From assembly GCF_000189635.1 (NCBI RefSeq), contig NW_002476365.1, forward strand, positions 698,268 through 762,267: a DNA stretch of 64,000 bases. The letters are read 5' to 3'. The notes beneath the pieces are model-generated. The model was not told the origin of the DNA. It made no database searches and saw only the letters and a program-made list of their open reading frames with translations. Source of the stretch: Tetrahymena thermophila SB210 (lineage: Eukaryota > Ciliophora > Oligohymenophorea > Hymenostomatida > Tetrahymenidae). This document shows, piece by piece, positions 1 through 64,000 of the stretch. A program made the translations under genes and the position numbers. Within the stretch, counting starts at the first letter, position 1. Each line of letters opens with the position of its first letter.

Positions 1-3000
1 GCTCTGATTATAAGGAAACTATTCCTCAAAATTAGAACTTGATATAATTGAATTATTGATTTGTTGATTTTCATTCTCAAGAAATGTTTTTGTCTTATTA
101 TGCTGATCAGTTAAATTTCCGTCGCGTATAATTTTAGTAAAATTATTGAAAGAATATTTGCTATTGGATGAATAAAATTCAGAATTATGTTAAGTATTTT
201 ATTTTTCAAACTCATCTGTATAATTTTGTAATACTGATTTTTCTATTTAACTTTTTTGATCTAAAAAATTTTTACTAGTTTAATATGACTTTATGTGTAA
301 TTCTATTTACTCTTTTATTGAGTCTGTTAGTGAATATGTCTTTTTGATATTTTCGCATGTTGTTTACTAAAATTAGTTTATTTATTTTTCTAATTTATCC
401 ATATATTTAGTTAGTTTATCTATTATCTTTTGATAAATTGAGTATTTATAAACCTTTTAAAATATGTTTATAACAAAATATTTATCTGAATCATCAAATT
501 CATTCATTGTTAGAATATTTGTAAGCTATTCTTCTAAATTGTTAAATTCGTATTTCTTTTCTTGGAGATAATTTATTGCGTATTTATTTTGGCAGATAGA
601 AATTATATCTTTTTAAAAAGTATTTAGATGATATTTCTTTCTAGTATTGTCATTATATAGATACTATTCAATACTTTCGTAGAGTTTATTTTCATCATAT
701 TGCAGTTCACATAATTTATTTCTTGATATATTAAATTTTTAATAAATTTATATTTTTATTGCATGATATTATTCCATTTTTCTTTGCTTGATGACGAAAA
801 ATAATAAACTTTCGTACATTTTAAGTATATTATTAGACTGTAGAGAAACTAACATCAAGAATATATCATCAGAAATTAAATTTTTAAGTAATTTATAATC
901 AAATTAAATTTCCAAATTTGGTTTTTTTCTATTTACAGCAATATCTATTATTGCTTTCTTAACTTGTGTGTAGTATTTTTAATATTCTATTTAAGAATCT
1001 TTATATAGGCAATCATAGAGGAGATTCATGAATATTTCAAATTTTTACCAAATGAAAAATTTAGTCCTAGATTTGACTGTATCTAATTAGCTATCGCAGA
1101 TCATTTCAATAAGTTTTATGAAATCTTTGCTGAACATGAAATTTATTTCTTTGCTTGCATATTTTGAAATGTAGGCTGCGTAATTATCTGTCCCAGAATT
1201 TATTAAGTCTATCTTTTCTCCTCTAATTAGTTCATATAAAACAATAATTAAAGCTGTTAAATCAGTGTTTTCACTTATAGGTTGACTTGATGCTTGCTAG
1301 TAGCTTCTATAGAGTTTGGTACCACTATTATCCATGTAGTAGCTAAATTCTAGGAAAAGTTCTGAAATACCATTATCAATAAAAACTATCTCACGTATAT
1401 TTCTCATTGCTATATTTAGCAACTTAATATCTTTATGGATAATGCAGTTTTCTTTTAGCATATGGGCTGCTTATTCAGACCGAAGCATAACCGAAAATAA
1501 ATCTTTTTTAGTAAATTATAAATTTTATTTTGTCATCTAATTTAATGAATTTTAAGTATGTGTTGGGATATTTAGATTTGAATCAATTTCAGCTTACTAT
1601 TACTGTATAGTATTATTCTACGTACTTTGGTGGTGAGTATCTTAAGATAACGTAGATTAACTATTAATAGTAGAGTTTATTTGGCTATTTTCTTTTTGAT
1701 TTTGCTATTGTCTTTATTCTCTTTATGAATTGATCTAAGAAGCAATATTTACTTTTTATTTATTTAGATTTTATTGTTAGTTTTCATTTTTGAAATGGCC
1801 ATTACCTAATATGTCTTGATAAAGGATAGGATAATATTCTAATATTAAAAATATTTTGTTATCCTAGATGAAGTGATAAATATATCTATTGAAGCAGTTA
1901 TACCCAATACTTTCATGAAATGATTGATATTTTTAGTGTTGCTTATCTCTTAGGTATATGGCAATAGCTACTTCTTAAACGAAAGAGTAATCATGATAAC
2001 TAAATTCAATTTCACCTGGTTTTTAATAACATATTAAGCTATACATTTTTACGAACACTAATTAATTTTTAAACCTTAAAGATTTTGTGTATGCAGTTAC
2101 ATTATTATCTTTTCCATTTTATTTTTCGATTTTTTCACAGTGCTCCTTCCATTTTTTTAAGAATATTTCATAATCAACTTTAAATAAAACTGTAAAAATA
2201 TTATCGTCTGTTTAGTTTTGAATTTGTAAAAAAATATTATTCATTATTTTTCTAATATGCAAAATTGGCTAGTCGTTTTTTATATCTACATTAAGAGAAT
2301 TTAGTTAATTTCCGATAAAACTTTCTTTCATTTTAGAATAGCTTAACTTCCAAAACAGTTTATATGTTTCATTTTTCTTTTATAAATCTTTCTCAATTTC
2401 ATCAACTAACTATTTATATTAAGATTCTAATTTTAGATCTCTAGCTTTCCATTTTAGCTGTTCTAAATATAACAAATACTTATAATAATAGCTTTATGAG
2501 AGTATAGAAAGACACCTATAAATGTTTAGAAAACCTATAACACCTTAACTATAAATATATATTTCTGAAAGCTACTTCAAATATTTAATCAATAAAGGTT
2601 TTTTATCATTATCTACTTTAGAAATAGAAAGTTTTTCTTCAACAGAGATTTCATTAAATTTTTCATAAATAGTTTCCTCTGATTGAGAATGAGTAATTAG
2701 TTTTTCTTTCTTCATGACTAATCTTACTACTCTTAAGCATCGACTTATAAAATCTTCGCATTCTTACATATCTTATAAGAAAAAGAAACATTTATGTATC
2801 TATGAAACTCCTAAATCAAATTTTTGGTTTTTAGTGTAAATATTCAAAGTCTATTTTAGCAAATCATATCTTTTATCCTTGAAGTTCTTTTTTTAATCTC
2901 TAAATAATATGTAGCATTAAAAAAAGAAATCAATAAAACCTAACTCTATACCTTTCATTTATTCTTTCTTCTTAATATCTTTTATTCCCTTTTTTATTTT

Positions 3001-3792
3001 AAAATTTTTAATCTTCTATTAAAAACTTGAGAATAAATTAGTAAAATTATCTTTTTTTTCTTAATCATTTAGGCTGAAATCAAACTGCCCAGAGTCGTCC
3101 AAGTTTTCTTAAATAAAATCTAAACCAATATGTAAATAGTCCTTATAATTTAGTTTAAAGAAATAATGTTTGCACATTGTATAATCATAGAATTTGTGTT
3201 TTGCGTCAAAGTTTATTTAAGCAAATCCTCTATAGTAAAAGTACATCATCATCAATTTATCAAATTATTTTGTTTCTTTTATCATTAAAGGCATTCTCTT
3301 TATAATTTTATCTACTGCTTTGCATATTTCATAAATTAAAATGTAAAAATTATCATTACATATTTTTTAAATAGTTATTACAGCCAATTCAAAATACATA
3401 AGAGCTAGATTTCCATCATCTATATTTTAAGACAGTAAATTCAAAAACGAATTGAGAAGCTAGTAAAGCTAAGACTCGAAACATAAACTCAAAGTTAAAA
3501 ATTACTTTTTTATATTTATTCGAAACTCATTAACCTATTAACTAAAATTTAGTTTATGATTTCTAAAAGGCAGCACTATTTCTTCAATACACTGATCTGA
3601 CAATTAAGCCTTCTACAAGCAATTAACAGATTAAATTATTTTAAAAATTATTTTATTTTCAGTAATTAAAAAAGCCTGTGGTTTTTTCTTCTTTTTTTAC
3701 TACTATGTTATTAATTCTTTTTATCTAAGCCTCAGTCTTTATTTTGAAATTCTTTCTAACTAAATTCTATATTTTCTATCTTATATTTGCAT
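1..3792 (-). CDS. Divergent Ser/Thr protein kinase, 3' end beyond the window
   Basis: In the ciliate code one frame is open from an ATG at 3792 leftwards to the window edge (about 1,264 residues, no TGA), so the C-terminus is missing. The N-terminal ~570 residues are not recognisable. The kinase fold follows. A beta-3 strand VFVKMYSL supplies the ATP-binding Lys (near 2075) and an alpha-C-like helix follows it. A hinge reads FLILEYYP (near 1830). The catalytic loop IIHKDIKLLN is at about 1418-1446. The metal-binding motif IDNG stands in place of DFG, and a GTKLYRSY segment sits where GTxxYxAPE is expected. HKD for HRD and DNG for DFG are unusual, but the key Lys, Asp and Asn are present, so activity is possible. 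About 360 residues follow the kinase core up to the edge. I cannot assign a kinase family. Confidence 0.75.
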
Positions 3793-5044
3793 ATTTAATT
3801 AAACTTTTTAATTTTTAGTGGAATAGACATACTAATTACTCTGCTTTTGAATAAGCTAAGAAAGATAATCTTTACTTATTCTTTTATTAAAAATTCTTTA
3901 GATTTTGAAATACTTTATTTAATGATTAGGAAAGCTTAATCTTCTATTTTCCTTTTACAAAAAATCAAAATGAAAAAATTGAATTTTTTTCTTATTATTT
4001 TAAAAAAAATATCTTTTTTATAACTTGAAAACAATGTTAATTAGGCTTAAGATTTTTTTTAAAGGTAAATCAACGCTTTTTGTAAGATTTTTAAAATATT
4101 TCTAGAGTGTTTAACTGGTAAATTTTTTTTAATTTAAATAATCTTGCAAATACTGAGTCTTCTGAGGATTATAAAAATAGCTTTATGCTATTCTTTCTCT
4201 TAAAATATCATGATTGTCTTATTAACCAAGTTTATATGTTTAAAATCTACTTTCTATAAAGCTATCTATGCCATTCATTTCTTAAGGAATGACCAAATAA
4301 TCTTTATCTATTTTAATTTAGCTTTACCTTTTTTAAAACTCAAAAGAAATATTTGTTTTTTTATATTTTTTATATAAAAAATTGTTTATTTTTTTCTAAT
4401 TTCAATTTAAAATTGTTATCAAACAACTTTTGCATTTTGTTTAGGATATCTAAATTGAGGTATTTAGAATTCATCGAAATCAAAGTGTTTATTTAATTAA
4501 TTAAACATTGATCAGAATTTTATTAAGAAATTATCTTTGTTAATAAATAAAACCTTTTTAATTAAGCTTTACCATTAATTTTTTAAAAATTTTCTGAGTT
4601 TTTTACACTGATCAAAGATAAAGTAATCAATATGGTAAAATCAAGTTCTATTTAATTTTGCTCAATATATTTTTGCATAAAGGTAAAAAGATTTAACAAT
4701 AAAATTCGAAAGTAAAATTCAATTATCAAAAAACTAAACTCATCTTTTTAATTGTTTGTGTAAATTCCTTTTATATTATTAATACAAAAATAAAAGGATT
4801 GTTAGTTAGTTAGCTATTATGCTTTTTATATTTGATCCTATTATGATATAACTTCTGAATAGCTCTTAGACAATTGATTTTAGTTGATATTCATGTAAAT
4901 TGAATGATTAAATAAATACTTAGTGGGGGAGAAATTTTTTGCATTTAGCTTAGTTTAAATACCAATAATGAATTAAAAAGCAGAAATTGACTATTTAATA
5001 AGAATATATGTTCAACACTGGTTAGCAAGCAGTAAAACACATAA
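3793..5044. other. Intergenic, AT-rich, divergent promoter region
   Basis: This stretch separates the start codons of the kinase (minus) and NC2-beta (plus), so it should hold both promoters. I see long A/T runs and no conserved gene, RNA gene or clear repeat. Confidence 0.5.
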
Positions 5045-6275
5045 ATGGACGGGGACGAAAATTTACCAAGAGGTTTTAATTTACATTCTATTTTAGGATT
5101 GGCAGATAGCGTTTCCTTCAAATAAATCATTTTTAAATAAGCATAGCTGCCTTAAAAGTACATAAAAAACCTTTTCTAAAACTCATAAATTTAAAATATT
5201 AATAGCAACTGTTGGTGCATTTGTTAAAGAAAATTTAGATGGCATGAAATGTTCAAATGAATTTATAGAGTTTATTTTGCGTGTTTCAAGAGGTAACTTT
5301 GAATACAATATTAAACATTAAAATTTCTATCAATTGAGAGGCAATTCATCATTAATTACTCTTAATTATTCATTTTTCTACCCGTTTACTTTTAAATCTT
5401 ATGAATTTTTAAAAAGAATATATTAGTGTGATTGCAGATGAAGCAAATAAGATATGCCTACAGGAAGGGAAAAAAACGATAGCACCTTATTATATCTATC
5501 AAGCTTTAAAAGTAATTTCAAAATAATTTATTTAGATGCAGAAAAATCCATTTTGTAACAAAAATACTAAAATTCATGCAAACTTTTTAGTGCTAATCAT
5601 TACTTTAAGATCAAAACCAACTTTAGCGCTCAATAAAAAATGATATCATATTCAAAAAATAAATTCTTATTATTTATAATTAATAGAAATATAACTTAGA
5701 TTCTTAAATAGAGGAGCTAGAATAAGCCAAACAGACATTCTCAGAAGAAAATCATGTAAATATTTTGCAAATCAAATAAAAATTTGAAAAAGATTTGAAA
5801 TTAGAATGTTATTTAGAAAAAATCATCAGAGAAAATAAAAAAATAAATTAACAATCTTCTTTTTTTTAAATAAAAAATATAGAAAGCTTAAAATGAAATA
5901 TATAAAAATCCAGAAATGGTATAATAACTCATAAGAGCTTAAGAACAGCTATTTGAATAATCAAGAAATAAAACTGAACCACAAAAGTAGTAACTAAATG
6001 TATTATTATCAGGAGAAGGTAAATCTTTTTAATTTAAATTTTATTTACTATCTGTTGTGCTGTCAAGTGGCAAATGGAGTTGATTTTTGTCTAACATGTT
6101 ATTGAAAGTTTAAAAATAAATTAATGAATATTTATTAACTAATAATATTATAGATTATAAAGATTTTGCAGATATAACAAAGAAGTCAGATTTTATTGGT
6201 TTAACAAGTACATAGAGCAAAGAGAGCCTTAATAAATAAAGCGAATTAGAAGATGAAGATGATGATTATTAATGA
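5045..6275 (+). CDS. DR1: NC2-beta / Dr1 histone-fold transcription repressor
   Basis: The exon model 5045-5072, 5206-5292, 5417-5511, 5687-5755, 5883-6018, 6154-6275 sums to 537 bases (178 residues plus TGA); human Dr1 is 176. The protein begins MDGDENLPRATVGAFVKEN, matching the Dr1 opening (IPRAAINKMIKE). The histone fold continues with SREYISVIADEANKIC and EGKKTIAPYYIYQALK, the most conserved Dr1 block. A Gln-rich helix follows (PEMVQQLIRAQEQLFEQ), then an acidic tail ending ELEDEDDDYQ. In other eukaryotes Dr1 pairs with DRAP1, binds TBP on DNA and blocks TFIIA/TFIIB entry. The start was chosen because splicing from 5045 restores the LPRATV motif; an ATG further upstream at 4969 reads through the intron. 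The fourth exon boundary (5687) is the least certain. Confidence 0.88.
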
Positions 6276-6823
6276 GTGAGTCTAAAAAAAACTAGAATAA
6301 AGCTAAACAAAATATATATGCTCTCTAAATCTTATCAGACAAATTTGATAATTAATTAAATAAATAAATAAATTAAAACACATAAATTTTGTGCAAAAAT
6401 CAAAATTTTCCATCATAAAATATTATCAAAATACTTTAAAATAAATATTTTTGTATCATTTATAATTAATTATGTCCTCAGTTCATTTATTTTAGTGCAT
6501 TTTCCATTATTTTTATTCAACTAATGAATTCTAATTCTACTTAATAAATATCTGTTTTTATATATTATATTTAAAGATTTCATTTAAATACTTTTCATCA
6601 TTATTAAAAACTCACATAAAAAAATAGTAATTTATTTTCTGTTGGTTCATTTACTAAATTACAAATAATTAAATGCAAGCTAAATACTTCTTAAAGTTAT
6701 CTAAACATTTATTTTTGTTGTTATTAAATGCTAAATTTCTATTTAGGATTTTAAATTTATGAATTTTTAAATACACAAAAACAATTTTAATGAATAACGC
6801 TTTTCAAACAATAAGCTATTTCT
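6276..6823. other. Intergenic, convergent gene ends
   Basis: AT-rich spacer between two convergent stop codons, with no recognisable gene or RNA. It presumably holds two 3' UTRs. Confidence 0.5.
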
Positions 6824-7562
6824 TCACTCAAAGATTTTCTTTCCAAGCTATTTGTCTTCTAAAATAACTCTGTATTTATCTACTGTTGCTACCTTTTATT
6901 GATCTACACAAAATCTTATTTCAAATGCATAGTTCAAAACACCATGAGGATAGACATCTATTTTGAAGCATCCATCTTTTATCTTGGAGTGCTCAAAGTT
7001 GTAGTGTTATTTCTCTGGCTTTTTTAATGTAAATTCTTGAATGATATTTTCTTATAATTTTATATCACCTATCTTGCTTTCTTTACTTAAAATAGAACTT
7101 AACAATAAATTTTATAATTCACCAACTTGCTTTTTTCCCTTTTCAGATTATAAAAAATCATGGCATAAGATTCATCAGGTAAAATAAGAATAGAAATAAA
7201 TAACTAAACAATTACATTTTGGCAAATAAATTTCCAATAATTGCTAACATTATAAAATTATAAAATCCATTTTTCACAGTAGTCTTATTGAACTATAGAT
7301 TGAATTTAAGAAGGCTAAATTTCATACTAAAGCTTATCTTAACCATCCAAAGTCATTATGTAGCTAATCTAAAAGTTCTTAAGTTCAACAGTTCTATCTT
7401 TTAATGTCTATTTAATCTTTTTTGAAGGTCTTTCATCATCTATTTATATTGAAATGTGTTTTTATAAGTCAACTATATGCTTTTATCTTTACCTCCATGC
7501 TATAATGAACGTGTTATGCACAAAAATAGGAGCGTTATATATAAACTATTTATTTTTTTCAT
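6824..7562 (-). CDS. Small secreted or ER protein, function unknown
   Basis: The complement of 6824-7138, 7216-7439 and 7493-7562 gives 609 bases (202 residues). It begins with a clear signal peptide, MKKINSLYITLLFLCITRS. Mature residues include DDERPSKKIKQTLKD, a Trp/Tyr-rich stretch around FYNVSNYWKFICQN, and a beta-rich end with YPHGVLNYAFEIRFCVD. Both introns (53 and 77 bases) have GTAAAG or GTAATT donors and AG acceptors, and they join the frames exactly. No TM segment follows the signal peptide, so it is probably secreted or ER-lumenal. I do not recognise the family. Confidence 0.6.
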
Positions 7563-7864
7563 TTGCTTGAATTTAAGATATTTTAATTTATAAAATTTGA
7601 TGCTATAATAATTTAAATTCCAGCAAAAAGGGAATATTTATTTACACTCTGAATATCATAAAATCTTAAAAGGGTTTTTTTCATCTTATTATAAATCAAT
7701 TAAAATTAAAATATAAATAAATCTATGTAGACTTTATGCAAGTTAGATAAAAAGAGTTAAAAGAAGGATTAAAGTATATTATACAATCAAGTATTTGATT
7801 TTTATTTATAAAATATTTAATTTAAAATATATTTTTGTTTAAACATTAATTTGATAATGAATTT
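7563..7864. other. Intergenic between two minus-strand genes
   Basis: About 300 bases of AT-rich DNA between the stop of the VTT gene and the start of the small secreted-protein gene. Nothing is recognisable in it beyond a probable promoter and 3' UTR. Confidence 0.4.
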
Positions 7865-9000
7865 TCAATTAATTTTCTTCTCAGTTTTGGCAGCTGCAGC
7901 CTCTTTGTTATGTTTTTCATCAAACTGTTCGATTTTCTTTTTAAAGAGAGTTGGAATTAAGGCAAGGAAACCAAGGAGAGCTATCCATAAAATATTCTTT
8001 TTTTAATAATACATTTTTTAAATTGTTAATATAATTTTTTAAATAATTACTTGCAAACTAGCACCAACCTTATCAAGACTTGATAAAGTCATACCGGCAT
8101 TAATATGAATAATGTTAAGAGGCATCAAACCTGTTGTTAAAAATATTATTAAGGGAAAAATAAATATATAAGTTAGTTTTTTTACCAAAGAATGTGCCAA
8201 AGAAGAAACTAGTAATTGGCATTCCTACAATAGGTGAGGAGATGTTCACGAACCAATTAGGAACAAGAGGAGTTAATCTTAAGAAAAGCATGTAAAAGAA
8301 TGTATGTTCTCTGTTACTTTAGATCTTATTATAGAATTTCACAAGCATACTTGGGAAGTACTTAAGAACTAAACCTCTTCCTAAAGTATAAGAAAGTCCA
8401 TAACAGCAACTTGCACCAGTAGTTGCACACTATATTAATTTTTTTAATTAATTAGGTTAGAAAGAATGTTTAAATATTTTATCTTTCTCAAAAAAAAACT
8501 TTACAAAACAAACAAGCATAAATCCTTAGACACCACCAAATATAGCTCCACTCAATATACTGAGAAAAACTGGTCCAGGAATAGCAAAAGACTGCAAAAA
8601 TATATACAAATAGCAAAATGCAAATAGCACAAATGTATAATTTTATTCTGAATATTTATCTATGACTTAATGTATTAATCTCAAATCATCAGCACCTCTT
8701 GGGAATCTAAACAATTTTTCCTTTTCATCTCTATTTATAAGGCAAAATGCAATACAATAAAGCTTAAACCCAATAAAAAAATTATTTACTGTGTTAATTC
8801 AGGAGAAAATCTTAAGAGAACGCCAAACAAAACTAAAGCAACTAAGAATATTCCTAATAAAATGAACTTATTATTTTTTTGCTTTTCTACTTCTTCTCTT
8901 AACTTATTTATATCTTTTTATTTATAATTTGATATTTGTTATGCCACTCCCATCTAATTTTTATTTTTTTACCTAATTCTGTAGAATCTGCTTTCGACAT
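7865..9000 (-). CDS. VTT-domain (DedA/TMEM41-type) membrane protein
   Basis: Six exons, complement of 7865-7996, 8051-8130, 8186-8429, 8505-8730, 8790-8913 and 8973-9000, sum to 834 bases (277 residues); the five introns are 54-75 bases. The protein opens MSKADSTELG, then has a TM segment (ILLGIFLVALVLFGVLL). The VTT signature follows: FLQSFAIPGPVFLSILSGA, then GASCCYGLSYTLGR, then FLRLTPLVPNWFVNISSP, and INAGMTLSSLDKVG before the last TM. In animals this family (TMEM41B, VMP1) comprises ER phospholipid scramblases used in autophagy and lipid mobilisation. The C-terminus is a Lys/Glu-rich cytosolic tail. The order of motifs is diagnostic for the family; the substrate is inferred. Confidence 0.9.
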
Positions 9001-9274
9001 TTTAGTTAGTGTAAATCTATTTTTTTATGCTTTTTGTTTTTTTAAACAAATTTTTAACAAATCTTTACTTTTGAAATTTATTGTTTGTTTATTATTTTAA
9101 TTGATCAAATTTTGATTTTTAAAACGTGTTATCTAAAAAATATGATCAGAATTTTTAATCTTTTCAATATATTTAATTTAAGATTTGTATTTTTTTAGGC
9201 AAGTTTATTAAATAAATCCTGTCTTTTCCAAAAATTTAGTAGATATTCTAAATAAGCAAAAGGTTATAAAAGTT

Positions 9275-11769
9275 ATGGAGAATAATTCAGAATAGTAGGA
9301 AGAGATCTTATATTTTGTTAAGGAAAGCATAGAATTAGAAAATAAATAAATACAAGAAGTTATTATAGGACATTTTTACATAATATTTGTATCTTTCAGT
9401 GGATCGATTTATATTTTTGAGAAAGGAGAAGAATTTTAAGATGAAAATGATGACGAGTTTATGAATACCACAGATTCTTCTAATGAAGAAAATCAAATAA
9501 TAAAGAGTAAATAACAAAAGCAGCCTGAAAAAAAGAAAAATTTATTTCTAGATTTTGATCATAAGCTTGAATTACCTTTTGCAAAATCTCTCATTTTGAA
9601 TGATAAATAAAAAGAAATTAGGCTGTTAATTGTCGCAAAAAATGGTGAAATGTGCAATTTGTTTATCAACATAGAGTCTTTTAAAATTATTAATTATCAA
9701 CTAACAAAAATGAGCTTAGAAATATTAAATAAAGAGGATAAGATCATCAAAAGTGCAAAAATAATTGACTACAATAAATTGCTAATCGTTTATCCTTTCT
9801 AAATCTATCTAATTTAAAACGTAAAAATTTGTAGCAATCACAACAATCAGTATTCACTTTTTATAATTTTTTACTTTTATAAAAGGTTATAAACTAAAAA
9901 ACTGTAAGTTTAGCTAATATGATTTTTGAATGTGATGCAGAGATTGATCAGTTAGATTATTTTGACAATATTCTATGTATTTCTACTAAAAAAAGATATT
10001 ACTCGCTTAATTTAGCTACTCAGTAAGCAGTAAAATTAGGATCAGCTAAATCAATTGAAATGTAAGATTTTTTGGGTATAACTTTCTTTCCAAGAAACTA
10101 AAGTAAGTAAATTAAACATAAAAGCATATTTTTTTAGAATCTTAATATAAATTTAATTGAAAAGATGAATCGGTGATGGCAGCTAGACCAAATGGAAATA
10201 TGTGGAAGGCATAAGTGAGCTCTGGAAAAGTTCTTACAACTCTTCAGTTCACAGATGAAGATAACAATAAATTAAAGTAAATTATAATAAAAAAAATAGG
10301 TAGAAAAAATATTTTCGCTAATTTAAATAGTTTTGGAAGGCTTTATGCATTTAATAGATATATTCTCTCAATTAATGGTTAAAATAGATTGTATATCATA
10401 GATATGAATGATAAGCAGCTGATGACTAAAGTATTTCCCAATTGCTCTCAGTTGACTTTCTTATACAACCATTATAATTAAAGTGAAAAAACTGACTCAA
10501 ACAATAAAAATGAATTTCAAGAGAGGTCTTTTTATCTTTACTACATGGAAAATGGCAGAAACTTAGTTATAGAGAGATGCTCAATTAAAAATATTCAAAA
10601 GAGCTTTGAAGCAAGTCTAAGTAAAAATTCAGTAGGGTAATGTGCTGAATTATTTGAAAAATATGAAGCCTTGTAAAATATTAAAAATCTCAAATCTCTT
10701 TTAAAAGCAAACCTTTAAAATCCATTAGATTTAAGGTTCTAATTTTCAAGCTCTTTTAAGGATTGTGTAAAGAAGGTAGCATTTTCTCCAAAAAATAAAA
10801 ATAAGCATTTTCTTTTTGTAAAAATAGATAGAAGAAGAATAGTTTTAATGGAATAGAGAAAAAGAGATAGAACAAAATGAATTAAAAGAAAACATTGAGT
10901 CAATTAAAAATAGCAAGAATAAACAACAAATATCATCTAAAATTCACAAATCGACTGAATAAAATATTACTAAAATTATAGATGTTGATAACTTACCTTT
11001 TCTTATGAGTAATAAAATAATTAAAATAATTTCGCTTGGGGATTCTTACTCATCTTGTTAAATTTGCCATTTAACAAACAAACAAAATACACAAAAATAT
11101 ATAAAAAATTCTAATTTTGGTGATTTCGAATTTAAGAAAAAGTAAAGTTCAGTTTTAAAAAAATAACATATATTGCCAAATGATAATTAAAATAAATAAA
11201 CAAAATATGGCAATAATTAATAGACACCAAATGAATTGCTTTTAGCTCATATGGTGTAAAAAATTCTACCTGGTAATAATCTAGAACAATAATCTGAATA
11301 AAAACTGATAAGTAATAATGAATTTATCCAAAATATAAATTAATTAATCTGTTAAAAAGTTTATTAATGCTAGATAGAAGTTTTTAAAACATAATTATTA
11401 GATAATTTGAGAAATAGAAATCCTAATTAGAAAAATTTTATTAATGAGAAATTAAAAAGTTTAAGTTTGATATAAATATTGATGCTTGTTTCAAGAAACT
11501 TTACAAAACAATTTATTAGTACTTAAAACAAATTTTAATAGAATTTATAACTTAATTACTAAATTTCATATACTATTTAATGTAAAAGTATAGTTGATAT
11601 GTTTAATGATACTAATATTTACCTCTAATTGAGCAAAATTATAATTACTAATCTACTTATTTATTATATCGGAGAATCATTTGCTAGCTAAATTATTAAT
11701 CAAAATGAAGATAACTTACTAGAGTTTGACTAAATAGCTGCTATTTTGAATTAATTAAGTGTAAATTGA
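9275..11769 (+). CDS. Beta-propeller-like protein (possibly HPS5/TECPR2-like), frame unresolved near 10.85 kb
   Basis: Exons 9275-9820 and 9886-10102 and a third starting at 10165 join in phase. The protein begins MENNSEQQEEILYFVKES and consists of short beta-strand repeats such as FVSFSGSIYIFEKGE and IDYNKLLIVYPFQIYL. The third exon has the string AARPNGNMWKAQVSSGKVL, which resembles the RPGxRxW...GxV signature I associate with HPS5/TECPR2 propellers; this is recalled similarity only. That exon frame reaches TGA at 10878-10880 (492 residues). A second, +1-shifted frame is open from about 10800 to the TGA at 11767-11769 (about 320 Lys/Gln-rich residues). No intron I tried joins the two. It may be one gene with a missed intron or a frameshift, or two features. 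Confidence 0.55.
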
Positions 11770-12345
11770 TATTTATAAAATGTTGACTAGGTCTAAATAA
11801 ATATATTTTAATAATTTTGAATAACTTTTCAAATCATAATAATAGATTATTAAATTAATTATGAAAAAAAGGTAAATATGTAATCATGTATAAAATAGAT
11901 AGGTTTCATTTATAATATTTTAATTGTTTTTACTTAATAAAGAATCAAATATATAAAATTTATAAAAAATATTTATCTATTAAAATATTTCAATTCATTC
12001 AAATAATTTTATTTACTATTTGATAATGCATTCAATGCATAATAAATAATTCTTTTGTTTGTTAAGATGTAAATAGTTGTTAGTTGTGAAATAAAAGATG
12101 AGGTTAAGACAAGATTAAAATTGAAATGTAAATTCATTTATTTTCTAGCGATATTTTATTTGATTTTTTTCAATTTAACCTATCTTAATTTTAAAATCAC
12201 TATTATGTATTTATTATACTTCATTCGCAGTCAAAATATTAATTTTAAACTGGTTTTTAATTAGTGCCTTAAATTCATATTTTTGATTTGTTTCTTTAAT
12301 TCAGAAATAAGAAAAAATAGAATTTAAAAAAAAAAATGATAATAG
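11770..12345. other. Intergenic, AT-rich
   Basis: No gene is visible between the end of the propeller-like gene and the tandem repeat. Only A/T runs occur. Confidence 0.4.
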
Positions 12346-13035
12346 TAGATCTATTTAAATTGATAATATAAAATTTTAATCAAAGTAAACCTCTCTTAAT
12401 CCATATGCTAGAGTACATTCATACAGTACAGGTATTTATAATTCATTAATTTTTGAAATGAAATAAATGAAAAAATAAGAATTAAACATAATAAACTATC
12501 TAGTGTTTGAGATCAAATAAGTAATTAAAAAATTATATCTATATTTATAATCATATTATAGTAAGAAAATATAGAAATATAAACTCAATAAATAAGTAAG
12601 TAAATATCAGAATGCAATATTTTAACAATTTTTTGTTTTCAATAATTTAAATAGATAAAAAAATAAAAATGACTAATAAAAAGATCACAAAGTAGATCAA
12701 TTAAATTGATATTATAAAATTTTAATCAAAGTAAACCTCTATTCATCCATATGCTAGGGTACATAGTACATACAGTACAGCTGTTTATAATTCATTAAAT
12801 TTTTGAAATGAAATAAATGAAAAAAATCAGAATTAAGCATAATAAATTATTTAGTTAAGTTTGAGATCAAATAAGTAATTTAAAAAAATATGTCTAAATT
12901 TATAATTATATTATAGAAATATAAATTCATATAGAAATAAGTAAATATCAGAATGCAATATTTTAACAATTTTTTGTTTTCAATAATTTAAAAAGATTAA
13001 AAAATAATAATGAAAAATAAAAAAGATCACAAAAA
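12346..13035 (+). repeat. Two-copy tandem repeat, unit about 345 bp
   Basis: Copy 1 (12346-12692) and copy 2 (12693 to about 13035) match along their full length. Both run in the order TAGATC, AAATTGATA, AATCAAAGTAAACCTCT, CCATATGCTAG, ACAGTACAG, TTTATAATTCATTAA, GAGATCAAATAAGTAATT, ATCAGAATGCAATATTTTAA and CAATTTTTTGTTTTCAATAA, ending in GATCACAAA. Differences are scattered substitutions and small indels. No reading frame is shared. It lies between two plus-strand genes and may fall in the promoter of the 14-3-3 gene downstream. Confidence 0.88.
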
Positions 13036-13151
13036 TTTAATAGTTTTTTTAGGGATAAATAGTTAAATATTGAAAAAGTTAAAACTTAAAAAATTTAGAA
13101 AATATAACAAACAATCTTTCTTTAAATTGTTAATTATTTCTTTTTTTAAAA

Positions 13152-14129
13152 ATGAACAATCTTTCTCAGGGATAATTAGTTTAGTTGTCAGTGAATTATG
13201 AAAAAATGAATTGTGTTTATGAAGAATTTAATTTGATGAAATAAGTGATTTAATTTTAATAAGATCTTGACCATAACGAAAGAAGTTTATTAGCTTATGC
13301 TTCTGATACTATTTTACGTTAAAAAATAGTAACTTTAGATTAATTGAAAGAGTTAGAAAAATAATCTGAATTTTCAAATATCAATAAAAAAAAATATTTT
13401 GATAGCTACAAATAAACTGTAATTGATGAACTTTTTAAACTGTTTAAAGAAATTCAAGAAGTGTTAGATCATCTTTTGAGTAAAGAAAATTTGGTAATTT
13501 TACACTTAAATTTTAAATTTATTTATAATAAATTTGATAGATGCAAAATTTTATTCTATTAAACACATTTTCTTACCGAAATATTATAATCAAACAAGCA
13601 ATTATTTAACTTCAAACAAAAAAATAATCAAAAATAATAAATTAGTTAATATTATTAATTTTATTGTTTGGAATTAAAAATTTTGAATATTAACCACTTT
13701 AAATTATTCTAGAAAATAAGCTCTAAAGTTTTTTACTTAAGACTGAAGGGTAGATACCATAAGTATTTAGCTAATTGTATTGAGCAAGAAGATTTGAAAA
13801 ATCTATCAATCTATTGTGCTTTTTTGTTTTTATCTTAAAGCTTTGAGTTAGCACAATCATTAAGACCTTGCCATTACTATAGGTGGGCTATAGGAGTAAG
13901 TTTCTCTAACTTTCATTATGATTATTTTAATGATTTAGAAAAAGCATACAGAATTGCAAAGCAAACTTTTGAAGATATGATTAATATTTGTTTTTATCTT
14001 GATTGTAATAGCGATTATAAATTAACAGATTTAGAAAATACCATTAAAAATAATTATGAGTTTTATAAGGAGAAATTTGAGTAAGCTGATAAAAATTAAT
14101 AAATTTAAATAAATCATTTAATATTTTGA
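13152..14129 (+). CDS. Divergent 14-3-3 protein
   Basis: Exons 13152-13493 and 13713-14129 (219-base intron, phase 0) give 252 residues, the usual 14-3-3 length. The helix pattern matches the family throughout: LVQLSVNYEKMNCVYEEFNL (helices 1-2), NERSLLAYASDTILRQK (for ERNLLSVAYKNxxxxRR), then KKYFDSYKQTVIDELFK (for YRxxIExEL). After the intron come KVFYLRLKGRYHKYL (for KVFYLKMKGDYYRYLAE) and WAIGVSFSNFHYDYF (for LGLALNFSVFYYEI). It also has KQTFEDMI (for KxAFDDAI). Several residues of the phosphopeptide pocket are altered: GRYHKYL keeps the Arg-Tyr of the usual GDYYRYL only in part, and the conserved LNFSVF Asn is replaced by Ser. It may be a specialised or weak phosphoserine binder. Confidence 0.85.
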
Positions 14130-15202
14130 ATATACTAAAATAAGAATTTTAAAAATTAATTATTAATCTTACATCATACCTGTAATATATTTTTTTTTAA
14201 ATAAAAATGTAATATTAAATTATTTCTAACATTTATTATTCCTTCTATTTTTAACAACAGATGAAAATTAATAGCAATATAAAAATTTAAAAATAATTTA
14301 TTAAAGTTCCTGATTTATCAAACGCATTTCAAAATAGTATTTTTTATTTTGAAATTTTTGAAATTTTTTTTTTCATCCTTAAAATTAAATTTAAAACATA
14401 TAAATTTTTTTTCATTAGTTTATTAAAAAAACACATACAGTGTTTTAATTTAAAGTATCTGAAGCTTCAAGTTTATTTACAAATATATTTAAATGTATGA
14501 AATTAAAATATATTTTGACAAAAGTACCCAAAAATTAATTAATTAATTTTACAAAATATTCTTCTTAAAATTTTTATAAAAAAAAGTTTTCATATTTATA
14601 AGAAAAAACAATAACAAAAAGTAAAACAATTTCTGACAATTAAATGCATAAAAATAATACTGAGAGATATATATTAACTAACTATTTACTCACGAGCACT
14701 AAATACCATTAATTGGATAGTTTTGTAAGATAATGAACGATTTTAGGGATTAAAAAAAGATGGGCTTTCTTTAGTGTTTAAAAATTAAAATAAAATTATT
14801 TAATTAATTTAGCTTTTTGTAAAACAAATTTAAAGCTTGGAAGTTTGTTTTTTATTTTTAATAAATTTTAATTATAAATTTTGTTTGTTGAATTTTAGAA
14901 ATTAATTTAAAAAAGATATTTGACTTTTTAACAGTTTGTTTTTTTAATTTGAGAATATTTCTTATTAATGAAATAAATTATTTTATTATCTCTTGATAAA
15001 TATTTGTGACTTTAGTTTTAAGCTCTAAAATTAATTTGATAATTTTTTCTTTTTTTAAATCCTCATAAAATATTAAATACAAAAAATGTTAAATTAATAA
15101 TGTAAAACTATGATATGAATTGTACAAAACACAATGCTAACTCACACTCTTTTTGTGATTTAAAATAAATAATGTTATCATTCATAAATTATTCAAATTT
15201 TT
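14130..15202. other. Intergenic, convergent gene ends
   Basis: More than 1 kb of AT-rich sequence between convergent stops, with long poly-T and poly-A tracts. I find no RNA gene or conserved frame. Confidence 0.4.
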
Positions 15203-17307
15203 TCATTTTAAGTATTTAGAATTGATTTAAGAAAAACTCAAAAGAATAAATCTTAGCTAATAAAAGTTGGATTGAAGACCATAAATGGGCCAATTAACTT
15301 TTTGAAAGCAATATTTTGTTAGATTAATGCTTTGGCTTGTTAGCTATATTATTTTAAACGCTAAGAATGTTTTTCTGCATTTGTTTCTGTAAAAGAAATA
15401 CTAGCATGTGTTAAATTAGGTATCTACAATATTTGGAATTCTAAATGATTAATGTATTCTTAAGAAAGCCTCTTTCTAATTTATTTAGTTAATAAATAAA
15501 ATAAGAATCTATTAAAAATGAATCGTATTTACTGTTTGTAGTCATTGGTTAAATCTAAATTTACTTAGCTTAAATTTGTAGGTGTTTTACTTAAATGGTC
15601 AGCAAATGTAATTAGTTGCAAATTTTCAATATCATTATTTCTTTTTTTAATTCAAAATAATTTTTCATTAAAAATTATACTAGCTAAATTCAATTTACTT
15701 TAGCGATACCTTCAAGATTTCAAGATTTGTGCATTTATGAAGGTTTTAAAATACTTCTAAACAATCAGTTGAATTATTAGCTGCCATTCTATTATTTTTA
15801 TAAAGTGATCTATATATAGCTCAGATTGCAAAAATAAGCAATTTACCTGAAATTTATGTCTAGATACTTGAGGTATTATGATTAAAATATTGTGTTCATG
15901 ATTTAACTTGGAGTTTCGTTTAGCTTACCCCTAATTTTATTAAAATAATCCTAAAATGTTTATGAAATTAATAAAAGAGCTTACTTATATAAATCCAAGA
16001 CAAATTTTTGTAATCTAGAATTTTTAAGAGCATTTAAGAATGTTAGTATACCACTTGTGTATGAGCTTGTAAAGTTTAAATCAAGATATTCTAACTGAGG
16101 AAGTCTTTCAAAAATAAAGCTGAAATTTTCAAAGAAATTACTTTTACTCTATCCATACTCCAATTATTAGCAATTTATAAAAATTTCTTTCAAATTAGAT
16201 GGAAAACTTTATGGGTTTTTTAAGCACTCAAAAAAATTGCTAAATTCAACAGCTTAGCTATTAAAATAATAAAATATTCAGATTTTGCTTTAATGAAAAA
16301 TCTTAACTTCAAATTTAAGTCAATAGATTTTAGGCTATTCAATTTAATGATATCATGAAATCCATCTATTTATTTATATTAAAATAAATTTAATCAATCG
16401 AAAATATAATTAATTATCTTTTAATTTTTTTTTGGAATATTATTTTCTATGCTTTTTTGACCTAATAATTATTTGTTTATTAAAAAGACGAATTATTTTA
16501 TAATTAAATATTACCAAACTTTTTTATATCTACTTTATGCAAATGAGCTGAAGAATTAACACTGTTTGTTTAAATAGAAATGTTTAACAATAATTTAAAA
16601 CGCATTAAAACTTACGAGAAATCTATGATTAATCTGTTCAGTTTTGGGAATAGTCTGCTTATTGATTTTAATATTTAAGACAATCCATAAAGTGATAGAT
16701 AGTTTCCACTATTATCAATATTATTTATATTAAAACTTATTTTTATAATTATTATTACTTACATAAGATTCAAAGATAAAAGTTCTAAATCTTATTAGAA
16801 GGTACTTAATAGATCATCTAAATAATGGGCATCATCTTAATAGAGATAGCAAAATCTATTTTATATAAATATTAATAAATAAAATAATTAATCTAATACT
16901 TTTATATAGAATTACTTTACTTCTAGGAATAGTTTTTTTACATTCAGCTATAGCTTATTATTATAAACTAAATTCTTGATTTTTGTAAATAAAAAATGAG
17001 AATACTGCTTAAAGTTTGAAAATCTATTTAAAATAATATCATTTTCTTATTTAGAATATGCTTTTATTATAATTACGATATATTCGCTGTGTTAATTTGT
17101 TATTTAGAGATTGCATATTTATCAAGAATAAAATTTTCAAACTTATCTTCATCCATTTTAGTTCTTTTAAGATGTTATTTTTAATATCGTTTATTTTAAA
17201 ATATGAACTTACTAATTAGCTAAATCATTTTCTACAATGAATTAAATTTTATTTTTTTAAGACTGAGAATCTAGAATAACTTTATAATATAATTATTTTT
17301 TATCCAT
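15203..17307 (-). CDS. Leucine-rich-repeat protein
   Basis: Read on the minus strand from ATG 17307, the gene begins MDKKQLYYKVILDSQSQ. It splices through a 49-base intron (17164-17212) into TKMDEDKFENFILDKYA, and continues through several exons to TGA at 15203-15205. The last exon ends with NWPIYGLQSNFYQLR and then SKYLK. Repeated Leu/Ile/Asn units appear, for example IKNLVYNNKLQLNVKKLFL and LLSTFQQDLELLSLNL, spaced about 25-75 residues apart and interrupted by AT-rich introns. This is the usual look of the many ciliate LRR proteins, which are generally protein-binding scaffolds. Exact exon borders beyond the first intron were not resolved. No catalytic or membrane segment was noticed. Confidence 0.65.
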
Positions 17308-18027
17308 TTTAGTTCACAAGATGAGGTTTATTGTCTTTATTATTTTACTTTCTATAATCTGAATTTTTATGAAATTTTAATTTGATTTCTATCAATAAAA
17401 ATCTTAAAAAAAAAATAAATAATAGATCTTCATATATCCACAATTTTAATATCCAAAATGCATTTTTTACAACATTTTATTTGTATAAATATTTAAGATA
17501 AAATAATGTATTAAAAATTTTAAAAAGAGCTTAATAATTGTAAATTATATTATTAATGCAATTGGAATACATTTTTTTGTTATTTTTGATTAGATTTATC
17601 AAAAATTAATTAAAAAAAAATTATTTTTCAATTATTTAATTTTTTTCATAAAAAGTAAATAAAATTTAAATAACTATTTTATTCATTTTTTTTTATAAGA
17701 TCCACCACCCATAAAAATAATTATCATGAGATTTAGTTTACAAGATTAGACCCTTGAATATTAAATGAGGGTATGAGATGTAAATTTTTTAATAATAAAA
17801 GCAAATAAATTATAAAAACTAAAATTAGTTTATAATTTTTAAAATTAATTTATAGAGATTTTTGATTGAGAATAAATAATAATTAACAGATTAAATGTAT
17901 ATATACATTAATTAAATAATGATAAAGAACATAATTATTTTATGAAAGAGATTATTTAAAATATTGGATTATTTATTTTATTATTTATATTAATTTAGTT
18001 TAAATTATCATTTTATTTTCCTTTTAT
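17308..18027. other. Intergenic, AT-rich
   Basis: Spacer between two minus-strand genes with no recognisable gene. A small higher-GC island (TCCACCACCCAT) lies at about 17700. Confidence 0.4.
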
Positions 18028-20790
18028 TCACTATATCTAGTTCTTTAATTTTGATTTTTTAAAGTTTTAATTTATTCGATCTACTTCTTTATCAAATTTT
18101 TATTATGAATTTTCTTGAAAGTGTTAGCTATTTTCTGCAATGAGCTCATCTTCTGTAAAAAGATATTCTTTGTTGAAATTGCTATTTTCTCCATTTTAAG
18201 GTGTATGCTAATACTCTTGCATGTAATTATTCATACCATCAAATAGATTAATTCTTTTAGGATAAAGGGCTTCAAGTTCAGTTTGATTTGATCTATTGGA
18301 ATGATACATTCCATTAGAATAATATTAATCATTTGCAGAACTTAATTACTAATTTATTCCTATTCTCTCAGTTTCTTTTGATTGTGGAGATATCATATTA
18401 AATTTATTGTCGTTAGTGACATTATTTTCTGCATTATTACCACCATTTATGTACAATTAGCTATTTAGAGTATGATCTGTTTTTATTTTATTTTAATTTT
18501 AATTCGTTTCTTAAATTGTGTCAGAGCTTCTTATTATTTACAAACTTTTTTATGGTTAGTTGACCTCCAAATTGAAATGAAGATGAATAGGCTCATTATC
18601 ATAATTTTCATGTTCTTCATTACTGTTATTATCTTCATATTCTTGCTACTCATTTTAGTTTTATTCTTCATAATTCTTTTGTTCAGGTGGTGGAATTTTA
18701 ATATAAGAAGAATGACGTCTATGAAATTTTTTATGAAGCTAATCATCATAAACTTTTATAGATTAAAGCTGTTAGTTACTTAAAACATGATTTGTTCCTC
18801 TTCTTCTATTTCTGTTCGATCCATCTTACTATGTAATGTCAAACTATTATATGAATTACTTTTACATCATTTTCATCTTATTATTATCATCACTCTTTGG
18901 ACTTGAGCTTTTACTGTTTGCAATTTTTATGACTTAGAGATTGCTATTAATACTTTTCATATCTACTTTAGGAGAGTCTACATGGATTTGAGAAAATGCT
19001 AGATTTGTAAGTCTTCTATTAAGATCTTTTCTACCATCATTTGGTTTACTTTTAGCAGATTTCTTTTCAGTTTTATTAGTATTTATATCCTAATTTTAAT
19101 TCTTATTAAAAACAGCATTAAAGCTCCCTGTTAGCTTGTCTTTTTAAGTATTTTTACTGTTTGATATTTTTTTATTACGTATTTAGAACTAACTTTGATA
19201 CAATTCCTCTTTGCTTTAAATTAGTTTTTAAGATTCTCTTTATTCCTCATTTTGAGTGAACAATGCAGCTTGCATAGCATATCTCCTCTAGCTAGTAGAG
19301 CTCAGTTAGGAATTGTTTTAAACCATTTTTTTCTCTGCTGCTAAGAATTCTTTTATTACTTAATATAAATTTGGCTTTTGCTTCTTTTCATTTCCTGTAC
19401 TAACAAGATTTTTAATCTGTTTTCTTGTTTTGTGCAAAACTTTTTTCTTCCTTCTTTTGACAATCACTTTAAATACTTATTTTCCCAAGCTATAGCATTT
19501 CTAAGTGATAGGAATTTACTTGAAATTTTAGTAATGATCTTTAGCCTAAACCCTACTTAAAAGCTATGAAACTCTAAATCTAAATAATTCACCAAAATCC
19601 TAAGCTATATTTTGATTTACTTATTCTCTATAGCCTTATATTTCAGTGTATTAATTTAAGAAAGAAAATTTAAGCTGTAAGCATTTAAAAATCAACCCTG
19701 CAAGAACTCCACCAGCCAGAATCAGCCAATTTAAATAAATATCATCACTTTTATAAGTGAATTAGTTTTTTATTGCAAATACGTTGCTTTAAACTCCACC
19801 TCTGGCAGAAAAGCTTAGAATTTTTAAATTCAGTTGAGAGATTTCATCTTAAGTGAAGTAGTTTTTGCTAAACTGAACATTGTAGTGATAGGTAGACTAG
19901 TCTTAGAAACTGTTATTAATTTCATAATCATTTAATAGGTAGAGGTACTAGAACAAATCTACATATAATAAAGAATAAGAAGGTTCATCTATACTAAAAT
20001 TAAAGGGATAATTTTATATATCTCTAAAGATATCGATATTTATTTGTGATAAAGATATGCTCTGCCTTCTCTTCGCTGTCATTTCGCTAAGGAGAATTGA
20101 GTAGTAAAAGAAAAAAAATAAAGCTACAAAAAGTGATAAAATTTTATGAAGCCATAAGCTCATTTACTAATCTCCTTATCTATTCATATACCTAAATACG
20201 GAGTAAACTACTCTTTGATAATCATAAAAGGTATTTAGGTCCTTAAAAAGAAGTAAACTAGCACCAGTTACTGCAGGTATTAAAAATATTCCTAAATAGA
20301 ATAAATAATTTAAGTATTTAAAGACACTAAATGATGCTACATCGATGATATTCTACTTTTAAATGTATAATTTTTCATAAAACAGGCTTGGAATGCTTTA
20401 ATAATGATCTTATGTTTCAAGGTAAAACTTCTTTTCACTCCCGAACTTTCCCGCATACTAATCTTAGGGGTCATCTGAGTTATCGCTTTCATAATTTTCA
20501 ACGCACTTAAAATTTACTTGAGCATCATTACCAATTACTTCTTTTACAGCTTGGAAAATTATATATCTTTCATAGAATATTGTATTATTATTATTTTTAA
20601 AATCCTAAATCATTTAAGTTTCTGAATAGCTATTGCAAGTATCTTCGACTACTGGGTAATGGTATTTTTCAAGAAATGTAAAAACTCTTGTAGCAGTCTA
20701 ACGTACTTAATGAGATCTTACATTTTACACTAAACTACTAAGGGCAATAATCATAAGAAAGAATTTAAAATTTCTAAAATTGGGAAGCAT
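18028..20790 (-). CDS. Intronless multispanning membrane protein with long Q/N-rich tail
   Basis: One uninterrupted ciliate-code frame of 920 residues runs from ATG 20790 to TGA 18028-18030; I checked the phase at three distant points. It opens with a signal peptide or anchor, MLPNFRNFKFFLMIIALSS. A Cys-containing region (VEDTCNSY, NFKCVENYES) follows to about residue 140. Hydrophobic spans lie near residues 150-175 (YLFYLGIFLIPAVTG), 210-230 (ILSLFVALFFFFYYSILL) and 350-372 (WLILAGGVLAGLIF). A span of about 120 residues with FSIDEPSYSLLYVDLFQYL lies between the second and third. The last 550 residues are hydrophilic: a basic RRKKKVLHKTRKQIK patch, a His/Glu/Asn-rich stretch and Ser/Lys-rich sequence. 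The topology suggests lumenal domains plus a large cytoplasmic tail. The family is not recognised. Confidence 0.75.
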
Positions 20791-22860
20791 TCTTAAATAA
20801 ACTAAAGATGTGCTTTATAAATTAACTAATTTTTTGCTAAAATCTGGGATGGTATTAAGTAAATATGATTCCTAATCCTTTTGAAATAATAAACTGATCT
20901 TTTTTTAAATTGTTTTGAAGCATAAATTTCTATATCTAATTGTCATAAAAATTTATTTGCTTTACTAATTATGAAATAATGCTGCTTAATTAAATAAATG
21001 AATCTAAAAATTTTATTTGTTAACTATTAGATTAAATAAATTGACTATTTTAATAAAGACTTTTTGGGTTGTTTTTATTAAAATTCAATTTTACCAAACT
21101 TTAATTCAATAGGATTAAATTACCTTGATTTCTTTTCAGACAATTTGTTCTTTTCATTTACTTAATTATTATCCCTAAGATGAAGTATTTTTTTGTTTGC
21201 TCTCTTTAGTTACTAAAACTCCGATATTTAACAGACTATTCAAAAATGATATAATTTTAAAAAAAATATTGAAACCTATCTGAGCAGCAAGTAAACTGTA
21301 AGAATATAATTTATATTCATTCAGTTTTTTTATACAAATAAATATACATAAATACAATTCTATCTAAATATTTTAATATCATTTAAAAATGATTTATGGC
21401 CATATTATTATTTTTATTACAGCAAAATGTTTAGCTATGAATAAATTACTTGTTTACATATCGTTTTTTATATTTGATTGATTTGAATTTTAATTGTGTA
21501 ATTTGGGTCAAAGATTTAAATAATAGTAAGTAATATATCTTGATGAATATGCGTGTAGAAATATTTATTAAATTTACTAAAATTTATTTTTTATCAATGT
21601 TTAAATGTAAATTTATCTGGAGATTTTTTTATTTATTTAAATACCTTGTCTCAATTAACAAATATATTTTCATTTGCAATCCTATCAAAAAAAGAAGTGT
21701 TTGAATAATCGTTTATTAAATTTAATTTTGGTTATTCATGTAATGTTTTAAATAAGATTTTTCATCCAAGCAAATATTTTTTAATAATAAAGTTGTGTAT
21801 TTTTTAATTATAAAGCGAATTTTTTATGGCTATTTATTAATTGTTTGTTTATTAAGACTTAAGAAAATAAAAAATTTAGTATGTAAAAAAATAAAATTAA
21901 TTGCTGTAACAAACAGACAAATCTAAATTATGTAAAAAATAATTTTAAACAAATAAAAAAAACTGTATACAATAGGTAGATAATTAATAAATATATATAG
22001 TTTTATGTTAGTGAGAAACATAATATAAATTTTTTAGCCAATGAAGTTTTGACATTTATTAATTTATTTAACCTGCAATTAGATTGTGATAACTAACTGT
22101 GTTTTAACATTTTATTTGTTAATTTAAGTAATTTATAGTTGTTTATAATTGATGCATGCAGATAATAAGTAAGCTAATAGAATACGTACGTAAGTTATAA
22201 TGAGATATTTAGTCAGTTATCTTTTAGAATATATAAGAGTGAGTAAGTGAGTGAATGAGCAGCTTTCACTCAATTTTTCATGCTCCAAAAGATCTAAAAT
22301 TTTATTGAATTTACTTTAAATATTTTTTTCATTTAAATTAACAATTTAATATAATTTTATAGGTGTTTGCTAATCTCACAATTATTTATGTGAGGAATTA
22401 AAATTAATATCATATTTCCTATTTCAGTTGTCATCCTTTTTTTTAATAAATTAAATAAATAAATTATTTTAAATATATTTTTTGCTCATTAATAAAATAA
22501 ATAATTATAAATATATTTGTTGCATGCAATTTCATTTATAAAATTCTAAATTAATAAAATTTTAACTATATTTTATCTAATAATTGTATTATTTTGCTTT
22601 CTTATTAATTTATTTTTATTGTAGATATTTCATATTTATATAATATTTTTATTCTAAAAAAGTATGTTTGCAATTTGCTTAAAGAAATTTATATTTTTCA
22701 ATTTAGCTTATTATTCAATTTCATCGCTTTACTCTTTAATATATATTTAATGCTATTGCTTAGTTTTTTAATCTAAATTAATTTTTATCTATTTAATTTT
22801 TTCTAATAATGACTTTTCACTATAATTTTTCTTTAGATTTTCTATCTCAAAAATCAATTT
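20791..22860. other. Intergenic, about 2 kb, AT-rich
   Basis: This holds the promoter of the membrane-protein gene and the 3' flank of the Sec14-type gene. I see no conserved gene. The largest alternative frame (a 60-residue minus-strand frame around 21.2-21.4 kb) has no ciliate-code extension or family resemblance. Confidence 0.4.
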
Positions 22861-24755
22861 TCAATTTTATATTTCAAATTTATATAAATTAAAAAAAATT
22901 ACATCAGCCTCAGCTTATGTATTTAAAGGAGTGTCACTGACTTAGAATTTAGCACCTTAAGTAGTTAATTCGTATTTATCTGGGTTATGAGGAGCTTTGG
23001 AAGAAGGTCCTGTAATTTTACCTGCTAAAGCATCTCTAAGAGCTGCTAATTCCATTGCTTATCTTTCAGCTTCACTATCTTCGTCTTCTTCTCCATCTTA
23101 AACTACTTTTTCTTCTTCACCATCTTATTTCATTCCATCTTTGTACTCGCATGGGAATAATCTTTATATTAAAATAGTAATAATTAATTTAATAATAATT
23201 GTTATGATTTGGGGCTCATATCTTTAATTAGAAATTTAAATGTATTTTTAATTATTTAATAATATTTATTTATATTTGATGGAGCAAAAAAAAATAATCA
23301 GTACAATCAAAAATAAAAAAATGAATTGGTATTAATATTAATTTAATTTAAATTTACGGAGTTTCTCCAGTAGGATTCCAAGGTCCAATATTTTTAGATA
23401 GATCACACTTGCTATTTCCTCCCAAAAAATCAGGAATGTTATCAATATCAATCTGAATTAAAAATATTAAAATAAATATATAGTTATTGAGTAAGTAAAT
23501 AAATAAATTGATATTTTAATTAAATAAAAGATTAAAATAGAATAGAATTAATTTATTAATTAATTACTATTTCTAAGAGCTTTTCTTTGAATCCTGAACC
23601 TATAATTGTAATTTTATTTCTTGTTTTTTCATCTATCCAAGGTTTTATAACTGCCCAGACTCCTGAAAATAGCATGGGAGCATTTACTATAAACATTCTT
23701 CCAAGAATTTCAGGATAGTTTTCTTAGGCTACCTTAGAGGCAAGCTAGATAAAATTATAAACTTATTTTGAAAGCATTTTCATGGGAATACCCTTTAAAT
23801 CTAAAATAGTAACTGTTTAATCGACTCTATGTCCGATAGCTTGTGAACAAGTAGGAAAGATACGATTTAAGAGAATTTCGTATGATTGGATATAATACTT
23901 TATTAAACGCTCTTCGGTTGTTACTTAAAATAGTTGAGTTAGCTTTAACATTCCGATTCTTTCGATATATATTGGGCGACCCTGTTTGATTATATTTTTT
24001 TAAATTTAAAAATGATTGCTAAATTAAAAATTTTCTTAAGTATTTATGCTATTTTTAAATGCTATGAATAATTATAATAATTTTTAATTTCGATTTCTTT
24101 AAATACTCTGCTTAGTATTTCCTAAATATTTTTGCTTGACTATTTCCTATCTTTTTTTCTATTTTACTAAGTTAAAATTTAAATGATTTATTACTAGTTT
24201 ATCAGTTTTGTGATAACCATGAGGGTAATGGTGACGAACTTCAGCTAATTCATTGAAGGAGAATTTCTATTTATTAAAAAATAATACTTAAAGCTATCAA
24301 TAAGCTTAAAGCAAATGCTTTTTATGAATAGTTAAATTTTAAAATGAGTTTCATATTAAAAATGATTCACTTTTGATTCCATTTTCTCTTCTTGATTTAT
24401 TTATTTATTCTTCCTTTTGAAAAGGAGAAATGTAAATGAAAATAAATTACCATTATATTTTAAACATCATTCTTTATTCTCCAATCCAAAAAGTCAGAAA
24501 ACATCTTTTCTGTTTTGACTAAATCAAATTTTCTTGCTCTTAAAAATCTCAATAAGTAGTGGTCGTCATATTCTTTTTCAGAACATCCTTTCATTGCAGT
24601 AAATTGCCTAAATTTTTGCAATGTATCTAACTATTCTTGAGAACACTCTCCAACATTTCTGAATTTAAAAAGAAAAAAAAAATCAATCGTCTTTAATAGT
24701 AATTTTCATAGACTAATTTTTAAATTAATTACCCTGAGTTCTTATTATTGTCCAT
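22861..24755 (-). CDS. Sec14-like CRAL-TRIO lipid-transfer protein
   Basis: The exon model is the complement of 22861-23161, 23358-23452, 23568-23981, 24195-24266, 24451-24658 and 24733-24755. It sums to 1,113 bases (370 residues) with all phases matching. The CRAL-TRIO N-domain is clear: YLLRFLRARKFDLVKTEKMF then FLDWRIKNDV. The lipid-binding domain has GRPIYIERIG (the GRPVxxxxxG motif), TVTILDLKGI and NYPEILGRMFIVNAPMLFSG (for YPExLxxxxIINAPxxF). VWAVIKPWIDEKTRNKI and IPDFLGGNSKCDL (for LPxxxGG) follow. Family members exchange phosphatidylinositol and phosphatidylcholine between membranes and link lipid metabolism to Golgi transport. The last 95 residues are an added acidic tail (DGEEDEDSEAE) unlike short fungal Sec14. 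No GOLD domain is visible. Confidence 0.93.
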
Positions 24756-25668
24756 TTTCACTAGCTTTTTCAAGTTTCTAAATTATATTCACTTAAAACT
24801 AACTTTTCTTTTAATTTTTTTATTTTTGATTGTTAAACTTCAATCTTTTAAATTTTTCTTTTTATTCAATTATTTTCTTTTTGTTAATTTGATAATTATT
24901 TGATTTCTTGCATAGTTGCTAATTAATTAATTAATCAATAAATAAATCAATCAATTACTAGTTATTTAATTAACTATTTCTGCAAAATCCTATCTGTATT
25001 CACTCATTCATTCATTTTCTTTTTTTGTATTTTCTTATTATTGACATTCACTTTGATTTTAAATTCTTTTAAATGCAGGTAGGACTCTGAATATCAATCA
25101 TCATTTAATTTTTCATAAAAAAAAGTACTGCTCAAACTAAAAACAACAAAAAACTCTAATTGCAAATTAAACCATGTAAAGATCCTTCAATAATTATAGA
25201 TTTTTTTTCATATTTTGCAAAATATATTTAATAAATTACTGATTAAATACTACAATTTAGAATACTTTCTATAATACTTCAATAATATATTATATACTAA
25301 ATAAATACTGATCCTCTCAGGTATATGTAAATGCTTTATTCAAAAAAAAAAAACTAAGTAAGCCCAATACATTTTTATCAAGATTTTTTAATTTGTTTTT
25401 ACTTGATTTAGAAGTTACTCTCCCTTTTAAAAACATTAGTTAATCTTTTAAATTATCTATAAAGTTTTTTATGCAGTAACAAAAATAAAAATCAGTTAAA
25501 TTGAATTTACTTATATCCTTTAAAAAATTTGAAAATTTAATTAGATAAATATTTGATGAATAAAAACTAACACATAGAAGTATACTAATTCAAACAGTTC
25601 ATTTGAATTAGCTTTTAAGTAAATTATCTATTGTGGTTATGTTGCTATCTAAATAAAGACTTTTTTAC
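24756..25668. other. Intergenic, AT-rich
   Basis: Spacer of about 0.9 kb between the NUDIX gene's stop and the Sec14-type start, both on the minus strand. It contains simple runs such as repeated TTAA and ATTCATTC but no gene. Confidence 0.4.
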
Positions 25669-26337
25669 TCATTTAACATTTTTTTTTTCTATGGGTTCAA
25701 TATTAAAATCCTATTTTAGCATTTTTTAAAGAATCTAATGAAAATTTGGAATGCTTTCTTCATCTTTAATTTCTGAAATGTTGAATTTTTCATTCGTATC
25801 TTTGCCTAAATATTAATCTAAGTAGAAGAATTAACTGAAGATTTTTTCATGTCCTTTAGAATAGCTTTGTATAACACAACTAGCACTGAATATTAAATAG
25901 TGCTATTAAATATATATTTCATTAATTAGTAAAATTTGTTTGAGATCAAATAAATCTTACAGTGTCTTGCCTTATCACTTCATGAATATTGTAATTATTG
26001 CCAATTAAATCAACTGTATATCCAGTTTCCTCCTTAACTTCTCTTTTAATTCCATTTTCAATTAATTCTCCTAAGTTAGAGATAAATAATTTTAGATAAA
26101 GTAAATTTAACAATCTTACCGAATTCAAGTCTACCTCCTGGAAAACTCCATTAATTATGATAAGGAGGCTATTCTCTTTTGATCAATAGTATCTTTCATT
26201 TAATTAACAAATTTTTAGCATTAATTGCCACAGAAAAAGTTAAATGATTAATCTTAAATAAGAATTACCTTCCTAGGTTATTTAGAGTCAAAGACCAGTC
26301 CAGAAATACCAGTTTTAATTATTTATTTAAGAGACAT
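25669..26337 (-). CDS. NUDIX hydrolase
   Basis: The complement of 25669-25902, 25961-26070, 26120-26192 and 26269-26337 is 486 bases (161 residues). It begins MSLKQIIKTGISGLVFDSKQ. The Nudix box GGRLEFGELIENGIKREVKE continues into ETGYTV; it fits GX5EX7REUXEEXGU with the metal-binding glutamates present. The box is split by the second intron after its F codon. It is preceded by QWSFPGG, the usual WxxPGG lead-in. The rest, HYLIFSASCVIQSYS and an acidic C-terminal part, completes a small single-domain enzyme. NUDIX enzymes cleave nucleoside diphosphates linked to another moiety; the substrate here cannot be told. The four exons are joined by introns of only 49-76 bases. Confidence 0.93.
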
Positions 26338-26604
26338 TTATTAATATAATTAAATAAATAATATGCGATTATATCTAATCTTCTTATATCAATTTTATAA
26401 TATATTAGAAGCTATACGAAAATATAATTAAGGATTATTAAAAATACTTAAAATGTTTATTTAATTTATAAAATTTAACAAAATACAGATAGATAAGAAA
26501 CTTTAATAAATAAAATCTACACACAATTGTCATAAATCTTCTTTAAAATAAATTATATTTGGAGTTATTCTTTGAATAAAAATCAAATTTATAATATAAA
26601 AATA

Positions 26605-26922
26605 GTCAATTTATATTCTAAAACACATAAATTTTGTTCTAATTTAAAAAAATGAAGATATTTCTGTGTAGTGTTATTTTAATTATAGACTTGGAGATGG
26701 TACTTAATAAAATTTATATGGATTGCAATATTTAAAGAGATACTAAATATAAATTTAATCTCCTTTTTTTATGTAGTTTAAAAAGCCAAGATGTGTTTAA
26801 GTGAACTACCAAATAATTCTAAACCTTTATTTCCTTTTAAATAGACTTTATATCCAAAAATATTAAAAAGAATTTATTGCAAGTCATAGTTTTTACACAA
26901 AATGAGCTTAGGTATATTATAA
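26605..26922 (-). pseudogene. Decayed tandem copy of the xylulokinase 3' end
   Basis: On the plus strand this stretch parallels the true 3' end of the neighbouring gene, offset by about 308-329 bases. Matching landmarks occur in the same order: GGAGAT/GAAGAT then ATTTCTGT; AATTATAGA; TGGAGATG; GTTTAAA; CCAAGATGTG against CCATGATGTG; ATCCAAAAA; and GCTTAG then TATATTAT. The copy has lost about 20 bases and the codons for the conserved GG ACKNRVLQ block. Its frame no longer encodes a kinase. It probably arose by a local tandem duplication. Confidence 0.75.
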
Positions 26923-28602
26923 TCAATATGGATACTATTTACATAAATTTTATTCTAATTATTAAATAAATGGAGATATTTCTGTATAATACTAATTTAA
27001 TTATAGATCTGGAGATGACACTTGCTGAATATTATATGCGTTGCAGCTGTTAAAGTGGCTATAAAAATCTATTTCGTCATTTTTAATGTGGTTTAAATAT
27101 CCATGATGTGCTCTAAGAGCACTACCAATACATGCTGAATCTTCAGATCCTTGTATAAAAACAGGGCATCCAAAAACATTAGAAGAAATTTGTTGCAAAA
27201 CTCTGTTTTTGCATGCTCCTCCTGTCAAAATCAGCTTAGATATATTATCTTTCAGGAAGTTTATTCTTAAAGATATTATTTTATATTCAAGAAGAAGTAT
27301 AATTTTTTCTACTGGCAAAATTTTAATAGGAGCATCGTTATTTACATTTTTTATTTCTTCTATTTAGTTTGGACAGTTTATAGGTGGTACTATTTCAGGT
27401 TATTAAAGAAAACAACCATAAAATCCTTTAGGCTTGTAGATATTAAAGTAATATTCTTCAACTTCTTCCCATGTCAACTAACTTTTTGAAATTATTTCTT
27501 CTCTCATCATACCTCCATTTTTCTGGCAAAGGAGCAAAAGATACTTTTTATTGATTAAAATAAATCTTTTTATTTTTAATCAAAATCGAGATTTTTAAGT
27601 TAATCAAAAAATAAAATATACCTAATCTGATCTAAGAGGAGAGCAAAAAATATGAATATTTGGGTCAAGTGATTTCTCTATATCATTTTCGTTAATAATA
27701 CCAAATAGAGTATCACTAGTACCTAAGCTTATTGCCAAGTAACTTGGATTCAGCAATCCCATTCCTACCATAGAGGCTAAATTATCTCCAGTGCTAGCAA
27801 TAACAAACGAGTCTTAACTAAAGATATTATTATACTTGTGTATGAAATAATCGTTTATTCTTCCAACACTTTACCAACTCTTTATAGGTTGATATACTCC
27901 TAGTTTTTTTTATAAATCAGGTACATAATCTACCATTTCTTAAATGTATTTTTTAGATTTTAAATCCATTAAATTAATCCCAGATGCATCACCATAGTCA
28001 ACAGAAATAAACTTTCCAATAAATATTTCAGCCAAAAATGAGCTTATTAAGCTTATATGGATAGTTTTATCGTAAATTTCTTTTTATAATTAGTATTTTT
28101 TAATAATTTAACTGAAAGAAAACCTTTCAAAAGCCCTACTTCCTGATTTTTTATGAATTTCTGTAAATTACTCAGAAATTTCTTTACACTAAGAAGATGT
28201 GCTAGAATCCATCCAAATAGGACATAAAATAGTTGCAAATGAATCTTTCAAATTTTCAATTAAATTTTTTTTAGAGTCATATAATATTTCCTTCTAATAA
28301 TAAACACTCCCATGTTGTTATCCAGATACAGATAAAGCAGATATTTTTTTAGCGAATTACTTATTTAGTTTTTCTAAACCTAGATCAAGAGCTCTGAGAA
28401 AAATGAGCACATCTTATTCTGCTGATTTGTGATTATCCTTTACTGTAAAATGAACAACTTCTTCATTTTCAAATAGTATATCACTAAAAATAATTTTATC
28501 ACGATATACTTCTATAGAATTCTCATCAAATACACATAATTTTAAAGACTAAGTAGACAAATCTAATCCTAAAAAGAAAAGATTTTCAATTTGTATATCC
28601 AT
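26923..28602 (-). CDS. XYLB: Xylulokinase (FGGY sugar kinase)
   Basis: Exons 27622-28602 and 26923-27543 (minus; 78-base intron) encode 533 residues, close to the 536 of human XYLB. The start MDIQIENLFFLGLDLSTQSL carries the N-terminal ATP-binding FGGY motif (GxDxSTQ). SALSVSGQQHGSVYY is the typical xylulokinase sugar-site segment, followed by CPIWMDSST. The C-terminal half has KLILTGGACKNRVLQQ, the adenosine-binding GGA motif, and then GSEDSACIGSALRAHHGY. The enzyme phosphorylates D-xylulose to xylulose 5-phosphate, feeding the pentose phosphate pathway, in the cytosol. The end (QYYTEISPFIQQLEQNL) was extended past two TAA/TAG codons to the TGA at 26923-26925. A decayed copy of its 3' end lies just downstream. 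Confidence 0.93.
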
Positions 28603-29714
28603 CGCGCAAAATAGTTGCTGTTTTAATATTAAAAACCGCCAAAAGTGATATAATTAAGTTAAATAATTTATCAATAAATTTGATAAAGATTTTATTATTA
28701 ATTAAAAACTTTTTTAAATAAATTATGTATCATTTTAATAAATAATCATTTTATAACAAATACTGTAAATTTTCATATATTAAGGCCACCTCGATTTCAG
28801 CTTAGATACCTCACTTATAGTTCTTACCTGCCTTAATTAAACCATATTTTCAAATTTTTAAAAACGGCCTATATATGAACCTTTAGAGTATATTATATTT
28901 AATTTTATATTGTTAAACCTAAAAATTTATTACATTTAATTTCATTTAATTTTTAAAACTAACTATGCTTTAAAAATCCACTTTTTGTTTGAATAAATTT
29001 TACAAAGATGAATTTTGATATTTAAAATATCAAAATAACTTGAAATGAGATATTTATTTTTTAATAATTATGAATTTATCTGATAAATTTCTGTAACTAT
29101 TTTTCTTTAAAAAATTTAATTTTAGATAAACTTATTATGCATTTTAGTTTAAAAAACAAAATTATAACAAATACATTTTCAAGAACTATTTATTTATTTA
29201 ATTTAATATTTTGAAAAAATAATTTTTATTGTTATATTCATTCAAATTGTTAAAAATAAATAAAAAATTTAGATAATAAAAATTAATTATTGAATTATCT
29301 AAATTTATCTGTTTATCTCCTAATTATTCAATTAATAAAATAATAATTTCATAAGAAGATTAAATTAAACCAAATTCTATTTTTACTTTTATTTATTACT
29401 ATTAAAGAGCAAAATTTTTAAAATTGTTATCAAAATCTTGAAAATGGTTTAAAAATTCCTTCCTTCATTGTAGTAAATAGTTTTAAAATAGTAGAATTGC
29501 TTTGACAAGTATAGTCAAAAATAGGCTAAATTTCTTTAGAGGTGAGGGTCTCTTTTTAATATATGAGATGTGAAGAAAATAAATTAATTGAGCATAACAA
29601 AATTTATATATCCTTTGTTTTGAAAATAATTGTATAAACTTTAAATTAACAAAAAAAAGTTAAATAAAAAAGAGCAAAAATAGATTAAATTTAAACCTAA
29701 AATAGTTAGCGTAA
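28603..29714. other. Intergenic, divergent promoters of xylulokinase and eRF1
   Basis: About 1.1 kb between divergent start codons, so it should hold both promoters. It is AT-rich apart from a GC-richer, possibly structured island at 28793-28870, listed separately. Confidence 0.5.
28793..28870. ncRNA. Possible structured RNA island
   Basis: A 78-base segment has much higher GC than its flanks, and its ends AGGCC and GGCCT can pair to close it. It contains CTTACCTG, but the rest does not match U1 or any RNA I know. It could equally be a conserved promoter element of eRF1 or xylulokinase. Confidence 0.2.
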
Positions 29715-32186
29715 ATGGAAGAGAAAGATCAACGTTAAAGAAATATTGAACATTTTAAGATCAAGAAATTGATGACAAGACTTAGAAACACTAGAGGGTA
29801 ATCAATCTATTTAATATAAAAAATTATTTTCTCTCTTTTCACTAACTTTCCATTTGCACCCACTGATTCAATATGTTATTTTTGTTTTGCTTGAATAATA
29901 ATAAAACTATATATAGCCTAGTTATCATTCATTTAATTTTAATATCTTATGGAATTGCAATTCTATATTTTGCTTAAGGATAAATACCTTAAAAATATGT
30001 GACATCAGTGGAGATTTTGCATAATTTGGAAGATTTAGGGATTGAAATTTTAGAAAATTTTAAGTAAATAACCTTTATAACTTTTAAAAACATAGTTCTG
30101 GTACTTCTATGGTTTCTTTGATTATTCCTCCTAAGAAGTAAATTAACGATTCCACAAAGTTAATCAGTGATGAATTCAGTAAGGCCACTAATATTAAAGA
30201 CAGAGTCAACCGTTAATCTGTACAAGATGCAATGGTTTCCGCCTTACAAAGTAAAATTATTATATTATTGGTTAAATATGTATATATGCTTGGCATTTCT
30301 TCAAACAACATCCACAAAAACTATTGAATGATGAAGATATTTTAAGCAAAATTTAAAAAATGAAAATAAATTTGCTGACTGGTCTTAAATGTTTAATTTA
30401 TAAAACAAAGGATTAAAATTATATCAAAGAACTCCCAATAATGGTTTGATTCTTTATTGCGGTAAGGTTCTTAACGAAGAAGGAAAAGAAATTAAGCTTT
30501 TGATCGATTTCGAACCCTACAAGCCCATCAACACCTCTCTTTATTTCTGTGACAGTAAGTTCCACGTTGATGAATTGGGTTCACTTCTTGAAACCGACCC
30601 TCCTTTTGGTTTCATCGTTATGGATGGTCAAGGTGCTCTCTATGCCAATCTCCAAGGAAATACAAAGACAGTAAGCTATATAAAATAAATTAACTATCAA
30701 AATTTTTTATTAGATGCATGCAAAACAAATAAACAAGGAAAGATTTAATAAGGGTCAATTAAAAATACGCTTAAAATTATTAAAAAATATTAACGAAAGT
30801 CATATTTTTTAGGGATTAATTAACAAATAAATATTTTGGCTTTTAAGAAAATCTTATTATATACTTTCTTTAATTAATAAGCATTTAATCCTATTTTCAA
30901 TCAAAGCATATTCTCAAAAAAAAAAAATACAAGCAAGCAAGCAAATATCTCTTTGAATATTTTTAAATAAAATCAAATTGAGTAAATATATTTCTTCTAT
31001 GTAGCAGAGTTTACTAAATTAGTAATATTACTACCAGTTTTTTAGTAAAAAATAAAACGAACTATCTTTCAAATGAATATATAAAAAAACATTATTCTTT
31101 TTAACATATAATCATTTCTCATTAATTAAAAAAGGTTTTAAATAAATTCTCAGTCGAATTGCCCAAGAAGCACGGTAGAGGTGGTCAATCATCAGTTCGT
31201 TTTGCACGTCTTAGAGTTGAAAAGAGACACAACTATCTTAGAAAGGTTTGTGAAGTCGCCACTTAAACTTTCATTTCCCAAGATAAAATTAATGTTTAAG
31301 GTTTAGTCTTAGCTGGTTCTGGTGATTTCAAGAATGAATTGAGTACTACATAGATGTTCGACCCTCGTCTTGCTTGCAAGATTATCAAGATTGTTGATGT
31401 TTCTTATGGTGGTGAAAATGGTCTTAACCAAGCTATTGAACTCGCTTAAGAATCTTTAACTAACGTCAAGTTCGTTTAAGAAAAGAACGTTATCTCCAAA
31501 TTCTTCGATTGCATCGCTATTGACTCCGGTACCGTTGTCTATGGTGTTCAAGATACTATGTAACTCTTATTAGATGGTGTTATTGAAAACATTCTTTGTT
31601 TCGAAGAACTCACTACCTTGAGAGTCACTCGTAAAAATAAAGTCACAGAATGTAATTATTTAGCATTTATTTCAATTTTCAGATTAGGTATTTGAACTCA
31701 AAAAGCAAGCAATCAAGCAAAAAAGCAAACAAACAAACAAACAAAAAATAAATTAAATAGCAAGAAAGAAAGAAAGAAAGAAATAAATAAATAAGGCTTT
31801 AATAGATGATACCAATAGAATCTAATAATAAAATCTTTTTCTACAAATAAATTTAATTAATTAAATGATTAAAAATATCTTTTATAAAATTAGAAATCAC
31901 TCATATATTCATTCCTCCTAATGAATTAAATAATCCTAAGCATTTCAAGGATGGTGAACATGAACTTGAAAAGATTGAAGTTGAAAACTTAACTGAATGG
32001 TTAGCTGAACACTACAGTGAATTCGGTGCTGAACTTTACTTTATTACTGATAAATCTGCTGAAGGTTGCCAATTTGTCAAAGGTTTCTCTGGTATTGGTG
32101 GTTTCTTAAGATATAAGGTCGATTTAGAACATATTGTTAACCCTAATGACGAATACAACTACGAAGAAGAAGAAGGCTTCATATGA
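29715..32186 (+). CDS. ERF1: Translation release factor eRF1
   Basis: Exons 29715-29797, 30096-30250, 30411-30670, 31135-31651 and 31894-32186 sum to 1,308 bases (435 residues), the normal eRF1 length. Domain 1 (stop recognition) begins [20 protein letters not shown]. It has [15 protein letters not shown] where most eukaryotes have TASNIKS, and [10 protein letters not shown] for the YxCxxxF motif. The catalytic loop [17 protein letters not shown] contains GGQ, which triggers peptidyl-tRNA hydrolysis. Domain 3 follows to the acidic end [15 protein letters not shown] and TGA. Several Gln codons in the gene are TAA or TAG. Exons use many C-ending codons (GTC, TCC, GAC, AAG) unlike the neighbours, as in a strongly expressed ciliate gene. 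A tRNA-Gln(UUA) lies 293 bases downstream. Variant motifs at both decoding sites fit UGA-only termination. Confidence 0.98.
31700..31800 (+). repeat. Simple-sequence tract in eRF1 intron 4
   Basis: The fourth eRF1 intron (31652-31893) holds AAGC/AATC-like repeats, then (CAAA)n, (GAAA)n and (AAAT)n runs one after another. A shorter (AAGC)n run lies in intron 3 near 30930. These are probably replication-slippage microsatellites. Confidence 0.8.
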
Positions 32187-32479
32187 TCAATATTTTTATT
32201 TCTAAATTAAATTTTACATCTAAAAGATGTTTTAAAACATTCTGCTTAAGCACTCTAAAATATTAAGTTTATATTAAAGATTTAATATTTTCTGTAATTC
32301 ATTTCATTATGTACTATAGTATTATTACTCTTTGTATTTTGAGAGCTTTAAGCTTCCTTAAAAAAATTCATCTTTTTCTTCATGATAAATTAATTATTAA
32401 TTAATTTGTTGTATTCTCTAATTTTAATTTGCAAGGGCCTTTATATCCTCCCAAAATAATATAGTATTATTAGTTATCC
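32187..32479. other. eRF1 3' flank and tRNA-Gln upstream region
   Basis: About 290 bases of AT-rich DNA with a TTAATTATTAATTAA palindrome near 32390 and a short GC-richer CCTCCC segment at about 32445. No gene is seen. Confidence 0.4.
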
Positions 32480-32551
32480 GGTTCCATAGTATAGTGGTTA
32501 GTACTGGGGACTTTAAATCCCTTGACCTGGGTTCGAATCCCAGTGGGACCT
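32480..32551 (+). tRNA. tRNA-Gln(UUA): tRNA-Gln(UUA), reads UAA as glutamine
   Basis: The 72-base cloverleaf is intact. The acceptor stem GGTTCCA pairs with TGGGACC (one G-U pair) and the discriminator is T. The anticodon stem GGGGA/TCCCT encloses the loop CTTTAAA, so the anticodon is UUA. The T-arm reads CTGGGTTCGAATCCCAG. An anticodon UUA decodes UAA, a stop in the standard code. The body agrees with the ciliate Gln isoacceptor known from Tetrahymena. A run of T just after the 3' end (from 32554) is the expected RNA polymerase III terminator. Internal A-box and B-box (GGTTCGAATCC) promoters are present. Confidence 0.97.
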
Positions 32552-32869
32552 GATTTTTTAAAAATAAAAAACAATTAACAAATTTAATAATTAATACCTA
32601 TCAAAAGTTAATTAAGGCGCAAATCGAACAGAATTTTAGAAATTTCAAGATTTATAAATCTTGTTAAGCCATCAAAAATCACTTATCTATGATCAAAATT
32701 GGATTTATTGTAGATCCAGAATAGATATTTAACATAAATGTAACTTTCAAATAAGCGATTCAAAGTTATAAAAGCACATTATTTGTAATAAACAATATAC
32801 TGCAAACATAAATAACAAAAATCAGTATATCTATTATTTCAATACAAATATAAGAATAATAAACAATAA
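32552..32869. other. Intergenic, AT-rich
   Basis: Stretch between the tRNA terminator and the degenerate repeat array. No gene is visible. Confidence 0.4.
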
Positions 32870-33935
32870 ATATAAATACACTAATCATTGAAGGATGATA
32901 ACTTAATTTTAAAAATAGATAGTAAAACGTTAGCTAAAAATTATTTTGTTATGAGGAGTAAAATTTAATTAAATCAACCAATCATCTGAATTTATTTTAA
33001 ATTGATTGATATAAATTTGTTAAAAATATAATTTTTGTTGTCTATCAAATTGTTATTATTATTAACAACTCAATAGGAATATTAATGTATCAAAGAATAA
33101 ATTTTAAAGAAATTGAAAATAAAAAGAAGATAAATTTTTAGAGAAGTTTGATATAAATTATTTTCTTATGACAAATAATATTTAAATCAGTCAATCGTTA
33201 TTCTTTATTTTAAATTGATAAAATATATGCTCAAAATTTTGTTTGTTTTCGCTATTAATTTATATTTATTACTAATAAATTTTATAAAAATTTCAATACA
33301 AGCAATTGTATTTAAAGAATAAATTTTTTTAAAATTAATATTGATAGTAGAAATTTTTTGTAGAAAATTAATTGTGAGGATTTTATTAAAATAATTTAAT
33401 TTAAATTTAGTTCATCATTCAATCATTCAAACATCATTACTTTTATAATTGGTAAAAAATTATTAAAAATATATTTTTAAGTTTATTATATTGATTAACT
33501 AACATATAACTAACATTTTAATACAAATATAACTCTATCAAAGAATAAATTTTAATTTAAAAATATTAAAATTGAGATGAGATAGGTTATAATTAAAGAT
33601 AAATAGTGAAAATTTTGTTAAAATTATTTTTTTTTAAAGAGTAAAATAAAATGAATTGATTCAGTCAATCATTCTCCTTTATTTATTCTAAATTGGTAAA
33701 AAATCGATTAAAAAAGTAGCTTTTAAAATTTATTATTAATATTTGTTCAATCTTTATTCCTAATTTAGTTATGCATTTTATAATTCTTTTTCTTGATTTT
33801 ATAGTTTTATTATAATCATTTATTATGACATAAAAAGAGAGGATAAGCAGTTTAGAAAATAATTAGTAAAAATATTTCAATAATTATTTTATCATGTGAA
33901 TTCATTTAATTGTATCAATCAATCATTGACCTTTA
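32870..33935. repeat. Degenerate tandem array, about five units of 220-260 bp
   Basis: A block order repeats: GATAGTAAAA-like, AATTATTTT, then TCAGTCAATCATT-like, TTTATTTTAAATTGATAAA, and CAAAGAATAAATTTT. TCAATCAT-type cores lie near 32975, 33187, 33420, 33657 and 33917; ATTTTAAATTG-type cores follow each. Copies are heavily diverged. The last unit overlaps the stop codon and C-terminal codons of the secreted poly-Gln gene, so it has been absorbed into a coding region. Confidence 0.6.
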
Positions 33936-35541
33936 TTTTAAATTAAAAAATAATTGACTCAGAATAAAGATTTTATTATTTATTTAGAATTTATTATTAT
34001 TATTTCTATTAATCTTTAGTTTATTATTGTTAGTCTTTTCCTTAATTTATTTACTATTCTGTATCTTATTATTCTTCTTCCTCTTTATCTTTTTGTTGCA
34101 ACTAATCGTATTTTAATTATTTTTGATCTTACTATTGCTGTTAGTGTTGATTATTGTCATTTATTTAATTTATATCTTATATTAGCATACTTATTTAAAT
34201 TATAGACATTGAATAAAATTATGCTATTTAAAATTTTATATGCAATGACCTATCGTCTTTATCCCAAAATGTTTCGTTTTGATCTACATAGGCGGTAGAG
34301 TCAAAGATTTATCCTTTCTATGTTTTAGAGTATAATTTTTGTAGTGAAAGTTTCTTAGTATTTGTTGAGTCTTTAAACCAAACTCTTAAGAATATAAATT
34401 CACCCTAAATATAATTATTAGTCTCTCTGTAAGTTTTCCAATCTGATTGGTATTAAAACCCATAGATGTCATAATCTTAAAGTATAATACATTTTGTAAG
34501 GCTTTTGCAGTGGTAAAATGGTTATTGATATACATCTTAAGTAAATGTTTATACAGTTTATCCATCAAAATAAACATTAAGAAACCATCTATGGGTTCTT
34601 ACAATTTTATTACTATTCTTTATGTTCAATTCAAATAAAATTTTGTTTCTTTAAGTTAAATCTTCGTTTTTTTTCTAAAAAATAGATATATTCTCAAGAG
34701 CTTAAAGTGGAATTTTAATTCTAGTACTACCCTATGCCAAGCCAGGTATATCTTATAATAAAATATTATTTTGCAAGTTATTTAGATCTTATTATTGATT
34801 TTAAATTAATAATTAATTTTCTGCAGAAGAGTTTCTAACTAGATATTAAAATTATAAGCTATCTCTACAATTATTCAAATTAAATTAGCTATGTTCTGTA
34901 TTTATTATAATATCTTAGATAATAAAATCTTGCTATTATTAATTTACATCTACTTAATTTTCTTTTTAGAAATAGCTAAAAATTTTTATTTCAAAATACT
35001 TAGCTGTTAGCTGGATCTCAGTATCGCATCTATTAGAAGTTTTATCTTAAGTAATAGGTTTGCATACTAATGGGTGTAATTAACTCATATAATAACCTTC
35101 TTTACACTAACAAGCTCTGCTATAAAAGTTAACTTATTAATTTTAATCTTTGCAAGCTAAGCATTATTTTTAATTACATTGTTCACAACTATTATGGCAT
35201 TCTTTTTGATTCAATTCATCCTCATCTAAATTTTCATCTGCATGATAGCCCTTAAAAAGAAACTTATTTCGCTTAAAAAGCTTATCAATATTATTTTTTT
35301 AAGTTATATTTGTATAGTTTTCTTAATTTATTATAGTAAAATTTTGTTCACCATCATCTTTATTCTTATTGTCTTCAAAATATTATTAATGCTAATCAGT
35401 TGAATTGAAATGACTGCTATTAACATCATAAGATTTAAACCTTTTGTTTTTTTTATCTTCTTATTTATGCTTATAATGGCATTTAATTTAATCGATTTGT
35501 TAAGCTAAGAGTATCAACAAAAAGAAAATTTTCATATTCAT
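33919..35541 (-). CDS. Secreted Cys-rich protein with poly-Gln tail
   Basis: A single exon of 540 residues runs from ATG 35541 to TGA 33919-33921. The signal peptide is MNMKIFFLLILLAQQIDQIKC. A furin-like cysteine cluster at about residues 125-175 reads ECHNSCEQCNQKQCLACKD, then RACQCKEGYY and HPLVCKP, a CxxxCxxC pattern typical of ciliate surface and secreted proteins. The middle (RTHRWFLNVYFDGQ, FYHCKSLTKCIILQDYDIYG) looks like a beta-rich domain. The last ~100 residues are dominated by Gln, mostly written as TAA and TAG. No second TM segment is seen, so it is probably secreted. A second in-frame ATG lies two codons downstream. The 3' end merges with the repeat array. Confidence 0.8.
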
Positions 35542-37306
35542 ATTCAAGTGATTTTTTAAAGTGTATTTTTGTGTTTTAATTAAATTTGTGATGTTTTCTT
35601 TATTTTAGTATATTTTAATCACGCCCAATATTTGTTTAAATTTTTATCCTAATCAAAGAATGAACTTTTTACCAAATTTAATTAAAAAAGGTAAAAACTT
35701 AACTATTATTTTAGTAATTTATAGCCAGAATTTAAATAACATATCAACAACATTCTTTATTTCAGAACTTTAGTTTATCTCTGTTAATATTAGTATCTTA
35801 TGTTGATATCAAATTCAATATTTTGCTTATTTTTAATAAATAAGTAATAAAATAAATATTAGAAAAATAAATTAGTTAGTTTTTCTCTTTAAAATAATAA
35901 ATTTTTTAAGATATTTAAAAAGTATATTTTTTTTAATATTGATAAAAGAATTTTTGTTTTTATAAATATTTTCATAACTTTTTTAAGGCATATTAATCTA
36001 GAAAAATAAAAGAAGTAATTTAAATCTTTACATATTTTTTATTGAATTAAATAAATATTTGCATAAATAAAAATTTAAAATGATACAAACTATACTCAAT
36101 AATATTAAAATTAGCTAACCTTTTTAACAATTACAAAAAATTTATAAATCACTAGAAATAATATTTTAATATAATTAATTTATAGCTGTTTCTTCATTTT
36201 AAATATTATCAACATTTAATGGTATCATGATTTTTTATATTTCAAATGATTATATATAACTTATTAAAATTTTTTTATTCTACATCTTAATTATTTATAT
36301 TTCTACAATTTTCAATAAATCAATTATAGATCAAAAATGTATTAAAGTATATTTATTGATATTGACTTGACAACATTTTGAAATATAATATAACAGCTAC
36401 TAATCAATTAATTATCCTAGTTAAATAGTACAAAAAATCCATTTAAATATTTGATTAATCTTTTGAAATTATTCTAAACAATTATTAAAAAATCAAACAT
36501 ACTTTTAATTTATAAATGGCAATGAATATAAATTAGTTTTTTAAGTTATTCTGTTTTTTAATTGTTATTTTATTGAAAATTTTATTTTAATAAATAGATA
36601 ATTATTTACTTGTTGTTTTATTTATATTTTCTTAAAGATTACAGTTACTAATGTATGTGTTATCTCGAAATGAGAAAATGATGCTAATTTTTAATTTTTC
36701 TTAGCTTCTGTATTATTAAGAAAGTATGGAAATATGAATAATGAGTGAATAATCATTAAAAAATCTTAAAGTATCGTTGTAAAAAAATCAGTTTACAGCA
36801 TTAATTAAAAGTGATAAATTGGCAAAATTTCTTATCAAATCCTATGCTTAAAATATGTAAAATCACAGAAATGATATCTAGCGTTATCTATGATTTAAAT
36901 TAATTAGAAAGTTTTAATGGGATTAGTTAACAGATTTCAATTACATGGTATTGAATAAATTCTTAATAGAACCAAAAAAATATGAATTAATTTTGATGAT
37001 TCCAATTATGTAATTATTTATCTTAGTTTAATCAGAATTTAAGAATTTTTTTGTGTGGGTATTTTTTATTTAATTACAACTTCAATAGATGATTTTTATA
37101 TATTTGCTGTTTTAAATTAGCATGCTTAACTATTTAATAAATTTATTCATACGAATAAACCATTACAGATTTAATTAGATGGCTTAAGAAATCATTGCTG
37201 GAAATTTTACTAAAAAAATTTACTCTTTAAATTGTTGTCTAATTTCTTTTGATTTTATAATTAATTAGACTTAAAAAACTTTTATTGATTATTCATTAAA
37301 TAAAAA
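35542..37306. other. Intergenic, about 1.8 kb, divergent promoters
   Basis: Lies between divergent starts of the secreted protein (minus) and the two-TM protein (plus). It is entirely AT-rich, with no gene, RNA or strong repeat recognised. Confidence 0.4.
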
Positions 37307-40000
37307 ATGATCAAGCAACTTGATATATTTGGCAGCTAAATCCTTCTAAGATTTAAGGGCTAACATACTTATAATACAAGATTTGGCTCTTTTTTTACTC
37401 TTTTGATTATTAGTGTCATTGGGTTTCGTCTCTTTTTTATTGTAAAGGACATATTTCTTAGGAATTCCCCTCAAGTTATTTTATCAGACAGATAAGTAGA
37501 TGATCCTGCTTTATTCGAAATGACTAATTCTACATTTCCTGTTGCTTTTGCTATGCAAGACCCTAAAACTTTTAATGCTTACATTGATGAAAGCATTTAT
37601 GTTATAAAAGCTTACTAACAAGTTAAAAGATTAGTTTTTAATCAAACAACTAATGTCTATGATTCTGTATGGGATACTCCTATATCATTAAAAATTTAGC
37701 CCTGCTCAACTCTTAACTTTGGAAATCCTACTAATTCACATTATTATTTAAAACTATAGTACTAGAATTATTACTGCTTTGATCCAAGTGCTGTTCTCAC
37801 AATTTAGGGAGATTTTAATTCAAATGTTTATTCTTAAGTCAGGTTTATTGTTTAAAAATGCTAAAAAAATTGTAAGCCTCAGGATGTGATTGATAAGTTT
37901 TTACTAAAAGCAACATTCAGTCTTTAAATGTCAGATGCTTATGTCGATCCAACTATAAAAGATAATCCTTTTGTAAGCTACTCCAGAGATTTTTTTTGGC
38001 CAACAAGTACTTTAATGCCAAAAGATGTCAACATTTATTTAAGAAATAATTATGTTTAGAGTGATTTTGGATGGGTTTTGTCTGATATAAAAGAATAAAA
38101 ATTTCCTACTTTTAGCTATTATGAAGCTGCGGTAAAAATTTTATTCAATTAAATTTAATAAAAATAGTACTTTTGAAATTATCAGGCTTTACAAAATTTG
38201 TATTTTATTCAAAATTAATTTACATTTATTAACATATGAGGTTATATTAAAGAAAATTTAAATTAAAAATAGGTTTATCCTCCAGATTATTAAACATATT
38301 TCTTATAAGTGTTATTCAGATTTGAGAAACAAAAAGAAAGTGTCTATCATAGATATTACAAGAATCTTAATAACATAATCTCTGAAATTGGTGGTTTTAC
38401 ACAGAGTCTTCTTGCTATTGGAATATTAATTTGTTCAAGAGTTTCTTAATTGCAATTAAATTAAGAAATAATAAATTAAGCATTTAACTATGACGAAGAT
38501 AGTGAAGCAGAGTGCAGTAACGGTGACAAAAACATGCTCCAATAACCTGTCAAAGATTAATCCTCCCCAAATATTATCAACAACCAAAAAGATTAAGTTG
38601 ATGCGGAAGATAACACAAATGCATATAAAATTCTACTTAACTCACGATTATAGATGTAAAAAACAGGAAATTCTAGATTAATGGCCTAAAATAAAAACGA
38701 CAATACTGTTTCAATAAACGAAATTAAAAAAGATGCTGATATATAAAGCATTTCATTTAATTAAGACATAACTTAAAATTTTAATGCCTTTAATTCAAAC
38801 TATAAATTTTAACAACCAGCAAGTTTATAATCAGGAATTTTATAACATAAATAATAATTCAGCCCTCCTGTCAAGGAATTTTCGAAAGAAGAAGCAAATG
38901 CTAAAGAATAATAGCCAAGTCCACTTAAAAAAGAGCATCAATAAATATTAAATTTGTTGCTTATGGAAGACAGCAGCGAATAAAATGATGATAAAGAAAC
39001 TAAATTAGAAAGAAGCACCAGTAAAGAGGTTAAAATTCACAAATAAAAGAAAAAAATAATTAAACTGGAATAAAAGCTTAAAGAAGACCGCTTTAAGGAA
39101 TTAATGGAAAAATAGACAAAAAGTATGAGAATGAGTATTTGGGAATACATAAAATCAAGTGTTTGGCCATTTGGAGAGCTAAAGAAAAAGAAATAAATAA
39201 TTAATTACAGCATAGACAAACTTTACTACAATCTTGACATTTTTAACATAGTTAAAAGACTTATAGAAGTTGAAAAGCTTAAAAGATTGTTACTGGACTA
39301 AGATTAAATAAAGTTATTTGATTATTTACCAAAGCCAACCATACATTCTGACTGCGTTCTGAAAAAAGATATGAAACAGAGCTTGTCTAAATAGTATGAA
39401 GTAGATATTATGTATTAAGACAATCGAACAGAAATGTAAAAGGTTAAGGATGCCTTCTAGTCATACAAAAAAATAATAAAGAAAACCGAGCACAGTAAAT
39501 TAGATTAGAAAATAATTGATTTACTGGATCCTAATTTGCTATTTCTATTTCAAACTTAACAAAATTAATAAGCTGAAGCTGAAATTTAAAAAAGTAAAAA
39601 ACCAGATAGTCCATTATAAGTAGAGGAAGTTTAGTCATACAGATAATCTCACCAACAAGAATAAGCATTTGAATAAGATCTCTCTACCCTCAGAAACGAG
39701 ATTAAATTATTAAAACAGGCCTTATCTAGTCCTCGCATGGAATTATAGTAGTAACCCATCATTTCAATATCGTCTGATAATATGGAAATGATTAACTTAG
39801 AGAGTATCTAATAAAGAAATTCAAATTATCCAAGTGTTATTTTATAAAATAATTCTACTCAAAAAAATTAAGAGAATAAACAAAATGAACAAGAACAAAG
39901 TTTCAGCAGTGAAATTGCAATAGAAGATATATAAAATTAGCCAAACCAGTTTGTTGCAAAGAATAAAAATAGTGAAATCTAATTTAAAATTGACAGCTGA
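37307..40000 (+). CDS. Two-TM membrane protein with lumenal domain and long Q/K-rich cytoplasmic tail
   Basis: Exons 37307-38131 and 38273-40000 encode 850 residues. Residues 1-30 are a cytosolic start (MIKQLDIFGSQILLRFKGQ). TM1 is FFTLLIISVIGFRLFFIV. About 280 lumenal residues follow, with paired cysteines (QPCSTLNFGN, QKCQKNCKPQD) and segments such as RDFFWPTSTLMP. TM2 is in EIGGFTQSLLAIGILIC, preceded by VLFRFEKQKESVYHRYYKN. The remaining ~470 residues are hydrophilic, Lys/Gln/Ser-rich with coiled-coil potential (KEVKIHKQKKKIIKLEQKL). This N-in, two-TM plan with a Gly-Gly at TM2 is one I associate with a large ciliate family of uncharacterised transmembrane proteins. The role is unknown. 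Confidence 0.8.
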
Positions 40001-40747
40001 AAATACATCATAAAATAATTATCAAATAAAAAATAAAATTAACTTTGTTTTTCAAGCATTAAATCTTCGAGAAACAAAAAATATTTTTTTCATCTATAGT
40101 TAAATTAAATATTAAAAAGCTTAAAGGGCTTATTAGTTTACTTATCCTTTATGTAATAAATATTCTATAATAGAAATCTATTAAATTATCAATTAAATAA
40201 ATTTTTTATTGAAGGAAGATTATATTTTTATAAATTTTAGTTACAAAAAATAATTAAAACTTATCTGAGATATCTGTTTTAAACACATAGATTAAACAAT
40301 TAAATAATAAATATTTGCTGTAAAAAAATAAAATATAATTGAAACTATTAAATAATATAACTTGTTACAATTCTTGTATGTAGCCTTGAAAAAGGCAGTA
40401 CCCTAGGGTACTATATATATAATTGAATTTACTAATTTTTTAAACTCTAATTTAAATAGAATTTGTTTGTCTAATTTATATTTGATTAAATCCAAAATAT
40501 AATTTATATTTTTTTACAAACACAAAAAAAATAGTAAATATCTTAAATTTGTTTTTATCTTCTCATTAATTTTTTTGTGATATGCTTTTATTATTTAAAG
40601 AAGATTTTTTGGATTATATTTTGTTTTTTTTTATTTATCAAAATTTATTTAAATTGATATTTTTATCTAGCTTATTAACTTATTGGCTGGCATCAGATTA
40701 TAAAATATAATTAATTTTTATTTATTTATTTAAAAGTGAAAAAAAAT
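40001..40747. other. Intergenic with a hairpin-plus-palindrome element
   Basis: AT-rich 3' flank of the membrane-protein gene. The only notable element is the hairpin and palindrome at 40383-40412, listed separately. Confidence 0.4.
40383..40412. other. GAAA-loop hairpin next to a 16-bp perfect palindrome
   Basis: GCCTT-GAAA-AAGGC (40383-40396) can form a 5-bp stem with a GAAA tetraloop. It is followed at once by the perfect 16-base palindrome AGTACCCTAGGGTACT (40397-40412). Both stand out from AT-rich flanks. It could be a structured RNA end, a protein-binding site or a terminator-like signal; nothing decides between these. Confidence 0.45.
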
Positions 40748-40820
40748 TGGAGAACCTGGGCATTGATCCCAGTGCCTCTCGTATGCTAAACGAGCGCTCT
40801 ACCATTTGAGCTAGATCCCC
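40748..40820 (-). tRNA. tRNA-Ala(AGC): tRNA-Ala(AGC), copy 1
   Basis: On the minus strand a 73-base cloverleaf begins GGGGATC and ends GTTCTCC plus discriminator A. The anticodon arm CTCGT-TTAGCAT-ACGAG gives anticodon AGC. The G3-T70 pair, the usual alanine identity element, is present. The sixth acceptor pair is a T-T mismatch. No intron. Confidence 0.95.
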
Positions 40821-40888
40821 AACACAAAAGTCTTCTTTATTAAGAATCATTATACCATAGATTTAATATAAAATGTAAAAATAAAAAA

Positions 40889-40961
40889 TGGAGAACCTGG
40901 GCATTGATCCCAGTGCCTCTCGTATGCTAAACGAGCGCTCTACCATTTGAGCTAGATCCCC
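40889..40961 (-). tRNA. tRNA-Ala(AGC): tRNA-Ala(AGC), copy 2
   Basis: Identical in sequence to copy 1 over all 73 bases, same strand. It lies 68 bases from copy 1, and the flanks are unrelated AT-rich DNA apart from the last few bases. Confidence 0.95.
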
Positions 40962-41030
40962 ATCACAACTTTATATCAATTTATTTTTTTCGTGTATTTT
41001 AGATTTTAAATAAATTTAAAAATTAAAAAT

Positions 41031-41103
41031 TGGAGAACCTGGGCATTGATCCCAGTGCCTCTCGTATGCTAAACGAGCGCTCTACCATTTGAGCTAGATC
41101 CCC
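41031..41103 (-). tRNA. tRNA-Ala(AGC): tRNA-Ala(AGC), copy 3
   Basis: Third identical copy, same strand, 69 bases from copy 2. Internal A- and B-boxes are the same as in the others. Short T-runs on the minus strand after each copy would serve as terminators. Confidence 0.95.
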
Positions 41104-42286
41104 AACACAACAAAAGTATTTAAGAATTAAAATTTAATTGCTTTTTAATTTCAGATACTTTAATTAAATATTTTGATAGTTTTGCAACTAAAAAAAGAAA
41201 ATTACAAAAGAAATCCAAAAAAAAAAACCATTAATAAAATTTCTATATTTAAAGATTATTTATGAAAACTTACTTTTTTATTCTTAATTAAAATTTTTAA
41301 TCCCAAAAACAAAGCTAATCCATGATTAACAATAAAATACATTGTTTATTAATACTCTTAAAAAAATTATTGAATTCTGAGAATTTATAAACTTATTTTT
41401 CTATATTGGCTATTACAAGGACAAATAAGATTAATTAAAATTTTCATATTGTTTTTTAAGAGTTTTTTTGTGAAAAAATAATTCAGCTAATAAATTGTTG
41501 ATTATTCATGTATTTTTTATTAATATTTACTCTTAAATATTTTATTGAATTCTGATAATTTATACGTTTATTTTTCTATGTTTGGCTATTATATAAAACT
41601 GAGATCAAATAAATTTTATTTTGAAAATTTTCTTACTAATAAAAAATATATTTTTACTAAAATAATTCAACTAATGACTAATAATTGATATATTATTTCT
41701 TATTTCTTATCAAATATTGTATTTAATTCTGGATATTTAATAAATTTTACCTTCTAAAATAATTTCCTTAGTAAAAAATATTTTAAACTAAAATTAATTT
41801 ATCTAATCTTTGATTCTTTATAAATTTTTTATTCATTCTTCTCAGTATCTTATTCAATTGTAATTATTAGCTTGTTAATTGTTTAATTATTAAAAAGTTT
41901 GAGATCAAATACATTTTATTTTCAAATATCCTTTTTTTAAAATAGGACTACTGAAATAAATACATACATGAATTATGAACTGGATAAGATATCGTTTTGA
42001 AAAAATGATAATTCTAAATTTATTAGCTGGTTTTTATCTATAATTTTTAAAAAATTATTAGTATCTTTCTGATCTCTTCTTATTCATCAATATTCTATTT
42101 GACAAAAATTCATTAAAACTTATTTTGATTATAGACTGATATTAAATACAATAGTTTATAGTTTGTTTCTATAATTTTTTAGAAAAGAGATTTAATAACT
42201 ATTATTCTACACAACATACATAAAAGTTTAAAAAGTCGTTTCTAATATTAGTTTAAATATAAAGTAGGTTTTACCACTAAGAAAAT
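41104..42286. other. Intergenic upstream of the HECT gene
   Basis: About 1.2 kb between the tRNA-Ala cluster and the HECT start. Its middle holds the degenerate array listed at 41320-41990. The last ~290 bases are the likely HECT promoter, with no clear motif. Confidence 0.4.
41320..41990. repeat. Degenerate tandem array, about four units of 170-190 bp
   Basis: Units share the order TTATTGAATTCTGA, AATTTATA, ACTTATTTTTCTAT, TTGGCTATTA, GAGATCAAATA, ATTTTATTTT and AATAATTCAACTAAT-like. The TTGAATTCTG core occurs near 41371 and 41543, with a weaker TTTAATTCTGG near 41730 and CTTATTCAATTGTAA near 41855. GAGATCAAATA occurs at 41601 and 41901. Divergence increases toward the right. Confidence 0.55.
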
Positions 42287-45200
42287 ATGGGTAACTGTAT
42301 GAAAAGCAAAGGCCAAGATCATATAAGTGATCCTGAGAAAGTAAATAAAAACGTGAACAAGATTTTTCCTTAGTAAGCAAGCAGTTAGATTCAGCAGTAG
42401 TAAAAATCAGATATTAAATAACAAAATGGTAATAAATACCTATATTTGCAAAAAGAATAATTTAAATTAAATCTATTTTTTCAAACCTTTTTGAATTCAT
42501 GATGAATAATATTTTACCCGAATATTTATTTTCAATAAAAAGAAAATGAACCCAAAAATTTTCAGATCATTGATGAATAAATTATAGAAATAAAACCTGT
42601 AAAGGAGTTAAGCAAGATACAGCTAATGAAACTTTAAAAAAAGAAAGAGTAGTAGAAGTTGAAATAAAATGAATAGATTAAACCTTTGTTTGATTATCTT
42701 GTTGAAAAGGCACAAGAGGAAAACCCTTCTGAAGTAGATTTTGAGAAGGTTTCTTAGCTAATGGAGTAGCAGGATCCAAAAATAATTAATCAGTGCATGC
42801 TCCACAAAGAAATGTCAGGCTGTACTTTAAGCGATTATTGTCTTTAAAATTAGCACATTTATATTTTAAAGTTTGTTTTTGAGAGACTTTAAATAGAAGA
42901 CTTTTCCTTTGATGATTAAAAAAATCTAGCCAACCTCATCTTTAAGGCGCTTATATCTTCTTCTAAATAATTTAATAAAAGACCAGAATTCTTCTTCTCT
43001 TTTTTAGATCTTATTGAAAATAGCGAAGGTTTAGGAAAGTTATTCTCATTGTATCTAGAAACAGCTAATCCATATTGCTTTTTGCAATGTAAATCATTAA
43101 TTAATTAATTAGCATAAATAAAATGATTTTGTGCTTTATTAAAGTTATCAATTTAGAGTCAGATTAGGCTTAAATGTTTTTAGAAAGGGTAAAAGAACTT
43201 ATCTAAAAATCTATAGAAAACGAAGAACAATAAAAAGAGATCGAGTTACTAAATGTCGTACTAAAAATAAAATAAAATTTCTTACTAGACTAGTATTTTG
43301 TGAAATTTAATTTGCCTAAAAATGTTGAAATTTTAAAGAGAGATTTATATGATAGCAATCTTAAAAGCACATTTATTGATAGGTAATTTGACTTATCTAA
43401 AGGAATGAAGTTTCAAAAATAAAATTCGTTAATTGAATCAGAATATAATTTTGCACACTATTTAACATCTAAAAAAAGGTAAAAATAGATAGATAACTTT
43501 TATGTTAAGAGTAATATTTAAAAATAAAATAAAAAAGGTTAGATTTAGTTTAGTAGAACTGGAGTATCTACTTAGAATTATTGTTAGAAAAAGATAGCAG
43601 TAGAAATACAGGCGCTTCTATAATTTTCTCAAAGTAAAAAGCAAGTATAATTTTAGAAATGATAGAAGCTTATCAAGCAAACCAGAATTTATTCAATTAA
43701 GTGCTAACTATTTCAAATTAAACTAATTAAAATTTAATCCATATGGTCATAAGGAATACAAGTTTATCTTCGGATAGCATTGTTACCATCATTTAAAAAA
43801 TGTTTGCCAACCATTCTTAAGAGAAAGAAAAATTATTGATTTAATACGATAGTGAGAACAATATTCCACTTACTTTATATCTAAAAAAAAAAACAGAAAA
43901 CAAGGACTTAAGTTTAGTTGAACTCTTAATTCCAGCTAAGATTAAAAACAAAAATGAAAAGTATCCTTATCCTCTTTTAGATAACTTGGAATTCCCTCTA
44001 TTTGAATTTTAAATGTTTTAATTTCTTTCAATTCCCAGTTATGTTTGGAGAGTTTATCCAAAGCTTTAAAAGTTTTATGATGATATAGATGCTCTAAATA
44101 ATCAAATTTTTTGTGCAATACTATCTTTAAGGGAATAAAGTAATATAAGGGTTTTATTTATTTTCTACATTTTATTTATTATTTTTGATATTAATGAAAT
44201 TAGGAGATGAAGTATTTAATAAGGTAGGTAACAGTTTGTGCTTTGCACTTAAAAAAGGATTTTTTGAAAATCTCATTTTATAATCTGAATATCAAATAGC
44301 TAAAAAGTATTTATTAGATTAAAGGTATTTAGATGAATGTAGTAGAATGGCATTAAGCAATAGCAAAAAATAAGAAATCCTAAACTACTTGTTGTAATAG
44401 AGTACTATATCATAAAAAGTATACTTTTAAAAATTTCTTTAAAGGCTAACTGGATAGAATGTTGCTGATTGCTCATAATTCTACATAGCACCTTCATAAA
44501 GCGCTCTTCAAATAGTAGCGACATTAAAATTAAAATAAGAGTTTGGTATAATTGAGTTAGAGGAAGAAACGCTAAAATAATATCTAGATGATATTTTCGA
44601 ATTATATTTGAATCAAAAAGAATATTTTGAAAAAGAAGAATTTTTGAAAATAACTCGAGGTTATTTTTAATATAAACCTGTATTTTACTTATTTGGCTGT
44701 CTTCAGGATTAAAAATATTTCAATCAAATAAAACAATTGTATAATTTTTCTATAATTGACATATCAAACTTTAAAGCAGCTGAAGCTATTTAGGCAGCAT
44801 TTGAGCAAGTATATTTTAGTCATAAAACATTAAAAAAAGATGATTTATAAATTTAAGAAAATCAAAAACTTAAAGAAAATAGATAAATCGATTTGAGAAA
44901 TTTAAAGTTCGATTTGTCATATTTGCTTGAATAATCAAAATTTGTATTCTTAATTTTGTAATCTAAAATTAAGAAATAATTTACCAACATACTTGTAGAA
45001 GAGATTTTTAAACAAGATTATGATTTTAATAACTTGTTCTCAAAATCAAAACAAACAAAATTTACAATTATGTTTATTTTTACTAGCCCTGAATTTAAGA
45101 AAGCGCTCACTGAAAAAGGGATAAAATAAATCAATAGAAGCTTTTTCTCTACATATAAAAAATTACTTCTTTTGATATTACTAGAATGTATAAACGCCAA

Positions 45201-48200
45201 TGATAAGGAAAATATAGAATTTTTAAAAGAATAATACAATCCAACAAGTGGTGATATAATTTTGGATCTTAGAAGTAAAAGGAATTTTTCTTACTACTAA
45301 GAAAACGCATAAAAAATTGTATAGAATTTAATAAGCTCTGATTTATTAGGAAGAATTAAGATGATTTTACCTTACAAGCATTCTTTTAATAAATAACTTA
45401 TAAATAATCTAAAATAATCTGATGATGTTTACATGAATTTATTTTATGAGCTAATGACTACATCGAGCAATATATTTTAAATATTAGTTTCAAAAGAAAA
45501 ATATGTGAAGATTTTATTATTAATTAGCAATGACTAAGAAGAAATAATATCAAAAATTATATCCAAAATCCATTTTGCACTTCTATGCTATAATCTCCCA
45601 GCTTTATAGTGGCTATTTTCTATTGTAAAAAATAAAAAGATAGATAAAAATAAAAAAGATCTAGAAAAACTAAAAGATCAATAAGAATAAGTAGAGGAGC
45701 ATGATTAACAAAACGAAGAATAAGGATTAGATCAAGTATGTGAAACATTATATTCTAATTTAAATAAACTTTTTCATGTTTAAAATGATCATATTTCAGA
45801 AGATTTTGTTGAATTGACAGATGAGTAAATAAAATTGAGAAGGAATATTCAGTGGAATATTTTCAAAGAAATTAAGTAGAATCTTAGTGAATAAAGAATT
45901 TTATATGACTATAGTTTATATTAAAGTTATGGACTTAAGTTTTCTGTTGGTAACAAAGATTTTGACCCTAAAATTCTATCAAGCGATTACTTGAAGCTGG
46001 TCGAAATTATTGAAGACATTTACAGAAAACGAGAAATAACTTTTATAAATAAAAGAAATTAAAAAAATTAGCTCCTTGAAACAGAATAGATAGAGTTTAT
46101 ACTTGAGTAATTTCTAAAAAGAGCTGAAGAGTTGTATAATTGTGAAATAGAAGAGTAAGATGAAAAATCTGATATTACATTTAATGAAAAAAATGAAGCT
46201 TAATCAAAAAGAATAGATATAGTTAACTGCTTATAGTTTATTTAAAAAAAATTATTTTCTTAGGTAATCCATATCAAAAAGATTTAATAGCAACTTTTAA
46301 AATTAGGAAATCAAGCTATTCATCACAAAGATTTAAATTTACTTAAAATAATAAATAAAATGTTCTGTCAAGCCATCTAAGATAAGAAAGATGACTATAC
46401 TATTGTTTCATCATATATTAACCAAATTGTATACCCTTTTTTCCTTTAAAGTGAAATAGAGCATAACTAAAATTAGAAAGTTTAATTATCAGATGAAAAT
46501 GAAAATGAAATTGATGATGAAAATAAAATTACAAAAAATAAATCTAAGGAAATTGAGTAAACTGAAATGGAATCTAAGAAAATATATTTTTATAACAAAG
46601 ATGGTCAAAAAGAAAAAATAATATACCACAAAAAAATATTGTAAAACAAAACATTAATTCAGCTTATTCTCAGCTCTCTTATTAGCTCAAATGAGCAGCT
46701 ATTAATAAATATTGCTAGAATAGTTTCATTGATCTATTCTTAAAAACCCTCATTGATAAATAGATTCTTCCTTTAATTTAGTGGATATAAAGCTGAATAT
46801 GTCGATTTTATTTATTTCTTTTAGAAAGAAAAACCTATATTTTTTTCTCGCAATTTTCAAAAAGAGAGATTTGAAGCCATTCTTAAAGTAATGCATGAAG
46901 AGTATTCTCGTCAATTATAGAACGAACTCTTGACAAAAGAGAACCAAAAAAGAACTAAATTTATCATCTAAAACCTCAATAAGGATATTGCAAGACATGG
47001 GCTGATTTAGAAATGGGAAAATATGTAGCATTATTTTAAAGATATATTAACTAAAGAATCAGAAATGAATATTATTTAGTGCTGCATTTGTGCTTATGCT
47101 GGAAGATTACTATCATCAGAGCCTGTTTCGGAGGAAAAGTATGAAAAAACAACAATGTATTCAAATATCAGAAATTTTTTATCACAAATACTTAATCAAA
47201 GAAATTGTGTTGATAATATTAAAGAGCCTTCTAGCTTACAAAGTTATACAGCAATAATAGATAATTGTTTAAGCATTTTAAAAGACCAGTACCATAGCTC
47301 ATAGCAACTTTAGATAGAATATAAATCAAATAATAATATATTTAATTATACCTCAGACTTTTCCCTCGAAATTACTCTGAATGTTTTATACTTTTCTTTA
47401 ATTTACCACTTTGATGATACTTTTCCTTTCGTTAAATATCTTCATAATAAAAAAATTTTAAATGAATAAAAAGATCAAGGCATTAATGATAATGCTAAAG
47501 ATGAAATTAATCAGCTCAAATAATTATGGCAACATTTCATATTAAAATCAATTAAGTATGGAGCATTGAGTTACTTTTCAATTTGGAACAATTCTTAACT
47601 TAGGCAATTTTTAGATGAGTTTGAAAATGATTACTTAGAAATCATCACAGCAAAAGAATAAAATATAATAGAGTCTGATGAACTTTTTAATGTGAAAAGA
47701 TATTAAAATAGCATCATTCCTTTTAATAGCAAATTTTCTGATGTTAATTAAGAATATTTAAACTTTTTTGTCAAAAATAAAAGTAACCTCATTCCTTAAA
47801 ACATAGACATTCTATAAATTTTGTTGGATGACGCTTGTCTAAGTTCTATTTCTTACTTTAAAAATTCAGATGGTCAAAAAAATTATTCTAAAATATATTT
47901 GCTCGATGCTATGAAAAAGTTTGATATGAAATTAAATTGTATGGTTTGTAAGGATAAGAATAGTAGAAATAATCGTAAGAGTAAAAAAACTAAAGTTAAT
48001 CTTGAGCTTTTAAGTCCAAATAATAATCAATAAAATAATATTGTTCAAAATTAAAATAAATTAAATTAATATATTACCCAACTTAGCGATGAAGATCTTG
48101 AACACGCCCTTACAATTGGACTTTTTAACTTATATGACAAAGTTACTACAAAAATAAGCAAATAAAAGATTTTATTTTTGTAATTAAATACATAGGACTA

Positions 48201-51200
48201 AAATAAATTAGTTTCAGATTCTAAAAGCAATTAAATTTAAGAATCTACTTTTTTTAATGCTATTTAATATGCGTTAGTGATAGGAAGATTTAATTATATA
48301 AAACTTCATTAAAATATATTAATAGAGTGTATGGATGCTAAATAAGAATAAAAATTAGCAATGTGTATTAAATATGCTTTATTGTCTGGTAGGCTAGAAA
48401 TTTTTTAGCTATTTTTTGAGAAAATACCAACAAATTCATAGAAATTCACTTTCTTAAAAGACCAAAAGATTTTATTTGAATTAGCTAGATTATATATCGG
48501 ACAAGATAGTTTGTTTAAATACCTTCTTGTAAATTACTACTGCAACAGCTAATTTTTAAGCTCTAATGGTTAAGGAGAGGAATTATTAGAATTCAATGAA
48601 ATCATTTCGGACAAATGTATTGTGTTCAAGAATTTAGCAATAATGAAATAAGAAGAAGCATTATTAGATATTTTTAACTATATCTTAATTAAATTTACTA
48701 CAGAATAGAAACAGCTTCTAAAATAAACTATGTGTTATTTCTCTAGTGAAGAAATCTAAAGTAATTTAGAGAACTAATTTAACCAAAATCCAATAAGTGT
48801 TTATGATGCTTTTTATCTTTTCCAGCTTTACAATCTGAGATGCTTTTTACTTTAAAAGGAGATGATGGTATTAGATGAGTTTTCAGGAAACATAGAATTC
48901 ATTCAAGATATGAATTAAGAAGTATGCAAAACGCATTAATTGTCTTATCTGTAAAGCTAAAAACTGATTAAAGTTGAGGAAAGCAGATCTGAGTTATATA
49001 CCCATTTAAATATAATATTTAAATTCCTTTTTGAAGAGCTTACTTCTTATCAAGTAAATTTACCAGCTATTTCAATGCTAGAAAATTCTTTGTTTGGATT
49101 TATTTCTCTAAATGCCCATCTATAATATATTTATAAGAGTTTGAATATCTTCATCCGAATGTAATTTAACTAGATACTCTATACATTCTGTGAAATTTTC
49201 AACATAAACATTCACAAGCTTATGCAAAGTGATGTAAGCCATAGAGAAAATTTATAAAAATCTGAGCTTTTCAACATTTATTTGCTCAAAAACAGTATTT
49301 ACCCAGATATAAACATGATAAAAGTAATACAGGATAATCCTTCTTATTTTAAGAATTGTAAAATGGCAAAGTTTTTGAATAAGCTTAATCAATAAAACAT
49401 TTAGCCAAGTATTTCCTTCTTAAATTCCTTTTTCTCTAAACATTTCTCTAATGAAAATTAAAATGCTTAACTTTTGAAGGGAGAATAAAAGTTTGCTGAA
49501 ATAAAAAAGCTAATTTCAAAGCAGTACAATTAAAGAGAACTTATAAAAATTTTGTGTGATAAAGAAAAATAATATATAACATAGGACAAAGATACTTTTA
49601 ATACTATATTATAAGATGCTTCACTAGCTATTTATCTTCTCAAAGATAATCCTTTAGCTGATCAAATAGTTGAATAATTTGTAAATGAAATTAATGATAA
49701 TAGGGAATAATATTAAATAATTCAAAGAGACAAATATGAGTAAACTAAATTCAAAACAGAATTTTAAGCAAAAGCAACAGCTGTATTTTAAAAAGAGTTT
49801 ACTGATAGCCCTTTCAATAAGGTATTAAGATCACTAGTTTACTATTTTTCAGTTTAAAAAGGGGAATCTCTTGCAAGCATATTCGAAAAAGTTTTTGCTA
49901 GCATAAATATTTTCAGTAAGCAAGGATTGAGCTTTTAGTATCATTTGCTAATAATCAAAAATGCTAAAGAAATAACTGAAAGTTCTAAAGATATTCAATA
50001 ATAAAACTAGTAGATAGAACATAAAAAAATATAAAATCCTCAATTAAATGAAGAATCAATTAGAGATTTAATAGAAGATATCATTTATTATAAATTAATA
50101 AAGTCTTCATCAGAATCATATTCTAGCCAGATAGTAATTTATTTTAATAATTTTTTCAAAGATATTTTCTAATTTGTTTCAAATGAGAACAACAATCTTG
50201 AAAGATAATATTCTTTGCTCTTTTAGACAGTTTTTAGATTCTTCTAAACAATTTACTCTCTGCACATAGCTGACAATTTCCCTGAGAAGCAGATAGAAAT
50301 ATCTTTAATAGAAGGAAATGGGCCAATATTAATTGAGAAAATGGATGATTTTGGATTAACAATAAATATTTTCTATAATTACAATCACTAACAATTTACA
50401 TTAAATGCTTCAGATGTTTAGCCTTTAATTGATCAAGTAGAAAATTACTATTTCTTCGAAAAGAACATGCCTTTCATTGAACAATAAATTGAATTATTTA
50501 ACAATCGCAAAGACAGGCTAATCATCTAATCATAATTTGGAGTTATTCCTTTTATATTTGATTACGATAGCATTTAACATTTAGAACTACCTGAAAAGAG
50601 GGAAATACTCAATTAAATAGAATTAAGATCTCAAGAGTATTTAAAGAATGAGTTTAAAAAGTAATTATCATAAAATGCCTAGGTAGTTGACAAAGCAGAG
50701 CAACACTACGACTCTAACACATACTTCGGGCTTTATTCTTTAGTTGAAGATATATCGATGTACTTGTCGTTTTTAAATGTAAATAATCAATTAAATTCAT
50801 TTTTTTCATCCATTATTTTTATAATTTTATTAGATAAAATAAAAAGAATTTTATGCTTTAAACGATATGTTCGCCCCACACAACAATGCAATGATGAATC
50901 CAATGGAGTAATAGTCACATATTTAATAAAGTACTACTAATATGCAGTAATCGCAACCTTTTGAATCTGATCATAGATTCACTTCTTAAACTATGATTGG
51001 AAGCTAAGTTTAAAACTTGAATTCAAGAATTGGTGGATAACAAACAAGGGAAAACCAAAATGTACTAAATAGTGTTAAAATGCATGGAGCTATTTTTTCA
51101 TATTATTTAGAATAATTACCAGATAATACCTATAAAGTTAATTTGAAAAAGAATAACACAATATCTAAATCTGGCTATAACCAGTTATTATTTAGTGAAT

Positions 51201-51433
51201 TTTATGAGTTCTGTCCTTTCAAAGAAGGAAAAATTGGTATAGTATATATACCTTTGGATTAATTCTTATAAAAAACCAAAACTCAATCAATTTACAATAC
51301 TCTTCTAGCTCAAGTCATCTCATACGAGTAACATTTTATGTGTGCCTTAAAAAATGTAAATTATTTTAAGTGAAATTTATACTATCATATTTTCAAATTT
51401 ACAAATTCTTAAATCTATTAATCAATAAACAAA

Positions 51434-51476
<43 letters not shown>

Positions 51477-54400
51477 ATAGATTGAGGACAATTAAAATGT
51501 AGATAGAAACTGGTATTATAGCATAGATACTGATAAATAAGGAAATACTAAAATAGTATCCAAAAAGGAATTGTTTGCAGGATACAATTTGTTAAGAATT
51601 AAGCAGATGATGAATGACTTCGAAAATGAGTTGTCATTTGGAAAGAAGGAAGATATTAGTCAAAAATGGAAAATAAATGTGTAATCCTTCCTCGAAGTTA
51701 TAGTAAGCGGTTTATTCAATATTGCACAAGGAAGTAGTGTATATGATTGTGAAAGGTGTGGTGTTGATAGAGATAGTATATTCAGCTTATTCCATTATAT
51801 TTTAAGTAGTCCTCTTCTTAAAAAAGTCATTCATATCATTCTTTACCAAAATTTCTCAGACTCTGGCAATATTATGAAAGTTATTAAAGGAATTTATTTT
51901 GAATTTAATGAAATTGAGATTAATGATTTACCTCAAGAGTGCAAGCTTAGCGAATTAGACCAATATCTAGAGTATGGCTTAGACTAAATAATTAGAATAG
52001 GAAAGACTGAGTACTATATCCATAAGTTTATGCTTGTCATCCGCATTAATGTTTGTTTTATCAAAAATAATTTGAGCCTCATCTAAATAAATTAGAATAA
52101 AAAATCTAACAGTGGAGATTTAATTTTAAAAGAAATTCCAATTCTAAAAAATTACATTTAAGTTATCACAAATCAGTATGATTTTTATGAATAAATTTTT
52201 TCGCCTGAGTAGATTGTATCTTTTATTCTCAACAAGCTTGAAATAGACAATCATCTTCTTAGCATTTCCAAGAAGTTATCTAAGTAATTCTCTCAATCTC
52301 AAACTATCACCTTTAACATTAATTATGAATCTCTCTACCACATATTTAACAATGACTTTAACAAAGCAAAATAAATCAAAAATCCTATAAAAAAGATTGA
52401 ACAGTAAATTAATTCGTTTATTTATTTTTATTAATATTTTAATTTTCATGATGAATATTTACTTTTTGTTGTAAATTAGGTATGACAAGATTTGGAAAGG
52501 ATTAAATAATTTAAAGAGTTATCTGCTGGATTAATTGGAAAAAAATTTGTAGTAACAGCTAGATCAATAGTCTTACTAAGATCAATTCTTTATGATATTT
52601 TTAAATTTAATTTATTCCTATGAAACTAAGCAAATCATAAAAAAGAGATTGGTTTCAAATTACAGAAGTTATCCAATTTTAACGAAGATTGATAAAACAG
52701 AGAGTTTGAAGTAAAATAAATAGCTAGAAGCTGATAATTTTAATGAAAATGAAGATGAATTTGATGACATAGATATTGCTGAAGAATTAACTGATGCAAC
52801 AACTAACAAAAAAATAAGTGCATAACAAATTGTGTAATGTATTTCTTAAGTTAGGAGCTAGTTTTCTACTATCGACTCATTAAAAAATACATTTTTAATT
52901 TAGCTAAATTTAAATGACTTTTTGCTTCATGCGAAGAAAGGAGATTTGTAAATTAACAATTTAAAAAATAAATAACGAATTTTATTAATTTCAAAATTTT
53001 AATAATAGTTGCTTCATAGGATATTATTCTCACAACTCTAATTTAAATCAAAATGATTATCACTACATGATGTGCAAGATAGCTGAAAAAACTGATAAAA
53101 AATTTACTTTTGAAAGCTTTTTTGATTATAGAAGCAATTTGGAATTGCTTTAAGAAAATATCAAATTTGCACTTTTGAATTTCTAAACTTGGCCTAATCC
53201 ACAACTATTCAGCGGTTAGATATAAAATTATTGCATAATTGATAGCTCTCTCAAAATTTAGCTAATCAAAAGTAAAGCCATAAGTGATATCTGCTAATTT
53301 TTTATGTCAGAAGATATTTAAAGTAATTAAGATTTGCTTGAAGTAAGAATTTTTTTAAAATTAAATTAGATTTAATTAAGCTTTTTTAAAGTAATATTAG
53401 GGATACCTATACCGTGGTAGTGACAATTTAACACAAGATATCTCTTTAAATAGTCTCATTTAGCTTATGCCTTCTAACATAAGTTTTGTATTTGAAGCTC
53501 AACATGATCAAATGAATGATAATTAATTTGATTTATTGAATCTGTAGAAGCAGCAATCCTCTATTATTAGAAATCAATTTGATATGCTTGATAATCACAT
53601 TAAACAAGTTGTATTTAGATTTGATGAAAATTACAAATTTAAGAAGCCTATACTCACTCCAGATCAATTTGTAATATTATGTTCATTTAAAATAATTATA
53701 ATGATTTATTATTTATAAAGAGTTTTGCTTCTTCTGTAGACTCAAATCAGCGTATTTAGGAAGAATATAGCGATTTAATAGAATCTTTGAGGTCTTTATT
53801 CTCCGAATCGCTATTGAAAGAAAGTCAATAGTAAGAAATGTGCTTTGATTTCGACTATGATCCTGAATTAGAAAATATGAGAGCTATCAATATTGAGCTT
53901 ATTGAAATGAATATTTCCTTTATATGTGATAATATCTTTGATACTTTCAATTAAGTTATCAGCAATTTCACCTATTTCTCTCCAAAGTTTGTCAAATAAA
54001 TTTTGCTGCTCGCTTATCACAACAAAAATTCCAGATTAGAATTTTATAATGAGTCTGATATAATCCGCTATTTGATTGTCAAGCTAATAATTAAGCATAT
54101 TCATCGCATAGGATTACAGTTTAAGCCAATACCAGAGTAAAATAATGAAGAGCTATAACTAGCAACATATGAGGAAAATTCTAAAAGTTTTACCATAAAC
54201 GTCTTTATAGGAAAGAAGCTTGACCAGATAGTTGTTCCTTCAACTAATGACTTAAGCTACTATCTACTTAAGTAGCTAGTTATTTGCGAATTAAAATACA
54301 TTTTACAAAAAAAATACTTATCAAAAAATATCGAAAGTGAATCCAATAATTACTATTAAATCAACTAAGATTTAAAAGATTTCAATATTATTATATAAAA

Positions 54401-57400
54401 CGATTTGAAGAGTTTTTCAAGCCTCCACCAAGGAGAGTATCAGATTTTAGCTACTTAATTACTGACTTTATCGTTCTCAATAAGGAGCTTGGCTCTTATG
54501 TCTAAGCTGAAATTCATAGACTGCAGCTAATTCTAAATATTATTTAGTAATAAATAAAGCAGTTCTTTCTAAAAATTATAAAATAATAGCAATAATGAAA
54601 TATTAGTAAATTTTGGGTACGGATCTTTAAGTTTTACTACAGAATTCTTTGACATTATTCATATATTAACTGAAGATAACAATCAATACTTAAATGTATT
54701 ATTTTATGAAAATTGCAATATAGATGTTCAAAGTATGATAGAAGCTACTTCTTCTACTTAATTAATTATTAATTAATCCTACAACTAAAACCTGGGATAG
54801 GCATCAGACTTGAAATAAATAACTAATGAGTAGAATTATCAAGTAAAAATGATTGACTTAGCTGATTTCAATCAACTAACTGAATTTAATGTAGAATCAG
54901 CAGTCTAAGGTTAGTCAATTTAGTTAAAACTTAAATAAGATCTATCTCATTTATAAGGCTAGGGTGAGCACTTCCTTTATGTTGTTTATTTTAATAAATA
55001 AGCCATTTCATATAACTATCTTCTTAAGAGCTCAGATGAGTTATTATAGCAGCTTATTCAGTAGAGTAGTAGCAATAACTACAAAATAAATTAAGATTCC
55101 TTTGTTATAATCTAATAAAAATCTTTAATAGGTATAAATTAATCAATCTTTGACGGAATTCATTTATAGTTTAGCCAAGGTTAAGATGATATTTCTATCT
55201 CAAACTCTTCTTATGCACAAAGATATGCAGAAATACTCTTATATAAGAAAATTAGATTGATTAAAATAAATTAAGATTAAAAAACATCAAAAACTACATT
55301 TTTTACATTTGATATCAATTCAAGGTTTATAACTAATGATATGTTACTACTTACTATAAGAAATTCTCGCTCATAAACTCTTAACATTTAAAACAGTTGT
55401 CAAGCCACTATTATTACAAATAGCAATTTCCCCAAAGATACCCCAAAAGAAAGTAAATTTTCACCAAAAATTTTATTTATTTAAATTAAAAAATTTTAAA
55501 TAAAATATTTTCTAAATAGTCCAAATAAAGTACTCATCAACTTCTAAAATACTAATTGAAAAGACTCAGTTAAAAGGTTGTATTATAGAATAAAAAGAGT
55601 TCTAGTCATTCTAATCTAAAAAGGATAAATAAAAGAAAGAAAACTTAAAAGCAATTTCCCCTTTATTTAAAGTAAATAATTTAAAAAAAAAGAAAATAAT
55701 TTTAAAGACAAGTAATTTGTTTTAAAAATATTTAATAGATATTCAAACCAAAAACTGTAACCAGACTTATCGAATCAAATGAGGAAATTGAATTTATTGA
55801 GTCAGAAAAATAACTAAAAAAATACTAAGAAATTCAAAGATAAGTTTTTATGGAAGATGGAAGACAGTCTATGTATTCCAGAGCTGGTTAGACAAGAAAA
55901 GATGTTTTTCATTTCTATGATGGTTTTGGGAACATTATGTAACCAACTGAGCCATTAGAAAATTACCAAGTAGCTTTAATACAATAGTTTTTAAAATAAA
56001 TAATTTTAAATTTTATATTTACTAAACAAGGTTATATTTGTGCATATTCTTTTCTCGCAGATTAAGTTCAAGGGAAAATTGGCACAAGCTAAGGCTGAAA
56101 ACGAATTTTATTGTGAGTGGAGACCACTCATCAAAGGTTCGTATAGAATGTACATAAATGGAATTTACATTCCATAGTCAGAAGAAATGATAGGAATTAT
56201 AGCAAACACAATTGATGAAAACAATATAAAAATAGAAAGTTCTGATTAATAAATGATTTCTTATTACGATACGATGGAATGTTAAATTTACTACAAAGAT
56301 ATTTATGGAAATAATTATACTTAGTTTGATAAAACAGCATCAAACGATCCATTCCCTCTAGACATAAAATGCCAACCTAATAGCAAAAATTCAATCCATT
56401 TGATAGAGTTTACTTTTTCACAGGGTAATATTGATAAAGTTGGCAAGTAGAAAGTTACTTTGAAGTTCGATCCAAAAACTACATCAAATTTAAATGAACC
56501 TAATCCTTAAACTATTGTTTTCTATTTTGGAAAAAAAGAACTTCACTAATTCAGCCTAAACATTTAAGGTATGAATTTCGAAAAGAGAAAAAGACAGTTC
56601 CAAGAGGCTATATAAAAATTCAAGAAAAACTCGAGTGGCTAGAGTGTGAGAATAAATAGAGACAAATTTGCAGAAGAACTGTTAACTAATTTTGAAAACT
56701 TCGATCTTAAAAATGGGCTCTACATAAACTTTAAGGACGAAAAAGGTATCGATGCTGGTGGTTTAAGAAGAGAGTTTTACGAATTAGTTGGAAAGATGAT
56801 GAAAGATAGTACATACTAATTCTTTGAATTATCAAATAACCAAAACACAGAAAAATATTATTTCCACAAAAATTGCCTAAAAATGAAATAATCTGTTTAG
56901 TATTTCAAGATATTTGGTAAATTCATTGCCCATACAATCCTTTATGAAGTAACTAACTTATTTATTGTTTTATAAAAAACTAAACAAAAATAAAAAAAAT
57001 TTCTTCTAAATTTAATGTTGGACAATATTTTTTTTTATAAAATAGGCTCTGCTAGGTATTGAGTTTTGTGAACCTCTTTATAAACTTATTACTAAATAAG
57101 AAATAAAATTTGAAGATTTAAAGCATGTATTAGACTCATAAACATATAATAACTACAAATTACTTAAAGTAAAGCAAAAATTCTTTTATTTTTCAAATAA
57201 TTTTAACACTTTTCTAAATAATTTCTCAGCATAAAAATATTTAAATCTCGATTTATTAAATTTTTTATCCTTAAGATTAATTTTTTGTATTTAATTTAAT
57301 AATTTAATTTATGAAAAAATTATTTTATTAATTTCATGATTAACTAATTTACAAAAGGAATTAGATGCTGAAAGCCTAGAGGATATGTGTTTGTTCTTTA

Positions 57401-58020
57401 CTTTTACAAATAAAGGTAAGGTGATAGAGTTAATTCCTAATGGAGGGTCTACATAGGTTAACAAATAAAATTTGGATTAGTATCTTTAGGAAACTTCATA
57501 ATATTTCCTTTAGAAACGCTTCTAAAATGCAATAACTCACTTATAAGAAGGATTTGAGTCAGTTTTCCCCTCTGATTTACTTTTCAAGTTTATTCATCCA
57601 AATGAGTTGTCAATTTATACTTGTGGTTTAAAGGAAATTAATGGAGAGTTTTTACAAAAATTATCTACTTTTAGTGGAGGAAATTCAATTTTATAAAATT
57701 ACTATTATAGATATCTTTCAGAATCTTCTACTGAAATGCTTCAAAATTTCTTGAAATTTATAACTGGTAATTCTAATTTTCATTTGATTTTGTTATATCA
57801 TATATATTTTTCTTAAAAAGGTTCTGGAAGTATACCTTTTGACTATTCAAATTTCAAACTAGTTATTGATTTTGTCTCTAGTATGAATATTAATAAGTTA
57901 CCACTATCGCATACATGCTTTAGATCAATAGAAGTACCTTATTACAAAAGCTATGAACAAATGAAGGCTAAATTTGATTTAGCCTTTACCCTTGGTAGTG
58001 AAGGATTTGCTTTTGGATGA
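42287..58020 (+). CDS. Giant HECT-type E3 ubiquitin ligase, N-terminal acylation motif
   Basis: One spliced gene of 15.7 kb and roughly 4,700 residues. It starts MGNCMKSKGQDHISDPEK, with Gly2 and Cys4 positioned for N-myristoylation and palmitoylation. It runs through an intron from about 42429 and several short introns, then a long largely uninterrupted stretch from about 44.2 to 50.8 kb. The end is a full HECT domain. The N-lobe has DEKGIDAGGLRREFYEL (near 56740), then YFHKNCLKMKQ and YFKIFGKFIAHTILYE. After introns, LGIEFCEPLYKLI and IELIPNGGS follow. The C-lobe has GSGSIPFDYSNFKLVIDF and LPLSHTCFRSIEVPYY, whose Cys (codon 57916-57918) is the predicted ubiquitin-accepting residue. The end is GSEGFAFG and TGA 58018. 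The middle is low-complexity and helical, with one YDCERCGVDR motif near 51745. Only the main landmarks were phased, not every intron. Confidence 0.9.
51427..51480 (+). repeat. (AAAT)n microsatellite in a HECT intron
   Basis: About 12 near-perfect AAAT units form the 3' half of a HECT intron (from about 51357). The acceptor AATAG lies directly at its end, followed by the exon reading IEDNQNVDRNWYY. Confidence 0.85.
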
Positions 58021-58402
58021 AAAACACTAATTTAACTATTAATCAAGTTAAACTATTTTTATTTTCATTTATTAATCGTGATAAAAATATTTATTCATAA
58101 AAATTAAAATCTATTTGAAAATCTTTTTTAATATTTAAGATAAAAATAATAAATTTAAATGCAATTAATTTAATATTATTCTTTCTTTAATTAGAGAAAA
58201 AATGTTTGTGAGAATATTTATTTATTTCAATTTAATGATCTTGTAAATTTAATTTAGAAGATTTGAATGCATTTTAACATAATCATTTTATTAATTGGTT
58301 TTTATTCTCTTTATATATTATTTATTTTACGATTTTTGATTTACATATTATTTAAAAACCTGTAAAACAGTTCAAAAACTTTTAATTGAAAATGTTAACG
58401 AA
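58021..58402. other. Intergenic between HECT gene and tRNA-Tyr
   Basis: AT-rich 3' flank of the HECT gene and 5' flank of the tRNA. Nothing else is visible. Confidence 0.4.
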
Positions 58403-58486
58403 CCGAACTTAGCTCAGTTGGAAGAGCATCGGACTGTAAAGTTTGTAGTCATCCGGTGGTCCCCGGTTCGAACCCGGGAGTTCGGA
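58403..58486 (+). tRNA. tRNA-Tyr(GUA): tRNA-Tyr(GUA) with 11-base intron
   Basis: The acceptor stem CCGAACT pairs with AGTTCGG, discriminator A. The D-arm GCTC/GAGC and T-arm CCCGGTTCGAACCCGGG are perfect. The anticodon arm TCGGA/TCCGG encloses CTGTAA plus an 11-base insert (AGTTTGTAGTC) at the canonical position after base 37, so the anticodon is GUA (Tyr). Total length is 84 (73 + 11). A T-rich terminator follows at once. Introns in tRNA-Tyr are common in eukaryotes. Confidence 0.95.
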
Positions 58487-58968
58487 TTTTTTTTTCTTTT
58501 TTTTATAAAATAAAAAAGAAAATATTAACATTAAATTACATCTTTAAAAAAAATTTAAATGTGAAAAAAAAAAAGCAAAATAATATTTTAAAAATTAAAT
58601 TAAAAAAATAAAAAATAATTTATAAATATTTTTATAGATTGATTTGATTACTTATTATTTTAGTGGATATTTTGAGATAAATTGGAAAATATTAATTTAT
58701 TAATAGATATATAGATAGATAGATATCTGATGAATCATCATCAATTATCAATAATCAATAATTAAAATGCATTTATAAATATAGAAGAGTATCTATTTAT
58801 TACTTTTATAAAAACTAATTAATTATAAGATCTAGTTTTATAATTAATTGTAAACAATCAAAAATACTAAAATTAATTGTTGTTTGTTTTTATAGTAGCT
58901 AGCTATTGATTTCGTTTGTTCATTAAATAACTTTAGCAATAGATTTAGAATTATATATACCTGTAAAA
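58487..58968. other. Intergenic, promoter of VPS18
   Basis: AT-rich, with a short (GATA)n run (near 58705) and ATCA/ATAA-rich simple sequence around 58735-58765. No gene. Confidence 0.45.
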
Positions 58969-61900
58969 ATGTCTTAATTAAAGGAAGGATATGTGGAGGA
59001 AAGCGTAATATTTCTATCATAAACTTTTTAACTAATTAATGATTTTGTTTTAATTAATTTGTAAAATATAAAGATTGATGAATTCGGCTTCCAAGATAAA
59101 ATTTATAATTCCTAAGAAATATTTTAGCGCCTAAAGCAATATGACCCATTAGGCATTCCCTTAGATTCTGAAAAAATTAAATTATTTGCAGTTAGCACTC
59201 ATCAGATAGTAATTGTTACAGATTAGAATAAAGTTTATCGCTTGAGAGAAGAACTTGATGAGAAATTTATAAATTATCCTGTGCCTGAAAAAAAAGTTGA
59301 TAATCCAAATAAAGAATTCAAAGAAAAAATTAAAGATATGGGCAAACAAATTTTATTCTTAGGTGCCTAAGGTCCAAAAGTTTCTATTGATAGAATTTTC
59401 CTTGATCCAAATGGTATTATTCTTATTTTTAATATCTTTTGAACTAAACCATTAGGATATATATATGAATTTGATGTTTAAAGCTATTTATATATCAACA
59501 AGATTAGCAAAATAAATCTTGATTTTTATAATGGAAAATGCATTGAATATCTTACTTAATGCATTTAATTATTAGGTTATCACTGTATTTTGACTTGTGA
59601 CTCTGGTTGTAGCTTTTATCTAAATTATGATCACAATAAAATAAAATTTCTCAAAAATTTGAAGGGTACCGAATTCGTTATTAAAAGTGTTGGATGGGAC
59701 GAAACTTGCAATAACACTACAACAAAGGTAAATTTAGAAAAATTCTTAAGATATATTTTTATAAAAGCATTATCAATATCAAACAGAATATACTTTTTGG
59801 AACATAAGAAGGTATGCTCTATATTTATAAAATAGAAATAGGGAAAAATAACGAAATAATAGATTGTAATCCTGAAAAAACACTTGCTCTTAAAGGAGGA
59901 AGATCTGTCCTTTAAATTAATTATCTTAGATTAGGTTCTGAAGAAAATCCTAGGATTGTAATATTAGTATCAACAAGCACTTCAATATTTACCTTTCATG
60001 GCACAGAATTTAATTTGATGTTCTAAAAATTCAGAACAATAGAAAGTTAAGAATAAGCTGAGCTTAAATTCCCAAATATCACACTTACTTCTGTAATGAG
60101 TGTTTGTTATACTTAAAAGGAAGATACTGGAAAAAAAGAACCTCATTCCTTTATATGGACAAACGGTGTAGCTCTACAAGTTTTTGATGTAAGAATTAAT
60201 ATTAATAAATTTTTTAAATAATAATTTAAAATTGCTATTTTAAAAAACAATCAATAATTAGGATTCTAATTTTAAATAAAGTGTTTGTTTTAGCATATAG
60301 TCTAAATAAAAATTCTTTTAATTTTTAATCATTTTATATTTATAGACTAAAAAAAATTAAAATTATATTTTTAAAAACGTGTTATTTAAAATTATGAGTT
60401 CTCTGTATTTAATAAATTGAAAGTCTTTAAGATAAAAATATTAAAATAAATATTACTTTATTAAATTAGATTCCTTAAGATGCTTCTTCTTTATAAGAAA
60501 CAAAATATTATAAATATGCAAAAAATTCTGATGAGCATTCATAAGATGAGTATAAAGTTAAAGAAATGCCCATAGATATATTTTTAAGTGAATTTCACTA
60601 CTTTCTCTTACATTCTGATTAGCTTACAATACTTTCTAGGATAAACGAAAAAATAGTTTAAAAGTTTGATCTAAAGTTTATGGGAATAGTCTATGGTATG
60701 AGCTTTGATTATTCTAGCTAGTCTTTATGGATATACTCTTCTAAGTAAATATTTAAGCTTAGCATCAGGAATGAAGGAACAGTAAACTTTTTATTTTATT
60801 ACCAAGCTTTTTAAACTAAGCTATAATTAAATAATAATATTAAGGACGCTTGGAGATTACTGCTAGAAAAAAAGATGATAAAATAAGCTTATGAAATAAG
60901 CATGAGAAACGGTTAAGATGCTACTGAATATGTATATTTTTAAAGCTACAAAATTTTATTAAAAGATTCATCATAACATTTTAGTTAGGAGGACTTTATG
61001 CTGATTCCCTTTTAGAAGCTAAGAAGTATCAGGAAGCTGCAAATTAGTATTTTTAAACTTCAAGAAGTTTTGAAGAGATTACATTAAAATTCTTAAATTT
61101 GCAGGTAAAAGGAGATATGGATTCTGTAGATGGATTAGAAGGTTGATATTAATTTAAACTAATTAATTTTTCTAGTTTTTTATAATTAAAATAGTTTATT
61201 TAATGCTGTGGCTAAGTAATTTAAGTCCTGAGGCAAAAGTTTAAAGGATTATGATAATTAATTGGTTGATTGAGCTTAAAGTTAGCCGTTACAATTATTT
61301 TATCTAGCAAGTAACAAGTAAAATATTTTTTATTTTTATTTTTTAAGATACTAAATGAAAAATAAATATCAATAGAGTATAAAATTCATCGCCCAAAGGA
61401 TTAGCATGGAACTGAATGGGTTAAATATCAAGATTACAAAAAATGGGAAAGATCTTTAAATTTTTAAGATTAAAATATTGAATAGTTCTTAGAGTAATAT
61501 TGTGATGATATTCCTGAGGAGTCTATTTATCAGATTATGCAAAGTCATGGAAGGCTTAAAGAATGCATTTAATTTGCCAAACAAAGAAAATCATATGAAA
61601 TGATTGTTTAGCATTATATAAATGAAGAATAATTTGATAATGTTATAGAAGTATTCAAAGGTATTAATAAGCCTAAAAAGTTAGCATAACTTTTGTAAAA
61701 GGTACATTAGAATTTTGCATTTTGTTAAAAAGTTTTTAATTAATAAAATTAATTAATAATTAGTATTGCCATATTCTATTACAGAAATATGCTCCTGAAA
61801 CAATTGATTTAATGAAGAAATCTATTGAATTTCTCAGAAAGTATAAGTTCAGAACTGAAAAACTAGTTATAGGCATCATGAACGTTCCTGAAAAGCATAA

Positions 61901-63283
61901 AAAGGATGCAATTAGTTTTGTTTAGTTGCTAGTTGATAATAACTTTAAAGAAAAAACAATACATAATCTTTATATTTATCTGTTATGTGATAAAAACTAT
62001 AAATCAGAGCTAAATAAACATCTGACTTAGTAATAAAAAAAGATTATGAATGAAGAGAAAATAAATTTCGATATCGATTTTGCATTGAGACTTACATCCT
62101 AGAAAATGCTCAGAAATGCTCAAATTCAAATTTACGGGTAAATGATATTCAAAAGCTATCATTTTTAATGCAATATTTTTTAATTACCAAAAATTTTTGA
62201 TCTATTTATATTTTTTAACTTAAGGTTTAAAAATATTTTTCTTTTTTTCAAATAGAATGATGGATTTGTATTAAGAAGCAATTGATTTGGCTTTAAATCA
62301 AGAACTAATTGAAGCAGCTATTAGCTTTGCTAGAAAGCCTTACTTTAAAGAAGAAAAGAAGAAGAAAATGTGGCTAAAGATAGCCAAGCATCTTTTGAAC
62401 AAAGGTGGTAACAATGTGTAAGAAGTAATTAAAATGATAAATGACGAATAATAATTTATTAAAATTGAGGATCTTCTATCTTAATTTAGTGAAAATGTTA
62501 AAATTGAGCATTTTAAAGATTAAATCTGCAATTGCTTATAAAATTATAATACAGAAATTAAAGAGTTAAAATAGATCATTAAATAGTATTCAGACTCAGC
62601 TGACAAATTACAAATAGATTTGAAGTTGATCAAAAACAGGTATGTTGAAATGAATCAAAATGTAACTTGCATGGAATGTGTGCAAAGTCTCTTTAACGAG
62701 TCCTTTTATATATTTCCTTGTATGCATGGATTCCATAAAGTAAAAATAAATAAATTATACCTTTATGTTTTTTATTAAATATAGTTTTTTAATAAAATAA
62801 TTTATTTTTATCAAATAAAAGGCTTGCTTGATATAAAGAATGAAAAAAGATAACATAGATTAAGGCAAAATAAATTAAATAGAATAATTGAATTAGGAAA
62901 TTGAGATTTTATAATAGAAGCAGCTCAAAATAGAAGTTAGGAAGAGTAAATTTAAATAATAATAAAAAATATTAAATTAATTATTTATTAGGATAATCAG
63001 GTAGTGGATTCTTTAACAACATAAACCAAATTTTTTCAGCTGCAAGAGGAGGATCTGAAGAAATTGAAATTAATTAACAACAAATGAGTCTAAATGAAGA
63101 GAGGGAGCTTTAAGAATAAAAAGTAAACTAATTTAACATTTTAAATTTTATTAATTTCTTTTTTAGTAAAAAATAGATTAACTGTTAGCTAATGAATGCA
63201 TTTTCTGTGGGCCAGGAGTAGTTGATAATATATTTATGATATACGAAAAGGATAAAGATCCAAAAACATCATGGGAATTTTGA
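58969..63283 (+). CDS. VPS18: VPS18, core HOPS/CORVET subunit with C-terminal RING
   Basis: A multi-exon gene. MSQLKEGYVEES (58969-59004) is spliced over a 69-base intron to IDEFGFQDKIYNSQ. The N-terminal propeller has KVSIDRIFLDPNGIILI, KSVGWDETCNNTT and a following exon with MLYIYKIEIG, the VPS18 pattern (GWD...LLGTxxGxIYE). The middle has PIDIFLSEFHYFLLHSDQLT, then DAWRLLLEKKMIKQAYEI, and EAKKYQEAANQYFQTSRSFE, all typical of the VPS18 clathrin-repeat region. The RING is CMECVQSLFNESFYIFPCMH then GFHKACL, split by an intron. A final exon has LLANECIFCGPGVVDNIFM, the second CxxC of the VPS18 RING. VPS18 tethers membranes at late endosomes and lysosomes or vacuoles. Exon borders in the middle were not all fixed. 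TGA 63281 lies about 610 bp from the telomere. Confidence 0.93.
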
Positions 63284-63893
63284 TTTATTTTAATTAAAAT
63301 ATAAATTTTAAAATTAAAATGTAAAATAAATATTTTTATATTTTAAGTTATTCCTAAATATTTCAATAATAAAATTAAAATTTCACTCAAATAAAAAGAT
63401 TAAATAAATAATTAAATTTAAATTTAAAAAAATACTACTTATTTATTAATTCAAACAATATTTTGAAAAGGGACCCAACACACCTATAATAAAAAAATTG
63501 CAAATTTAAATAATCAAATATAAAATAAATAATATTAATTAACATTTTCATGAAAAAAGTAAATATTTCTTAAGTTTGATTTGTTTTTTTTAATTTAGAT
63601 TTAATTAAACTTGAAAAATCATTAAAAATTTTTTAAATTTCAAATATTATTTTTAAATTGTACATTCTATTTAAATTATTCAATTAATTACTTACATTTG
63701 ACTATTAATGTGACAGTTTTATTTTGAATTTATTCTAACATACAGAGCATTCTAGTTGATTATGGATGATTGATAAAAATTTTCTTTTACAAAAATTGGC
63801 TTTATTGACAAAAAAAATACTATTTTAAGAAATTAGGAACTCATTAGATTAAAAAAATGGAGTTAATTAAATTTTTTCTTTTTTGTTAATAAG
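63284..63893. other. Subtelomeric spacer
   Basis: About 610 bases of AT-rich, non-coding DNA between the VPS18 stop and the first telomere repeat. I see no degenerate telomere-like or subtelomeric repeat family here. Confidence 0.6.

Positions 63894-64000: not shown

Follow-up and report, generated by a model that had tools for sequence, protein, structure and literature searches.

The gene for the release factor eRF1 and a gene for a glutamine tRNA with the anticodon UUA, found side by side in Tetrahymena thermophila, are in all probability two ordinary, independently transcribed genes that are neighbours by chance. The parts of the pair are already known individually, and chance neighbours made of known parts are the most likely description of it. 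The window, meaning the whole stretch of 64,000 nucleotides that was analysed, is the final 64 kb of contig C172 (762,267 bp) in an assembly of 101.0 Mb and 445 contigs. CCCCAA repeats open C172 and GGGGTT repeats close the window; given these telomere repeats at both ends, C172 is taken as a single complete macronuclear chromosome of 762 kb, whose right end is about 32 kb from eRF1. A telomerase stretch in the same assembly is identical to PDB chain 6d6v_A, the T. thermophila enzyme, over two segments of about 100 and 134 residues, the unmatched parts presumably being intron; this match and the two eRF1 genes of the assembly, with the motifs NIKD and SIKN, point to T. thermophila. The features at the locus are as follows.

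27604..28935, minus strand: ORF for an FGGY-type carbohydrate kinase, the upstream neighbour of eRF1 and head to head with it (code-6 ORF; Pfam FGGY_N, E 1e-12)
29715..32186, plus strand: eRF1 gene (eRF1-1, NIKD type), 5 exons, 435 aa, stop UGA (spliced translation, Pfam, PDB)
29715-29797, 30096-30250, 30411-30670, 31135-31651 and 31894-32186, plus strand: exons of eRF1 (spliced translation, code 6)
32187..32479, no strand: gap of 293 bp from the eRF1 stop codon to the tRNA (sequence)
32480-32551, plus strand: tRNA-Gln, anticodon UUA, with the same sequence as 26 other copies in the genome (ARAGORN, Rfam, cloverleaf)
32554..32559, plus strand: six-T run, 2 bases (GA) past the tRNA, a probable terminator of the Pol III type judging by its sequence
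33919..35541, minus strand: long code-6 ORF downstream of the tRNA, which may be a gene (ORF list; without a Pfam match)

The first-pass annotation had placed the end of eRF1 at 32186 and the start of an intact tRNA-Gln(UUA) at 32480 on the same strand, and both the coordinates and the identities hold (spliced eRF1 and Pfam for the former, ARAGORN and Rfam for the latter). The introns of eRF1 run from GT to AG and measure 298, 160, 464 and 242 bp; when the gene is read with code 6 its terminal codon is TGA, after which no further TGA stands in frame until codon 52 past this stop. Short runs of AAGC/AAAC/AAAG tetranucleotide repeats were seen in introns 3 (30671-31134) and 4 (31652-31893). Tetrahymena eRF1 is taken to terminate translation at UGA only. 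The spliced gene has TAA at 9 and TAG at 1 of its 21 Gln codons, and these 10 in-frame codons within its own gene would be an indirect sign of a factor that acts at UGA but ignores UAA/UAG. Pfam domains eRF1_1, eRF1_2 and eRF1_3 are all matched above their cut-offs, eRF1 chains in the PDB align across almost the full length of the product, and GGQ is present in the spliced protein, so that it has the three eRF1 domains together with GGQ. NIKD replaces NIKS, and YxCxxxF is retained as YFCDSKF, which is the Tetrahymena type of motif. NIKD is also the motif printed for T. thermophila eRF1-1 in the available text of PMC2613156; the protein described there shares NIKD, YxCxxxF (YFCDSKF) and GGQ with the eRF1 of the window and no difference was seen, as judged from the described motifs rather than from the published sequence.

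The tRNA at 32480-32551 scores 67.9 bits against the Rfam tRNA model and forms a complete cloverleaf, a canonical fold with a UUA anticodon that is read as tRNA-Gln(tta) in the ciliate code. It is 82% identical to three tRNA-Gln(UUG) genes on C39, an identity that supports, but does not prove, charging with glutamine. Its two-base trailer fits the very short pre-tRNA trailers described for T. thermophila in the available part of PMC9705548. ARAGORN found no other tRNA gene in the window within 8 kb of this copy. Further along the window, three tRNA-Ala(AGC) genes stand in tandem on the minus strand at 40747-41104 (ARAGORN). A tRNA called by ARAGORN with a "gtaa" anticodon at 58403-58486 was considered as a frameshift tRNA and rejected; it is read as a tRNA-Tyr(GUA) gene that has an intron of 11 bases, and of this gene the genome has 17 identical copies, itself included.

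A second eRF1 gene is also present in the genome.

C167:545557-546954: second eRF1 (L002, L041), a single open frame of 465 aa from the chosen start codon, with SIKN in place and GGQ kept

It is 32% identical to the eRF1 of the window (SIKN against NIKD). As a new gene it was rejected, since it fits the published description of eRF1-2; the available text of PMC2613156 gives 31% identity between T. thermophila eRF1-1 and eRF1-2, with the motifs NIKD and SIKN. A putative Dom34/pelota-like gene (L001, L040) was seen at the start of C64, where Pfam eRF1_1 matches at 543-926, and telomere-like repeats lie near it, as seen in the translation.

The position of the tRNA, 293 bp downstream of eRF1 and on the same strand, could be read as a sign of local action by the tRNA gene upon eRF1. 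A Pol III barrier at the tRNA might, for instance, influence the 3' end of the mRNA or its amount, in a crude feedback between the reading of UAA/UAG and stopping at them. The synthesis of eRF1 itself depends on the reading of UAA/UAG, at the 10 of 21 Gln codons noted above. However, in-frame TAA/TAG codons are not peculiar to this gene, the second eRF1 having them at 32 of its 47 Gln codons, and the tRNA is followed by a T run of its own and belongs to a family of many identical copies. Such local action is therefore considered highly unlikely.

The size of this family was estimated by an assembly-wide search with the 72-base tRNA as the query. At least 41 matches were obtained, a lower bound as 40 of 53 candidates were scored; they comprise 29 UUA genes, 8 CUA genes, 3 UUG genes and 1 partial copy without an ARAGORN call, and these numbers are likewise lower bounds. 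It had been remarked earlier that Tetrahymena has several such tRNA genes, and the minimum of 29 UUA and 8 CUA genes bears this out. Among the 29 UUA genes, 27 are identical over all 72 bases (the window copy included), one has a single difference and one is 90% identical. When copies less than 10 kb apart are merged, the UUA and CUA genes together (at least 37) occupy 19 places on 15 contigs, and the UUA genes alone occupy 15 places on 12 contigs among the matches listed. One stretch of C94 (L038, C94:538801-546500) holds 13 tRNA-Gln genes (12 UUA, 1 CUA) in about 5.2 kb, plus the partial copy, all on one strand, and four tRNA-Gln genes lie together on C10. A run of at least five Ts begins 0 to 6 bases past the tRNA in 30 of the 30 copies whose flanks were fetched (28 UUA and 2 CUA, from the 41 matches). 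A genome-wide search with RF00005, in which 63 of 6697 candidates were scored, gives no tRNA density, and the published count of 710 tRNA genes (PMC3341644, in part) served for a single side calculation.

The available part of PMC3341644 gives 710 tRNA genes for T. thermophila and 144 predicted tRNA genes for the macronuclear genome of Ichthyophthirius, including 6 tRNA-Gln genes for UAA and 2 for UAG. The two genomes have in common the anticodons, the multiple copies and an excess of UUA over CUA, and the cloverleaf form of the ciliate UAA/UAG-reading tRNA-Gln genes treated there is also that of the window's copy; the genome studied here has more copies (at least 29 and 8, against 6 and 2). 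Adjacent tRNA genes in Tetrahymena are mostly for the same amino acid, according to the portion of PMC2888827 available. The groups on C94 (13 genes) and C10 (4 genes) are alike in this respect, whereas the copy beside eRF1 differs in being a single gene.

These numbers bear directly upon the suggestion that the two genes reflect co-inheritance on one macronuclear chromosome. In this explanation, selection would maintain the linkage of eRF1 and a UAA-reading tRNA on one chromosome, keeping their dosage in step through amitotic division. Both genes do lie on a single chromosome, bounded on either side by telomere repeats. However, a second identical UUA copy is present on C172, on the opposite strand and 273 kb from the copy beside eRF1, and at least 35 UUA/CUA genes are on other contigs; the suggestion is not supported. 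A macronuclear chromosome carries all of its genes together, and therefore a distance of 293 bp would be no better than one of 273 kb; a shared chromosome does not require such closeness. Further, eRF1 is accompanied by just 1 of at least 29 UUA genes (2 of 29 if the copy 273 kb away is counted) and any co-variation would be diluted by 36 other UUA/CUA genes. Since the tRNA beside eRF1 is one of at least 37 such genes, the ratio of tRNA to eRF1 would barely be shifted and co-inheritance would explain little. It is very improbable that dosage accounts for the pair.

The origin of the copy was approached through its surroundings, by comparison of 1.5-kb flanks with the tRNAs masked, for 30 of the 41 matches (those fetched, the other 11 being left out). 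Against the other 29 loci, the flanks at eRF1 gave a sole match, about 690 bp past the tRNA, of 103 bp at 76% to C417. The lack of a close match suggests that the copy did not arise by recent local duplication from any of those 29 loci. Flank resemblance was seen between C419 and C389, and between C169 and C94. Apart from the 103-bp match, the distinct flanks would be compatible with the copy being a relic. In that case the first UAA-reading tRNA would have originated or inserted next to eRF1 at the time of the code change, and the present copy would mark that site. However, seven other single copies (L006-L009, L011, L013, L014) are equally without a flank match, and nothing marks the copy beside eRF1 as older because its sequence is identical to that of 26 others. 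The relic explanation is accordingly given very little credence.

The neighbours of the other copies were also considered. When 18 of the fetched tRNA-Gln loci were scanned with an approximate codon score, coding segments were identified at 10 of them (the eRF1 locus and 9 others), with neighbour distances measured to the scored segments and not to true gene ends. Among the segments listed, 13 flank the other loci, and 10 of these were put to Pfam: 4 had no match and 6 matched, to DAGAT, P450, leishmanolysin, LRR (below the cut-off), Lips and a CAF1 ribonuclease. No translation factor was found among the 10 segments tested in this way.

Had linkage of the two halves of the code change been favoured, other genes involved in it might show it as well. 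The Gln/Glu-tRNA synthetase domain PF03950 has 3 matches, on C228 and C13, and PF03143, a domain common to eEF1A, eRF3 and Hbs1 whose 8 matches were treated jointly, is found on C284, C214, C188, C269, C186 and C65; all of these are contigs without a tRNA-Gln match among the matches listed. ARAGORN found no tRNA in the 7 kb around eRF1-2 and none in the first 10 kb of C64, the contig of the Dom34-like gene. The second eRF1 and two CUA genes are on a common contig, C167, at a separation of about 231 kb. Within this genome, and with a tRNA list that is a lower bound, the other code-change partners looked at were not close to such tRNAs. Chance adjacency had been offered earlier as one option, and it is judged to be the correct one, with the tRNA genes at 19 scattered places and the other partners looked at not close to them.

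It is clear, nevertheless, that chance must be weighed against the closeness of this particular pair. For 15 places (UUA) to 19 places (UUA+CUA) across 101 Mb, one prespecified gene is expected to have 0.9e-4 to 1.1e-4 such loci at 293 bp or less on either side, a figure that is about doubled, up to 2.2e-4, if half of the genome is assumed to be open to tRNA genes. Copies so dense that a neighbour within 300 bp would be expected, a circumstance that had been proposed as refuting any meaning of the pair, are thus not what the genome holds, the expectation being about 1e-4. For any one gene, the probability of lying nearest to one of the 19 places comes to about 1.4e-3 to 1.5e-3 (assuming 25,000-27,000 genes), and to about 0.03 if some 20 comparable partner genes, an assumed number, had been open to a similar comment. 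Since the expectation for a pair fixed beforehand is near 1e-4, the chance reading must rest on the post hoc choice of the pair, and this choice of one pair from many possible pairs weakens the case for a meaning.

The value near 1e-4 for a prespecified pair counts against chance, as does the presence of eRF1-2 on the same contig as two CUA genes. A further reading is that the pair is a linkage conserved since the code change, with the factor that ignores UAA/UAG and the tRNA that reads UAA held together in the germline. A scan of viral contigs with eRF1 turned up no relative. In favour of chance, the available text of a 74-genome survey (PMC2888827) has tRNA gene positions turning over fast in eukaryotes generally and synteny poor, the synteny part apparently concerning animals. 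Within the titles and abstract openings of the openly licensed papers listed, no prior report of eRF1 adjacent to tRNA-Gln(UUA) was found. Conserved linkage is held to have only a very small chance of being right.

The preferred explanation, chance, would involve two separate units. eRF1 is a spliced protein-coding gene, presumably transcribed by Pol II, whose product would end translation at UGA only. The tRNA-Gln(UUA) gene would be a separate Pol III unit, as the T run suggests; it belongs to a dispersed family in which copies at scattered places stay identical. The adjacency would then result from chance placement, together with the selection of this pair for remark. Were the two genes linked in other species too, this would be physical evidence for both halves of a genetic-code change travelling as a unit. 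The pair as it stands is one pair of neighbours among many, and mainly documents the copy number and the scatter of the tRNAs that read UAA and UAG.
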